Assembly: GCA_902798545.1 (NCBI GenBank)
Contig: CADBWQ010000014.1
Span: 1 to 51,587 of the forward strand
DNA from: Oscillospiraceae bacterium
GTDB lineage: Bacteria; Bacillota; Clostridia; Oscillospirales; Oscillospiraceae
Direction: 5' to 3'
DNA: 51,587 nucleotides
The position numbers were made by a program, and so were the translations under genes. The notes beneath the pieces were generated by a model. That model was not told the DNA's origin, did not search any database, and worked only from the letters and a program-made list of their open reading frames with translations. Each line of letters begins with the position of its first letter. Position 1 is the first letter of the stretch. Positions 1 to 51,587 of the stretch are shown here, piece after piece.

Positions 1-105
1 TAATCTTTCCTCCCCAACAAAATCAGGCTTGACGGCCAGATTGCGCACAATCATCTCTGATTATTATAAGCATTGGAGCATCAATATTCAATGATAAAGT
101 ATGTC

Positions 106-141
106 AAAGGCGCATCCTCTCTGAAGAGAAGCGCCTTTTTT
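106..141 (+). terminator. Rho-independent terminator
   Basis: AAAGGCGC (106-113) pairs with GCGCCTTT and runs into a T tract ending at 141. It would stop a plus-strand transcript entering from a gene left of the window. Confidence 0.6.
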
Positions 142-302
142 ACACTCCAATCTCCGTCCCGCAAGTCAGCCGGAATACGATCCGATCCTTGCTGTGCACT
201 GTCATCGCGTCGTCGCGGATTGCGTATCGACTCGCTTCCCCGCAGGCGCGAAAGGAGTGAAAAGGGGTGAAGCCCGAAAAGAGAGTGAAATTCACATGAG
301 AA

Positions 303-327
303 AAGCGCCTCCTCAAAAGAGACGCTT
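303..327 (-). terminator. Terminator of the XRE gene
   Basis: An imperfect stem (AAGCGCCTC with GAGACGCTT) lies just past the XRE gene stop. Read on the minus strand it is followed by TTTTC. It fits a weak intrinsic terminator. Confidence 0.45.
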
Positions 328-358
328 CCATTCACCGATTCTTCAGGTGCTTTTGAGC

Positions 359-1126
359 CTACCTTTTCTTATAGAGAACAAGTTCCGGATTGGCTCCATC
401 CTTCTCATAGGTGCAGATCATGATAAAATCCATGCTCGCCAAAATGCCAAAGCACCGATCACCGCCATATTCCGATTCAATCTGGCTTCCCAGATAAGTT
501 GTCTGGTCATCAAGAAACTTAACTCTTACACCGCTGGGAAGTCGGTATTCGAGATTCACATATTTCCCAACAAGTGCATTCAGCCTTTCAATCTTTGGGA
601 GTCCTTCAATATGAAGCCCATTGATTTCTTCAAGCAACTGCTTTTTGAATGCCGCAAACTGTCCTCCATCGCTTAATTCTTCGTACCTTTTCCAGTAATC
701 CAGCTTGGGCAGCATTTGTTTCATATAAGCACGAGCCTGCTCTTCTGTAAAATTCTCATTTACCATGTGGCCGACACAGACATCAATCAGGTCATCCATA
801 TCATCATATGTATAAGTTCCGTCGGCATAGCACCACTTGCAGTAATCTTCGTTGAAACTGCCGTCGGATTCCTTGCTGATGACTCCGTCCTCACTCAATG
901 GCATCCCGCAGCACTGGCAGATAAGCTGTCTCGGCGACCCAAGGAGTGTGTTGATTGACACATCAAATTCCTTTGAAAGCAGCTTCAGTGTATCTGTATT
1001 AGGCTGAGTCTCGCCGTTCTCCCAGCGGCTCACCGCCTGGCGGGAAACCATGACGCGCTCCGCCATCTGATCCTGCGTCAGGTGATGACTCTCCCTCAGA
1101 TTTCTCAAAATATCTCTAATTTCCAT
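359..1126 (-). CDS. XRE-family regulator with C-terminal zinc ribbon
   Basis: A 255-residue protein in three parts. Residues about 5-60 are a classical Cro/C1-type helix-turn-helix (LTQDQMAERVMVSRQAVSRW), which binds DNA. Residues about 69-105 hold a cysteine pattern, CQCCGMPL then CKWCYADG, that fits the putative zinc-ribbon domain found in many Clostridial proteins. The C-terminal 85 residues are a compact domain I cannot name (YGGDRCFGILASMDFIMICTYEKDG). The start has a GGGAGG ribosome site 8-9 bases upstream. It stands alone between a terminator and a 450-base gap, so its target is unknown. The zinc ribbon suggests metal or redox sensing, but that is inference. Confidence 0.8.
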   Translation of the reverse strand: MEIRDILRNLRESHHLTQDQMAERVMVSRQAVSRWENGETQPNTDTLKLLSKEFDVSINTLLGSPRQLICQCCGMPLSEDGVISKESDGSFNEDYCKWCYADGTYTYDDMDDLIDVCVGHMVNENFTEEQARAYMKQMLPKLDYWKRYEELSDGGQFAAFKKQLLEEINGLHIEGLPKIERLNALVGKYVNLEYRLPSGVRVKFLDDQTTYLGSQIESEYGGDRCFGILASMDFIMICTYEKDGANPELVLYKKR

Positions 1127-1414
1127 GACTGATCCCTCCCGATAGCTGGCTTGTAATAACTATACCATCTTTGCCTTTGTGGGAAAAGCAACTTGCGGTT
1201 GCTCTCGGAGACTCCTGACTTGGATCATAGTTTTTTCAGGGGAATCCAAATATAGTTGATTTCCCGAATATGAACTTACCACCTTTATTCATCTGTGGCA
1301 TTTCCGTTTCCTCCGCGAATCCCGGTTTCTTCACGCGGGCGGGCACTCAAACTTTGTATATCAGTATAATCCCACCATGCTCCGTACTCAAGAAAAAATG
1401 TACAAACAAGAAAA

Positions 1415-1446
1415 AGCCCTGCCAAGAACCATGTCCCAGCAGGGCT
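1415..1446 (-). terminator. Terminator of the arsR-permease-thioredoxin operon
   Basis: AGCCCTGC (1415-1422) pairs with GCAGGGCT (1439-1446). On the minus strand the stem is followed by TTTTTC, so it ends transcription arriving from the ars-like operon, after the recombinase relic. Confidence 0.65.
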
Positions 1447-1455
1447 GTCGTACTT

Positions 1456-1560
1456 TCAAATCTCAATCTCCACTCCGCAGGAAAGGGTAAAGATCATCGC
1501 TCCCTTCCGATGAACCGTGACCTTTTCGACCAGGTGCCCCAGTAGCCTGTGCGGATTTAC
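1456..1560 (-). pseudogene. Relic of a serine recombinase C-terminus
   Basis: Reading the minus strand into the TGA at 1456-1458 gives about 35 codons, containing RLLGHLVEKVTVHRK and then FTLSCGVEIEI at the stop. Large serine recombinases often end with a segment of the form LV(E/D)KVTVh..G....f..G.EIEI, and this matches well. Just upstream the frame is closed by TGA TAA, there is no start, and the catalytic domain is absent. I infer the leftover end of an integrase-like gene from a decayed mobile element. It directly abuts the ars-like operon. The family call rests on remembered patterns, not a search. Confidence 0.45.
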
Positions 1561-1576
1561 AGCTTATCAGCTGCGA

Positions 1577-1804
1577 TTAGAGATATTTCAAAACATCTTT
1601 TGCTTTCAGTACCCGTCCCATAGAGACAACTTTGTCATCGACCATCAATGCCGGGGTGCTCATGATGCCGTATTCCATGATCCTGGCCATATCGGTGATG
1701 TACTCAATTTCGGCATTGATACCCTTTTCGGCAACAGCCTCTTTCACTGCCTCCAACAGGTTCTCGCATTTGCAGCATCCGCCGCCAAGAACTCTAATGT
1801 TCAT
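1577..1804 (-). CDS. Small thioredoxin-fold redox protein
   Basis: A 75-residue protein with one thioredoxin-like fold. The GGGCCKC motif at residues 8-14 contains a CxxC pair, and MSTPALMVDDK supplies the cis-proline strand (STPAL) typical of the redox-active disulfide protein 2 family. Such mini-thioredoxins usually follow ArsP/DUF318 permease genes and are thought to pass thiols or metals to them. I take the ATG at 1804, because GGAGG lies 8 bases upstream; a farther ATG at 1819 would contain that site. It sits 15 bases behind the permease and ends the operon. Confidence 0.85.
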   Translation of the reverse strand: MNIRVLGGGCCKCENLLEAVKEAVAEKGINAEIEYITDMARIMEYGIMSTPALMVDDKVVSMGRVLKAKDVLKYL

Positions 1805-1819
1805 TTTGCTTTCCTCCAT

Positions 1820-2818
1820 TTAGATAAAGATATATTGGAAGGCGTTGAAGCCATATCCAACGATAATGATGCCAAGCGTACAGATGGCAATAAAGGTACC
1901 CAGCAGTTTGGGCTTGACAGCTTTGCGGAGCATAATGAGCGAGGGCAGGCTCAGCGTCGTGACAGCCATCATGAAGCTGAGGATCGTACCCAGAAGAGCG
2001 CCTTTGGCCAGCAGCGCCTCGGCTACGGGAATGGTGCCGAAAATGTCTGCGTACATGGGAACCCCGACGATTGTCGCCAGCACAACGCCGAAGGGATTAC
2101 GGCTGCCCAATACAGTTTCCACCCAGCTTTCAGGAATCCAGTTGTGGATCACCGCACCGATGCCGACACCGATAAGAATGTACGGAAAGACTTTCTTAAA
2201 AGTGGAAACTACTTGATCCTTTGCGTAGATCAACCGATCCTTCACAGTCAGATCCGGCGTTTCGATATTGACGCTGGAATTTGCATTGCGGATGAAGTCT
2301 TCGACATAGGCTTCCATATGCAGCTCCTCGATCAGTGTCCCGCCGAGGACAGCAATCACCAGTCCCAGCACCACATAGGCTGCGGCAATCTTCACACCGA
2401 AAATGCTCATCAGCAGAACGAGACTTCCGAGATCCACCATGGGCGATGAAATCAGAAATGAGAAAGTCACACCCAGGGGCAATCCGGCACTGGTAAAACC
2501 CATGAAGACCGGGATAGAGGAACACGAGCAGAACGGCGTTACCGTACCCAGCAGCGCCCCGATGATATTGACCCCTATCCCATGAAAGCGCCCCAGAATG
2601 CGCTTGCTGCGCTCCGGAGGGAAGAAGCTCTGAATGTAGGAAATGATGAAGATCAGGAGACAGAGCAGGATGGGTATCTTGATTATGTCATAGATAAAGA
2701 ATTGAATGCTTCCGCCCCAGCGGGAGGCGGTATCCATGCCAAGTGCGCTCAGCCCTTTGCCGATCAATGCGTTGAGCCACTTCATACCGAGGATCTGATC
2801 TTGAATGAACCTGCCCAT
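1820..2818 (-). CDS. ArsP-type (DUF318) permease
   Basis: A 332-residue integral membrane protein with about eight hydrophobic segments in two halves. The first half holds the diagnostic TPFCSCSSIPVFMGF (near residue 95) and the second the matching GVPMYADIFGTIPVAEALL, as in the ArsP_1/UPF0718 permeases. Characterised ArsP proteins export trivalent organoarsenicals; other members have unknown cargo. It lies between an ArsR-type regulator and a mini-thioredoxin, an arrangement common in anaerobes, so metalloid export is the best guess. The ATG at 2818 is preferred over the TTG just before it. The substrate is not shown by the sequence. Confidence 0.85.
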   Translation of the reverse strand: MGRFIQDQILGMKWLNALIGKGLSALGMDTASRWGGSIQFFIYDIIKIPILLCLLIFIISYIQSFFPPERSKRILGRFHGIGVNIIGALLGTVTPFCSCSSIPVFMGFTSAGLPLGVTFSFLISSPMVDLGSLVLLMSIFGVKIAAAYVVLGLVIAVLGGTLIEELHMEAYVEDFIRNANSSVNIETPDLTVKDRLIYAKDQVVSTFKKVFPYILIGVGIGAVIHNWIPESWVETVLGSRNPFGVVLATIVGVPMYADIFGTIPVAEALLAKGALLGTILSFMMAVTTLSLPSLIMLRKAVKPKLLGTFIAICTLGIIIVGYGFNAFQYIFI

Positions 2819-2929
2819 CAAGGAAACCTGCCTTTCGTGTTATTCGCAATTATTACAAGTGTAAGCATTGAAACATTTAATTGTCTCTATCTGTAACGTT
2901 CAGATTAGGCCGACGCAGGAAACGTCGGC

Positions 2930-3247
2930 TCAATCGCAGCCGCTCTTTTGCCGGCAGATGCAGTCCGGCTTATCCTCAAACATCTGGCCGAGTGTCTGAT
3001 GCATGGCGGCCAATGCTGCGCTGTTGAGGGAGTAGTAAATATTCTTTCCTTCCCGCTTCTGCTTAATGATCCCGGCTTCACTCAGCACCTTCATGTCGTG
3101 TGATAGAGTTGGCTGCGTGATGTGGAATTCCTCCTGAATCTTGCAGGCGCATAATTCCCCACAGGAAAGCATATCCACAATCCGCAACCGTTTCGGGTCA
3201 GACATGGCACGGAGCATCTTGGCGATATCTATATAGATCTTTTCCAT
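2930..3247 (-). CDS. ArsR/SmtB-family metalloregulator
   Basis: A 105-residue winged-helix repressor. The core MLRAMSDPKRLRIVDML and the recognition helix HITQPTLSHDMKVLSEAG are typical of ArsR. The helix ELCACKIQ carries the two cysteines of the ELCVC box that binds As(III)/Sb(III) in classical ArsR. Further cysteines lie at the C-terminus (CICRQKSGCD) and could be a second metal site. I start at the ATG at 3247; the longer frame from 3310 would begin at the -35 box. It heads the operon with the permease and thioredoxin, and an inverted repeat over its promoter supports autorepression. Confidence 0.88.
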   Translation of the reverse strand: MEKIYIDIAKMLRAMSDPKRLRIVDMLSCGELCACKIQEEFHITQPTLSHDMKVLSEAGIIKQKREGKNIYYSLNSAALAAMHQTLGQMFEDKPDCICRQKSGCD

Positions 3248-3272
3248 CCGTTTCACCACACATTTAAAAAAT

Positions 3273-3300
3273 TCTATCTGTAGGATAACACACATATAGA
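3273..3300 (-). promoter_or_regulatory. ArsR-type operator
   Basis: TCTATCTG (3273-3280) and CATATAGA (3293-3300) form an inverted repeat, 7 of 8 matching, with a 12-base spacer. It covers the -10 box and part of the spacer of the arsR promoter, as expected for an autoregulatory ArsR site. Binding itself is inferred. Confidence 0.55.
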
Positions 3301-3310
3301 TTTTTGTCAA
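3282..3310 (-). promoter_or_regulatory. Promoter of the ars-like operon
   Basis: TTGACA (3305-3310 on the minus strand), a 17-base spacer and TATCCT (3282-3287). It lies 35 bases upstream of the arsR start. Confidence 0.7.
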
Positions 3311-3431
3311 TGTGTTTTGCGAACTGAGTCGCTTGAATTTGAAAATAATGGAAAAGAGAAATTATCACTTCATGGCAACAACAATCGGCTGATAGAATCC
3401 TGATTCCTCTGGGAATTTCCAATGAAAAAGC

Positions 3432-3469
3432 AAAACGGTGAGAATCCTTCTGCGGATCCTCACCGTTTT
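3432..3469 (-). terminator. Terminator behind cysK
   Basis: AAAACGGTGAG (3432-3442) pairs with CTCACCGTTTT (3459-3469), and the inner bases also pair partly. It lies 60 bases past the cysK stop and also has T residues on the plus strand. It isolates cysK from the ars-like operon downstream. Confidence 0.75.
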
Positions 3470-3531
3470 CAAAGTCTTCAGATAGCTGGGAGGGGGTGGA
3501 ATAGCTTCCGAGAGTCAGGAAGACAGCGTTG

Positions 3532-4464
3532 TCAGTCGGCAAAGAGCGGGGTAGAGAGGTAACGGTCGCCGGTGTCCGGCAGGAGCGCCACGATGGTCTT
3601 GCCCTTATTCCCGGGGCGTTTGGCCAGCTCAACAGCTGCCCAAAGTGCGGCGCCGGAGGAGATGCCAACCAGAACACCTTCTGCTCTGCCGAACTTCTTG
3701 CCGGCGATAAATGCGTCTTCGTTCTCCACAGTAATAATCTCGTCATAGATCCTGGTGTTCAGCACTTCGGGGACAAAGCCAGCACCGATGCCCTGAATCT
3801 TATGCGCACCGGCTGTACCCTTGCTTAAGACAGGGGAAGTAGCGGGTTCCACGGCGACAATCTTGATATCGGGGTTCTTCTCCTTCAGGTATTCGCCGAC
3901 ACCGGTCAGCGTTCCGCCGGTACCGACACCTGCGACGAAGATGTCCACCTTGCCGTCTGTGTCTTCCCAGATCTCCGGGCCGGTAGTCGCCTTATGGGCG
4001 GCGGGGTTTGCCGGATTGACAAACTGACCGGGAATAAAGGCGCCCGGGATCTCCGCTGCAAGTTCTTCCGCCTTGGCAATAGCGCCTTTCATACCCTTGG
4101 CACCCTCGGTGAGAACCAGTTCAGCACCGTAAGCTCGCATCAGCTGGCGCCGCTCGACACTCATGGTCTCTGGCATGACGATGATAATACGGTAGCCACG
4201 GGCAGCGGCGACAGAGGCAAGACCGATGCCGGTATTTCCTGAGGTAGGCTCGATGATTACAGAGCCTTCCTTCAGCAGGCCGCGGGCCTCTGCGTCATCA
4301 ATCATGGCTTTTGCAATGCGGTCTTTTACAGATCCGGCAGGATTGAGATACTCCAGTTTAACCAGAAGCCGGGCTTCCAGAGCCTCGTTTTTTTCGATAT
4401 TTGTTGCCTCCAGCAGCGGGGTCTTCCCGATCAGCTGGTCTGCGGATGTATAAATCTTTGACAT
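3532..4464 (-). CDS. cysK: Cysteine synthase (O-acetylserine sulfhydrylase)
   Basis: A 310-residue fold-type II PLP enzyme that makes L-cysteine from O-acetylserine and sulfide. NPAGSVKDR carries the PLP lysine (K47), SGNTG (75-79) is the substrate-binding loop, [10 protein letters not shown] the phosphate loop, and IGAGFVPE and GISSGAA are CysK signatures. The length is normal. The start at 4464 has GGAGG at a good distance; the frame remains open upstream but those codons are leader. It is divergent from the Rrf2 regulator with about 300 bases between, and its promoter carries a GGAATT half-site, consistent with CymR-like control. No serine acetyltransferase gene is present in the window. 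Confidence 0.95.
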
Positions 4465-4627
4465 GATAGAATCCTCCAGTGAAGTGATGTTTGATATTGA
4501 TATAATGAATGGATAAAAAGACGGAAGCAGACAGAAATTCAAGACCTGCTGCGGGAGCTATAAACATCAACATCGACCGGTCAGAAGGAACATCAACTTA
4601 ACCTACCTTTCGTATGGGTTTGTAGGA

Positions 4628-4655
4628 ATTATAGCACATACTTCCGAATTGTCAA
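4628..4655 (-). promoter_or_regulatory. Promoter of cysK with overlapping GGAATT half-site
   Basis: TTGACA (4650-4655, minus strand), a 16-base spacer and a perfect TATAAT (4628-4633). On the plus strand GTAGGAATTA overlaps the -10 box and matches the ATnGGAATT end of the CymR consensus I remember. An inverted repeat CCTAC/GTAGG (4602-4606 and 4622-4626) flanks the start region. Confidence 0.65.
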
Positions 4656-4692
4656 TAGGCATTATGCGATTTCCTGCTATTCTGAAATGTTC

Positions 4693-4721
4693 TTGAATTC
4701 CCATCAACCTTACAGTATAAT
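4693..4721 (+). promoter_or_regulatory. Promoter of the Rrf2 operon with GGAATT half-site
   Basis: TTGAAT (4693-4698), a 17-base spacer and TATAAT (4716-4721). AATTCC at 4696-4701 is the same GGAATT half-site as in the cysK promoter, in opposite orientation and overlapping the -35 box. Autoregulation is plausible but not shown. Confidence 0.65.
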
Positions 4722-4770
4722 AGGTATAAGGAAGAATAATAAAGTGTAAAAGAAAGGGAGAGTTTCTGCT

Positions 4771-5202
4771 ATGATGATTTCTACCAGGGGCAGATATGCA
4801 CTAAGGATCATGATTGACATTGCAGAGCATCAGGCAAAAGGATATGTTCCGCTGAAGGACAGTGCAGACCGGCAGGAGATTTCCGAAAAATATCTGGAGA
4901 GCATCGTGAATATGTTGGTGAAGTCCGGATTCGTGGAAGGCCTTCGTGGCAAGGGGGGCGGTTACCGTCTGACGAAACTGCCGGAACAGATCGTGATCTT
5001 CGATGTGCTGTCTGTGATGGAGGGGACGCTGGTACCAGTGGCCTGCCTGGAAAAGAACGCGAAAACCTGTGCTCGGATGTCAGAGTGTCAGACGCTGCCG
5101 CTTTGGAAGGGACTAAACGAAGTTGTGACCGACTATTTGAACCGCTATACAATTCGTGATCTGATGCGGAGAGAAGACGACAGCTACGACTATGTCATTT
5201 GA
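4771..5202 (+). CDS. Rrf2-family regulator (CymR/IscR type)
   Basis: A 143-residue winged-helix regulator. The N-terminus MISTRGRYALRIMIDIAEH, the recognition region ISEKYLESIVNMLVKSGFV and the wing RGKGGGYRL are classical Rrf2. Unlike CymR of Bacillus it keeps three cysteines, C92, C100 and C106, at the place where IscR binds its [2Fe-2S] cluster (C92, C98, C104), with the first spacing two residues longer. It may therefore sense Fe-S status or redox as well as cysteine supply. Divergent from cysK, it heads an operon with DUF364 and trmO. Either of two adjacent ATGs (4771, 4774) could be the start. Confidence 0.9.
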   Translation: MMISTRGRYALRIMIDIAEHQAKGYVPLKDSADRQEISEKYLESIVNMLVKSGFVEGLRGKGGGYRLTKLPEQIVIFDVLSVMEGTLVPVACLEKNAKTCARMSECQTLPLWKGLNEVVTDYLNRYTIRDLMRREDDSYDYVI

Positions 5203-5223
5203 ACGGGATCAGCAGGAGGCTGC

Positions 5224-5985
5224 ATGGCAGATATGAGACTTGTGTCCAGCCAACAGACAGCATATTATGACACTCTTCTCCAGGGACTCGACGACAGCAG
5301 AACTGTAGAGAGACTGGTCCACGGTATCTCCTGGACTGCGGCAATTCTGAGTGGCGGAAGTTGCGGCGTTGCCATGCATACGACAGGGGAGATGGTTCCC
5401 AGAATGTATGACACACTGATTGGCCTTCCGGTTTGTGAGGCCGGAAGAGCGATGATGTCCTGGAATCTTGAGGAGGCGAGCGAAGCCTTTGCCGTTGTCA
5501 ACGCTTTTTATAACCGGGCTGACTGCGGCTTCCTGCAGCCGGAGGCGAAAACGCTGGACAACGTGGAGATCATCGGAAAAAGAGTCGGCATGATCGGCCA
5601 TATGGTCGGGCACAGCAACATCACCGCTGATCTCCTCGCTCCAGCAGAGAAGCTCTGGATCATGGACCGAGAGGAAAAGCCAGGGGCCTACCCCGACAGC
5701 GCGGCGGAGTTCTTTCTTCCGCAGTGTGATCTGGTCGTCATCACCGGCAGTGCCGCCATCAACAAGACGCTGCCGCGTCTGCTGGAGCTCAGCCGCGACG
5801 CCGAAGTCATCCTGACGGGACCGAGCGTGAGCTGCTGTCCGGCACTGCTGGAGCTGGGGATTGACCGCCTGAACGGACGCGTGATTACAGACCCCGAGCC
5901 GATGCTGAAGGCGATAGTGGAAAAACGGATGTCCGTTAACGCCTGGTCCGAGACCTTTCAGTTGGAGAGAAACCATGGCACATGA
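5224..5985 (+). CDS. DUF364 (Rossmann-like, putative heavy-metal chelation) protein
   Basis: A 253-residue protein resembling the DUF4213/DUF364 family. The N-terminal part has GGSCGVAMHTTGEMVP and a conserved NAFYNRAD. The C-terminal Rossmann-like half holds GMIGHMVGH, the strand LVVITGSAAINKTLPRLLE and LTGPSVSCCPALLELGID. Family members sit near metal or nitrogenase-type genes and are annotated as possible metal chelators without proven activity. The start has AGGAGG five bases upstream, and the gene begins 21 bases after the Rrf2 gene. Its 3' end overlaps trmO by 11 bases, so the three are probably co-transcribed. The link to sulfur or Fe-S control is inference. Confidence 0.8.
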   Translation: MADMRLVSSQQTAYYDTLLQGLDDSRTVERLVHGISWTAAILSGGSCGVAMHTTGEMVPRMYDTLIGLPVCEAGRAMMSWNLEEASEAFAVVNAFYNRADCGFLQPEAKTLDNVEIIGKRVGMIGHMVGHSNITADLLAPAEKLWIMDREEKPGAYPDSAAEFFLPQCDLVVITGSAAINKTLPRLLELSRDAEVILTGPSVSCCPALLELGIDRLNGRVITDPEPMLKAIVEKRMSVNAWSETFQLERNHGT

Positions 5986-6682
5986 ACTTCAGATAAAACC
6001 AGTAGCCCACATCCGTACGGATTTCCCAACCAAGTTCGGAATCCCAAGGCAGGCGGGCTTGGCCGAAAACCTGAAAGGGAAGATTGTATTTGAACCCGCA
6101 TACCGGATCGACGAGGCTCTGCGCGGACTGGAGGGCTTTTCGCATCTCTGGCTGATCTGGGGTTTTTCGGAGAATATGGGATATGACTGGACGCCGACAG
6201 TTCGGCCGCCTCGGCTTGGCGGCAATGTACGCATGGGTGTCTTCGCAACGCGCTCACCTTTCCGGCCAAACGGCCTGGGTCTCTCCTGCGTGCGCCTGCT
6301 CTCCATACAGAAGGAGGAAGGACTTGGCACAACAATCCTTGTGGGAGGGGCTGACATGGTGGACGGCACACCGATCTATGACGTCAAGCCCTACATTCCC
6401 TATGCAGACAGCATCCCTGAAGCTGTCGGGGGCTTTGCGCCCGACGCCGGGAGAGTTCTGGAGGTGAAGATACCCCCGGAACTGGAGCAGAAGATCCCGC
6501 AGGAGAAGCGATCGGCGCTCCGGGATGTTCTGGCCCATGATCCGAGACCGCGCTATCAGGAGGATCCGGAGCGGGTCTACGGTATGGGGTTTGCCGGTCT
6601 GGAGGTCCGCTTCCGAGTGGAGAGGACAGTCCTCCGAGTAACGGAGATCGAAACGGCAGCAAGGGAAAACGTCGTACCATAA
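5975..6682 (+). CDS. trmO: tRNA (t6A37) N6-methyltransferase TrmO
   Basis: A 235-residue UPF0066/YaeB-family protein. TrmO uses SAM to N6-methylate threonylcarbamoyladenosine at tRNA-Thr position 37. Visible signatures are the opening PVAHIRTDFPTKFGIPRQ, LEGFSHLWLIWGF, VFATRSPFRPNGLGLSCVRL and DGTPIYDVKPYIPYADS; the C-terminal part (about 155-235) is the small second domain. GGAGA precedes the ATG, and the gene overlaps the DUF364 gene by 11 bases. The same family is sometimes found with metal-related genes. A methylase for other substrates cannot be excluded, but the full-length family match is clear. Confidence 0.88.
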   Translation: MAHELQIKPVAHIRTDFPTKFGIPRQAGLAENLKGKIVFEPAYRIDEALRGLEGFSHLWLIWGFSENMGYDWTPTVRPPRLGGNVRMGVFATRSPFRPNGLGLSCVRLLSIQKEEGLGTTILVGGADMVDGTPIYDVKPYIPYADSIPEAVGGFAPDAGRVLEVKIPPELEQKIPQEKRSALRDVLAHDPRPRYQEDPERVYGMGFAGLEVRFRVERTVLRVTEIETAARENVVP

Positions 6683-6740
6683 CCAAACCGGTATCCTTCC
6701 TTCGGAAGCAAGAGTCAGAGGACATAATCACATCATAATG

Positions 6741-6793
6741 AAAAAGCAGAGACAGCAAAGGAATACAGGATTCCAATGTTGCTTCTGCTTTTT
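6741..6793 (+). terminator. Terminator of the Rrf2-DUF364-trmO operon
   Basis: AAAAAGCAGA (6741-6750) pairs with TCTGCTTTTT (6784-6793), with a second inner stem (GGAAT/ATTCC). Both sides end in A or T runs, so it can also stop minus-strand transcripts from the radical SAM gene. Confidence 0.75.
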
Positions 6794-6813
6794 GTTTTTC
6801 CGAATGTACCGGC

Positions 6814-6984
6814 TTAAAGCAGACGGTAACTCGCGATATAGACTGTATCAGAGGGAGCCGGGAGTCCGGGATCCTGATGAACAAACTCGATTTCGCGGTT
6901 CTGAGCCTCCGTACCGACAGCAAAGTGGCGCAGGTCAATTCCCGGAGCTCCGCCATCTTTTTGGGTTATCTGATCGGGGTGAGG
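6814..6984 (-). pseudogene. Coding-like tail in the -1 frame after the radical SAM gene
   Basis: In the minus-strand frame that is -1 relative to the radical SAM gene, an open frame runs from inside that gene to a TAA at 6814-6816. Its last 45 or so codons look like real protein (APGIDLRHFAVGTEAQNREI, then DTVYIASYRLL at the end), with charged and hydrophobic residues well mixed and normal codon use. It has no ATG, GTG or TTG start in frame. It could be a gene that lost its start, a small gene shifted by one base (an ATG at about 6956 lies in the neighbouring frame), or an extension reached by frameshift at ACC CCG. I do not recognise the family. Confidence 0.35.
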
Positions 6985-8255
6985 TACTTTGCACAGAATG
7001 GCTTGATTTTGCCTTCGTCATAGACATGGAGCGTGCATCGGTGCAGGCGCTCAATATTCAGGTTCATGGCATCCTGAAAGACCATGGACGAGAGAGACAG
7101 GCTGTGATGTCGCAGGCGATAGAGGAAGGTGTCGAAGTCCATTTCGTCGGATAGTGCTTTCGACGCCGACGGCTCCGGCTCTTCCGGTGGCTTCCTCCAA
7201 TGGCGGGCGACATACTCCCGATTCTCCTTTGCACAGCCGCGGCTGTGGGAGGAGTGGGTGATGGAGGATAAGGGGCGCAGGGTGGAGTCGGGATTGATCA
7301 GAAAGTCCGCATGAAACCCGCAGAGGGGATGGTCACAGCGGGAGGGCATAAAGCTCTCCGGTGGAATCCCGGCCTGGTCGCTGAGATCGGCCATGAGTTC
7401 ATCCAGGGTATAGCGGTCATCATCGCCGGGCAAACCGGGAACACGTCCGAACCAGGAGACCGGCTGAAAATGAATCCCACGTACGGCAGGGGAGAGAGAG
7501 ACAGCGAGACGGACCAGATCTCCGAGGTTCCGGGTATTTACACCCTTTACGACGGTGGGCACCAGCGTGACACCAAGTCCGGCATCGGAGCAGACATGGA
7601 TGGCTTCCAGCTTGGTCTGCAGGAGCGCCGCGCCGCGCAGTGTCTGGAAGATCCGATCCTCGGTCCCGTCAAACTGGAGAAAGACAATGTCAAGGCCCGC
7701 TTCTACGAGACGGCGTACATAGTCCGGATCCTGTGCCAGACGGAGCCCATTGGTATTCACCTGTGTATAGCTGCAGCCGGCTTCTTTGGCGTAGTGTATC
7801 AGCTCCGGCAGATCATCCCGCAGGGTGGGTTCGCCTCCGGAGAACTGCAGAAGGGGTTCTCCGCATTGACGAACAATCTCCCGGATGGAGTCGCGGAGCG
7901 TGTCTGGGGATGGATCAGAATCAGCGCAGCCGCCGTCGGCAAAGCAGAAGCGGCAGTGCAGGTTACAGCGCCGGGTCACCTCCAGTAGAACGCAGCAGCT
8001 GCCGCTCTCATGCTCGGTACAGAGGCCGCAGTTATTCGGACAGTGCAGACCGTTTCCGGCAGCCAGAGGCTCATTCCCCAGAATCCAGCGGTCGAAGTCA
8101 GCAAGCCCCTGCCACACCGGAACTTGAAAAGGCCCGTGATCCGGACAGTGCTTCTCCAGCAAAATTCTCCCATCGTTCTCCCGGACGAGAGCAGCCGGAA
8201 GATTCCGGAGACAGATCGGACAGACGGAGCGGGTAGGACGGGGGAAGATGCTCAC
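6966..8255 (-). CDS. Radical SAM protein, Tes/MJ0619- or TrsS-like
   Basis: A 429-residue radical SAM enzyme. The [4Fe-4S]/SAM motif CNLHCRFC sits at C97-C101-C104, followed by FSGGEPTLRDDL. Upstream lies a cysteine-rich N-terminal module (C12, C15, C37, then C72, C76, C79, C87, C88; CPICLRNLPA, CPDHGPF, CPNNCGLC), the layout of the MJ0619/tetraether-synthase group and of bacterial TrsS-type proteins. The C-terminal RLHRCTLHVYDEGKIKPFC also fits. I choose the GTG at 8255: it overlaps the GTPase stop as GTGA and has GGGAG 7 bases upstream. The ATG at 8279 has no well-placed site. The substrate is unknown. Confidence 0.8.
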   Translation of the reverse strand: MSIFPRPTRSVCPICLRNLPAALVRENDGRILLEKHCPDHGPFQVPVWQGLADFDRWILGNEPLAAGNGLHCPNNCGLCTEHESGSCCVLLEVTRRCNLHCRFCFADGGCADSDPSPDTLRDSIREIVRQCGEPLLQFSGGEPTLRDDLPELIHYAKEAGCSYTQVNTNGLRLAQDPDYVRRLVEAGLDIVFLQFDGTEDRIFQTLRGAALLQTKLEAIHVCSDAGLGVTLVPTVVKGVNTRNLGDLVRLAVSLSPAVRGIHFQPVSWFGRVPGLPGDDDRYTLDELMADLSDQAGIPPESFMPSRCDHPLCGFHADFLINPDSTLRPLSSITHSSHSRGCAKENREYVARHWRKPPEEPEPSASKALSDEMDFDTFLYRLRHHSLSLSSMVFQDAMNLNIERLHRCTLHVYDEGKIKPFCAKYLTPIR

Positions 8256-9316
8256 TGTTGTGCTCCCATGCCGAAGCATTCCTTGTTGAAGAGCATGAGC
8301 TCCAGCTGATACTGCCCGGAGACCGCTTTGACTGTGTCGGTGATCAGGGAATCCAGCTGGGCATAGGGGCATGCGGCACTGCCATTCAGAACCACGGCGA
8401 TCTCGGTGCAGGGAGCGGCAAAGCTGTGCACAAGTTCCACAGGGCGGTCGGTACCCAAAAGGTCAGCCTTGCCATAATCCCCCTCCGAGGTCCAGGCTAA
8501 GAGCTTAAGATGCGGAATCTCACAGCCTGCTTCTCCAACGGCAGTCTGGACTGCTCTGGCGAGGTCAGTCAGATAGGTGTTGCCGTCAAAATCGTTGCAG
8601 CAAACAGTGGCGTGATATTGAAGATAATACTCGCTCAGCCGGGTCATGGCCTCCATGAAGACCGGACCGCCGTAACCGATGTCCGGGCGGCGCATGGATG
8701 CGGAACAGGTCATCAGAGAATGAGAAAGGGTTTCGAGCCCTTCACCGGTGCGTGCACTGATGGAGATGACGTCAGCATCCGGATAGTGATCCCTCAGCCA
8801 GGCAAGATCCGCCTCCGCCTGGTTGGCAGCCAGAAGGTCCTTCTTGTTCAGGACGATGAGGTCCGCTTCCACCAGCTGGGTATTCAGCAGGTAATCGAGA
8901 TCGCCGCCTTTGCCCTCCCGCAGATGGTCGACGGTTTTCGGTTCCACCAGAACGGTGAATGGCCCGAGGTCAAACTGTCCGGGAAACTTCTCAGCCAGAC
9001 CGTGATAGACGTGATCCAAAGCTCCTACACCAAAGCCCGGAATATCCGAAACGACAAGCTCGCAGCCCTCGGCATAATACCCCTTGAGGCGGTCAGCCAG
9101 CTGCTCATTCACATAGCAGATGCATTCGTCCGTGATCTCTGAAGCGTTGCACCCGTCGAGCTGGGCATAGCGGTTGTCGGCGAGTCCTTTTCCGCCGAGA
9201 TCATTGGAGATCATGGCAGCTTTGCCATGATGGGCTGTATGGTACTTTGTCAGGGCCATCATGGTTGTTGTTTTTCCCGAGCCGAGGAAACCGCTGAAAA
9301 CGACAAATTTGTTCAT
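8252..9316 (-). CDS. CobW/COG0523-type G3E GTPase
   Basis: A 354-residue P-loop GTPase. GFLGSGKT (9-16) is Walker A, DIPGFG the G3 region and NKKD the G4 guanine-specificity motif. The CxCC metal-binding motif of COG0523 metallochaperones appears as ECICY (C65, C67), so one cysteine is lost. The C-terminal half is divergent (TDTVKAVSGQYQLELML). G3E proteins insert or deliver metals or cofactors. Start at 9316: GGAGG lies 8 bases upstream, and the longer frame from 9358 is leader. The stop overlaps the radical SAM GTG, so the GTPase may serve that enzyme or its corrinoid/metal cofactor (inference). Confidence 0.82.
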   Translation of the reverse strand: MNKFVVFSGFLGSGKTTTMMALTKYHTAHHGKAAMISNDLGGKGLADNRYAQLDGCNASEITDECICYVNEQLADRLKGYYAEGCELVVSDIPGFGVGALDHVYHGLAEKFPGQFDLGPFTVLVEPKTVDHLREGKGGDLDYLLNTQLVEADLIVLNKKDLLAANQAEADLAWLRDHYPDADVISISARTGEGLETLSHSLMTCSASMRRPDIGYGGPVFMEAMTRLSEYYLQYHATVCCNDFDGNTYLTDLARAVQTAVGEAGCEIPHLKLLAWTSEGDYGKADLLGTDRPVELVHSFAAPCTEIAVVLNGSAACPYAQLDSLITDTVKAVSGQYQLELMLFNKECFGMGAQQ

Positions 9317-9362
9317 TAAGTAAACCTCCCGTTTGTCAGAGTCAACCACTTTTCTCATGAAT

Positions 9363-9391
9363 ATTATATCAATCTAACTCTGCGTTTGCAA
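9363..9391 (-). promoter_or_regulatory. Promoter of the GTPase-radical SAM operon
   Basis: TTGCAA (9386-9391), a 17-base spacer and TATAAT (9363-9368) on the minus strand, 47 bases upstream of the GTPase start. Confidence 0.7.
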
Positions 9392-9447
9392 CTTGTTTTC
9401 TTATGTGATTCGTAACGCCGGCTGGTGCCGGAGGCCGGTCAACAAAA

Positions 9448-9477
9448 CGGAGCAGTCTCGGAATCGGGACTGCTCCG
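9448..9477 (-). terminator. Terminator behind thiT
   Basis: CGGAGCAGTC (9448-9457) pairs perfectly with GACTGCTCCG (9468-9477). On the minus strand it is followed by TTTTGTT. It separates thiT from the GTPase operon. Confidence 0.75.
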
Positions 9478-9513
9478 CTCTTCGCCGTTGCCTTGACAAC
9501 TTGAAATGCGATT

Positions 9514-10077
9514 TTATGCCTTCTGAAGATCCTCGCCACGAATGTAGGTCTGCAGCGGCTTCCAAAGCAGAAGACCGACCACCAGACAGAGCGCCATGTC
9601 GATAACCATGTAACTCCCGTTATAGAGCATGGAGTAGAACCAGGGGGAGTGCATCGTCATACCGAAGAAGGTTTCAGGCATATATTCTGCCCAGACTGTG
9701 GCACCGACCACATAGTGCACCAGAAAACGGGCGCAGCTTCCGACAACAGTGCCGATGAAGAAGCCGTATTTCTGCTTGTGGAACAGACCTGCCAGACCGA
9801 GAACCGTAAAGGCGATGATGTAGTCGCCGAGCATGGACTGCCATCCCCATGCATAGGCGCCGTCCAGTGTGAGCTGCAGAATACTGTAGACGAAGCTTGC
9901 CAGCATACCGGGACCGAAACCCCATCGTGCGCAATACAAAAAAATCGGAAGCATGGCGACTGTGATGGAGCCGCCCTGAGGCAGCTCGAAGAGCTTAAGA
10001 TAGCTGACAACCTGGGCAATAGCAACAAAGATGGCTCCTTCGGTCAGCGCGCGCAGGGTGAGTCTGGATTTTTGCAT
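9514..10077 (-). CDS. thiT: ECF thiamine transporter S component ThiT
   Basis: A 187-residue membrane protein with about six hydrophobic helices that binds thiamine and docks on a shared ECF module (EcfA, EcfA', EcfT), which is not in this window. The N-terminus LTLRALTEGAIFVAIAQVVS has the AxxxA-type helix used for docking. WGFGPGMLAS, WGWQSMLGDYIIAF, HYVVGATVWAEYMPE and YNGSYMVIDM match the ThiT thiamine pocket, rich in W, Y and N. AGGAGG precedes the ATG. A TPP riboswitch with a terminator lies directly upstream, which strongly supports the assignment. Confidence 0.93.
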   Translation of the reverse strand: MQKSRLTLRALTEGAIFVAIAQVVSYLKLFELPQGGSITVAMLPIFLYCARWGFGPGMLASFVYSILQLTLDGAYAWGWQSMLGDYIIAFTVLGLAGLFHKQKYGFFIGTVVGSCARFLVHYVVGATVWAEYMPETFFGMTMHSPWFYSMLYNGSYMVIDMALCLVVGLLLWKPLQTYIRGEDLQKA

Positions 10078-10107
10078 ATGATATTCCTCCTGTTTTTTCT
10101 GAAAGCA

Positions 10108-10142
10108 GAAAAGAAAATATCAGGTTCGCGAACGAACCTGAT
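10108..10142 (-). terminator. Riboswitch-controlled terminator of thiT
   Basis: On the minus strand ATCAGGTTCG (10142-10133) pairs perfectly with CGAACCTGAT (10128-10119) around a TTCG loop and is followed by a T-rich run. The first arm is also complementary over 9 bases to GAACCTGAT (10190-10182) inside the aptamer. The aptamer strand can therefore act as antiterminator when TPP is absent. Confidence 0.85.
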
Positions 10143-10149
10143 ACCAATG

Positions 10150-10250
10150 AACTCTTGCTTTCCTACGCCGGCATTATCCGGATCAGGTTCCATGGTGTTG
10201 GAGATCAATTACTCCATCTCAGCCGGGAAAACCCAGCGCCCATCTCAATT
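10150..10250 (-). promoter_or_regulatory. TPP riboswitch (THI element)
   Basis: Read on the minus strand this holds the conserved THI-box parts: CCCGGCTGAGATGG, ACCTGATCCGGATAATGCC and GGCGTAGGAAAG, in the right order. Bound TPP should favour the terminator hairpin downstream and shut off thiT. The outer limits are approximate. Confidence 0.93.
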
Positions 10251-10258
10251 GTGAATGT

Positions 10259-10287
10259 ATTTTAGCGCCAATAACCAGAATTGTCAA
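10259..10287 (-). promoter_or_regulatory. Promoter of thiT
   Basis: TTGACA (10282-10287), a 17-base spacer and TAAAAT (10259-10264). Its -35 box overlaps the last codons of the preceding TSCPD gene, so thiT has its own transcript starting just before the riboswitch. Confidence 0.75.
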
Positions 10288-10547
10288 GCGCTCTTTTCTT
10301 CTTCGAGAGCTTCTTCCAACGCACAGGCAAGCTGGTCGGCACAGGAGGTGCCGCGGCCGCCGCAGTCGTTGCCCTTGAGCAGACGGATGGCCTCTGTGGC
10401 CTCACGACCTTCTAATAGTTTCCCGATGGCCTTGAGGTTTCCGTCGCAGCCGCCGATGAAGCGAAGCTCATGGATTTTCCCGTCTTCCAGCCCAAAGCGG
10501 ATCTCGCGGGAACAAACATGTTTCGGGATATATCTATAGTTATTCAC
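10284..10547 (-). CDS. TSCPD-domain protein (TIGR03905 type)
   Basis: An 87-residue protein made of a single TSCPD domain. Landmarks are KHVCSREIRFGLEDGKI at the front, FIGGCDGNLKAIGKLLEG in the middle, and the name-giving region near the end, which appears here as GTSCADQLACAL. In larger proteins the domain occurs at the end of B12-dependent ribonucleotide reductases; the stand-alone form has no proven function. I take the GTG at 10547 as start, because GGGAGG lies 8 bases upstream and the farther frame has no such site. Codon 2 onward reads NNYRYIPKHVCS. Confidence 0.85.
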   Translation of the reverse strand: MNNYRYIPKHVCSREIRFGLEDGKIHELRFIGGCDGNLKAIGKLLEGREATEAIRLLKGNDCGGRGTSCADQLACALEEALEEEKSA

Positions 10548-10603
10548 AGTGTATTTCCTCCCAATGGATAAGATAAGGATCAGGCTGTGGCTGAACCGTA
10601 CAT

Positions 10604-10632
10604 ACAATAGCACTTCTGCAGGGGAAGATCAA
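10604..10632 (-). promoter_or_regulatory. Promoter of the TSCPD gene
   Basis: TTGATC (10627-10632), a 17-base spacer and TATTGT (10604-10609) on the minus strand, 57 bases before the GTG start. Confidence 0.5.
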
Positions 10633-10693
10633 GGAAAGATTCTGTTACTGACCCGGTGACGCATTGAGCGGCGTACATAACAGTATTGCCAGG

Positions 10694-12520
10694 TCAGGTC
10701 GCACTGCCGGCAAACTGTGTCATGTAGAGATTGTAGTAACTGCCGCCTTTGGCGAGGAGCTCTTCGTGAGTGCCGGTCTCGATGATGTGCCCCTGTTCCA
10801 TGACGACGATCTGGTCTGCATCGCGGATGGTAGAAAGGCGGTGGGCGATGATCAGGCTGGTGCGGTCACGCATCAGTTCGACCATGGCATTCTGAATATG
10901 CAGTTCGGTACGGGTATCTACTGAGGAAGTAGCTTCGTCGAGAATCAGAATCTTCGGATAGCTCAGGAAAGCGCGACCGATGGTCAGCAGCTGGCGCTGG
11001 CCCTGGGAGAGGTTGGCGCCGGCGGCAGCGAGTACCGTGTCATAGCCATCCGGCAGTGCGGCGACCACCTTGTCACAGTTCGCGCTCTCCGCGGCTTCGA
11101 TCATCATCTTATCGGAGATGCTTCGGTCAGCATACTTGAGGTTGTTACGAACCGTGTCAGTGAAAAGAACCGTGTCCTGCAGTACAATGCCGACCGAGTC
11201 ACGCAGCACGTCAGAGGAGATATCACGGATGTCCACGCCGTCGACGGTGATGCTGCCGCTATCGATGTCATAGAAGCGCATCAGAAGATTCACGATTGTT
11301 GTCTTGCCGGAGCCTGTAGAGCCAACCAGGGCAATCTTCTTCCCGGCTTCGACCCGGAGATTGAAATCGTAAATGACCTGTTTGCCGGGAACGTAACTGA
11401 AGTCAACGTGCTTGAACTCAATGACACCGTCTGTGACTTCAAAATCCCGACTTCCGTCGGTGTTCTCACTCTCAGAGTCAAGAATGTCGAAGATCCGCTC
11501 CGCACCCGCGATGGCGGTTTCAATCTGACCGTAGAGCTGGGCCAACTCGTTGATGGGGCGGGAGAACTGCTTGGAATAGATAATGAAGGCGGAGATCACA
11601 CCCACCGAAATCATCCCCTTCAGCGCAAACCAGGCACCGAAGGCAGCCACAATCACAAAGGAGAAGTTATTGATCATGTTCATAAGGGGACCCATGGCGT
11701 TGCCGATTACGTCGGCGATAATGCCGATTTTGGTGAGTTCGTCGCTGGCAGCGTTGAACTCGCTGATCGTGACGTCCTGGAGATTATAGGCTGTAACGGT
11801 CTTGCCGGCAGAAACCTTTTCCTCCACAATGCCGTTGAGCCGCCCGAGGAGCTCCTGCCTGCGAAGATAGTACCGTCGCATCAGAGCGGACATGACGCGG
11901 GTCACCACAATGGAGAGCAGAACGGTCACACAGGTGAGCAGTGTAAGGGGAATACTGTAGCGCAGCATCATAATGACGGTACCGATAAGCATCAGGACTC
12001 CGGAGAACAGAGAAGAGAGACTGGAGGAGATGACGTTGGAGACGTTCTCGGCGTCATTTGTCATACGGCTCATGATGTCACCGTGGGAATGACTGTCCAG
12101 ATAGGGGATGGGCAGGGAGACAACCTTGCCGAAGAGCTGCTGCCGCAGGCGATAGATGACCCGCTGGGAAAGGCGAGCGGAGAAGAAGCCCTGCAGCAGT
12201 GTCGCACCGCCGTGGATCAGGTAAGTCAGCAGCATCAGGCCAAGAATACGCGGGATCTCGCCGAAAGCGTTTGTAACAAGTCCGTCAATTGCGCTGCTCT
12301 GGAGGCTCGGAGCGATGACGCTGGCGAGCACAGCCAGCAGCACTGTGAGAGCCAGGAGAATCACATACTTCTTTTCCGGACCGAAGTAGGCAACGAGACG
12401 GGAGAGGGTTTTCTTCCCCTCTTTTGGCTTTTCCACCGGGGCACCCATATTCCCGCGCCCGCCGCCGAGGCGGAAGCCTCTCTGGACGGTGGAAGACTGA
12501 ACGGTGGACTGCACGCTCAT
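10694..12520 (-). CDS. ABC exporter half-transporter, subunit 2
   Basis: A 608-residue type IV ABC half-transporter with six membrane helices (about residues 50-330) and a nucleotide-binding domain (about 365-600). The Walker A GSTGSGKTT and the Walker B with catalytic glutamate LILDEATSSVDT are intact, but the signature reads LSQGQ instead of LSGGQ. The first 45 residues are a Gly/Lys-rich cytoplasmic extension. The start overlaps the stop of the partner gene by four bases (ATGA), so the two form one heterodimeric drug/lipid-type exporter like BmrCD. There is no C39 peptidase domain. The substrate cannot be read from the sequence. Confidence 0.9.
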   Translation of the reverse strand: MSVQSTVQSSTVQRGFRLGGGRGNMGAPVEKPKEGKKTLSRLVAYFGPEKKYVILLALTVLLAVLASVIAPSLQSSAIDGLVTNAFGEIPRILGLMLLTYLIHGGATLLQGFFSARLSQRVIYRLRQQLFGKVVSLPIPYLDSHSHGDIMSRMTNDAENVSNVISSSLSSLFSGVLMLIGTVIMMLRYSIPLTLLTCVTVLLSIVVTRVMSALMRRYYLRRQELLGRLNGIVEEKVSAGKTVTAYNLQDVTISEFNAASDELTKIGIIADVIGNAMGPLMNMINNFSFVIVAAFGAWFALKGMISVGVISAFIIYSKQFSRPINELAQLYGQIETAIAGAERIFDILDSESENTDGSRDFEVTDGVIEFKHVDFSYVPGKQVIYDFNLRVEAGKKIALVGSTGSGKTTIVNLLMRFYDIDSGSITVDGVDIRDISSDVLRDSVGIVLQDTVLFTDTVRNNLKYADRSISDKMMIEAAESANCDKVVAALPDGYDTVLAAAGANLSQGQRQLLTIGRAFLSYPKILILDEATSSVDTRTELHIQNAMVELMRDRTSLIIAHRLSTIRDADQIVVMEQGHIIETGTHEELLAKGGSYYNLYMTQFAGSAT

Positions 12521-14274
12521 GCGGTCGCCTCCTCTCTCAGCTGAGAGTCATAGATGTCGCGATAGACGGGACTTGACAGCATCAGTTCATCATGGGTGCC
12601 GCAGGCGGAGATGGTGCCGCCGTCCAGGACCACAATGCGGTCGGCATTGCGGACCGAGGCGATGCGCTGAGCGATGATGATTTTGGTCACATCGCTGTAG
12701 TTCTGATTCAGAGCATCGTACAGTGCCGCTTCTGTCTTCAGGTCGAGCGCGCTGGTGCTGTCGTCAAAGATCAGGATCTCTCCCCGCTTCAACAGTGCCC
12801 GGGCGATGGCGATGCGCTGACGCTGACCGCCAGAGAGACTCATGCCCCGCTCCGCGACCGGTGTATCGTAGCCCTCCGGCTGAAGGAGAATAAAACCGTC
12901 CGCCTGTGCGGACATTGCCGCCATGCGAATTTCTGCCTCCGTGGCTTCCGGATTCCCAAGGGCAATGTTGTCCCGTATGGTAGTGGAAAAAAGCTCGCTC
13001 TTCTGAAGGCAGACGGTGATCTTCTCCCGCAGGGCCGCAGGGTCATAGGCGCGCACATCCACCCCGTCCACAAGCACACGGCCCTCCGCCACATCGTAGA
13101 AGCGTGGGATCAGACTGACGAGAGAACTTTTGCCGCAGCCGGTGGAGCCGATGATAGCAAGCGTCTCTCCGGGGAAGATGCTGAGATTGATGTCGTGGAG
13201 GACTTCGGCGCCGTTGTCGGTGTAAACAAAACTTACATTCTCAAAAAGGACGGAGCCACGGCTGCCGTCGCCGTCAGAGGCGAGAGAGGGGTCCTTTAGG
13301 ATCTCTGAGCGGGTGTCGATAACCGCCTGCAGGCGGCGGGACGAAGCCAAACCGCGGGAGAGAGTCTGGAAAATCATGGCCAGCATCATCATGCCGTTGA
13401 GAATCTGGGAGAGATAGGTGATGGCCGCCATGACCGTGCCGGGAGCGACGGTCCCTTTCTGAATCTGGACTGAGCCGACATAGAGGATGCCGACAACGGC
13501 TATGTTCAGAACGATGTTCATTACCGGCCGGAGAAAGGACAGAAGCATCTGGACATTGAACTGGGTTTCCACCAGGTTCCGATTGGCTTCGTCGAAGCGT
13601 GCTTCCTCCTGTTTCTCCTGAATGAATGCCTTGACAACACGAATGCCGGTAACGTTTTCCTGGATGATGCTGTTGAGGCGGTCGAGGCTCTCCTGAAGAA
13701 CTGTAAAGAGTGGATTGGTACGCCATACCACGAAGATGATATCGATCAGAATCAGGGGAAACGCGCATGCCACGATCACGCCGAAACTGAGATCCAGCGA
13801 CAGCAGGGCAGCCGTCCCTCCGATAAAAAACATCAGGCAGCGAACCAGACCGCGTATGAGCTGCATAATCAGCTGCTGCAGCTGGGTTACGTCATTGGTG
13901 ATGCGGGTGATAAGTGAGCCGGTGGTAAAGTCATCCGTCTGCGCAAAGGAAAAATGCATGATCCGGTCAAAGCAGAGCTTCCGGATCTCATTGCCGCAGC
14001 CCTGCCCGGTGATATTGGCGAAGAGCGCCGAGAGCAGACCGCAGAGGCCGCCCGCGATAACCACCAGAAGCATTCTGGACCCGGTGGAAATCACGAGGCC
14101 AAGGTTTGAGACACCGCCGCTGGCGAGGCCGAGTATGCCCTCATCCACAATCAGCGCCATCATGCGGGGCTGATAAAGATCCACATAGACCTCGGCAATC
14201 ATGAAAGCCGAGGCCAGCATGGCGGTATACCAGTATTTTTTCAAAAAGCGCAGAACCAGTTTCAGAGGGATCAC
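12517..14274 (-). CDS. ABC exporter half-transporter, subunit 1 (degenerate Walker B)
   Basis: A half-transporter of about 585 residues; membrane helices lie in residues 15-310 and the nucleotide-binding domain in 340-575. Walker A is GSTGCGKSS and the signature is canonical LSGGQRQRIAIARALL, but Walker B reads ILIFDDSTSALD: the catalytic glutamate is aspartate. This complements the altered LSQGQ of the partner, so one composite ATP site is degenerate, the hallmark of heterodimeric exporters. The frame stays open far upstream, but homology begins at LKLVLRFLKKYW. I place the start at the GTG at 14274, though the AAGGA just before it is very close, so the exact start is uncertain. Confidence 0.85.
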   Translation of the reverse strand: MIPLKLVLRFLKKYWYTAMLASAFMIAEVYVDLYQPRMMALIVDEGILGLASGGVSNLGLVISTGSRMLLVVIAGGLCGLLSALFANITGQGCGNEIRKLCFDRIMHFSFAQTDDFTTGSLITRITNDVTQLQQLIMQLIRGLVRCLMFFIGGTAALLSLDLSFGVIVACAFPLILIDIIFVVWRTNPLFTVLQESLDRLNSIIQENVTGIRVVKAFIQEKQEEARFDEANRNLVETQFNVQMLLSFLRPVMNIVLNIAVVGILYVGSVQIQKGTVAPGTVMAAITYLSQILNGMMMLAMIFQTLSRGLASSRRLQAVIDTRSEILKDPSLASDGDGSRGSVLFENVSFVYTDNGAEVLHDINLSIFPGETLAIIGSTGCGKSSLVSLIPRFYDVAEGRVLVDGVDVRAYDPAALREKITVCLQKSELFSTTIRDNIALGNPEATEAEIRMAAMSAQADGFILLQPEGYDTPVAERGMSLSGGQRQRIAIARALLKRGEILIFDDSTSALDLKTEAALYDALNQNYSDVTKIIIAQRIASVRNADRIVVLDGGTISACGTHDELMLSSPVYRDIYDSQLREEATA

Positions 14275-14305
14275 TTCCTTAACAACAAACCGGATGTCAC
14301 GGATA

Positions 14306-14334
14306 ATTATACCGATGCTGCTGTTTTTATGCAA
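14306..14334 (-). promoter_or_regulatory. Promoter of the ABC exporter operon
   Basis: TTGCAT (14329-14334), a 17-base spacer and TATAAT (14306-14311) on the minus strand. It supports a start near 14274 and rules out the longer open frame. Confidence 0.7.
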
Positions 14335-14360
14335 GAAAAAGAAAAAGTTTCTTCCTGCGG

Positions 14361-14389
14361 TTGGAAAAAGCGCAGAGGGATGGTATACT
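14361..14389 (+). promoter_or_regulatory. Promoter of the esterase gene
   Basis: TTGGAA (14361-14366), a 17-base spacer and TATACT (14384-14389). It is back to back with the exporter promoter. Confidence 0.65.
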
Positions 14390-14427
14390 GTCTGCACCAA
14401 TTCATCTTGACACAGGAGGAAAAGCAG

Positions 14428-15219
14428 ATGGCAAGCGGCAGAATGGAATTTCACGCGGACACAATCATGCAGCACACAAACTTCAGCTTTGTGCTTCCAA
14501 ACGATTTTATCATGGAGGAGATCAAGGAGCCGAGGCACTACGATCGGCCGACCAAGTCCCTGATCCTGCTCCACGGCCTTACCGGTACGGATACAGACTG
14601 GCTTTATGGCGGCGTAGCCCAGGAGATGGCAAAGCAGTATAACCTGGCAGTCTTCATGCCAACGGTCGGAAACTTCTTCTATCTGGACCACGGGTATGAA
14701 GGCGGCAACTTTGCATCCTTCATCGGGGAGGAGCTGCCGGAATACATCCGGGATACATTCGGATACTGCATCAACCGGGAAGACACCATGATCGCGGGGC
14801 TCTCCATGGGCGGATTCGGAGCCATCCACACGGCACTGCAGTTCCCGGATACTTTCAGCTCCTGCGTTGCACTCTCCTCGGCCCTGGTGATCCATGAAGT
14901 CGCCGAGCTGGGGAGACGGAAGAACAGTACTATGCCTGTGCAGATGGTCCGGGATGTTTTTGGGGACCCCGCGACCATCCTGGAATCCGACCGGAATCCG
15001 GAATACCTCTATCGCGGACTGAAAGAGGAAGGAAAAGAGATCCCCCGCATCTATATGGCCATCGGGACCGAGGACAGCCTATATGAAGTGAACTGTGACT
15101 TCAGGCGCTTCCTGGAGAACGAGGGCGCAGACTTCTTCTTCGAAGACGGACCCGGTGCACACACCTGGGACTTCTGGAACAAATATCTCCCCAGGGGAAT
15201 CGAATGGATGTTAAAGTGA
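14428..15219 (+). CDS. Alpha/beta-hydrolase esterase (EstA / esterase D type)
   Basis: A 263-residue alpha/beta hydrolase. HGLTGTDTDWLYGG is the oxyanion-hole loop and GLSMGGFGAIHTAL the nucleophile elbow with its catalytic serine. TEDSLYEVN should hold the acid and AHTWDFWNKYL the catalytic histidine. The layout matches tributyrin esterase EstA and the esterase D / S-formylglutathione hydrolase family (short-chain esters, cytoplasmic; no signal peptide). GGAGG lies 8 bases before the ATG; the frame reaches back to 14329, but that part overlaps the promoter. Which esters it cleaves in the cell is unknown. Confidence 0.88.
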   Translation: MASGRMEFHADTIMQHTNFSFVLPNDFIMEEIKEPRHYDRPTKSLILLHGLTGTDTDWLYGGVAQEMAKQYNLAVFMPTVGNFFYLDHGYEGGNFASFIGEELPEYIRDTFGYCINREDTMIAGLSMGGFGAIHTALQFPDTFSSCVALSSALVIHEVAELGRRKNSTMPVQMVRDVFGDPATILESDRNPEYLYRGLKEEGKEIPRIYMAIGTEDSLYEVNCDFRRFLENEGADFFFEDGPGAHTWDFWNKYLPRGIEWMLK

Positions 15220-15311
15220 GTGCTGCTGACAGATCGTCTGTGCGGAGACACATGGAATCGCGCTGCATACAATAAAAGAATGAATTCAGAAACCCAGGAG
15301 CATGGTGATTC

Positions 15312-15449
15312 ATGTCAAGCGCTGTGCTCCCGGGTTCTTGCGGTCTTTACAGAAGTTATATGACACTGTCAGAGGCGTTGAAGCCCGCGGCCATCTACTT
15401 CCGCGAGTTCGACCAGAACACCAACAGCCGCAGGCTGCTTATTGTGTAA
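15312..15449 (+). CDS. Possible 45-residue protein
   Basis: An ATG at 15312 with AGGAG 11 bases upstream opens 45 codons to a TAA at 15447-15449. The second half looks coding (MTLSEALKPAAIYFREFDQN followed by TNSRRLLIV), with neighbour-like codon use. It has no known motif and overlaps the right arm of the imperfect stem. It may be a small gene, a gene remnant or chance. Confidence 0.25.
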   Translation: MSSAVLPGSCGLYRSYMTLSEALKPAAIYFREFDQNTNSRRLLIV

Positions 15450-15484
15450 TATAGAAGCCCTGAAATAAAGCTATAAAAACGGTC

Positions 15485-15512
15485 TTGCCTTTTTCACAGT
15501 TCTTGGTACAAT
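15485..15512 (+). promoter_or_regulatory. Promoter of the amino-acid permease
   Basis: TTGCCT (15485-15490), a 16-base spacer and TACAAT (15507-15512), 45 bases before the permease start. Confidence 0.55.
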
Positions 15513-15556
15513 GGAGCTGCAGGAGAGGCAAAACTGCTTTGAAAGGAAAGAGAGAG

Positions 15557-16984
15557 ATGGAAAACAAGCTCGAACGCAGATACGGGCTGTTCACCGCAAT
15601 CTGCATGGTAGTCGGAATCGTCATTGGCTCCGGTGTGTTCTTCAAGGCGCAGACGATCCTTCAGAAGACCGAAGGAAACATGCCGCTCGGTATTCTCGCC
15701 TGGATCATAGGCGGTATGATTATGATCTTCTGCATTCTTGCCTTTGCGGCGATGGCGCAGAAGTATGAAAAGGTCAACGGTGTCGTCGACTATGCAGAGG
15801 CGACGGTCGGCCCCGGATACGGCTACTATCTGGGCTGGTTCATGACCATCATCTACTATCCGACGCTGACAGTGATACTCGCGTGGCTCACGGCACGGTA
15901 CACGCTGGTCTTCCTGACTTCCTGCTGGCCAGCTCTCCCGATGCTGATTCCGGTGGCCGAGGGCGGCTGTGTCATCGGACCGGAGTGCATGGTATTGATG
16001 ATGGTGTACCTGGTATGCGCCTATGTGGTGAACGCATTGTCGCCGAAGCTTGCGGGCAGGGTCCAGGCCACGACCACGGTGATCAAGCTGATCCCGCTGG
16101 GCCTCATGGCGGTGGTCGGGATTCTGGTCGGCCTGCTGGGACCGAATCACATGCTGGTGAGCAACTTCGGTACGGCCTCCGAAACACAGGACGGCGTCGC
16201 GGCGCCCCTTCTGGCCTCCGTCTGTGCGACGGCGTTTGCCTATGAGGGCTGGATTATCGCCACGACCATCAATTCCGAGCTGAAGGATGCCAAACGCAAT
16301 CTCCCAAAGGCACTGATCATCGGCGGGATCATCATCATTGCGACCTATATCTGCTATTACATCGGTGTAGCAGGAGGCGCTTCGGTCGAGGTGCTGATGG
16401 CAGAGGGCGCGACAGTCGCCTTTGTCAACATTTTTGGAGGTTTTCTTGGAAACCTGCTCAATCTCTTCGTGGCGATCTCCTGTGCCGGAACCATGAACGG
16501 CCTGATGCTGGGCTGTTGCCGCGGTGCGTACTCGCTGGCTGCCCGCGGCGAAGGTCCGGCTCCCCGGCTCTTCGGCGAAGTGGGCAAGGAGACCAACATG
16601 CCGGGCAATTCTGCCATTTTCGGCCTGCTGCTCTGCGCATTCTGGGGGATGTACTTCATCTTTGTGAGTGTCCTGGAGGTCTGGGGCGGCGCGAAGGTTT
16701 TCACCGGTACTGCGTTTGAGAGCGCACCATTCTGCTTTGACGCCTCAGAACTGCCCATCATCACGATCTACGCCATGTATATCCCGATCTTCGTCAATTG
16801 GATGCGGAAGGCCACAAATGAGTCTGCCCTGCGACGCTATGTGATCCCGGCTCTGGCGATTGCAGGATCGCTCTTCATGGTCTACGCATGCCTGGTGGGG
16901 CACAGGATGGAGAACTTCTGGTATCTGATCGTGTTTGCGGTGATCATGCTGATCGGCAGGCTGGTAAACCGGAAGAGAGTATGA
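15557..16984 (+). CDS. APC-superfamily amino-acid permease
   Basis: A 475-residue membrane protein with about 12 hydrophobic helices. The first helix carries the unwound-helix signature VGIVIGSGVFFKA, which binds the amino-acid backbone in APC transporters. AYEGWIIATTINSELKDAKRNLPKA is the typical loop after helix 6, and SCAGTMNGLMLGCCRGAYSLAARGEGP is the helix 8 region. Relatives of the SteT/LAT type exchange or take up neutral amino acids. The ATG at 15557 has AAAGAGAGAG upstream; the longer frame starts at the -35 box. It is a single gene ending at a strong bidirectional terminator, with no catabolic partner genes beside it. Confidence 0.9.
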   Translation: MENKLERRYGLFTAICMVVGIVIGSGVFFKAQTILQKTEGNMPLGILAWIIGGMIMIFCILAFAAMAQKYEKVNGVVDYAEATVGPGYGYYLGWFMTIIYYPTLTVILAWLTARYTLVFLTSCWPALPMLIPVAEGGCVIGPECMVLMMVYLVCAYVVNALSPKLAGRVQATTTVIKLIPLGLMAVVGILVGLLGPNHMLVSNFGTASETQDGVAAPLLASVCATAFAYEGWIIATTINSELKDAKRNLPKALIIGGIIIIATYICYYIGVAGGASVEVLMAEGATVAFVNIFGGFLGNLLNLFVAISCAGTMNGLMLGCCRGAYSLAARGEGPAPRLFGEVGKETNMPGNSAIFGLLLCAFWGMYFIFVSVLEVWGGAKVFTGTAFESAPFCFDASELPIITIYAMYIPIFVNWMRKATNESALRRYVIPALAIAGSLFMVYACLVGHRMENFWYLIVFAVIMLIGRLVNRKRV

Positions 16985-17025
16985 CGCTACAGATGTCAAG
17001 CCTTTGTTTGCTCGCATTTAAAAAA

Positions 17026-17061
17026 GGGCTCCGTTCTTTCCGGTTTGAAAGAACGGAGCCC
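17026..17061. terminator. Bidirectional terminator
   Basis: A perfect 15-base stem (GGGCTCCGTTCTTTC with its complement) around a 6-base loop, flanked by AAAAAA on the left and TTTTT on the right. It serves both the permease and the convergent small gene. Confidence 0.92.
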
Positions 17062-17088
17062 CTTTTTCACAGTTATGCGGAAAGAGGC

Positions 17089-17421
17089 TCAGTCTGCGGA
17101 ACCGGACGGCTTCAGGAAGCCCATGACCTTCCGAAGGCTGTCCTGCTTTTCGAGCTGGATGTGTACGGTTCCGATTTCCGTGCTGAGATCAATCTCCGGC
17201 CGCTTTTCGCGGACGGGAACACAGTGCCCGGCGCTGATGACGCGGAAGGATTCCTCGACCTTTTCGATGGCGGTATAGGGGAGATATTTCCAGCGCAGCC
17301 CCTCCGGGACGTAAAGCGCTTCCTTTCCGAACCGATATTGTTCTATTTTTACGGCACTGCGGAAATCCTCTTTGACATTGTCGAGGTTTTTCCCTGGAAT
17401 CATACAGGACGGTGCGGCCAT
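17089..17421 (-). CDS. Hypothetical 110-residue protein
   Basis: I do not recognise the family. The 110-residue product has no signal peptide or membrane helix. It contains AVKIEQYRFGKEALYVPEGL, WKYLPYTAIEKVEES, and EIDLSTEIGTVHIQLEKQDS, an alternation of short strands that resembles a PH-like or antiparallel beta domain. The start at 17421 has GAGGA 8 bases upstream; the longer frame to 17538 runs through the promoter and is unlikely. A good promoter lies at 17486-17514. It is convergent with the permease and divergent from the GntR operon. Confidence 0.7.
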   Translation of the reverse strand: MAAPSCMIPGKNLDNVKEDFRSAVKIEQYRFGKEALYVPEGLRWKYLPYTAIEKVEESFRVISAGHCVPVREKRPEIDLSTEIGTVHIQLEKQDSLRKVMGFLKPSGSAD

Positions 17422-17485
17422 GCTGTTTTCCTCGCTTTCTGTGTTTTTGATGTGGCAACGGTCGATTGCAGATGAATCTGAAAGC

Positions 17486-17514
17486 ATTATATAACAGAAC
17501 ATGGAAAAGCACAA
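17486..17514 (-). promoter_or_regulatory. Promoter of the hypothetical gene
   Basis: TTGTGC (17509-17514), a 17-base spacer and TATAAT (17486-17491) on the minus strand. Confidence 0.65.
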
Positions 17515-17531
17515 CATCATATGAACAGGGC

Positions 17532-17560
17532 TTGACAACAGGGGAAATATGTGTTATTGT
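17532..17560 (+). promoter_or_regulatory. Promoter of the GntR-ABC operon
   Basis: TTGACA (17532-17537), a 17-base spacer and TATTGT (17555-17560). The left arm of the palindromic operator covers the -10 box. Confidence 0.75.
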
Positions 17561-17585
17561 ATTAATCACTTAAGACAATAACACA
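17550..17585 (+). promoter_or_regulatory. Palindromic operator of the GntR/YtrA regulator
   Basis: TGTGTTATTGT (17550-17560) and ACAATAACACA (17575-17585) are a perfect 11-base inverted repeat with a 14-base spacer. It lies between the -10 box and the ribosome site of the gntR gene, the expected place for autorepression. Confidence 0.75.
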
Positions 17586-17598
17586 AAGGAGGAGCCGA

Positions 17599-17976
17599 AT
17601 GGAATGGATTTTTCGCAGTGATCTGCCGATCTATTCCCAGCTGGTGGAACGAATCAAGCTGGGGATCGTCTCGGGAAGCTTCCGACCGGGGGAACGGCTT
17701 CCGTCGGTACGGGACATGGCGGCAGAAGCCGGCGTCAACCCGAATACGATGCAGCGGGCGCTGCAGGAGCTTGAACGCGACGGTATGGTCTATGCCCAGA
17801 GGACGGCAGGCCGCTTTGTTACGGAGGACATGCGCGTAATCGAACATACGAAAAAGCAGTTCGCAGAGGAGCAGATCCGGAGCTTCCTGGATGCAATGGG
17901 AAAGCTGGGATACAGACGGGAAGAAATCCTGTCGCTCCTTGCTGAGGAGAAGGAGGAAGAACATGGCAATACTTGA
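17599..17976 (+). CDS. GntR-family regulator, YtrA subfamily
   Basis: A 125-residue protein with an N-terminal GntR winged helix (PIYSQLVERIKLGIVSGSF, then RLPSVRDMAAEAGVNPNTMQ and a wing at GMVYAQRTAGRFV) and only a short helical C-terminus, the size of the YtrA subfamily. YtrA regulators repress ABC transporter operons that they head, and here too the ATPase gene overlaps the 3' end by 14 bases. GGAGG sits directly upstream of the ATG. The perfect palindrome over the promoter is its likely binding site. The inducing signal is often cell-wall stress in this subfamily; that is only an analogy here. Confidence 0.9.
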   Translation: MEWIFRSDLPIYSQLVERIKLGIVSGSFRPGERLPSVRDMAAEAGVNPNTMQRALQELERDGMVYAQRTAGRFVTEDMRVIEHTKKQFAEEQIRSFLDAMGKLGYRREEILSLLAEEKEEEHGNT

Positions 17977-18658
17977 GTGCAGAGACTTGTCCAAGCGGTT
18001 CGGCGCCGTACAGGCTCTGGACACGGTCAGCCTGAAGATCGAGCCCGGCAGAGTCATCGGTCTGCTGGGGCCCAACGGCAGCGGCAAGACCACACTGCTG
18101 AAGCTGGCCAACGGCCTGCTGACCCCAACGGGGGGAGAAATCCTCATCGAGGGAATGGCACCCGGAAACGAGACGAAGAGCGCGGTGAGCTATCTGCCTG
18201 ACAAGCCGTATCTGGCGGAGTGGATGAAGGTAAGGCAGCTGCTGGACTTTTTCCAGGACTTTTATGCGGACTTCGATCGGGACAAGGCAATGGAGATGCT
18301 CCTGCGTCTGAATATTGACGAGAATATGCGCATCAAGGAGATGTCCAAGGGCACCCGGGAAAAGACACAGCTGATCCTGGTGATGAGCCGGAAAGCAATG
18401 CTCTATCTGCTGGACGAACCAATCGGCGGCGTGGATCCCGCAACCCGGGACTATATCCTCGATACGATCATCCGCAACTACAACCCGGAGGCAGCCGTGG
18501 TCATTTCTACCCACCTGATCGCCGATGTGGAGCAGGTGCTGGACGATGTGATCTTCATCAATCAGGGGAAGATCGTGCTGGAATCCTCCGTGGACCAGAT
18601 CCGGGAGGAACATGGCATGAGTGTGGATCAGTACTTCAGGGAGGTATTTCGATGCTAG
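17963..18658 (+). CDS. ABC transporter ATP-binding protein
   Basis: A 231-residue ABC ATPase. Walker A GPNGSGKTT is near residue 36, the signature region reads EMSKGTREKTQLIL (a variant in place of LSGGQ), Walker B is MLYLLDEPIGGVDPATRDYI and the H-loop VISTHLIADVEQ. This YtrB/EcsA-like form works with ABC-2 type permeases in export or stress response. The start ATG lies inside the end of the GntR gene, and the stop overlaps the permease gene by 7 bases, so the three are translated as a unit. Confidence 0.9.
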   Translation: MAILECRDLSKRFGAVQALDTVSLKIEPGRVIGLLGPNGSGKTTLLKLANGLLTPTGGEILIEGMAPGNETKSAVSYLPDKPYLAEWMKVRQLLDFFQDFYADFDRDKAMEMLLRLNIDENMRIKEMSKGTREKTQLILVMSRKAMLYLLDEPIGGVDPATRDYILDTIIRNYNPEAAVVISTHLIADVEQVLDDVIFINQGKIVLESSVDQIREEHGMSVDQYFREVFRC

Positions 18659-19488
18659 GGAAGCTAATTAAACATGAATTCCGCGCAACCGCGAGAATCA
18701 TGCTGCCCGTGATGGGGGCGCTGATGGTGCTGGCGCTGCTGGCGAATCTCTCAATCCGTGGACTGACAAGCGGTCTGTCGGATGTACCGGTGCTGAGGAT
18801 CCTGTTCGTCCTGATTGTGGTTTTCTTCGGTATTGCGATTATTGCGACGATCGTGATGGCGATTGTCCTCATGGTGAGCAGGTTCTATCGGAATCTGCTG
18901 AAGGACGAGGGGTACCTAATGTTTACCCTTCCGGTGAGCGCCCACGAGCTGGTCTGGTCCAAGCTGATCGTATCGATGGTGTGGTTTCTGCTGACGGGAC
19001 TGCTGATTTTCCTGGTGATGGGTCTCACAGCGCTGAACCTCGCCAACACCAACCTCGAGATGATCATCGAGCAGTTCCCAAGCTGGCAGGAAATCTCACA
19101 GTTCCTGCGGGAAGCCGGGATCCAGAGAGAGGTCATCACGCTGATATGCCAGGCTGGTCTTGGAATCCTGCTGGGCGCGATCGTCACCTGCCTGCATTTC
19201 TATGCGGCCATGTCCTTGGGACACATGTTCACAAAGGATAAGATCCTCCTTAGTATTGTGTTCTTCATTGGAATCAGCTTCGCGTTCAACCTGCTGTCAA
19301 CCGCCTACGGCTTCGTCGGGTTCGGGCTGTCCGGAATGGCGGAACACTGGGACAGCATGGAGAACAGCGGCGTGCTCAGCTCATTCAACAGCATCGCATG
19401 GCATGGACTCGTGATCAGCGCGATTCAGGGCGCGTTGCTCTACCTTGCGACGATTCTCGGCCTGAAGAAGGGCCTGAATCTGGAATAA
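18652..19488 (+). CDS. ABC-2 type permease of the YtrA-like operon
   Basis: A 278-residue membrane protein with six hydrophobic segments (starting about residues 18, 48, 98, 165, 200 and 255). The opening LGKLIKHEFRATARIMLPVM and DEGYLMFTLPVSAHELVWSKL are typical of ABC-2 family permeases, including the conserved coupling segment between helices 2 and 3. GGGAGG precedes the ATG, which overlaps the ATPase gene. A terminator follows within 50 bases. The substrate is unknown. Confidence 0.87.
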   Translation: MLGKLIKHEFRATARIMLPVMGALMVLALLANLSIRGLTSGLSDVPVLRILFVLIVVFFGIAIIATIVMAIVLMVSRFYRNLLKDEGYLMFTLPVSAHELVWSKLIVSMVWFLLTGLLIFLVMGLTALNLANTNLEMIIEQFPSWQEISQFLREAGIQREVITLICQAGLGILLGAIVTCLHFYAAMSLGHMFTKDKILLSIVFFIGISFAFNLLSTAYGFVGFGLSGMAEHWDSMENSGVLSSFNSIAWHGLVISAIQGALLYLATILGLKKGLNLE

Positions 19489-19534
19489 AGGCCTGCTGCA
19501 TCGGATAAAATATCAGAAACAGAATAATAAAAGC

Positions 19535-19575
19535 CACCCGGAAGCATTGTGAGCATCTCGCAGTGCTTCCGGGTG
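19535..19575. terminator. Terminator between convergent operons
   Basis: CACCCGGAAGCA (19535-19546) pairs with TGCTTCCGGGTG (19564-19575). T runs follow on the plus strand (TGTTTTT), and TTTTATT follows on the minus strand. Confidence 0.8.
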
Positions 19576-19621
19576 AAAACTGTTTTTATGAACCTGTTGT
19601 GCAGTGTTGCCGGACCTGCTT

Positions 19622-20344
19622 TCACCCCAGCAGCTCGGAAAGAGTATTCAGAGCTGAGAGGGAGATCGCATTGACCATCATGTGAAAGAAGATGCTGCCC
19701 CAGATGCTGTTGCAGCGCTCATAGCAGCGACAGAGCAGCCAGGAGACCGGCAGATACTGCAGCAGGTAGAGCCAGTAGATCGGATCCTGCAGGGCGTAGC
19801 CCCAGACGTGATACAGCGCAAAGAGCAGCATGCTGACCGCATAGGCCAGAATGCGGCTGCGGCTGCGGAGAGAGCCGAAAACGGCACCGCGGAATACGGG
19901 CTCCTCTACCAGCGGCGCGAGAAAGACCGCGAGTGCAGCCGTCTTGCCATACTCGACCCCAGCCATCTCCATCACCGCGGAGTTGTTGGGATTGGCGCTG
20001 TCCGCCGGGAGAATCAGGGAAAGAACCGCGCTGAGGATCAGATTAAAGGCGACCATCATGCCGTAGCAGATCACGATCTGCAGAATGCAGTAACGGAGAT
20101 GATCACAGAGAGGGTCAAAGTCTCTCCGCAGGAAGCGGCCGACAAAGACCAACATGTAGACAGCTCCGGTGATGTAGACAATGACGTTCAGTGTCAGTTC
20201 CGAAATCCCGCTGGTCGCGGGAAGAGAGAGCAGCAGCATCGGGAGCAGCCAGACATGCAGGGGCAGGTAAAGAAGGGCTGCGACTACTTCGCCGCGGGTC
20301 ATGCGGCTGGTAAAGAAATCAGTGTCGGTGGAGAGACGGTTCAT
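19622..20344 (-). CDS. CPBP-family intramembrane metalloprotease
   Basis: A 240-residue membrane protein with about seven hydrophobic helices. The three CPBP/Abi motifs are present: the EExxxR box as PLVEEPVFRGAVFGSL, FxxxH as LLFALYHVWG, and HxxxN as FHMMVNAIS. This is the Rce1-like glutamate protease family, which in bacteria serves peptide maturation, immunity to self-made bacteriocins or regulation. Its ATG overlaps the mutS stop (ATGA), so it belongs to the miaB-mutS transcript. That is an unusual partner for mismatch repair and may be accidental. Confidence 0.87.
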   Translation of the reverse strand: MNRLSTDTDFFTSRMTRGEVVAALLYLPLHVWLLPMLLLSLPATSGISELTLNVIVYITGAVYMLVFVGRFLRRDFDPLCDHLRYCILQIVICYGMMVAFNLILSAVLSLILPADSANPNNSAVMEMAGVEYGKTAALAVFLAPLVEEPVFRGAVFGSLRSRSRILAYAVSMLLFALYHVWGYALQDPIYWLYLLQYLPVSWLLCRCYERCNSIWGSIFFHMMVNAISLSALNTLSELLG

Positions 20345-22959
20345 TGCATCGCCTTTCGCTGCAGGGTATAGAGCAGGTTCAGTGCCTCCAGGGGCGTGAG
20401 GGTGTTGAGATCGGTTTTACGCAGGGTTTCGCGGATCTCATCTGCCTGGATGTCGGCAAAGCTGATCTGGCTGAGTGGGTCATCATCGACGGCAGCATGC
20501 GTCTCCGGCAGGACCGCGATGCCCCGGTTCTCGATCAGCTCGTCCAGGCAGTGCTTGGCCCGGTCGATGACCGAATCCGGGACGCCTGCGAGTTTCGCAA
20601 CCTCAATGCCGTAGCTGTCATCGGCGGCACCGGGGACGATTTTTCGCAGAAAGATAAGCTTGCCGTTCTGCTTCTTGGCGGTAATGTTGTAATTGCGGAT
20701 ACCGTCCAGCTCGCCCTCCAGAGCGGAGAGCTCATGATAATGGGTGGCGAACATGGTGCGGGCGCCGAGGCGGCGCTTATCCGCGCAGTATTCAAGAATA
20801 GCTCTCGCGATGGCCATGCCGTCGTAGGTGGAGGTGCCGCGTCCGATCTCGTCCAGGATCAGGAGAGAGGCAGGGGTGGCGTTGTGGAGAATGTTCGCAA
20901 CTTCGCTCATCTCCACCATAAAGGTGGAGCGGCCGGAGGCCAGATCGTCCGAAGCGCCGATGCGGGTAAAGACCCGGTCCGTGACACCGATGACTGCGGA
21001 TTTCGCCGGAACAAAGGAGCCGATCTGGGCCATGAGGACGATCAAGGCTGTCTGGCGCATATAGGTGGACTTACCGGCCATGTTGGGGCCAGTCACGATG
21101 GCGAGGCGGTCGGAGCCGGTGTTGAGGTAGGTGTCATTCGGGACAAAGCGGACATCCTTCAGGGTCTGCTCAACGACGGGATGGCGGCCTTCCCTGATGG
21201 AGAGCTCACGGGTGGCGTCGACTTCGGGCATTGTGTAGCGGTTGCGCACCGCGACCTCGGCCAGCGAGCAGAAGCAGTCCAGCGCTGCAACCTTTGCCGC
21301 GGTCTCCTGGATACGCGTCACTTTGGAGGCCACAGAGTCGCGCACCGCGATGAAGTAGTCATATTCCAGAGCCTGGATCCGATCCCTTGCGGTCAGAAGA
21401 CTGTTCTCCAGTTCCTTCAGTTCAGGGGTGAAGTAGCGCTCATTGGAGACCAGGGTTTGCTTGCGGATATAGTGTTCGGGCACATTTTCGAGACCGGCGG
21501 ATTTCGGAACGTCAATGTAGTAACCGAAGACACGGTTGTAGCCGACCTTCAGCTTCCTGATACCGGTAGCCTGACGCTCCTGCTCCTCCAAAGCAGCGAT
21601 GCGCTCGGCACCGTGATCGCGCAGCTGGCGCAGTTCGTCCAGCTCCTGAGAGAAGCCCTCGCGGATCATGCCGCCCTCACGGACGGAGAAGGGGGGATCA
21701 TCACAGATGGCGCGGTCGATTTCCTCCCGGACATCAGCGAGCAGGTCCATGGCGGCAATGTCCCGGAGCTCTGTGCTGGTCATGTCCTTCAACAACTCCT
21801 GCAGACGGGGCAGAACAGCCACACAGTTGGAGAGCATACGCAGATCACGGCCGCCGGCGCTGCCGTACACCGTGCGGCTCACGAGCCGCTGCATGTCGCT
21901 GATGTCTTTCAGAGCGCGCATGAGTTCTGCGCGGCTGACACTGGCTTTGGTGAGCTCCTGCACTGCATTGAGGCGACGGCGGATGGCGGCAACAGAGAGC
22001 AGAGGCCGTTCCACCCAGGAGCGGAGCATTCGGCTGCCCATGGCAGTACCGGTTTTGTCCAGCACCCAGAGAAGACTGCCTTTTTTCTCACCGCTGCTCA
22101 GGGACTCGGTGAGTTCCAGACTGCGGCGGGCGGTGTAGTCCAGCTCCATGTATCTGCCGCCGAAAAAGACATCCAGCCGGTTGATATGGGAGAGGTCGCA
22201 CTTCTGCGTCTCCTGGAGGTACTGCAGCAGTGCTCCGCAGGCGCAGATGGCGTTGCTGCCGTCCTGAAGGCCGGCTTCGTCCACGTCGGAAAACCCGAAC
22301 TGCTCACACACACGGGCGGCACAGGGGAGATACTCAAAATAGTCCGCGCCGAGATCCGGCATGGCATCCAGCTGCTCCCTGAGAAAGGAGACGATGGTGG
22401 GATTCCCGGCTGCAGCAGGGGACAGTACGGCCTCACGCGGGAGAAAGCGGGCCAGCTCGTTTCGCACATGCTCTTCACCGTCTCTCGGGAAAGCGGCACA
22501 GCAGAACTCTCCGGTGGAGAGCTCGCAGAAAGCGATGCCGGCGGCATCGCCGGAGAGAAAGATGGCACAGATATAGTTGCTGCGCTCATCGGAAAGCATG
22601 GAACTGTCAGTGACGGTGCCCGGAGTGATGATGCGGATGACGTCGCGCTGCACGAGACCCTTGGCCAGGGCGGGATCCTCCAGCTGCTCACAGATGGCGA
22701 CCTTGTATCCCCTGGCGATAAGCTTGGCGATGTACCCCTCAGCGCTGTGGTAAGGCACACCGCACATGGGGGTGCGCTCCTCCGGGTCCTCAACATTGCG
22801 GTCGCGGGTGGTGAGCGCCAGATCCAACTCCCGGGAGGCGGTGACGGCATCATCGTCGAACATCTCATAGAAATCGCCGAGGCGGAAGAAGAGCAGACAG
22901 TCATTGTGCTGCTGCTTGATCTCCTTGTACTGCCGCTTCATCGGCGTGAGTTCAGCCAT
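20341..22959 (-). CDS. mutS: DNA mismatch repair protein MutS
   Basis: An 872-residue MutS1-type protein. The N-terminal mismatch-reading domain carries the Phe-x-Glu motif within GDFYEMFDDDA (near residue 30). The connector, lever and clamp domains follow. The ATPase holds GPNMAGKSTYMRQTAL (Walker A), DDLASGRSTFMVEMSEVANI, LLILDEIGRGTSTYDG (Walker B) and ATHYHEL. It recognises mismatches and recruits MutL, whose gene is 1.7 kb away on the other strand. I use the ATG at 22959, which overlaps the miaB stop by 8 bases; the longer frame has no support. Confidence 0.96.
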   Translation of the reverse strand: MAELTPMKRQYKEIKQQHNDCLLFFRLGDFYEMFDDDAVTASRELDLALTTRDRNVEDPEERTPMCGVPYHSAEGYIAKLIARGYKVAICEQLEDPALAKGLVQRDVIRIITPGTVTDSSMLSDERSNYICAIFLSGDAAGIAFCELSTGEFCCAAFPRDGEEHVRNELARFLPREAVLSPAAAGNPTIVSFLREQLDAMPDLGADYFEYLPCAARVCEQFGFSDVDEAGLQDGSNAICACGALLQYLQETQKCDLSHINRLDVFFGGRYMELDYTARRSLELTESLSSGEKKGSLLWVLDKTGTAMGSRMLRSWVERPLLSVAAIRRRLNAVQELTKASVSRAELMRALKDISDMQRLVSRTVYGSAGGRDLRMLSNCVAVLPRLQELLKDMTSTELRDIAAMDLLADVREEIDRAICDDPPFSVREGGMIREGFSQELDELRQLRDHGAERIAALEEQERQATGIRKLKVGYNRVFGYYIDVPKSAGLENVPEHYIRKQTLVSNERYFTPELKELENSLLTARDRIQALEYDYFIAVRDSVASKVTRIQETAAKVAALDCFCSLAEVAVRNRYTMPEVDATRELSIREGRHPVVEQTLKDVRFVPNDTYLNTGSDRLAIVTGPNMAGKSTYMRQTALIVLMAQIGSFVPAKSAVIGVTDRVFTRIGASDDLASGRSTFMVEMSEVANILHNATPASLLILDEIGRGTSTYDGMAIARAILEYCADKRRLGARTMFATHYHELSALEGELDGIRNYNITAKKQNGKLIFLRKIVPGAADDSYGIEVAKLAGVPDSVIDRAKHCLDELIENRGIAVLPETHAAVDDDPLSQISFADIQADEIRETLRKTDLNTLTPLEALNLLYTLQRKAMQ

Positions 22960-24376
22960 GGTTTTCCGCTTCCTTTCCGTAGAGTGCCCAGGTGTTGCCG
23001 TCAATGATCTCGACGGTGATAAACTGCCCGACCAGAGAAGGATCACCCTTCAGGTGAACCAGACGCCCGCCGTTGGTACGGGCGGAGAGATTGTATTCAT
23101 CGCGGCCGGTCTCCCCGTCCACGAGCACACGCTGCTTTGTTCCAATGTATGCGCGATGCTTCTCGGCGGAGATTCGGTTTGCCAGTTCGGTCAGCGCGTC
23201 GAAGTGCTTCTGTTTGTCCTCGCGGGTGTAGGGATCGGGCATGGAGGCCGCCGGAGTGCCGACACGTCTGGAGTAGATGAAGGTAAACATAGCGTCGTAG
23301 CGCACTTCCTCACAGAGGGAGAGGGTCTCGGCAAAGTCCTCGTCTGTTTCACCGGGAAAGCCCACGATGATATCTGTGGTCAGAACGAGATCCGGCATCC
23401 ACCGACGGGCGGAAGCGATCTCTCCGAGATACTTCTCCCTCGTGTAACTGCGGTTCATGGCTTTGAGGATGCGGTTGGAACCAGCCTGTACCGGCAGATG
23501 GATGTGGTGGGCACACTTTTTGCACTCAGCCATGGTGCGGAAGAGTTTTTCGGTGGCGTCCTTCGGATGGCTGGTCATAAAGCGGATCAGAAAGTCGCCG
23601 GGGATGTCATTGATCATGCGGATCAGATCGGCGAAGTCCACATCCAGACCCAGGTCTCTGCCGTAGGAGTTGACGTTCTGGCCGAGAAGGGTGATGTCCT
23701 TGTACCCCGAGGCAACCAGCTCCCGGGCTTCCGCCACAACCTCCTCCGGCAGGCGGGAGCGTTCCCGTCCGCGCACATAGGGAACCACACAGTAAGTGCA
23801 GAAATTGTTGCAGCCGTACATGATGGAGAGCCAGGCCTTGACAGAACCGTCGCGCCGGCGGGGAATGCCCTCAGCGACGACGCCCGGATTCTGCTCCGTG
23901 GCGAAGACACGCTTGTGCCGGTCCAGCACCCTTTTGAAGAGCTCCGGGAAACGCCAGAGTTCGTGAGGCCCGAAGACCAGGTCGACGATGGGGTAGGAAC
24001 GCCTGATTTTCTCGGTCATGTGCTCCTGCTGCACCATGCAGCCGCAGACTGCGATGATTTGGTCGGGCTTGGCTTTCTTCGTGTGGTTGAGAGCGCCGAC
24101 GTTGCCGAGAACACGCATCTCCGCATGCTCGCGAACGGCACAGGTATTCACGACAATCACATCTGCCTGAAATTCATCCTGGGTCATGCCATAGCCCATC
24201 TCGGCGAGATAGCCGCGCAGCTTTTCACTGTCGGCTTCGTTCTGCTGGCAGCCATAGGTGTCCACCATGGCAAGCGGTCTTGCGCCGTCGGCGGTGACAC
24301 GGTCGAAAATCTTATGGCAGATGGAGAGCTGGCGGGCAATCTCCTCCGGGGGAATGGTGGTTCTCTCGTATTTCAA
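22952..24376 (-). CDS. miaB: tRNA methylthiotransferase MiaB
   Basis: A 474-residue enzyme that adds the 2-methylthio group to i6A37 of tRNA. The N-terminal UPF0004 domain has the auxiliary-cluster cysteines in DTYGCQQNEAD, VVNTCAVREHA and AVCGCM. The radical SAM motif CNNFCTYC follows at mid-protein, and a TRAM domain closes the chain (GTKQRVLVDGETGRDEY onward). I choose the TTG at 24376, which has GGAG 7 bases upstream; the frame extends to another TTG at 24433, but no ribosome site fits there. It forms an operon with mutS and works on the product of MiaA, encoded nearby on the plus strand. Confidence 0.93.
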   Translation of the reverse strand: MKYERTTIPPEEIARQLSICHKIFDRVTADGARPLAMVDTYGCQQNEADSEKLRGYLAEMGYGMTQDEFQADVIVVNTCAVREHAEMRVLGNVGALNHTKKAKPDQIIAVCGCMVQQEHMTEKIRRSYPIVDLVFGPHELWRFPELFKRVLDRHKRVFATEQNPGVVAEGIPRRRDGSVKAWLSIMYGCNNFCTYCVVPYVRGRERSRLPEEVVAEARELVASGYKDITLLGQNVNSYGRDLGLDVDFADLIRMINDIPGDFLIRFMTSHPKDATEKLFRTMAECKKCAHHIHLPVQAGSNRILKAMNRSYTREKYLGEIASARRWMPDLVLTTDIIVGFPGETDEDFAETLSLCEEVRYDAMFTFIYSRRVGTPAASMPDPYTREDKQKHFDALTELANRISAEKHRAYIGTKQRVLVDGETGRDEYNLSARTNGGRLVHLKGDPSLVGQFITVEIIDGNTWALYGKEAENHG

Positions 24377-24451
24377 GGTGTTACTCCAATCTGTGCTTTG
24401 ATGTTTGATTGATACAGCAATAAAATAACTCAAGAGGATTAAAGACTCTCT

Positions 24452-24480
24452 ATTTTATCCTGAAAGCGGTAAAATAGCAA
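24452..24480 (-). promoter_or_regulatory. Promoter of the miaB-mutS operon
   Basis: TTGCTA (24475-24480), a 17-base spacer and TAAAAT (24452-24457) on the minus strand. Confidence 0.6.
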
Positions 24481-24608
24481 GAAGGAATCCTGAGATTTCA
24501 AGGAGCATTTTGGCGAGACAAAACGGATTATAATACAGCAGCACACCATATCAGAAGGGAAGAACAATCAGGGAAAGAATACGTGATGATCACAAGACAA
24601 GAAAAAGA

Positions 24609-24637
24609 TGGACCTTTACAGTGGAATGGGTTATAAT
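24609..24637 (+). promoter_or_regulatory. Promoter of the mutL-miaA operon
   Basis: A perfect -10 box TATAAT (24632-24637) stands 17 bases behind TGGACC (24609-24614), a weak -35. The distance to the mutL start is 39 bases. Confidence 0.5.
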
Positions 24638-24675
24638 ACTTTAATTAAGAAGTTTACTGCAAGGAGAGTCCCGCT

Positions 24676-26730
24676 ATGCCGCAGATTAATCTCTTATCTC
24701 CGCATGTCGCCGACCTGATCGCAGCCGGCGAGGTTGTGGAACGTCCCGCGTCGGTCATCAAGGAACTGATGGAGAACGCCTTCGACGCCGGGGCAAAGAA
24801 TGTCACCGTGGAGATCCAGAACGGCGGCGCCACCATGATCCGCATTACCGATGACGGCTGCGGTATGGCACCGGAGGATGCCGGAATCGCATTTTTACGG
24901 CATGCCACCTCCAAGCTAAAGGACGAACACGGACTCGAAGCCATTGAAACAATGGGCTTCCGCGGCGAGGCACTTGCGGCGATCTCCGCCGTGTCGCGGA
25001 TTGAACTGTTTACCCGGCGTCCGGAGGACGATGAGGGAACCTATATGACACTGACTGCAGGAGAAATCGACGAGATGGAGCCTGTGGGCTGCCCGGCAGG
25101 AACCAGCATCTGCATCCGGGATCTGTTTTATAACACACCAGCGCGGCTGAAGTTCCTGAAGTCCGACCGCAGTGAGGCCTCCGCCTGTGTGCAGGCAGGA
25201 CTGCGCTGCGCACTGGGACGGCCGGAGATTTCTGTACGCTTTCTGAGAGATGGAAAGGAAGAATTCTTCACCCCCGGAGACGGAGACATGAGTTCCGTAA
25301 GCTATGCCTTGCTGGGCCGGGAGATTACCTCCACACTGCTGCCGGTGCAGAGTGCGGATGAAGGAATTCGACTGAAGGGCTTTATTTCCTCACCGGCTGC
25401 GGGACGCGGCAACAGAGGGGCACAGTATTTCTACGTGAACGGACGCTTTATCCGCTCCAGCCTCCTGCAGGCCGCTCTGGAGCAGGCCTACAGGAATACT
25501 CTGCTCACCGGACGGTACCCCGCATGTGTTGTGTACCTTGAGATACGCCCCGGTGCTGTGGACGTCAATGTTCACCCGGCAAAGATCGAGGTGAAGTTTT
25601 CCGAAGAGCGGAGGGTTTTCAATCTCCTGTATCAGGCAGCGCTGGACACCCTGCGCGGAGAAGACCGCGTCACGGCAGAAACCGGGACTGAAGAAAAACC
25701 GGCTGCGGAGACATCAGCACCGGGCCTGATGAACAGGCTGACGGAAAACACGACCGAACAGAGGCCGGGGGAAGAGCGCAGCTCCAAAAGAGAAGAGACC
25801 ATGCCTGCCGCGGCAGTGTCCACGTCAGTGGAAGAAGCCGGCCGTACCGGCGTGGTCTATGATACCATGCGTGTATCCGGGTACACTTCCGCTTCCGGAT
25901 GGAAGACGGCCGCGGAGCCAGTACGGCAGGCGGCAAAGGATGAAGAGGGAAAACCGGATGCCGGGGTTCCGCAGGAGACGGACAACGAAGAGCGGCAGAA
26001 CCCAGTGCCGAAGACCATGGAAGAAGCAGGGAACATCCAGCAGACGCTGTTTGCTCCCGATGGGTACCGTCAGTCCGAGACCGGAGGAGAGACAGCGGGC
26101 AAAGAGAGCGATTCCACACAAGCTGTCGAAAACTCTGTTCAAGATGTTGATATCTTTCCAGTACCAGACCACAAGATCGTGGGTGAGGTGCTGAAAACTT
26201 ATATCATTGTTGAGGTGGAAGACCGCATCATCCTCATCGACAAGCATGCGGCGCACGAGCGGATGAATTTCGACCGGCTGAAGGCCAGACAGCAGCCGAT
26301 TCCTGCCCAGCAGCTGCTGATGCCGCAGGCTCTGCACGTGACGGCGGAGGAGCTGGAAATGCTGGAGGAATACGGGGAGCTGTTCGAGGAATTCGGCTTC
26401 GAGATCGAACCCTTCGGACAGCATGAGGTCATCCTTCGGGCGGTACCGGCCGATATCCTGCTGGACGATGCGGTACCCACGCTGGAGGAGATCCTGGAGC
26501 ACCTGCGGGAGGGCGGCACGCCGGATCCGCGGAGCGCGCGGGATGAACTGCTGCACACGGTGGCCTGTAAAGCGGCCATTAAGGCCGGATGGAACACCGG
26601 CACGGCCGAGCTGGAACGAATCGCCCGGGAGGTACTGAGCGGGAGAGTCAAGTACTGCCCGCACGGACGTCCCGTGTCTGCGACAGTGACGCACAGGGAA
26701 CTGGACAAGCTGTTTCTTCGGATTATATGA
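24676..26730 (+). CDS. mutL: DNA mismatch repair protein MutL
   Basis: A 684-residue MutL. The GHKL ATPase occupies residues 1-330: ENAFDAGAKNVTVEI, DDGCGMAPEDAG and TMGFRGEALAAISAVS are motifs I-III. Residues about 335-490 are a low-complexity Glu/Thr/Pro linker. The C-terminal dimerisation/endonuclease domain has IDKHAAHERMNFD in place of the DQHAxxExxxxE metal motif, then ACKAAIKAGW and CPHGRPV, so nicking activity is probably kept although the last acidic residue is D rather than E. GGAGA precedes the ATG. The stop overlaps the miaA start (ATGA). Confidence 0.95.
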   Translation: MPQINLLSPHVADLIAAGEVVERPASVIKELMENAFDAGAKNVTVEIQNGGATMIRITDDGCGMAPEDAGIAFLRHATSKLKDEHGLEAIETMGFRGEALAAISAVSRIELFTRRPEDDEGTYMTLTAGEIDEMEPVGCPAGTSICIRDLFYNTPARLKFLKSDRSEASACVQAGLRCALGRPEISVRFLRDGKEEFFTPGDGDMSSVSYALLGREITSTLLPVQSADEGIRLKGFISSPAAGRGNRGAQYFYVNGRFIRSSLLQAALEQAYRNTLLTGRYPACVVYLEIRPGAVDVNVHPAKIEVKFSEERRVFNLLYQAALDTLRGEDRVTAETGTEEKPAAETSAPGLMNRLTENTTEQRPGEERSSKREETMPAAAVSTSVEEAGRTGVVYDTMRVSGYTSASGWKTAAEPVRQAAKDEEGKPDAGVPQETDNEERQNPVPKTMEEAGNIQQTLFAPDGYRQSETGGETAGKESDSTQAVENSVQDVDIFPVPDHKIVGEVLKTYIIVEVEDRIILIDKHAAHERMNFDRLKARQQPIPAQQLLMPQALHVTAEELEMLEEYGELFEEFGFEIEPFGQHEVILRAVPADILLDDAVPTLEEILEHLREGGTPDPRSARDELLHTVACKAAIKAGWNTGTAELERIAREVLSGRVKYCPHGRPVSATVTHRELDKLFLRII

Positions 26731-27656
26731 GAGAGAAAAAGCTGATCGTCGTCGCAGGACCGACGGCATCCGGAAAAACGGCACTGGGGATCGCCCTGGC
26801 TAAGGAAATGGACGGGGAGATCGTCTCCGCTGACTCCATGCAGATCTATCGCGGGATGGACATCGGAACCGCGAAGGCGACAGCGGAAGAGCAGGCAGAG
26901 ATTCCTCATCATATGCTGGATGTTGCATACCCGGGCGAAAACTACTCCGTCGCTAAATATGTGGAGGATGCCACCGACATCTGCGAAGATATTTTCTCAC
27001 GGGGGAAGCAGCCAATTGTCGTGGGAGGTACGGGGCTGTACATCGATGCTCTGCTGGCCGGACGGCAGTTTGCGGGGAATCCGGAAAACACGGAGCTGCG
27101 AAAACGCCTTTCGGATGAATATGATCGGATGGGCGGAGAGACTATGCTGGAGCGGCTGCGTAAAATAGACGTACAGCGGGCGCAAAAGCTTGCCGTGACG
27201 GACAGGCGCCGGATCATCCGGGCGCTGGAGGTCTATCTGCTGACGGGCAGGAGCATTACGGAACACGATGAGCAGAGTCGGCTTCAGCCGCCGGCCTATG
27301 AAGCGCTCTATACAGTGCTCCGCTTTTCAGAGCGCAGGGCGCTGTATGACCGCATCGAGGCACGAGTTGACCGGATGTGTGAGAGAGGTCTGTTCGAGGA
27401 GACCGCGGCTCTGCTGGAACAGGGCGTGCCGGAGGAGAGCACCTGCATGCAGGCGATCGGTTATCGACAGGCCGCGATGGCACTCCGTGGGGAAATATCC
27501 AGAGAGACTGCGATCGGCCTTATCAAGCAGTCAACACGCCGATATGCCAAGCGGCAGCTCACCTGGTTCCGGCGGCATGAAGAGGCGCTCTGGCTGGAGC
27601 CGGACATAATGCCGGTACAGGAGATGGTTGAGAGGGTCATGAAGAGCTTCGGATAG
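26727..27656 (+). CDS. miaA: tRNA dimethylallyltransferase MiaA
   Basis: A 309-residue enzyme that transfers the dimethylallyl group to A37 of tRNAs reading UNN codons, making the substrate of MiaB. GPTASGKTALGIALA is the P-loop at residues 10-24, SADSMQIYRGMDIGTAK the tRNA-binding strand, and VGGTGLYIDALLAG and RRIIRALEVY further signatures. The length is normal. The ATG overlaps the mutL TGA, which proves the start better than the longer frame (26589) running inside mutL. Confidence 0.95.
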   Translation: MREKKLIVVAGPTASGKTALGIALAKEMDGEIVSADSMQIYRGMDIGTAKATAEEQAEIPHHMLDVAYPGENYSVAKYVEDATDICEDIFSRGKQPIVVGGTGLYIDALLAGRQFAGNPENTELRKRLSDEYDRMGGETMLERLRKIDVQRAQKLAVTDRRRIIRALEVYLLTGRSITEHDEQSRLQPPAYEALYTVLRFSERRALYDRIEARVDRMCERGLFEETAALLEQGVPEESTCMQAIGYRQAAMALRGEISRETAIGLIKQSTRRYAKRQLTWFRRHEEALWLEPDIMPVQEMVERVMKSFG

Positions 27657-27671
27657 GAGAAGGAGGACGGC

Positions 27672-28379
27672 ATGACAGCAGAAGAGATGATCATGAAAAA
27701 CGTGGCTTTCGTCAAGTCTGAGATCGCCCGTGCGGCAGAAGAAGCCGGGAGAGATCCGGCGGAGGTCCGTCTGGTAGCGGCAACAAAAATGAATGATGTG
27801 GAACGGATAAGAGCAGCGATCCGCGGCGGTGTGGACATCTGTGGAGAAAACCGCGTACAGGAAATGCTGGAGAAGAATGCCCAGGGAGCTTATGAGAGCG
27901 TCCCGCTGCACTTCATCGGACATCTGCAGAGGAACAAGGTTCGGCAGGTTGTTGGACTCTGTGCGCTGATCCATTCGGTCGACAGTCTGGGACTGTTGCA
28001 GGAAATCGCGAGGACAGCGAAAAGAAGAGATCAGATCCAGGATATACTGCTGGAGGTGAACATCGGCGGTGAAGCGTCAAAATCCGGCTTTACACCGGAA
28101 GAGATGGAAGAAATCCTGTCAGAAGCAGCGAAATTGGATGCTGTCCGGGTGCGCGGACTGATGGCGATTCCTCCCATCTGCGAAAAACCGGAAGAAAATC
28201 GGCCTTTTTTTCTGAAAATGCAAAAGCTTTTTGTTGACAATTGCAGAAAAAAATACGATAATATATCGATGGATTTTCTCTCTATGGGCATGTCCGGTGA
28301 TTATACCGAAGCGATTCGCTGCGGAGCGAATATGGTTCGCGTCGGTACCGGGATTTTTGGCCCACGGAATTATCAATAA
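27672..28379 (+). CDS. yggS: YggS/YlmE-family PLP homeostasis protein
   Basis: A 235-residue single-domain fold-type III PLP protein. VRLVAATKMN near the N-terminus carries the PLP lysine, followed by CGENRVQEMLEK, LHFIGHLQRNKVR, IHSVDSL, LLEVNIGGEASKSGF and the phosphate-binding SMGMSGDYTEAIRCGANMVR. It has no catalytic activity in known members and buffers free PLP, affecting amino-acid pools. AGGAGG precedes the ATG. As in many Firmicutes it heads a sepF-divIVA cluster. Confidence 0.94.
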   Translation: MTAEEMIMKNVAFVKSEIARAAEEAGRDPAEVRLVAATKMNDVERIRAAIRGGVDICGENRVQEMLEKNAQGAYESVPLHFIGHLQRNKVRQVVGLCALIHSVDSLGLLQEIARTAKRRDQIQDILLEVNIGGEASKSGFTPEEMEEILSEAAKLDAVRVRGLMAIPPICEKPEENRPFFLKMQKLFVDNCRKKYDNISMDFLSMGMSGDYTEAIRCGANMVRVGTGIFGPRNYQ

Positions 28380-28394
28380 AACGGAGGATCAGCC

Positions 28395-28961
28395 ATGGGT
28401 TTTATGGATGAATTGAGAAAGCTGACCCAGCCGTATGAGGATGAGGACGACTTCTACGAGGGCGCAGATCCCTCGGCTCAGCCGCCTGCCCCGACGGAGG
28501 CACAGTTGGAGTTTGAAAACGCGTTTGGCGGAAAGGAAACACCGGAACGCGCTGAAGAAGAAAGTGAGGAGGAGACGCCTGCTCCCCAGGAAGGCGGCGG
28601 GAAAGGGATTTTCTCCAGTCTCGGCAGAAAAAAGGCGCCTCGTACGCGGATTGCAGCCCGCGAGCGGACAGTGGAGTTTGCCGGCACTGAACAACAGGTT
28701 ATCCTGTTCAATCCCAAGAGCTTTGATGAGGCAGGAGATCTGGTGCAGCATCTCAGTCAGGGACGCAGCATTGTGATGACCCTTGAAGGAGTTCCGACGG
28801 ATCTGGCCAGGCGCCTGTTGGACTTCCTCTCCGGGATTGCCTATGCGCTTCAAGGAAAGATTACCCCGATTTCGGCAAAGACCTATTTTGTAACCCCGCA
28901 GAATGTTGACGTGCTCGGTGCGGAAGAGTTCGGCTCTTCCGGGGCGGGAACTTCAACCTGA
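28395..28961 (+). CDS. sepF: Cell division protein SepF
   Basis: A 188-residue protein that bundles FtsZ filaments and anchors them to the membrane. Residues 1-12 (MGFMDELRKLTQ) form the amphipathic membrane-targeting helix. An acidic, Pro-rich linker spans about 13-80. The SepF core (about 90-175) shows VILFNPKSFDEAGDLVQHLS, SIVMTLEGVPTDLARRLLDF and the glycine-containing LSGIAYALQGKITPI. The gene lies 15 bases behind yggS, with CGGAGG before the ATG. Confidence 0.94.
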   Translation: MGFMDELRKLTQPYEDEDDFYEGADPSAQPPAPTEAQLEFENAFGGKETPERAEEESEEETPAPQEGGGKGIFSSLGRKKAPRTRIAARERTVEFAGTEQQVILFNPKSFDEAGDLVQHLSQGRSIVMTLEGVPTDLARRLLDFLSGIAYALQGKITPISAKTYFVTPQNVDVLGAEEFGSSGAGTST

Positions 28962-29008
28962 TATAGATACTAATACGCACATCAATCATTGAAAGGTGGA
29001 TTATAAGC

Positions 29009-29683
29009 ATGATTACAGCTCAGGACATCCGTGAAAAGACTTTTGAAAAGTCCAGAATGAATGGCTACGATATGGCTTCCGTGGACGATTTTCTAGAGGA
29101 ACTGGCCGATGACATCAGCAGCTCTCAGAAGGAAAATGCTGTTCTGAAGAGCAAGATGAAGGTACTCGTGGACAAGATAGAAGAGTACCGTGCCAATGAG
29201 GAAGCCCTGAACATGGCGATCCTCTCAGCGCAGAAGCTTGCGGTGCAGATCGAGAGTGAGGCCCGTCAGCGTGCTGCTGCGATGATTGAAGATGCAGAGC
29301 GCCAGGTCAAGGCAAAGGTCGGCTCCATTCAGGACCAGACTGCGGCAGAAGAGCAGCGCCTTGCCGATGCCCAGACGGCGACAAAAGTATTCCTCGATAA
29401 GGCAAAGAGTCTGCTGGGCGATTCTCTCGCCAGACTCGGTGCCATTGGCGGAGAACTGGAACTCCCGGAAGAGGCCGAAGAGGTTGAGGATGAGCAGACA
29501 GAAGAGGAGGTGCCTGCAGTGACCGACGAAGTCGACATCGACGAAGCGGTCCGCTCTATTGAGGAGCAGGTCTCCCGGCCCAGTGCTCCGGAACCGGCAC
29601 TGGATCTTGACCTTTCCGATTTTGATCTGGCTCCTGCCCCCAAACGGAAAAATCTGAGCAGTACGCAGTCTTTTAATCTGTAA
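29009..29683 (+). CDS. divIVA: DivIVA-domain division/polarity protein
   Basis: A 224-residue coiled-coil protein. The N-terminus MITAQDIREKTFEKSRMNGY, followed by DMASVDDFLEELADD, is the DivIVA membrane-curvature domain. Residues about 40-140 are a long coiled coil with few breaks, and the rest is an acidic tail ending KNLSSTQSFNL. DivIVA/GpsB-type proteins mark division sites and poles and recruit cell-wall or chromosome factors. It closes the yggS-sepF unit and is followed by a large hairpin terminator. Confidence 0.9.
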   Translation: MITAQDIREKTFEKSRMNGYDMASVDDFLEELADDISSSQKENAVLKSKMKVLVDKIEEYRANEEALNMAILSAQKLAVQIESEARQRAAAMIEDAERQVKAKVGSIQDQTAAEEQRLADAQTATKVFLDKAKSLLGDSLARLGAIGGELELPEEAEEVEDEQTEEEVPAVTDEVDIDEAVRSIEEQVSRPSAPEPALDLDLSDFDLAPAPKRKNLSSTQSFNL

Positions 29684-29693
29684 GCTGCTCCTG

Positions 29694-29750
29694 TAAGCCG
29701 GATCAGCCGCGGGGTGGCGCGCAAGCGCACGCCCCGCTTTCGGCTTATTT
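29694..29750 (+). terminator. Terminator between divIVA and ileS
   Basis: An outer stem TAAGCCG/CGGCTTA (29694-29700, 29741-29747) encloses a GC-rich inner stem GCGGGG/CCCCGC (29709-29714, 29732-29737) and ends in TTATTTTCT. There is no T-box sequence in the 95-base gap, so ileS is not visibly under tRNA control here. Confidence 0.75.
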
Positions 29751-29778
29751 TCTAATCTATTCTATCAGGAGTATTTTT

Positions 29779-32577
29779 ATGTCCAAAGACTATAATGCAA
29801 CGCTGAATCTGCCCAAAACGGACTTCCCGATGCGCGCCGGGCTTCCAAAGAGAGAGCCTGAGATGCTCAAGCACTGGGAAGAACTGGATCTCTATAACGA
29901 GCAGCTGAAGAAAAACGAGGGAAAGCCCCTGTTCTCTCTCCACGACGGTCCTCCGTTCTCAAACGGAAATATCCATATGGGTCACGCCCTGAACAAGGCC
30001 CTGAAGGACTTTATCAACCGCAGCTATATGATGCGCGGCCGCTATGTCCCCTATATCCCCGGCTGGGACAACCACGGCATGCCTATTGAAAGCGCAATCA
30101 TCAAGGAGCAGAAGCTCAATCACAAGGAAATGTCCACTGCGGACTTCCGCAGCGCCTGTCATGCTTATGCCGAGAAGTATGCCAAAATCCAGATGGAAGG
30201 CTTTAAGCGGCTCGGCGTTGTCGGAGACTGGGAACACCCATACTATACGATGAACCCCGGCTTTGAGGCCGATGAAGTGCGGGTCTTCGGCAAAATGTAC
30301 CGGAACGGCCATATCTACAAAGGCTTTAAGCCTGTGTACTGGTGCGCGCATGACGAGACCGCCCTGGCCGAAGCGGAGATCGAGTATCACGATGACCCGG
30401 TCACCACGGTCTACGTGAAGTTCCCCATCCATGACGACAAAGGCAAGCTCAGCCATCTGGATCTGAGCAGGCTCTACTTCATGATCTGGACCACGACCAC
30501 CTGGACCCTTCCGGGAAACCTTGGCATCACTTTGCATCCGGACTTTGAATATGCCATTGTGAAGGTTCCCAACGGAGAGATGTACATCATGGCCGAGGCA
30601 CTGGTCGATGAGGTCATGGCAAAGGGAGGTATCACGGAGTATGAGACCGTGGAGACCCACCCCGGCACCTTCTTCGAGTATATGCTGGCAGATCACCCCT
30701 TCCTGCCGAAAACCTCTCTGCTGATGCTGGCGGATTACGTCACGACAGAATCCGGTACCGGATGTGTGCATACGGCCCCCGGCTTCGGTGATGTCGACTA
30801 TCAGACCTGCATGCAGTACGGCACGGAGATGGTCGTCCCCGTCGACGACCAGGGCCGTCACACCGACTATGCCGGCAAGTATGCCGGCCTGGGCGTGGAA
30901 GAATCCAATCCCATCATCCTGGCGGATATGAAGGAGAGCGGCATGCTCTTCGCAAGCGAGGATATCGTACACAGCTATCCGCACTGCTGGCGCTGCAAGA
31001 AACCCATCATCTTCCGCGCTACTCCACAGTGGTTCTGCTCGGTCGACTCCTTTAAAGAAGAAGCGATTGCCGCCTGCGAGAACGTCCGCTGGCTTCCTGC
31101 CTGGGGCAAGGAGCGTATGGGTGCGATGATCCGTGAGCGCAGCGACTGGTGCATTTCACGTCAGCGCCGCTGGGGCCTGCCAATCCCGGTGTTCTACTGC
31201 GACGACTGCGGAAAACCCGTCTGTACCGAAGAGAGCATCGAATCTGTCGCAAAGATCTTCGAGGCAGAGGGCAGCAACGCATGGTTTGAACGCGAGGCGG
31301 CCGGGCTTCTGCCGGAAGGATTCACCTGCCCGCACTGCGGAGGCAGGCATTTCAGCAAGGAGACCAACACTCTGGACGGCTGGTTTGATTCCGGCTCCAC
31401 TCATTTTGCGGCCATGCAGCGTGATCAGGGCTTCTGGCCCTCCACAATGTACATCGAAGGCGGCGACCAGTACCGCGGATGGTTCCAGTCCTCTCTGCTT
31501 GTTGCAGTCGGCGCACTGGGCAAGGGCGCCCCGTATCAGGAATGCCTGACCCATGGCTGGACCGTTGACGGGGAAGGCCGCGAGATGCACAAGTCTCTCG
31601 GCAACGGCATCGACCCTGCCGATCTGATCAAGGACTACGGAGCAGACGTTGTACGTCTCTGGGCCGGCTCTGCCGATTACCATGTGGACGTGCGCTGCTC
31701 ACAGGAGATCTTCAAGCAGCTCAGCCAGAACTACCTGAAGTTCCGGAACACCGCCCGCTACTGCCTCGGCAACCTTGCCGGCTTCGATCCGGAAAATCCG
31801 GTTGCGCCGGAAGACATGTTGCCGCTTGACCGCTGGGCGATGACCAAGCTCAACGAACTGATTGAGAAAGCGGAGTCCGCCTATCAGAATTACGAGTTCC
31901 ATACCGTCTCCCATGCCATCAACGACTTCTGCGTGGTCGAGCTGTCCAGCTTCTATCTGGACATCATCAAGGACCGCCTCTACTGTGAGGCACCGGACAG
32001 CCTGAAGCGCCGGAGTGCCCAGACTGCCCTGTTCTACATCCTGGACACGCTGACAAAGATGTTTGCCCCGATCCTCGCGTTTACCTGTGATGAGATCTGG
32101 CTGGCGATGCCGCACCGCGGCGAAGACGACGCCCGCAATGTCCTTCTGAACCAGATGAATAAGCCTTTCAACGCATACAATCTTGATGCGGATGAGATGG
32201 CACGCTGGGACAGCCTGATCCGTGTCCGCAATGATGTCAATGGTGTCATTGAAACCGCCCGCACCGCAAAACGCATCGGCAAGCCACTGGAGGCAGCTGT
32301 TCGGCTGCACGCCACGGATGATGACAGCAGGACTGTCCTGGACAGCGTGAGCGACATGGGCCTCAGTGAGCTCTTTATCGTATCCCAGTGCCTGATCGCT
32401 CCCGATGAGGATCCAGATGCCGCGGCGAAGAGCAACGGAACCGCTTTCCCGGGACTGGAGATCAGCGTCCGCGAGGCGCCCGGCACCAAGTGCCCGCGAT
32501 GCTGGATGCACTCTGTCGATGCAGATCCGGAGACGGGACTTTGCCCGCGCTGTGCGGAAGTTGTAAAGACACTTTAA
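29779..32577 (+). CDS. ileS: Isoleucyl-tRNA synthetase
   Basis: A 932-residue class I synthetase. The HIGH motif appears as NIHMGHA in PPFSNGNIHMGHALNKALK near residue 57. The editing (CP1) domain contains WTTTTWTLPGNLGI and the aspartate-rich SGTGCVHTAPGFGDVDY. The KMSKS loop reads MHKSLGNG, a variant seen in some Clostridia. The C-terminus ends in a four-cysteine zinc finger, CPRCWMH then CPRCAE, as in bacterial type I IleS. AGGAG precedes the ATG. Confidence 0.96.
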   Translation: MSKDYNATLNLPKTDFPMRAGLPKREPEMLKHWEELDLYNEQLKKNEGKPLFSLHDGPPFSNGNIHMGHALNKALKDFINRSYMMRGRYVPYIPGWDNHGMPIESAIIKEQKLNHKEMSTADFRSACHAYAEKYAKIQMEGFKRLGVVGDWEHPYYTMNPGFEADEVRVFGKMYRNGHIYKGFKPVYWCAHDETALAEAEIEYHDDPVTTVYVKFPIHDDKGKLSHLDLSRLYFMIWTTTTWTLPGNLGITLHPDFEYAIVKVPNGEMYIMAEALVDEVMAKGGITEYETVETHPGTFFEYMLADHPFLPKTSLLMLADYVTTESGTGCVHTAPGFGDVDYQTCMQYGTEMVVPVDDQGRHTDYAGKYAGLGVEESNPIILADMKESGMLFASEDIVHSYPHCWRCKKPIIFRATPQWFCSVDSFKEEAIAACENVRWLPAWGKERMGAMIRERSDWCISRQRRWGLPIPVFYCDDCGKPVCTEESIESVAKIFEAEGSNAWFEREAAGLLPEGFTCPHCGGRHFSKETNTLDGWFDSGSTHFAAMQRDQGFWPSTMYIEGGDQYRGWFQSSLLVAVGALGKGAPYQECLTHGWTVDGEGREMHKSLGNGIDPADLIKDYGADVVRLWAGSADYHVDVRCSQEIFKQLSQNYLKFRNTARYCLGNLAGFDPENPVAPEDMLPLDRWAMTKLNELIEKAESAYQNYEFHTVSHAINDFCVVELSSFYLDIIKDRLYCEAPDSLKRRSAQTALFYILDTLTKMFAPILAFTCDEIWLAMPHRGEDDARNVLLNQMNKPFNAYNLDADEMARWDSLIRVRNDVNGVIETARTAKRIGKPLEAAVRLHATDDDSRTVLDSVSDMGLSELFIVSQCLIAPDEDPDAAAKSNGTAFPGLEISVREAPGTKCPRCWMHSVDADPETGLCPRCAEVVKTL

Positions 32578-32641
32578 GATTCCGGACAAACCGGAAAAAG
32601 ACTGACTTCACCGCTGCTTCGGCGGCAGATAGGAGAACGCT

Positions 32642-33742
32642 ATGCTGTATGCTATTATCGGAATGCTGGTCATCATTGCCGACCAGTACATCAAGTTCTG
32701 GGTTCAGGGCCATATTGCGCTGACTTCGACCGGAGAAGAGTTTATTCCCGGAATCCTGAGTCTTGCCAATGTCCATAACGACGGTGCCGCGTTCGGATTC
32801 CTCGCTGGGAGCGGCGCGAGGATTCCCTTTATTATTCTGGCGGGAGTCTTCACAGTGGCCGTGATTATTGCCCTGGCTACAAAGCTGATCTCCGGAAAGC
32901 TTGCGCGCTGGAGCATTGTTCTGGTAACAGCCGGCGCTCTCTCCAACTGCCTGGACCGTGTGCTGTATGGCTATGTACAGGACATGTTCAAGCTGGAATT
33001 CATTAACTTCCCGGTATTCAACCTGGCCGATGTTTTTATCACCGTCTTTTCCATCATATTCGCCCTTGCTGTGATCTTCGGGAAAACACGAAGAGACGAC
33101 GATGACGATTATGAATTCGAGGATGACGAGGAAGAGGAAGAAGAGATCCGCCGTCCCGCCCGAAAAAAACAGAAGCAAAGCAAGCGCCGCACCTCCCGCT
33201 ATGAGGATGAGGACGAGGAAGAGGACGAAGACGAGGAAGAAGACGAGGAAGAGCAGATTCGTGCCCGCAGACAGAAAAAGCAGAAACGCTCCAGACAGGC
33301 AGCTGCTGTGGAAGAGGACGACGAGGAAGACGAGCCAGTGAGGACACCTGCCCGCAGAACGGCTCAGCAGCCTGCAAGACAGCAGAGAGCGGCCGCAACA
33401 GGCACTCGTCCTGCTGCCAGAGCGAAAGCAGCAGATGACGAAGATCCGTTCGCCGGCTGGGAGCGCAGCTCCGTTGCGAAGACTCAGACCGCTGCAAAGC
33501 CTGCTGCAGGCGCGAGACAGAGAACAACAGGTACTGCAGCATCCACCCCCGCTGCAAGACCGGCGGCAAGACCGACTGCGGCAGCCTCTGCCGCGCAACC
33601 CAGATCGACCCAGCACAGCGCCGCAACAACCGCTGCCGCACCGGCAAAACGTCCGGCGGCAAGACCCGCTGCGAAGCCGGCACCGAAGCAAGCCGCGGAA
33701 GAGGAGTTCTCCCTGGACGATATCCTGAACGAATTCAGATAA
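32642..33742 (+). CDS. lspA: Signal peptidase II with a 217-residue charged tail
   Basis: Residues 1-149 are a complete lipoprotein signal peptidase with four membrane helices. The catalytic aspartates are D105 in SNCLDR and D130 in FNLADVF, and NVHNDGAAFGF is also conserved. It cleaves prolipoproteins after lipidation. Normal LspA ends near residue 160, but this one continues to 366: alternating acidic and basic blocks (152-168 acidic, 170-185 basic, 188-204 acidic, 206-218 basic), a long Ala/Pro/Arg/Thr segment, then a distinct end EEFSLDDILNEFR. The frame is uninterrupted and the tail should lie in the cytoplasm. Its role is unknown. Confidence 0.92.
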   Translation: MLYAIIGMLVIIADQYIKFWVQGHIALTSTGEEFIPGILSLANVHNDGAAFGFLAGSGARIPFIILAGVFTVAVIIALATKLISGKLARWSIVLVTAGALSNCLDRVLYGYVQDMFKLEFINFPVFNLADVFITVFSIIFALAVIFGKTRRDDDDDYEFEDDEEEEEEIRRPARKKQKQSKRRTSRYEDEDEEEDEDEEEDEEEQIRARRQKKQKRSRQAAAVEEDDEEDEPVRTPARRTAQQPARQQRAAATGTRPAARAKAADDEDPFAGWERSSVAKTQTAAKPAAGARQRTTGTAASTPAARPAARPTAAASAAQPRSTQHSAATTAAAPAKRPAARPAAKPAPKQAAEEEFSLDDILNEFR

Positions 33743-33754
33743 CAACAGAACACT

Positions 33755-34678
33755 ATGGAAGAAGAAATTCTATCCATTATTGCCGAGGAGAGCGGAGAGC
33801 GTATCGATGCTCTCCTTGCGCATATGGTAGATGGCATGAGCCGCAGTGCTGCCCAGAGACTCATTGAGCAGGGGGCCGTGCTGCTGGATGGCAGACCGGT
33901 ACAGAAGAATACCCGCTGTGATGCAGGGACGCAGATCACCGTGGTCTTGCCGGAAGCGCAGGACATCCCGCTGCGTCCGCAGAATCTGCCACTGGATGTA
34001 ATCTATGAGGATGATGACCTTATTGTCGTCAATAAGCCGCGCGGCATGGTGGTGCATCCTGCCCCTGGACATCCGGACGGGACTCTTGTAAATGCGCTGC
34101 TATGGCATTGCGGAGACAGCCTCTCCGGTGTCGGCGGAGAGAGGCGCCCCGGCATTGTCCATCGGATAGACAAGGACACGTCAGGACTTCTGATTGTCGC
34201 AAAGAATGATTTTGCCCATCAGATTCTGTCTTCGCAGCTGGCAGACCGGAGCCTGTCCCGCGTGTATGAAGCGGTAGTGAGAGGACGCCTGAGGGATGAC
34301 AGCGGCACGATCGACCGCCCCATCGGAAGACATCCGACGGACCGCAAGCGTATGGCTGTCACCGAGAGAAACAGCCGCCCGGCAGTGACGCACTGGGAAG
34401 TGCTGGCACGATATAACAGCTATACACATGTCCGCTGCCGGCTGGAGACGGGACGGACACATCAGATCCGTGTTCATATGGCAAGTATAGGACATCCGCT
34501 GCTTGGAGACGGTGTCTATGGAGCACCTTCACCGGAGAAGGGACTGGAAGGCCAGTGCCTGTATGCGCGGGAACTCAAGTTCATCCACCCACGAACAGGA
34601 GAGCATGTTCATCTGAAGACGGAGCTTCCCAGTTGGTTTACAGATGTATTGGCGAAGCTTGGCCCTGAGACCGCGTGA
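33755..34678 (+). CDS. RluA-family 23S rRNA pseudouridine synthase
   Basis: A 307-residue protein with an N-terminal S4 RNA-binding domain (about 10-75, RIDALLAHMVDGMSRSAAQR) and the RluA catalytic domain. HRIDKDTSGLLIVAKN carries the catalytic aspartate, and VVNKPRGMVVHPAPGHPDGTL and ETGRTHQIRVHMASIGHPLLG are classical. It resembles RluD (positions 1911/1915/1917 of 23S rRNA), but the exact site cannot be told from sequence alone. The start lies 12 bases behind lspA without a strong ribosome site, suggesting translational coupling; this lspA-rluA order is conserved in Firmicutes. Confidence 0.92.
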   Translation: MEEEILSIIAEESGERIDALLAHMVDGMSRSAAQRLIEQGAVLLDGRPVQKNTRCDAGTQITVVLPEAQDIPLRPQNLPLDVIYEDDDLIVVNKPRGMVVHPAPGHPDGTLVNALLWHCGDSLSGVGGERRPGIVHRIDKDTSGLLIVAKNDFAHQILSSQLADRSLSRVYEAVVRGRLRDDSGTIDRPIGRHPTDRKRMAVTERNSRPAVTHWEVLARYNSYTHVRCRLETGRTHQIRVHMASIGHPLLGDGVYGAPSPEKGLEGQCLYARELKFIHPRTGEHVHLKTELPSWFTDVLAKLGPETA

Positions 34679-34696
34679 CGGGAAAGGAGAAAACGC

Positions 34697-34900
34697 ATGT
34701 CAACAAAACAGATTTCACGACTGGTTGTGCTGGTTGCAGTGGTAATATCCTGTGTTGTGCTGTTGGTCAGGCTTATCCAGGGTACGGCAGGGATTGTCGG
34801 CAGCCTCTTTAACCTGATCCTGGGGATCGTCGTGGTTATCGCCCTGGTGGTGATTGTGATCTGGATGTTCGCATACGCAAAGAAAATGCGGAAAAAGTGA
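34697..34900 (+). CDS. Small membrane protein, unknown
   Basis: A 67-residue protein with two hydrophobic helices (about 8-25 and 32-58), a short Gly-containing turn and a strongly basic C-terminus AKKMRKK that should face the cytoplasm. AAAGGAG lies upstream of the ATG. I do not recognise a family. It sits 18 bases after the RluA-type gene and 31 before the aldo/keto reductase, so it could be co-transcribed with either. Confidence 0.65.
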   Translation: MSTKQISRLVVLVAVVISCVVLLVRLIQGTAGIVGSLFNLILGIVVVIALVVIVIWMFAYAKKMRKK

Positions 34901-34931
34901 TTTATACTGTATTCTTGAAAGGAGGAACTCC

Positions 34932-36053
34932 GTGAGTAAGAAGAAACTCGGCTTTGGCCTGATGCGCCTGCCGCTTCTCAATCCAAACGACGATGGCAGC
35001 ATCGACATGGAACAGATGAATCGGATGGTAGACGCTTTCCTGGAACAGGGTTTCACCTACTTCGATACCGCCTGGATGTACTGCGGCGGCAAGAGCGAGG
35101 AAGCCGTAAAAGAGGCCCTTGTCCTGCGTCATCCCCGTGACAGTTTTACCATTACAACCAAGCTCCCTTCCTATATGCTGAAGAAGGAAGCAGATCGTGA
35201 ATGGCTCTTTCAGGAGCAGCTGCGACGGACCGGTGCCGGGTATTTTGACTATTACTGGCTACATGATGTGAATTCCCAGTCGGTGAAGAACTTCGACCGT
35301 CTCCGCTGCTGGGATTTCATCCGAGAGAAGAAGGAGCAGGGACTTGTTCGCCATATCGGCTTCTCCTATCACGACGGCCCGGAACTGCTGGATGAGCTTC
35401 TGACTGCGCATCCCGAAATCGAATATGTCCAGCTCCAGCTCAACTATCTCGACTGGGAGAGTCTTGGTGTCCAGAGCCGCAAGTGCTATGAAGTCGCAAC
35501 CAGGCACCACAGGCCTGTCATCGTCATGGAGCCTGTCAAGGGCGGCACCCTTGCCAAAGTCCCCGAAAAGCTGGAACAGATGTTCAAGAACCGGGAACCT
35601 GACATGTCTGTGCCCTCCTGGGCCATCCGCTTTGCTGCCAGTCTCGAGAACGTCATGGTTGTTCTCAGCGGCATGAGCAATATGGAGCAGCTTCTGGATA
35701 ACACAGGCTATATGAGAGATTTCAGACCCCTGACGGAAGAAGAGCAGGGCTTGATGCACATCGCCGCTGACATCATCAACGACAACATTACCGTCCCCTG
35801 CACCGGCTGTTCTTATTGTACGGTCAACTGTCCCATGAATATCGCGATCCCGAAGTACTTCTCTCTGTACAATCTGGATATGCAGGAAGCAAAAGAGAAG
35901 GGCTGGACCCCGCAGGGAGGATATTACGAGCGCCTTACTCTCAACCACGGCAAGGCCAGCGACTGCATCAGGTGCGGCCAATGCGAGGCCATGTGTCCCC
36001 AGCACCTGCCCATCCGCAGGCTGCTGGAAGATGTCGCAGCACATTTTGAATAA
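34932..36053 (+). CDS. Aldo/keto reductase with C-terminal ferredoxin domain
   Basis: A 373-residue fusion. Residues 1-270 form an aldo/keto reductase barrel: FDTAWMYCGGKSEEAV holds the catalytic Asp-Tyr pair, the lysine is in TITTKLP and the histidine in YYWLHDVNSQ. Residues about 275-373 are a [4Fe-4S] domain with CTGCSYCTVNCP and CIRCGQCEAMCP. Such proteins are common in anaerobes and may pass electrons between NAD(P)H, ferredoxin and carbonyl substrates; none can be named here. The start is GTG at 34932 with GGAGG 6 bases upstream. Confidence 0.9.
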   Translation: MSKKKLGFGLMRLPLLNPNDDGSIDMEQMNRMVDAFLEQGFTYFDTAWMYCGGKSEEAVKEALVLRHPRDSFTITTKLPSYMLKKEADREWLFQEQLRRTGAGYFDYYWLHDVNSQSVKNFDRLRCWDFIREKKEQGLVRHIGFSYHDGPELLDELLTAHPEIEYVQLQLNYLDWESLGVQSRKCYEVATRHHRPVIVMEPVKGGTLAKVPEKLEQMFKNREPDMSVPSWAIRFAASLENVMVVLSGMSNMEQLLDNTGYMRDFRPLTEEEQGLMHIAADIINDNITVPCTGCSYCTVNCPMNIAIPKYFSLYNLDMQEAKEKGWTPQGGYYERLTLNHGKASDCIRCGQCEAMCPQHLPIRRLLEDVAAHFE

Positions 36054-36061
36054 ACCGTCTT

Positions 36062-36086
36062 CCCCGTCTTCCCGGACGGGGATTTT
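36062..36086 (+). terminator. Terminator behind the aldo/keto reductase
   Basis: CCCCGTC (36062-36068) pairs with GACGGGG (36075-36081), followed by ATTTTC. Confidence 0.65.
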
Positions 36087-36107
36087 CATTATCCGCAAGG
36101 TTCTCTC

Positions 36108-36136
36108 TTGTGCGGAAAATAACGTTGTGATAAAAT
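36108..36136 (+). promoter_or_regulatory. Promoter of the aminotransferase
   Basis: TTGTGC (36108-36113), a 17-base spacer and TAAAAT (36131-36136), 34 bases before the start. Confidence 0.6.
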
Positions 36137-36170
36137 ATACAGTAATTTTCCAGAGAAGGAGTGCATATTT

Positions 36171-37361
36171 ATGAAAATGTCATCCAAGATGGAGCGCTGC
36201 GGGCTCTCTCCGATGCGCAAATTCAACCCCTATGCGGCGAAGACGAAAGAGCGCGGCATCAAGATCTACCACCTGAACATCGGCCAGCCGGACGTGGAAA
36301 CGCCCGCACCCTTCTTCCAGGCGCTGAAAGACTTTGACGAAAAGGTGGTTTCCTATGCTCCTTCGGGCGGCCTTCCCGTTTATCTGGACGCGGTTCGCGA
36401 CTACTATCACCGCATCGGCGTAGAGCTGGAGCGCGGCGACATCCTGCCCACCACCGGCGGCAGCGAAGCGCTGCAGATGACTTTTGCGACAATTCTGGAC
36501 GATGGGGATGAGGTCGTTATGCCCGAACCCTTCTATCCCAATTACCACACCTCGGTCACCCTGGCCGGCGCGAAGATTCACCCGATCCCAACGACCGTGG
36601 AGGAAGGTTACTTCTACGCTGACCGTGCCCGTGTCGAGGCCTGCATCAATGAGCACACCCGTGCGCTCTTTGTTACCAATCCCGGCAACCCCACCGGCTC
36701 CATTCTCTCTCCGGAAGAACTGAAGCTTATGTTGGACATTGCCAAAGAGCATGATCTCTTTATCATCTGTGACGAGGTTTACCGAGAGTTTGTATACGCC
36801 GGTGAACCTTTGCTCAGCGGTTTGCAGTTTCCGGGTTATGAAGATAATGTAATTGTTATTGACTCTGTCTCCAAGCGTTTCTCCGCCTGCGGCGCACGTG
36901 TCGGAGCGGTCATCTCGAAGAACAGGGAGTTTATGGGCCAGGTCATGAAATGGTGCCAGTGCCGTCTGGCTACGCCGACGGTTGATCAGATCGCATCCGC
37001 CGCACTTTATGGCCTGGATCCGAGCTACTTTGACGCTGTGCGTGACGAGTACCGTCTGCGGCGTGATACCATGGTTCGCAAACTCCAGGAAATCCCCGGC
37101 GTGGTCTGCCGTATGCCTAAGGGGGCATTCTATGTCATGTGCGCACTTCCCGTGGACGATGCGGACAAGTTTCAGCTGTGGCTGCTGAACGAGTTCGACG
37201 ATAATGGCGAGACCGTACTCTTCGCCTGCGGCGAACCTTTCTATGCCACCCCCGGCCGGGGCAAGAACGAGGTCCGCCTGGCCTACACCATCAACGCACC
37301 AGATATCGCACGAGCCATCGACATTCTGAAAGTCGCAATCGAGAAGTACAACGCCAGATAA
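36171..37361 (+). CDS. Class I/II PLP-dependent aminotransferase
   Basis: A 396-residue fold-type I aminotransferase. HLNIGQPDVETP is the N-terminal substrate segment, FVTNPGNPTGSILSPEEL holds the Asn-Pro motif, CDEVYREFVY the Asp/Tyr pair that binds the cofactor, and DSVSKRFSACGARVG the PLP lysine. The arginine for the alpha-carboxylate lies in EVRLAYTIN. It is of the aspartate-aminotransferase-like type with open specificity (aspartate, aromatic or branched substrates all possible). GGAG lies 9 bases before the ATG. It is a single gene between two terminators. Confidence 0.92.
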   Translation: MKMSSKMERCGLSPMRKFNPYAAKTKERGIKIYHLNIGQPDVETPAPFFQALKDFDEKVVSYAPSGGLPVYLDAVRDYYHRIGVELERGDILPTTGGSEALQMTFATILDDGDEVVMPEPFYPNYHTSVTLAGAKIHPIPTTVEEGYFYADRARVEACINEHTRALFVTNPGNPTGSILSPEELKLMLDIAKEHDLFIICDEVYREFVYAGEPLLSGLQFPGYEDNVIVIDSVSKRFSACGARVGAVISKNREFMGQVMKWCQCRLATPTVDQIASAALYGLDPSYFDAVRDEYRLRRDTMVRKLQEIPGVVCRMPKGAFYVMCALPVDDADKFQLWLLNEFDDNGETVLFACGEPFYATPGRGKNEVRLAYTINAPDIARAIDILKVAIEKYNAR

Positions 37362-37375
37362 TAAAACGGATAATA

Positions 37376-37413
37376 AGTGCCGTCTGACAACACATCTATC
37401 GTCAGACGGCACT
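37376..37413. terminator. Bidirectional terminator
   Basis: A perfect 13-base stem (AGTGCCGTCTGAC with its complement) around a 12-base loop, between the convergent aminotransferase and GPH genes. TGTTCATTT follows on the plus strand and TATTATCCGTTTT on the minus. Confidence 0.85.
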
Positions 37414-37440
37414 GTTCATTTACTATATAACGGCTGAAGT

Positions 37441-38856
37441 TTACTTTCCGGATTTCTGAAGAAGCTTTTCCTTTTCAGCCTGCAGTGTGTCGATCTCCTT
37501 CCTGCCCAGCGGGTACATGAAGCGGAGGAGCAGGAACACCGACAAAAAGAGGAGCGCCGGGATCATGACGGAGGAGTTGTACATGCTTTTCAGGGCGGAT
37601 TCCGTCAGGCCTTCGGTATTCAGCGTGCTGCCGTTATAGCCAATGCGGAGAAGCGGAACATTGATGAGGATTGTGGCAACGGTGGTACCCAGCTTACGCA
37701 TAAAGGAGTAGAAGGCATAGCTTGTGGCTTCGTCGTTCAGCCCGTAGGCAACCTTGTTATAGTCGATGGCGTCAGTGGCCAGAGCCCAGACCAACAGGAA
37801 AATAAAGGCAGTCCCGATACCGGACATCAGGCAGGCGGTGAGGTAGAGCCAGACACTGGTGATACCGACGAGAGCCAGAACAAAGAGAATCAGATAGAAG
37901 ATGGCGGCGAGCAGAATGCCGTAGGAACAGACCTCACGTCGGCCGAACCTGTTGCCCAGGCGGGAGGCGAAGAACATAATGACTGCAACCGGCAGATATT
38001 GAAACACCGTGGGCAGCATCGTGAGGCCGGTGGCGTGGAAATAGTGGTCAAAGAGGTAAGTATTGTAGCCCTGGCCAAACATCTGGGCGGCGAGAAAGAG
38101 CATGCTTGCGAGGCTAACCGCCATGAAGGGGCGGCTCTTCAGCAGAACCTTAATGACCTTCATGGTCTGGCCCTTTTCCGCGGGCTCGGGAGCGGTCTCA
38201 ACGCGCTCTTTGGTCCAGGCATAGCAAATAAAATAAGCAAGAACGCTGAGTGCCGCGATGGCGACGACTCCGACAAAGACCTTGTGATAGTCCATCTGAG
38301 AACTGCCATCAGCGAGCTTGACATAGCACATGCTGGCCAGCACCATCGCGGGCATCGCGCCGAAGGTGGAGCCGATGGAGCGGAAGACAGACAGAGAAGA
38401 GCGCTCCCGGTCGCTGGAGGTAATGACCTGGGCGAGGGATCCGTATGGTATGTTAATACAGGTATAGAGCATGCCGAAGAGAATATAGCTGAAATAAATC
38501 CAGGCTACTTTCCCGCTGCCAGAGAGTCCGCGAACATCCGCGAACATCAATACTGCAGAGAGTGCGACAGGGATGGCGAAGATTTTCATCCAACGGCGGT
38601 AACGTCCGCCTTTTTTCGGCTTGGCACGGTCGATCAACCGCCCCCAGATAGGATCGTTGATTGCATCCCAGATGCGGGCGATGATGGTCATAATCATGAC
38701 GCTCAGAACGCTGATCTGAAGAATATCGGTGTAGTACTTGTTGAGGATGCTTTGGGTCAGCCCGAAAACCAGACATGAAGCAACATCTCCCATGGCATAG
38801 CCAACCTTATCCTTTGCCTTAATGCCGCTTGTGCGGGCAATGTAGCTCTGTTCCAT
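37441..38856 (-). CDS. GPH-family sugar:cation symporter
   Basis: A 471-residue MFS-fold transporter with 12 hydrophobic helices. The N-terminal KVGYAMGDVASCLVF, the loop DAINDPIWGRLIDRAKPKKG with GRYRRWM, and the later RFGRREVC are diagnostic of the glycoside-pentoside-hexuronide symporters (XynB/YicJ/MelB relatives), which import sugars with H+ or Na+. The C-terminus is a short basic/amphipathic tail. It has its own promoter and is divergent from the two-component system, which probably senses a sugar; the coupling is inferred. Confidence 0.92.
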   Translation of the reverse strand: MEQSYIARTSGIKAKDKVGYAMGDVASCLVFGLTQSILNKYYTDILQISVLSVMIMTIIARIWDAINDPIWGRLIDRAKPKKGGRYRRWMKIFAIPVALSAVLMFADVRGLSGSGKVAWIYFSYILFGMLYTCINIPYGSLAQVITSSDRERSSLSVFRSIGSTFGAMPAMVLASMCYVKLADGSSQMDYHKVFVGVVAIAALSVLAYFICYAWTKERVETAPEPAEKGQTMKVIKVLLKSRPFMAVSLASMLFLAAQMFGQGYNTYLFDHYFHATGLTMLPTVFQYLPVAVIMFFASRLGNRFGRREVCSYGILLAAIFYLILFVLALVGITSVWLYLTACLMSGIGTAFIFLLVWALATDAIDYNKVAYGLNDEATSYAFYSFMRKLGTTVATILINVPLLRIGYNGSTLNTEGLTESALKSMYNSSVMIPALLFLSVFLLLRFMYPLGRKEIDTLQAEKEKLLQKSGK

Positions 38857-38909
38857 GTGTTTATGACAGCCTTTCCTTATATTTGCGCAATGATGGAAAC
38901 CTAAAGCAC

Positions 38910-38938
38910 AGTGTACCCGAAACGGACCGATTCGTCAA
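38910..38938 (-). promoter_or_regulatory. Promoter of the GPH symporter
   Basis: TTGACG (38933-38938), a 17-base spacer and TACACT (38910-38915) on the minus strand. Confidence 0.65.
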
Positions 38939-38950
38939 TTGTTTTTCCGA

Positions 38951-38979
38951 TTGCAGGTACATGTTCTTCATGGTAAAAT
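38951..38979 (+). promoter_or_regulatory. Promoter of the two-component operon
   Basis: TTGCAG (38951-38956), a 17-base spacer and TAAAAT (38974-38979), back to back with the symporter promoter. Confidence 0.6.
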
Positions 38980-39015
38980 GCGCTCAGAACCACTTCATTC
39001 CGAAGGGGGATGGAT

Positions 39016-40626
39016 ATGGAACCAATCAAAGTGTTTATCACGGAAGATGAGAGCATCGTACGCGAAGGCCTGAGGGACATGATCCCGTGGGAGCAGTATG
39101 GCTTTACCTTCGCCGGAGAAGCGCCAGATGGAGAAGTTGCCCTGCCCCTGGTACGAAAAATCCGGCCGGATGTCCTGATTACCGATATCAAGATGCCGTT
39201 TATGGATGGTTTGGCTTTCAGCCGCCTGGTCATGAAAGAGCTGCCGAACACAAAGATCATCATTCTTTCGGGCTATGACGACTTCTCCTATGCACAGCAG
39301 GCAATTGAACTGCATGTAGACCAGTATCTCCTGAAGCCGATTTCCAAGAGCAGCATGATCAAAGCTCTGGAGCAGACAAAGCGGCGTATCGAAGAGGAAC
39401 AGGAACATAGAGAATACCTGTACCGTTATGCCCAGGAGTCACAGGGATATGAACAATATGCCAGGAGACTGTTTTTTGAAAAGCTGGTCTCGGGCACACT
39501 CAGCGTCTCTGAGATTTATGAGCAGGCAGATGCACTGGAGATTGAGCTGGATGCCGAGCAATACAACATCGTACTTTTTAATCTCCAGGCAGAGGATCAT
39601 ACGACGGCTTATTCCGAACAGATCTCTCAGTTCCTGGACACAATCATCCGGGAACTGCTGCGATGCCCGGACTATCTTGTGTTCCGGAGCAGCATTCTCT
39701 CCTATGCTATTGTCATCAAGGGCTCGAAAGGCCATATGGAAAACCTGACAAAACGCTGTATTGACACCATAAGGGGCGAATGTGAGACGGCTGGGCTGCC
39801 ATTGCGCTGGTATGTGGCAGTGGGAAAAACGACAAGCAGGCTCAGCGGCCTGCCACAGTCCTATACGGAGGCGAGCCATGCGCTGGCCTATCGACACTTC
39901 ATGCCCTCACAGCACATTCTGACAGCGGATCAGCTGAAAAAGGAGAATGAAAACCCCCAGAGCTTTGATGCGGTGGAGATGGGGACTGCGGATCCCTCGC
40001 TGATCCGGGAAATGGTCCAGCGGGGGTTGGAGAGCGAGATCGACGACTTTGTTACGGAATTCTTTGAAAACCTGGGGACGGCGGCAGAGTCCCTGATGTT
40101 CCGGCACTATCTGATTCTGAGTGCCCGGATTACCGCACTTTCCGCAATCCAGGACATTGGTATCGACAGAGCGCTGCTGTCGGCCAGGCTCCCTTCTCCG
40201 GAGCTGGATGCCGGTGAGGATCTCCGGGCATATCTGAAAGAAGTACTGGAGACAGCCATCGCGCTGCGGGACGAGGAAGCCCAGCGCCAGAGCAGCGGCA
40301 TCGTGGAGAGCGCCCTGCAGGTGATTGACCAGAATTACACCGATGAGAATATCTCTTTGAACGTGGTGGCAAAAACGATCAACGTGAGCACGAACTATCT
40401 CAGCGCTGTTTTCAGCCAGAAGATGGGGAAATCCTTCGTGGAGTACGTGACCCAGAAGCGCATGACGCGGGCCAAGCAGCTCCTGCGGCAGAGCGGAAAA
40501 CGCACCGGCGAGATCGCGGCAGAGGTCGGGTATAAGGATCCGAGGTATTTCAGTTTTGTGTTCAAAAAGACACAGGGGGTCACGCCGAGGGAGTACCGGG
40601 CGGGAGAGCAGGAAAGATGGGTGTGA
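39016..40626 (+). CDS. YesN-type response regulator with AraC domain
   Basis: A 536-residue regulator. The receiver domain (1-120) has the acidic pair in FITEDES, the phospho-acceptor aspartate in VLITDIKMPFMDG, and the lysine in LLKPISKSSM. A long middle region (about 130-430) resembles the YesN linker. The last 100 residues are an AraC double helix-turn-helix (ISLNVVAKTINVSTNYLSAV; AEVGYKDPRYFSFVFKKTQG). The ATG at 39016 has GGGGG 6 bases upstream, better placed than the ATG at 39010. YesN-type regulators control carbohydrate genes. Its 3' end overlaps the kinase gene by 10 bases. Confidence 0.92.
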   Translation: MEPIKVFITEDESIVREGLRDMIPWEQYGFTFAGEAPDGEVALPLVRKIRPDVLITDIKMPFMDGLAFSRLVMKELPNTKIIILSGYDDFSYAQQAIELHVDQYLLKPISKSSMIKALEQTKRRIEEEQEHREYLYRYAQESQGYEQYARRLFFEKLVSGTLSVSEIYEQADALEIELDAEQYNIVLFNLQAEDHTTAYSEQISQFLDTIIRELLRCPDYLVFRSSILSYAIVIKGSKGHMENLTKRCIDTIRGECETAGLPLRWYVAVGKTTSRLSGLPQSYTEASHALAYRHFMPSQHILTADQLKKENENPQSFDAVEMGTADPSLIREMVQRGLESEIDDFVTEFFENLGTAAESLMFRHYLILSARITALSAIQDIGIDRALLSARLPSPELDAGEDLRAYLKEVLETAIALRDEEAQRQSSGIVESALQVIDQNYTDENISLNVVAKTINVSTNYLSAVFSQKMGKSFVEYVTQKRMTRAKQLLRQSGKRTGEIAAEVGYKDPRYFSFVFKKTQGVTPREYRAGEQERWV

Positions 40627-42041
40627 AACGCAGCGAGAGAGAAAAAACTTCCATCAGTGCGAGACTCCGACAGCTGATTCTGTATCTTGCAGTCCCGCTC
40701 TGTGTCCTGGCGGTACTGGTTCTGGTGCTGCTGATGATCTACAGCCTGCAGTATGCGCAGATCAGCAGCAATATCTCTACGGCCTCCCAATTCAACCAGA
40801 ACTTCAAGGATGAGGTCGATCTGAAGATGTATTACTTCGTGACCGGCAGCAGAGATGAGATCCCATGGGACGAAGTAGAGACGGCGGAAGAGCTTGCAAC
40901 AAAGCTCCTCGGCAACACAAAAAACAGAGAGAGCCGAAGAGCGGCCAACAGTGTTCTGAATCTCTGCGGAAACCTGAAGGACAGCATGAGCGAGATCGAA
41001 AATACGGATGGCTATGATCGACGGATGCACCGCCTGGAGAATAACGTCTATGTCATTACAGAGCTCGTGCAGGACTATATGTATACCTACCTCTATCATG
41101 AGGCGGGAGAACTCGCTGCCCTGCGGGAGAGGCAGAGCATGTGGCTAATCACAGGGCTGATCCTGACGGCTGTCGTGATGGTTACAACAATCGTGTACTC
41201 CCTGCGGAGAGGATTCCTTATCTCGCACAGCATCACCAGGCCTATTGACGAACTGTACCAGCGTGTTACGGAGATTGGGCATGGAGATCTCACGCCCCGG
41301 CCACAGGTGGAGGCGGAAGATGAGAAACTCCGTGCGCTCGGGGGTGGCCTGGAGGAAATGGCGTCGCGGCTCAGTGAACAGATGGAGCTGAACCGCCAGG
41401 AACAGGTCCGCCTGCGCAGTATGGAGCTGGCTCTGGTACAGGCACAGATCAACCCGCACTTCCTGTACAATACCCTCGATGCGATTATGTGGCTGGTGGA
41501 GACAGGGAAAAATGAGCAGGCGGTGAAGATGGTCTCCAGCCTTTCACTCTATTTCCGCTCCTTCCTGTCAAACGGAAAAGATATCATCACCATCGGGGAA
41601 GAGGCGCTTCACGTACGCAGCTATCTGGAAATCCAACAGGTCCGCTACCAGGATATTCTGCGTTATGAGCTGAACATGGACCCGGAACTGGACCGCTGTC
41701 TGATCCCGAAAATGACTCTGCAGCCGCTGGTTGAGAATGCCATCTATCACGGCATCAAGGAGAAACGGGGCGGCGGCAGTATCACGATCAGCAGTGTTAG
41801 TGAGGGCAACCAGGCAGTGCTCAGGGTGCAAGACACCGGTGTCGGCCTGCCACCGGAAGCCCTGAAACAACTGCGGGAGTCACTGGAATCCGACGAAGGC
41901 ACCGGATTTGGCGTGCTTGCGTCGTATAAGAGACTGAAACTGCTGTTTGGGGAAAGACTTGACTTCCAAATTGACAGCGTGGAGAATAAAGGCACAGAGA
42001 TCACGATCCGGATTCCGAAATATCTGGAGGAGAAAACATGA
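40617..42041 (+). CDS. YesM-type sensor histidine kinase
   Basis: A 474-residue membrane kinase of the HPK7 (LytS/YesM) type. Helices at about 19-42 and 175-195 bracket an extracellular sensing region of about 130 residues; a HAMP segment follows. The phospho-acceptor histidine is in INPHFLYNTLDAIMWLVE. The ATPase lobe has LQPLVENAIYHGI (N box), DTGVGLPPE (G1) and GTGFGVLASYKRL (G2). The sensing region is small and shows no sugar-binding fold, so the third gene, a binding lipoprotein, may bring the ligand. Confidence 0.92.
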   Translation: MGVKRSEREKTSISARLRQLILYLAVPLCVLAVLVLVLLMIYSLQYAQISSNISTASQFNQNFKDEVDLKMYYFVTGSRDEIPWDEVETAEELATKLLGNTKNRESRRAANSVLNLCGNLKDSMSEIENTDGYDRRMHRLENNVYVITELVQDYMYTYLYHEAGELAALRERQSMWLITGLILTAVVMVTTIVYSLRRGFLISHSITRPIDELYQRVTEIGHGDLTPRPQVEAEDEKLRALGGGLEEMASRLSEQMELNRQEQVRLRSMELALVQAQINPHFLYNTLDAIMWLVETGKNEQAVKMVSSLSLYFRSFLSNGKDIITIGEEALHVRSYLEIQQVRYQDILRYELNMDPELDRCLIPKMTLQPLVENAIYHGIKEKRGGGSITISSVSEGNQAVLRVQDTGVGLPPEALKQLRESLESDEGTGFGVLASYKRLKLLFGERLDFQIDSVENKGTEITIRIPKYLEEKT

Positions 42042-43039
42042 GAACGATCAAAAGCGCGGTCACAGGCTTGATGATTCTGGCGCTGAGTGTATTGTTCCTT
42101 TCCGCCTGCGGACAACGAAAGACCACAATACCGGAAGAACGACTTATCCGGGTCGGCTTCTCGCAGGTAGGTTCGGAGTCAGACTGGCGCATGGCGAATA
42201 CAGCTTCCATGACCGCAGCCCTCAGTGAGGCAAACGGATTTGAGCTGATCTTCGACAACGCCAAACAGCGCCAGGAGAACCAGCTCCTGGCAATTCGAAA
42301 TTTCATTCAGCAGGATGTTGACTTCATCGTTCTCGCACCGATCGCGGAGTCTGGCTGGGATGACGTTCTGCAGGAAGCAGCGGCAGCCGGAATCCCGGTG
42401 ATTATCGTAGATCGGCAGATTGACGTGGAGGATAAAAATCTTTATACAAGCTGGGTGGGATCTGACTTTCTGCAGGAGGGGAGAACCGCTGTCCATTGGT
42501 TAGAGGAGTGCCTGCGGGAGCAGGGCAGAGAGGATGAGCCTCTGCGCATTCTCCATATCCAGGGCACCGACGGGGCAACAGCCCAGATCATGCGCAGCCG
42601 TGCACTGGACGAGGCGGTTGAAGTCCATCCCTCATGGGAGATCGTTGCAAAGCTTCCCGGGGAGTACACCGAGGCCAAAAGCTATGAGCTTGTGAGAGAT
42701 TTCCTGCAGCGCGGGGAACAGATCGACGTAGTCTACAGTGAAAACGACAACATGAGCTTTGGCGCAATCCGTGCGCTGGAAGAGGCGGGGATTCCCTATG
42801 GCGGCGAGGGCGGAGTCATGATTCTGTCCTTTGATGCGGTGCGGGATGCGCTTCGGTTTTGTCTGGAAGGGAAAATCAATCTCTGCGTGGAATGCAACCC
42901 CCTGCACGGACCGCGGGTTGCCTCCCTGATCCGACAGCTGGATGCAGGGGAACAACCCGCGAAAGAAACCTATGTGGATGAGACCTTCTTCTCTTCGAAT
43001 ACGATTACGGAAGAAATGATCGAGGCCAGAGATTACTGA
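42038..43039 (+). CDS. Sugar-binding lipoprotein (YtfQ/RbsB type) of the sensor operon
   Basis: A 333-residue periplasmic-binding-type protein. Its signal peptide ends in a lipobox (LSACG, cysteine near residue 24), so it is membrane-anchored by lipidation. RVGFSQVGSESDWRMANTAS, VDFIVLAPIAESGWDDVLQE and IPVIIVDRQID match the galactofuranose-binding YtfQ group. The ATG overlaps the kinase stop (ATGA) and has GGAGG upstream. No ABC ATPase or permease gene follows: the next gene is convergent. I infer a co-sensor for the kinase rather than a transport component. Confidence 0.88.
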   Translation: MRTIKSAVTGLMILALSVLFLSACGQRKTTIPEERLIRVGFSQVGSESDWRMANTASMTAALSEANGFELIFDNAKQRQENQLLAIRNFIQQDVDFIVLAPIAESGWDDVLQEAAAAGIPVIIVDRQIDVEDKNLYTSWVGSDFLQEGRTAVHWLEECLREQGREDEPLRILHIQGTDGATAQIMRSRALDEAVEVHPSWEIVAKLPGEYTEAKSYELVRDFLQRGEQIDVVYSENDNMSFGAIRALEEAGIPYGGEGGVMILSFDAVRDALRFCLEGKINLCVECNPLHGPRVASLIRQLDAGEQPAKETYVDETFFSSNTITEEMIEARDY

Positions 43040-43061
43040 TGCATACGAGTGTGGTTCCGGA

Positions 43062-44123
43062 TCAGCCGCTCCTGCGCTCGTAGAGTGTCCAAGGCAAGTG
43101 TATGGAATGTGCTTTTTTGCCGCGGATCATTGCAAGCAGCGTCAAAGCGGCAGAACTGCCCATCTGGTGACGCTCGTGTCCGAGGGATGTGATGGGAACC
43201 GGACTCAGGTAGCAGTAGTGGCTGTTGTCAAAGCTGACCACGGCGATATCCTCCGGTACACGCAAGGCTGCAGCCCGGAGACACTGGATCAGGGGATAAG
43301 CGATCTCGTCGTTGTAACAGATGACCGCCGTACAAGGAGTGATACAAGTATGGACAACGCGATGCAGCCAGTCCAGTCTTCCCTTCAGAATTGCATTGCG
43401 TTCTTCGGTTCCGTACCAGTGGATTTGAGCATCCGTTGGCGGCCGGCCGGCGTAAACAAGCTCCTTGATGAATCCCCGATAGCGCTCGTGACCCTGGAGG
43501 TCATCATACTTGAAGATCCCTGCAATGTCCCGGTGCCCCTTGTCCAGCAGATACCTGGTCAGCAGCTGGGCACCGCCGACGTTATCGTCCTGTACACAGG
43601 GGCTGTGTACAGGGACGATGTGCGGCGCATGGAGCCATACAAGGGGAATGCCAAGCTTGTCAATCCGAGTGAACAGATCCAGATTCGGACTGGGAAGAGC
43701 GGTTTTGGCACCTTCAATCAGAATACCGGCGGGAGGATCGGCCAGAATTCGGGCCAGAGCCTCCCGTTCTTTTTCGATCCGGTTATCGGTAAAGTAAGTT
43801 TCCACCCGGTAGTCACGCTGTTGAAAGACAGAATCAATGTCCCGCAAGAGCTGGGGATAGAGATACTCTTCTTCACAGCAGACAATGACCGCGATGCGCC
43901 CGATACCGGGAAATGAATCGGCAAGGTAAGTTCCGCTGCCGCGGATTCGGATCAAGGATCCTTCCTGCTCCAGAAGCTTCAGCGCATGCCGCACCGTCTG
44001 ACGACTGTAGCCAGTCTGACGGCATAGTTCCGGTTCACTGGGGAGTTCCCGTTCGCCCTGGCGGTGGAGCTGTGCACAGAGCTGGCGCAGCTCGGCAGCC
44101 AGAATGAGGTATTTGGCAGCCAT
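43062..44123 (-). CDS. GntR-LacI hybrid (AraR-like) regulator
   Basis: A 353-residue repressor. The N-terminal GntR winged helix (about 1-70) shows ELPSEPELCRQTGYSRQTVR and GSLIRIRGSGTYLAD. The rest is a LacI/periplasmic-binding-type sugar domain: RIAVIVCCEEEYLYPQL, CVQDDNVGGAQLLTRYLLDK, VICYNDEIAYPLIQCL and VVSFDNS. This fusion is the AraR layout, usually a sugar-responsive repressor. It ends 22 bases from the convergent binding-protein gene and is 26 bases downstream of the flavoprotein gene. The effector and targets are unknown. Confidence 0.9.
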   Translation of the reverse strand: MAAKYLILAAELRQLCAQLHRQGERELPSEPELCRQTGYSRQTVRHALKLLEQEGSLIRIRGSGTYLADSFPGIGRIAVIVCCEEEYLYPQLLRDIDSVFQQRDYRVETYFTDNRIEKEREALARILADPPAGILIEGAKTALPSPNLDLFTRIDKLGIPLVWLHAPHIVPVHSPCVQDDNVGGAQLLTRYLLDKGHRDIAGIFKYDDLQGHERYRGFIKELVYAGRPPTDAQIHWYGTEERNAILKGRLDWLHRVVHTCITPCTAVICYNDEIAYPLIQCLRAAALRVPEDIAVVSFDNSHYCYLSPVPITSLGHERHQMGSSAALTLLAMIRGKKAHSIHLPWTLYERRSG

Positions 44124-44149
44124 GATAAATCGCTCGCTTTAAGAGGGAA

Positions 44150-44779
44150 TTACTTTCCATCCGGGAAACTGGTGAAGGAATCGTGCTCTTCCAATGGAAG
44201 TCCGGACTTTCCCTTCTCAGCAGCAATGGCCTTGATCAGGAAAGCCATGTTGCGGCCGAGGTTTCGCATGGTCTGGAGCCCCTCCAGATCCTTCTTCACA
44301 TCTTCCGGAGTGAAACCGTGAGTCTGGTTCCAGTAGGTGCTGGAGACCACCGGCATGCCGGAGATGGTGAAATATTTATTCAGCATGTCGAAAGAGGCTG
44401 TATTTCCACCACGTCGGCAGTTCACGACAGCAGCGCCGACCTTCATCTGCTTGGAAAAACCGGTGCTGTAGAAAAGACGATCCAGAAAGGCAACCAGCGT
44501 TGCGTTCGGGGAAGCGTAATACACCGGGCTGCCGACCAGGAGACCGTCCGCTTCCTCAAAGAGCTTTGCAGCTTCGTTGACCTTATCCTTCACAACACAC
44601 TCGCCGTGGGTGCTGCAGTAACCGCAGGCGAGACAGCCGCGGATCGTGTCCTTGCCGATCTGCAGCAGCTCTGTCTCGACGCCTTCCTCATGGAGCGCGC
44701 GGATGACCTCGTTGAGAGCGGTTGCGGTGCAGCCGTTCGGCCTGGGGCTTCCATTGATGACCAGAACTTTGTATGCCAT
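44150..44779 (-). CDS. Iron-sulfur flavoprotein / FMN reductase family
   Basis: A 209-residue flavodoxin-fold protein. VINGSPRPNGCTATALNE is the FMN phosphate loop, CLACGYCSTHGECVVKD holds the compact cysteine motif of iron-sulfur flavoproteins, and VGSPVYYASPNATLVAFLDRL the isoalloxazine contact. VVNCRRGGNTASFDMLNKYF and the segment after it are typical of the NADPH-dependent FMN reductase group. Physiological partners are not visible. AAGGAGG precedes the ATG, and a promoter lies at 44840-44868. Confidence 0.92.
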   Translation of the reverse strand: MAYKVLVINGSPRPNGCTATALNEVIRALHEEGVETELLQIGKDTIRGCLACGYCSTHGECVVKDKVNEAAKLFEEADGLLVGSPVYYASPNATLVAFLDRLFYSTGFSKQMKVGAAVVNCRRGGNTASFDMLNKYFTISGMPVVSSTYWNQTHGFTPEDVKKDLEGLQTMRNLGRNMAFLIKAIAAEKGKSGLPLEEHDSFTSFPDGK

Positions 44780-44839
44780 GATGATTGCCTCCTTAAAATA
44801 TGACCGGAATGAGCCAAATGATTAATGATTACAGCAGTT

Positions 44840-44868
44840 ATTTTAACTTGAGGGATTACAAAAGTCAA
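44840..44868 (-). promoter_or_regulatory. Promoter of the flavoprotein gene
   Basis: TTGACT (44863-44868), a 17-base spacer and TAAAAT (44840-44845) on the minus strand. Confidence 0.7.
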
Positions 44869-45102
44869 TCCGAGGAATCGAAGGCAGCAGGAGCGGAACT
44901 CGTTGTACGCTTCAAAAAAGACGTCTTCCTTTGGATATACCGGATAGCGGGTTCTCTAAGCGCCGGATGGGAACCCGCCGGAGCGCTGCTCAGAGTATAA
45001 CATAGACAACCGAAAACAAATTAGAAGCAGAGGAAAAACGATGAAGGGCCAGGTATAACAACTGTTATTTTCTGCATGGAGAGAAGGCCTGGAGGGAAGC
45101 GC

Positions 45103-45131
45103 TTGAAGACGGGTGGGCTTTCTGGTATACT
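45103..45131 (+). promoter_or_regulatory. Promoter of the ECF-S-like gene
   Basis: TTGAAG (45103-45108), a 17-base spacer and TATACT (45126-45131). Confidence 0.65.
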
Positions 45132-45191
45132 CAGCCTGACCAGAAGAAGAGGAACGACTGGCTGTGAATGAAAAGCGAGCTGAGGAAAAAT

Positions 45192-45734
45192 ATGAGACAA
45201 CAGAACAGTGCTCTGGCATTTCGGATTTCTCTGAGCGCACTGATGGCAGCGCTGGGTGTGGTGATCATGCTCATCAGCAATTTGATACCCGTCTTGACCT
45301 ATGTAGCCCCATTGACGGCGAGCCTCACCCTGATCCCCGTTCTGGTGGAATTCGGACGGAAATACGCGTGGATGACCTGGTGTGTCACGGCAGCGCTGGC
45401 GCTGCTGCTGTGCGCAGACAGGGAAGCGGCATTCTTTTATCTGTTCATTGGCTATTATCCGATCCTGAAGCTGAGTCTGGACCGCATACACGCAAAGCCA
45501 TTCAGAATTCTCGCAAAGCTCGCAGTGTTCACCACGGCGTTTCTGCTGCTGTTCCTGATGCTCACCTTTGTGCTGGGAGTGGAAGATGTGAAGAGTGAGA
45601 TGGTTTTAAGCCTCGCGGTCTATGCACTGCTGGTCTTCGTCATGCTGCTCTTTGACCGGGTCTATGATCGCTTGGCGCTGCTCTACATAAAGCGACTTAG
45701 AAACAGCCTGGTTCGGAAAGCACCAAAAATATGA
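45192..45734 (+). CDS. ECF-S-like membrane protein
   Basis: A 180-residue membrane protein with about five hydrophobic helices. The first, FRISLSALMAALGVVIMLIS, has the small-residue pattern of S components of ECF vitamin transporters, and VAPLTASLTLIPVLVEFGRK with YYPILKLSLDR fits the same broad class. It lacks clear substrate motifs, so the ligand is unknown, and DUF2232-like proteins are an alternative. I take the ATG at 45192, which has GAGG 6 bases upstream; the ATG at 45168 has no such site. No ECF module genes are near. Confidence 0.6.
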   Translation: MRQQNSALAFRISLSALMAALGVVIMLISNLIPVLTYVAPLTASLTLIPVLVEFGRKYAWMTWCVTAALALLLCADREAAFFYLFIGYYPILKLSLDRIHAKPFRILAKLAVFTTAFLLLFLMLTFVLGVEDVKSEMVLSLAVYALLVFVMLLFDRVYDRLALLYIKRLRNSLVRKAPKI

Positions 45735-45810
45735 CGAAAAGATGACATTTCAAGCTTAAAAGCCCGTCTTTATAAAAATTTAATAATTTTCCCGCCAGAT
45801 GCAGGATTTC

Positions 45811-45831
45811 TGTTGGACATTTGTTGGACAT
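45811..45831 (+). repeat. Tandem 11-bp repeat, upstream pair
   Basis: TGTTGGACAT occurs at 45811-45820 and again at 45822-45831, exactly 11 bases apart. It lies about 65 bases upstream of the second repeat pair before the LysM-peptide gene. Confidence 0.7.
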
Positions 45832-45895
45832 CGTGTGTTATAAAAAAGGTGTTAACATAACAAGGTCTCTCCTGACCGATATTTCTTCGGTTCCA

Positions 45896-45916
45896 TGTGA
45901 CAGTTGTGTGACAGTT
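45896..45916 (+). repeat. Tandem 11-bp repeat in the promoter of the LysM peptide
   Basis: TGTGACAGTT occurs at 45896-45905 and 45907-45916, one helical turn apart, where the -35 box should be. ACAGTT repeats are known from AgrA-type (LytTR) sites, but those are spaced further apart, so the factor is open. Confidence 0.65.
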
Positions 45917-45920
45917 CGTG

Positions 45921-45929
45921 TGATATGAT
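45921..45929 (+). promoter_or_regulatory. Extended -10 promoter of the LysM peptide gene
   Basis: TGATATGAT is an extended -10 box (TGn plus TATGAT at 45924-45929). The -35 position (45901-45906, CAGTTG) is poor and lies within the tandem repeats, which suggests an activator-dependent promoter. Confidence 0.5.
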
Positions 45930-46001
45930 GTGCAAGTAAACAAGAGATGGTCACGAAGACAAGTGATCTCTCTTAATAATAACAAAATGGAGGAAATAAA
46001 A

Positions 46002-46247
46002 ATGGCAGAAATTATCAATGACAAAGATCTGGAAGGCGTCTCCGGCGGCTGGCAGTATGCAAACGGCAGCTTCGTGAACTATGGCAACTACATCGTCTAC
46101 ACCGTAGCACCCGGCGATGTCCTGAGCGGCATTGCACAGCGTTTCGGCGTGAACTACATGCAGATCGCCCAGTGGAACAACATCAAGAATCCCGACGTCA
46201 TCAGCATCGGCCAGAAGCTGACCATCTATCCCGCAATTATCCGCTAA
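46002..46247 (+). CDS. LysM peptide with double-glycine leader
   Basis: An 81-residue product. Residues 1-16, MAEIINDKDLEGVSGG, match a double-glycine leader (I at -12, L at -7, V at -4, GG at -2/-1) of the kind removed by C39-peptidase ABC exporters. The mature 65 residues would start WQYANGSF and contain one full LysM domain (YTVAPGDVLSGIAQRFGVNY, ending ISIGQKLTIY), which binds peptidoglycan. GGAGG lies 7-8 bases before the ATG at 46002; the longer frame is promoter. A strong terminator follows, so it is a single-gene transcript. No C39 exporter is in the window. Confidence 0.85.
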   Translation: MAEIINDKDLEGVSGGWQYANGSFVNYGNYIVYTVAPGDVLSGIAQRFGVNYMQIAQWNNIKNPDVISIGQKLTIYPAIIR

Positions 46248-46272
46248 TTGACGTCATCATCTGAACAGATAG

Positions 46273-46302
46273 AAAACCGACCGCTCTTCCGGTCGGTTTT
46301 TT
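46273..46302 (+). terminator. Terminator of the LysM peptide gene
   Basis: CCGACCG (46277-46283) pairs with CGGTCGG (46290-46296), extended by AAAA/TTTT, and is followed by TTTTTT. Confidence 0.88.
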
Positions 46303-46327
46303 CTGCCTGTTGCCGGGCAGCTCCTGC

Positions 46328-46356
46328 TTGCAGAAGGTTTTCACCTGTGATATGAT
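46328..46356 (+). promoter_or_regulatory. Promoter of the S66 peptidase gene
   Basis: TTGCAG (46328-46333), a 17-base spacer and TATGAT (46351-46356). The -10 region (TGTGATATGAT) is the same as in the LysM-peptide promoter. Confidence 0.65.
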
Positions 46357-46416
46357 AGCCGCCAGTTACGATAATCCGCCGGAGTACCGGTGGGATCACA
46401 GAGAAGGAGAATAGAG

Positions 46417-47475
46417 ATGAGATACCCGGAGTTTATCAAAAATGGCGATCGCATCGGTTTCTGTGCCCCGTCGTTCGGCTGCAACGTTGAGCCTTACCGC
46501 ACGGGGTTTGACCATGCCCAGGAGGTTTTTGCCAGGCAGGGATATCAAACCGTCTGCGGACCGAATGCTTATGCCGGAGACGGCATAGGGATCAGTACCA
46601 GTCCGGACAAGTGCGGAAAAGAGTTCATGGATATGATGCTTGCATCGGATGTGGATGCCATCATCTCCTGCGGTGGCGGGGAACTGATGTGTGAAATCCT
46701 GAAGTATGTGGATTTCACACGCCTTGCAAAGAGCAAGCCGAAATGGTTTATGGGATATTCGGACAATACCAATCTCACTTTTCTGCTGACCACACTCAGC
46801 GACATGGCGGCTATCTACGGCCCCTGTGCGGCTTCTTTCGGGATGGAGCCCTGGCATGAGGCCATCCATGATGCCCTGGCGCTCCTGAACGGGGAGAAGC
46901 TGGAGATGGCAGGCTACAGTGCGTATGAGACCAATCCGGATAAGAACCCCGAGCATCCTCTGGAACCCTATGCCTGCACAGAGCCAAGAAAGATCGTCGC
47001 CTTCGATCCCGTCGGAGGTGTACTGAATAATAACGTGGGGAATACCATCGACTTCTCCGGGAGACTGGTCGGCGGGTGTCTGGACATTCTGGCGATGCTC
47101 TGCGGAACGAAGTATGATCAGGTGAAATCATTTTCCGAGAAGTACAGCGGTGATGGACTTGTATGGTTCCTGGAAGCCTGTGACCTGAGTGTGTTCGGCA
47201 TCCGGCGGGCTCTCTGGCAGCTGAAGAACGCAGGATGGTTCCGAAATGTCAAGGGTTTTCTGATCGGACGGCCCTGGGCCGGGCAGCAGGACATGATGGG
47301 ACTCGATCATATCCGCGCTGTGACGGATGTTCTGGAAGAACTCCAGGTCCCGATCCTTCTGGATGTGGACATCGGACACCTGCCGCCGATGATACCGCTG
47401 ATTTCCGGCAGCATCGCGGATATAAGTTATGATGTCGACGAGGACCGCTTCAAGCTGAAAATGAAGCTTGAATAA
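46417..47475 (+). CDS. S66-family LD-carboxypeptidase (LdcA/MccF type)
   Basis: A 352-residue serine peptidase. GDRIGFCAPSFGC opens the N-terminal domain. WFMGYSDNTNLTFLL holds the nucleophilic serine, WFLEACDLSVFGIRR probably the glutamate and DIGHLPPMIPLISG the histidine of the Ser-Glu-His triad. LD-carboxypeptidases trim the terminal D-Ala from peptidoglycan tetrapeptides; MccF members inactivate microcin C instead. There is no signal peptide, so it acts in the cytoplasm. Start at 46417 with GGAGA upstream. It follows the LysM peptide gene but has its own promoter. Confidence 0.88.
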   Translation: MRYPEFIKNGDRIGFCAPSFGCNVEPYRTGFDHAQEVFARQGYQTVCGPNAYAGDGIGISTSPDKCGKEFMDMMLASDVDAIISCGGGELMCEILKYVDFTRLAKSKPKWFMGYSDNTNLTFLLTTLSDMAAIYGPCAASFGMEPWHEAIHDALALLNGEKLEMAGYSAYETNPDKNPEHPLEPYACTEPRKIVAFDPVGGVLNNNVGNTIDFSGRLVGGCLDILAMLCGTKYDQVKSFSEKYSGDGLVWFLEACDLSVFGIRRALWQLKNAGWFRNVKGFLIGRPWAGQQDMMGLDHIRAVTDVLEELQVPILLDVDIGHLPPMIPLISGSIADISYDVDEDRFKLKMKLE

Positions 47476-47640
47476 CATTGAAGCCCGGTGATGGCTTTCA
47501 GGAGCAGCAGCTGCACCGACAAAAATACCGGGAAGAGGAAGTGCTACAGCACAACAGAACCCCACCGGCCTCACCCCCGGATCGAAAGCAGCTGCATTCT
47601 CCACTGAAAACCATTTCTATAATAAAAATAGCATTGTAAA

Positions 47641-47681
47641 ACCCCGGTTGTAGGGCGGTAAAGGCTCTGCAGCCGGGGTGT
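47641..47681. terminator. Bidirectional terminator
   Basis: ACCCCGG (47641-47647) pairs with CCGGGGT (47673-47679). GTTTTC follows on the plus strand and TTTTA on the minus strand. It separates the S66 gene from the convergent NUDIX operon. Confidence 0.7.
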
Positions 47682-47683
47682 TT

Positions 47684-48238
47684 TCAGGCGGAGGCCTCGG
47701 CGGCCGCCTGAACCAGTTTCAGTTCTTCAAGAGAGATGCAGTTCTGTATGGTTCCGGCAGCGACCCGGTCCATGCATTCCTGCAGGTCGATCCACAGAAC
47801 GCCGTCAACTTCTTCCTTCTGGAGGGTCATCTGGTCTTCCTCCACGTCTGCCCAGAGAAGAAGCACCCTGGTGTATTGTCTGTCGTGATAAGGGATTCCG
47901 AAGAACACATCATCCCAGACGATCTTCATGTCTCCGCAATATACAAGCTCGGATTCCTCTGCCGTGAGGCCGAGTTCTTCCTGAAGCTCGCGGATCGCAG
48001 AGGGGCAAAAATCCTGACCGGCCGGAATATGCCCTGCACTGGAGATGTCATAGCAGCCGGGGAAGGATTTGGTCATCGCACGCTTCTGAAGGAGCACCTG
48101 GATCCGGCCATTGCGACGGCGGACCAGCCAGAGATGAGAGGTTCTGTGCGGAAAGCCCTCCCGATGCGCCACGGACCGCTCCACAGTCTTCCCGGTCGGC
48201 ACTCCGTTTTCATCTATCACGTCAAGGTATTCTTCCAA
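47684..48238 (-). CDS. NUDIX hydrolase
   Basis: A 184-residue NUDIX protein of the IPP-isomerase-like/YfcD group: LDVIDENGVPTGKTVERSVAH at the front is typical of these. The NUDIX box reads GHIPAGQDFCPSAIRELQEELGL with the REx2EE core intact, but the first glutamate of the G-x5-E pattern is Q. It should cleave a nucleoside diphosphate linked to another group; the substrate is not evident. It is the last gene of the CpXC-M18-macrodomain-NUDIX operon, 24 bases behind the macrodomain gene, so an ADP-ribose-like substrate would make sense (inference). Confidence 0.87.
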   Translation of the reverse strand: MEEYLDVIDENGVPTGKTVERSVAHREGFPHRTSHLWLVRRRNGRIQVLLQKRAMTKSFPGCYDISSAGHIPAGQDFCPSAIRELQEELGLTAEESELVYCGDMKIVWDDVFFGIPYHDRQYTRVLLLWADVEEDQMTLQKEEVDGVLWIDLQECMDRVAAGTIQNCISLEELKLVQAAAEASA

Positions 48239-48262
48239 AGTCCGTTTCCTTTCGGGCGAGAA

Positions 48263-48772
48263 TCAGAGGGCGTTCTGGTAAACCGAGAACGTGTGCGAAT
48301 CAAAGAGCACCCACTTTACCACATCCAGTGAGTCCGGTTTTTCGGCGACAAACTGCTTTGCCGTCGAAACGGCGATCTGTGCCGCGTCTTCCAGGGGAAA
48401 ATGATAGACACCGGTGGAGATGGAGGGAAAGGCGATGCTCCGGCAGCCGTTTTCAACCGCCAGCTCCAGACAGGAGCGGTAGCAGGAAGCCAGCAGTTCG
48501 CGCTCGCCGTGACCGCCACCGTGCCAGACGGGGCCGGGCGTATGGATGACATATTTACAGGGCAGACGATAAGCGCCCGTGATCTTCGCCTCACCGGTGC
48601 GGCAGCCATGGAGCGTCCGGCACTCCTTTAAAAGCTCGGGCCCGGCCGCACGGTGGATGGCTCCGTCGACACCTCCTCCACCCAGAAGCGAAGTGTTTGC
48701 GGCGTTCACGATAGCGTCCACACCGTGATCTTTGGTGATGTCACCCTGAACACAGACAAATTCAGTGCCCAT
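48263..48772 (-). CDS. Macrodomain protein (O-acetyl-ADP-ribose deacetylase type)
   Basis: A 169-residue single macrodomain. [20 protein letters not shown] and [19 protein letters not shown] form the ADP-ribose pocket with the conserved asparagines. [21 protein letters not shown] and [15 protein letters not shown] complete the MacroD/YmdB pattern. Members hydrolyse O-acetyl-ADP-ribose or remove ADP-ribose from proteins. The start at 48772 has AAGGAG upstream. The frame extends to 48799 without further support. Confidence 0.92.
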
Positions 48773-48814
48773 GTGAGAAAACTCCTTTCGATGCTTCAAT
48801 TATGGTACATCTGA

Positions 48815-50113
48815 TTATTCCGAAACTACTGCCGGGAGAGACTCTCCGTAGAACACCTCGGCGAAGCGGGCCAAGCTCTCGGTGTCGCGGGCACCCGCGG
48901 TCTCAAAGCAGGAGTGCATGGCCAGCTGGGCAAGGCCGATGTCCGCGGTGGGGAGAGGAATCTGGGACTCCGAGAGGCTGCCCAGGGTGGAGCCGCCGGG
49001 GATATCCGAACGATTGGTATAGTTCTGCCAGGGAATCTTATGCTGATTGCAGAGCTTCTTCAGCACTGCAGCGGAGAACGCGTCTGTGGCGTAGCGCAGG
49101 GAACCCTGATGTTTGATGACGATGCCGCCGTTGAGACAGGGACGGTTGACCGGATCGGAGGCTTGGGCGGCGTTCGGGTGAACCGCGTGGGCGTTGTCGG
49201 CGGAGACCAGAAAACTCCGGCTGACCATCCGATGGTAGTCTTCGACAGAGAGGCCGAGAGACAGGCAGATGCGCTCGAGAACATCCCGCAGAAACCCGGA
49301 GTCCGCACCCTGACGGCTGCGGCTGCCGACCTCTTCGTTGTCGAAGATGCAATGGACGGCAACGCTGTCCTGCGGACGGGCGTTCAGGAAGCCCAGAAAA
49401 GAACCGTAGCAGCATTGCAGATCGTCCAGACGGGCGGCGGAGAGGAATTCCTTCTTCGGGCCCCAGAGGCGGGGCGCTTCCCGGGTACAGAGGTATAAAT
49501 CCGCACCGAGGATACGCTCCGGCATGGTGCCCAGACGGCCTGACAGCTGTGCCCAGAAGGCGTCAGCATCTCCCGCTTCGCAGAGTATGGGGAGCAGGTC
49601 TGTCTGGGGATTCAGAGGCTTCTTCTCACTGTCGTGACGGGTCAGATGCGGGGCGAGGGAGGGAATGATCAGAAGATCCTCCTCCGGCCAGACCAGGTGA
49701 TAACTCAGATGATCCCCTTCATCAAGCAGCACACGCCCGGCAAAGGAGAGGGGACGGTCCATCCAGCTGCTGTCCACCGGGCCGCCATAGCGTTCAACAT
49801 TGAGTCGAACGATGCCTTCGGTTACGATTCCGGAACCGGGTTTAATCTTATAGGACGGAGAGTCGCTGTGAGCAGCGATCAGGTGAAAACTTTGAAGGTC
49901 CCTGCCGGGGCCTTCCGGCAGAATGAAGGAGAGAACAGCAGAACCATTGCGCTCGACATAGTACTTCCCTCCGGGAGCAAGAGCCCAACGGTCCTCCTCA
50001 TGCAGCTCCGTGAAGCCGGCCTCGTCCAGCTCTCGCTTCAGATTCGCAACTGTGTGGAAGGCGGTGGGGCTTTTTGCCAGAAAGTGCAGAAGCTTTTCGT
50101 TGACTTGATTCAT
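48815..50113 (-). CDS. M18-family aminopeptidase
   Basis: A 432-residue metallo-aminopeptidase. The zinc ligands lie in AAHSDSPSYKIKP (His/Asp), IFDNEEVGSRSRQGADS (the catalytic Glu pair) and SADNAHAVHPN; the late histidine is in AMHSCFETAGARD. The M18 fold removes acidic or neutral residues from peptide N-termini and forms large dodecamers. The ATG at 50113 has GAGG 5 bases upstream; the first 13 codons of the longer frame are leader. It sits mid-operon, 47 bases after the CpXC gene. Confidence 0.93.
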   Translation of the reverse strand: MNQVNEKLLHFLAKSPTAFHTVANLKRELDEAGFTELHEEDRWALAPGGKYYVERNGSAVLSFILPEGPGRDLQSFHLIAAHSDSPSYKIKPGSGIVTEGIVRLNVERYGGPVDSSWMDRPLSFAGRVLLDEGDHLSYHLVWPEEDLLIIPSLAPHLTRHDSEKKPLNPQTDLLPILCEAGDADAFWAQLSGRLGTMPERILGADLYLCTREAPRLWGPKKEFLSAARLDDLQCCYGSFLGFLNARPQDSVAVHCIFDNEEVGSRSRQGADSGFLRDVLERICLSLGLSVEDYHRMVSRSFLVSADNAHAVHPNAAQASDPVNRPCLNGGIVIKHQGSLRYATDAFSAAVLKKLCNQHKIPWQNYTNRSDIPGGSTLGSLSESQIPLPTADIGLAQLAMHSCFETAGARDTESLARFAEVFYGESLPAVVSE

Positions 50114-50160
50114 AATTTCCTCGGATCTGCCGACGGTTCGGCCCGGCGGCATTCTGTAGT

Positions 50161-50799
50161 TTATGAGATACCGGCGGCAAAGCTGTCAGCCCATGCGCTG
50201 TCATAGACGTATCGTTTGGGCTCCATGCTGATGCGGGCGGAGAACTCATGCCGCAGGAGCTGATAATAAGACTCATCCAGTGGAATCAGCTGATTCTTGC
50301 CACCACGCCCGTGAAAGGTGATGACTTCGTCTCCGGTTTCGGTGCTCCCGGCATAGAACGGTTCTCTGGTCAGAATAAACCCAGGATTCTGACTCTGAAA
50401 CTGTGATTTTGCGATATACTTATAAATCTCCAAGATACGGTCATCCCGCCCCATGACAAAGGCCATGAGCTTTTCCCGGAGCTCGTGGATATCGTGGACA
50501 ATCCGTACACGCAGGCCCATATGGGCGCTCGACATGTTCAATGCTCTGACATAATCCGGAATCTGCGCCTCCTCGTGTACCACCTGAATCCAGACGTTGT
50601 TCTCCGAGTCATAGAATGAGAGGTCATATTCCAGACGGTCTTTCCTTCCGCAGTATGGGCACCTGTACTTAAACAGTGCTCCGGAGATCGTCTGATTCAC
50701 GACGTCGGGCAGCTGGTTGTCGATGCTCCGATATACCATTACGTCGATCCCTTCGACACATTGAGGGCAAAGGAGATGTATCCTTTCGGGGGCAGCCAT
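50161..50799 (-). CDS. CpXC-domain zinc protein
   Basis: A 212-residue protein that opens with a CpXC domain: LCPQC at the front and RCPYCGR about 30 residues later, with DVVNQTISGALFKYRCPYCG between, should bind one zinc. The remaining 140 residues form an alpha/beta region (IRVQVVHE-like strands, ELREKLMAFVMGRDDRILEI) found in long members of the family. The function is unknown. GAGGAG stands 10-14 bases before the ATG. It is the first gene of a four-gene operon. Confidence 0.82.
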   Translation of the reverse strand: MAAPERIHLLCPQCVEGIDVMVYRSIDNQLPDVVNQTISGALFKYRCPYCGRKDRLEYDLSFYDSENNVWIQVVHEEAQIPDYVRALNMSSAHMGLRVRIVHDIHELREKLMAFVMGRDDRILEIYKYIAKSQFQSQNPGFILTREPFYAGSTETGDEVITFHGRGGKNQLIPLDESYYQLLRHEFSARISMEPKRYVYDSAWADSFAAGIS

Positions 50800-50880
50800 T
50801 TTTCCACGCTCCTCTCGCGGTCAAACTCATTGAAAAGAAATGATCCGCTTTCTGCGGCCTCGGGCGGGGTTGCTACCTGT

Positions 50881-50909
50881 ATTTTATCAAACGGAGGAAG
50901 AGATTGCAA
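50881..50909 (-). promoter_or_regulatory. Promoter of the CpXC operon
   Basis: TTGCAA (50904-50909), a 17-base spacer and TAAAAT (50881-50886) on the minus strand. Confidence 0.65.
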
Positions 50910-51075
50910 CAAAAGGTCTGAGAATCTTGAACGGGTATAAAATCGGTTTGTTCTATAGAATAGAAAAATATGTGCCAAAGACAGTTTATCTATTGGAGAG
51001 TTGATGCCTGCAGAATAACAACTCTGACCAGAACCCCGTGACAAGCGGCTGGGCAAACTTCACAGATAAAAAGCA

Positions 51076-51107
51076 GGAACACAAGGGGGACGACCCCCTT
51101 GTGTTCC
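51076..51107 (-). terminator. Terminator behind the activase gene
   Basis: A perfect 14-base stem (GGAACACAAGGGGG with its complement) around a 4-base loop. TGCTTTTT follows on the minus strand. Confidence 0.85.
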
Positions 51108-51130
51108 CATCATAGTAAAAAAAGGAAATA

Positions 51131-51587
51131 TTACTTCTTTGCGAGACCCTTCTGGCGGGCATACTCCGCGGCACCCAGCGCGCCCATGAGCTGCGGGTCG
51201 GTCTTGAGGTTGATGACCTTCAGCTTGAGGACATGCTCGATGGCTTCCTTCAGGCCGTCGTTCTTGGCGCAGCCGCCCGTCAGGGTGATGCTGTCGGTGG
51301 CGCCGGCCTTTTTCGCCATAACGAAGCAGCGCTTCGCAACAGCCATCTCGATTCCGGCAGCGATCTCATCCGTGGCCTTGCCCTCACCAACGAGGGTGAT
51401 GACCTCGGACTCGGCGAAGACAGTGCACTGGGCGGTGATGGGGATGACGTTCTTCGCTGTAAGGCTGAGCTTCGAGAACTCGGGCAGACTCAGCTCAAAG
51501 GAGCGGGCCATGGCCTCGAAGAAACGGCCGGTACCGGCGGCGCACTTGTCATTCATGGCGAAGTTCTTTACGGTGCCGTCAGTATCA
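51131..51587 (-). CDS. Acyl-CoA dehydratase activase, 3' part (cut by window edge)
   Basis: The last 151 residues of an HgdC/BadF-type ATPase, read from the window edge (DTDGTVKNFAMNDKCAAGTG). The cysteine in NDKCAAGTGRF and that in ITAQCTVFAESEVI bind the [4Fe-4S] cluster shared by the dimer, and TLTGGCAKNDGLKEAIEHVL is the second phosphate motif of the ASKHA fold. Such activators drive one-electron reduction of 2-hydroxyacyl-CoA dehydratases in amino-acid fermentation, or of benzoyl-CoA reductases. The N-terminal half lies beyond 51587. The internal ATG at 51556 is not the start. Confidence 0.9.
   Translation of the reverse strand, partial: DTDGTVKNFAMNDKCAAGTGRFFEAMARSFELSLPEFSKLSLTAKNVIPITAQCTVFAESEVITLVGEGKATDEIAAGIEMAVAKRCFVMAKKAGATDSITLTGGCAKNDGLKEAIEHVLKLKVINLKTDPQLMGALGAAEYARQKGLAKK

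Follow-up and report, generated by a model that had tools for sequence, protein, structure and literature searches.

A double-glycine leader ahead of a single LysM domain

The window, by which we mean the whole stretch of 51,587 nucleotides analysed here, carries on its forward strand a gene of 81 codons plus a stop (46002–46247) that begins with ATG behind a GGAGG ribosome-binding site (45989–45993, + strand). The first 16 residues of its product, MAEIINDKDLEGVSGG (46002–46049, + strand), form a double-glycine (GG) leader, recognised by its sequence and by conservation in the family, and the predicted mature peptide of 65 residues, WQYANG...AIIR (46050–46244, + strand), starts directly after the GG. 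The initial annotation of this locus had read GG at −2/−1, V at −4, L at −7 and I at −12, and all of these positions were verified in the ORF. They are the positions read by the C39 protease of LahT, which, according to excerpts of the source (PMC6363468), requires suitable residues at −4, −7 and −12 that dock in its groove. Taking GG (or GA/GS) at −2/−1 together with hydrophobic residues at −4, −7 and −12 as the signature of a C39 substrate, the window peptide has such a leader. An ordinary Sec signal, which the initial annotation had named as evidence that would count against it, was not seen: by sequence, the precursor N-terminus has no Sec-type hydrophobic stretch and carries the GG leader instead.

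The 65-residue mature part had also been described as one LysM domain, and this description holds. The domain (46098–46226, + strand; precursor residues 33–75) matches PF01476 with an E-value of 1.3e-17 and 63.9–64.4 bits against the Pfam cut-off of 20.9, and beyond it the 81-aa precursor hits only two plant LysM models in Pfam at E≤1, both below cut-off. The AlphaFold2 model of the precursor, made from an alignment of 22 sequences, has a mean pLDDT of 74.6, with leader residues 1–16 below 50, and predicts a short additional strand at residues 23–26 ahead of the β-α-α-β arrangement of the LysM. LysM domains top the list of solved folds for this model, with none at E≤0.001, and the nearest folds include single secreted LysM proteins such as 6q40.

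Two direct repeats with an 11-bp period were found upstream by pattern search, both on the + strand: box 1, TGTTGGAC-N3-TGTTGGAC (45811–45829), and box 2, TGTGACA-N4-TGTGACA (45896–45913). An extended −10 element, TGaTATGAT (45921–45929, + strand), lies 8 bases past the second TGTGAC of box 2. With up to two mismatches allowed, box 1 appeared in 0 of 100 shuffles of the window, and box 2, which is exact in the window, averaged 0.26 occurrences in the shuffles. Close to the likely transcript start, folding against shuffles revealed a stable stem-loop in the 5′ untranslated leader (45942–45974, + strand); a 68-base stretch folds at −14.9 kcal/mol (z −4.05), with 0 of 200 shuffles as good. An Rfam scan returned two matches, both under the gathering score. 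Behind the gene lies a stem-loop terminator with an 11-pair stem (46273–46302), reported by the scan on the − strand and followed by a T run on the + strand. The span first singled out, 45811–46302, opens at box 1, holds box 2 and closes at this terminator. Judging from the two upstream boxes, the 5′ stem-loop and the terminator, the window gene looks monocistronic.

An S66 LD-carboxypeptidase gene (46417–47472; PF02016, E 4.6e-26) lies immediately downstream of the LysM peptide gene, and the upstream neighbour encodes a membrane protein for which no Pfam model exceeds its cut-off. Among 23 loci searched for these neighbours, some with short flanks, the pair recurs in one near relative only (L011 and L239, which are the same genome). 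A functional tie to either neighbour was set aside, since both stand beside the gene only in that relative.

A family of GG-LysM peptides in the genome and genus

The genome to which the window belongs (G000; 3.03 Mb in 50 contigs, 91.8% complete) is probably that of a gut bacterium of ruminants, and the titles of several related genomes name the abomasum, omasum or rumen. Paralogues of the window gene occur on contigs C17, C3 and C11 (91, 89 and 66% identity), and shorter GG-LysM genes on C28 and C26. Small GG peptides account for six of the seven LysM matches over the Pfam cut-off in this genome, the seventh lying in a 393-residue frame. The mature part is under purifying selection, with dN of 0.020–0.027 and dS of 0.36–0.70 when the window gene is compared with the two nearest paralogues in its genome, and the leader, with only 16 codons, has dN of 0.22–0.39 in the same comparison. 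This combination of low mature dN and high leader dN suggests a cargo that is kept nearly constant behind a leader that changes except at its key positions. The presence of close paralogues elsewhere in the genome, together with a mature dN far under dS, confirms that the observation of a GG-leader LysM peptide is real and beyond chance.

A LysM-peptide match at E≤1e-3 is present in 65 of 101 genomes of the same genus (own included); the genomes compared are related, and counts among them are not independent. A strict GG regular expression recovers 62 of the 75 family rows in the loci, duplicates included, and a GG is visible in 12 of the 13 remaining printed sequences, so that the family keeps the leader with which the peptide was first described; this family count omits 42 of the 61 genome loci (L028, L030–L070), which match over the LysM part. 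Among the odd rows, L029 ends at a contig edge, and L016 and L098 have N-termini that are divergent or truncated. In the 55 distinct family leaders, aligned after parsing on a GG that is thereby presupposed, a hydrophobic residue stands at −7 in 55, at −4 in 54 and at −12 in 52; the exceptions are L016 and L098, with their divergent or contig-edge N-termini, and L004, which has T at −12.

Among 294 other genomes of the order, no small full-length GG-LysM peptide was found at E≤1e-12. Seventeen of these genomes do match at that threshold, each in a larger LysM frame of 216–590 residues, and in a sequence comparison of that sensitivity the family seems limited to this genus. A phage origin was considered and rejected: 113 phage records match, the best place in each below 60% identity, and they resemble other LysM proteins, seven of the eight phage matches listed being annotated as lytic enzymes. 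A plasmid origin was likewise rejected, the six matching plasmid records also resembling other LysM proteins.

An NHLM-type exporter co-occurs with the family

A C39 peptidase was found at one place in the 92%-complete genome, on contig C26; the window gene sits on another contig. The C39-ABC protein scores 929.1 bits on TIGR03796 (cut-off 853.3), a second ABC protein 13 bp away scores 723.9 bits on TIGR03797 (cut-off 709.4), and a HlyD-like partner of 138 aa, placed as expected, scores 30.3 bits on TIGR03794 (cut-off 156.2). With two ABC proteins over their cut-offs and the HlyD-like protein below, the exporter is NHLM-type by its ABC proteins and not a full three-part member. Its C39 domain matches that of LahT (6mpz) at 7e-71 over 139 residues. 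The genes around it form a run with intergenic gaps of at most 16 bp that would constitute an operon: it opens with a STAS protein (1e-13) and the HlyD-like protein, continues through the C39-ABC and the second ABC to an ORF that has no match in Pfam and then to a response regulator and a DUF218 protein, and closes with a GG-LysM gene (LysM 1.2e-11) at a distance of 16 bp from its predecessor. No modification enzyme was found among the eight exporter-cluster proteins scanned in this genome. An RsbW-like ATPase (HATPase_c_2) and a STAS protein head the exporter cluster (L071, on C26, reverse strand, 1193–1669 and 1822–2121) and are possibly a partner-switching pair.

TIGR03796 is over cut-off in 63 of the 101 genus genomes. 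With LysM matches taken at E≤1e-8, 51 of the 101 have both exporter and LysM, 2 LysM only, 12 the exporter only and 36 neither; at E≤1e-3 the corresponding numbers are 57, 8, 6 and 30, both thresholds having been picked after the list was seen. Strong GG-LysM genes without an exporter over cut-off occur in G060 and G094, where the exporter may be missing from incomplete assemblies (93 and 83%). The exporter-bearing genomes without a LysM match at 1e-3 are G039, G045, G052, G079, G091 and G092. A LysM match lies within 12 kb of at least 28 of the 72 exporter genes over cut-off, about 1.7 being expected. The C39 exporter for which the initial annotation had suggested a search is thus present, at one place in the genome, and across the genus it tends to share both genome and neighbourhood with the family.

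Direct-repeat boxes and a candidate regulator

The exact box 1 (TGTTGGACATTTGTTGGAC) was found six times, in 4 of the 101 genomes, and the reversed-pattern control not once. Three of the six sites lie ahead of GG-LysM genes (in G000, G094 and G097) and the other three ahead of the STAS-HlyD genes at the front of the exporter genes (in G000, G015 and G097). Because box 1 is common to exporter and GG-LysM genes, it links the window gene with the exporter by evidence that does not rely on sequence similarity. A looser box-1 pattern combined with a −10 element yielded one site only over the loci examined.

Box 2, sought as TGTGACANNNNTGTGAC with at most one mismatch, occurs at 15 places in the own genome against one for the reversed control; when the downstream starts were read, six of these places precede GG peptides, six precede Sec- or lipoprotein-like products and three look like chance. 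Of 54 distinct family genes, 31 have the looser pattern TGTGAY-N5-TGTGAY in the 300 bp ahead of them, as against 2 of 237 control ORFs (those of at least 150 residues, from exporter loci), and the other 23 family genes lack box 2 over this distance. Combined with the −10 element, at a spacing that is built into the pattern, box 2 is found in 42 of the 101 genomes and its reversed control in 0 of 101. The 81 distinct sites of this combined kind, made up of nine from the own genome, the full sets of G024 (20) and G088 (19) and those in 30 loci, precede GG peptides in 49 cases, Sec-secreted or membrane proteins in 20, other genes in eight and nothing in four. Over whole genomes, GG peptides and Sec/membrane proteins number 10 and 7 of the 20 sites in G024, and 9 and 7 of the 19 in G088. 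As controls for the classifier, 1811 random positions with a gene gave 135 GG and 131 Sec/membrane assignments, and 24 sigma-70-like sites gave four and two; these controls come from 24 loci, mostly fetched for GG-LysM, and the classes are rough regular expressions.

A PepSY protein with a GG leader and a protein that is PepSY-like by eye, with a Sec signal, both stand behind box 2 (C30:3796 and C20:56317; L118 and L116). At two loci of G024 (L214 and L216), GG-leader peptides behind box 2 have C-terminal repeats of PARPLPFPQDRR.

The response regulator of the exporter run combines a receiver domain (4.8e-10) with a C-terminal part resembling OmpR/SARP winged helices. It scores 14.1 on Trans_reg_C (cut-off 26.2), one paralogue lying above the cut-off at 29.9, and the best folds for its model are OmpR/PhoB regulators, at whole-length TM-scores near 0.4. 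Orthologues (E<1e-118) are present in 36 of the 101 genomes, and all 36 also have box 2; box 2 without an orthologue occurs in six (G009, G060, G071, G084, G094 and G096), the regulator without box 2 in none, and neither in 59. On a tree of 31 exporter proteins, the box/regulator label needs six changes, four of them forced by starred branches, so that the label appears roughly clustered and not confined to one clade, in a count that exporter paralogues make rough. The activator of box 2 is likely to be this receiver and OmpR/SARP-like regulator, which would bind the repeats. A WalR-type box was also considered, and the idea was dropped because box 2 is tracked by the candidate regulator in the exporter run. 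A second receiver regulator (C26:29503–30273) lies next to the exporter cluster and adjoins a His_kinase protein (L072:283–1539).

Other cargo with double-glycine leaders

The exporter clusters of 20 genomes, many of which were picked because a LysM hit lay on the same contig, also encode GG peptides with double CW_7 repeats, SH3-like peptides and a family of about 140 residues. In the own genome, Pfam identifies GG cargo with CW_7 (1.7e-27) and PepSY (3.7e-12) domains, and SH3_3 below cut-off. GG peptides of about 140 residues with an 'SGSF' start lie near the exporter (L071, reverse strand, 637–1101), with relatives at L153, L154, L155 and L158, and no confident Pfam match was found for this family.

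Discussion

NHLM exporters, C39 leaders and LysM domains are each already known. The system described here resembles the NHLM (NHLP/Nif11) dual ABC export system defined by TIGR03794, TIGR03796 and TIGR03797 (Haft, Basu and Mitchell, 2010; PMC2887384) in its C39-ABC and second ABC proteins over curated cut-offs, its HlyD-like partner in place, its GG site and its several precursors per genome. It differs in that the aligned leaders here are about 14–24 residues long and not NHase- or Nif11-like, neither TIGR03793 nor TIGR03798 being among the 19 NCBIfam matches of the window peptide at E≤1, and in that no modification enzyme is among the own-genome cluster proteins scanned. The cargo differs as well, consisting here of conserved, folded wall-binding domains, whereas excerpts of PMC2887384 describe NHLP cores as hypervariable and rich in Cys, Ser and Thr. 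A similar comparison applies to LahT, the C39 protease of an AMS/PCAT transporter in Lachnospiraceae C6A11: the C39 domains are alike over the 139 aligned residues and the window leader has suitable residues at −4, −7 and −12, but LahT serves Nif11-type precursors, as far as the excerpted text of PMC6363468 goes, and the precursors here are LysM modules with short leaders.

In leader type and length the peptides resemble class II GG bacteriocins (PF10439, TIGR01847), from which they differ in having a LysM domain as cargo. Three sister peptides match PF10439 weakly (E 0.015–0.14, below cut-off), and the window peptide has no PF10439 match at E≤1 and no TIGR01847 among its 19 NCBIfam matches. 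With PF01476 it shares the family score and the predicted fold, and it differs in being a single LysM with a GG leader, no enzyme and no Sec-type signal. The promoters recall those of SARP/OmpR systems, for which excerpts of PMC10936776 give a rule of 11-bp direct repeats with the 3′ repeat 8 bp from the −10: box 2 has 11-bp repeats and 8 bases between its second TGTGAC and the extended −10, a distance that shifts with the end assigned to the repeat, and the candidate regulator has an OmpR/PhoB-like predicted fold. The repeat sequences differ, however, and the 'small' SARPs in those excerpts are without a receiver. Searches confined to open PMC text turned up no account of these components serving as a co-regulated export route for wall modules that stand free, and the excerpts of PMC3482391, PMC11322243 and PMC9159523 do not describe a GG-LysM system.

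The best explanation of these observations, to which we assign a probability of roughly 0.6, is that an NHLM-type exporter sends out GG-LysM modules that act on the producer's own wall. The 16-residue leader would be read by the C39 domain of the dual exporter on C26, made up of the C39-peptidase ABC, the second ABC and the short HlyD-like protein; the precursor would be cut after the GG, and the 65-residue LysM module moved outside the cell. There, by analogy with known LysM domains, the module may bind GlcNAc-containing peptidoglycan, most likely that of the producer, the own wall being preferred to a foreign one on the basis of regulon content and conservation. It could serve as a non-enzymatic coat, a spacer or a regulator of wall turnover. 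A suite of GG-leader peptides (LysM, CW_7, SH3-like and PepSY) would be expressed together with the exporter and a group of Sec-secreted or membrane proteins, from promoters that carry 11-bp direct repeats, box 2 probably being activated by the regulator of the exporter run.

Of the three functions first proposed for the peptide, namely a bacteriocin, a wall-directed factor or a signal, the wall-directed one is favoured and the bacteriocin is disfavoured. A wall-targeted bacteriocin, an exported LysM peptide that would bind the peptidoglycan of competitors and kill or inhibit them, would fit this combination of GG leader and NHLM-type exporter, a route that excerpts of PMC2887384 describe for RiPP and microcin precursors, and the clusters do hold several types of GG peptide. 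An immunity link is also conceivable given the S66 neighbour, adjacent in one near relative only, whose peptidase family also includes the microcin-immunity protein MccF. We nevertheless consider a bacteriocin improbable, because the cargo is conserved, with a mature dN of 0.020–0.027 below the leader dN of 0.22–0.39 (over 16 codons), the reverse of hypervariable NHLP cores, because the scanned cluster lacks a modification enzyme, and because box 2 also serves genes for Sec and membrane proteins. The conservation pattern, the scanned cluster and the lack of an NHLP/Nif11 leader likewise led us to reject a bacteriocin or RiPP as the leading reading. A signalling role, in which the mature peptides would report on the wall or on cell density and the receiver-domain regulators would respond, appears doubtful: the exporter cluster does hold a receiver regulator and the STAS/RsbW-like pair, with the second receiver regulator beside the His_kinase protein, but this kinase adjoins the paralogous regulator and not the candidate activator of box 2, a folded LysM of 65 residues would be an unusually large pheromone, and the route is common to several unrelated domains.

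Tentatively, and as a special case of export to the producer's own wall, the exported LysM and CW_7 modules might coat the producer's glycans and block lysozyme, phage endolysins and the hydrolases of rivals. The titles of the abomasum, omasum and rumen genomes are in keeping with such a shield, as is 6q40 among the nearest folds, the entry being titled as protecting hyphae against chitinase, although the fold match is generic to LysM, with no hit at E≤0.001. A small cytoplasmic LysM protein whose N-terminus merely resembles a GG leader is very improbable, given that the key leader positions are conserved while others drift, that like leaders stand on CW_7, PepSY and SH3-like peptides, and that co-occurrence, box 1 and clustering all link the family to the exporter.

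The usual interpretation of C39/GG exporters is that they serve bacteriocins or pheromones, and 'bacteriocin export' is the label that NHLM systems receive in annotation. We see an even chance that the NHLM-type exporter here is instead a second, Sec-independent pathway, with dedicated regulators and a promoter code of its own, for a whole class of small, folded proteins of the envelope that carry LysM, CW_7, PepSY, SH3-like or unknown domains. Nearly the whole LysM repertoire of this genome would travel on it, so that the wall would be decorated by free-standing rather than hydrolase-tethered modules. The GG peptides would offer a set of folded substrates on which C39 proteases can be tested directly, and the two direct-repeat boxes would make up a regulatory code that predicts substrates genome by genome. 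If this is true, the label 'bacteriocin export' may mistake the very nature of such systems in gut and rumen Clostridia, and the NHLM-type system would instead secrete small proteins and thereby build or protect the wall.
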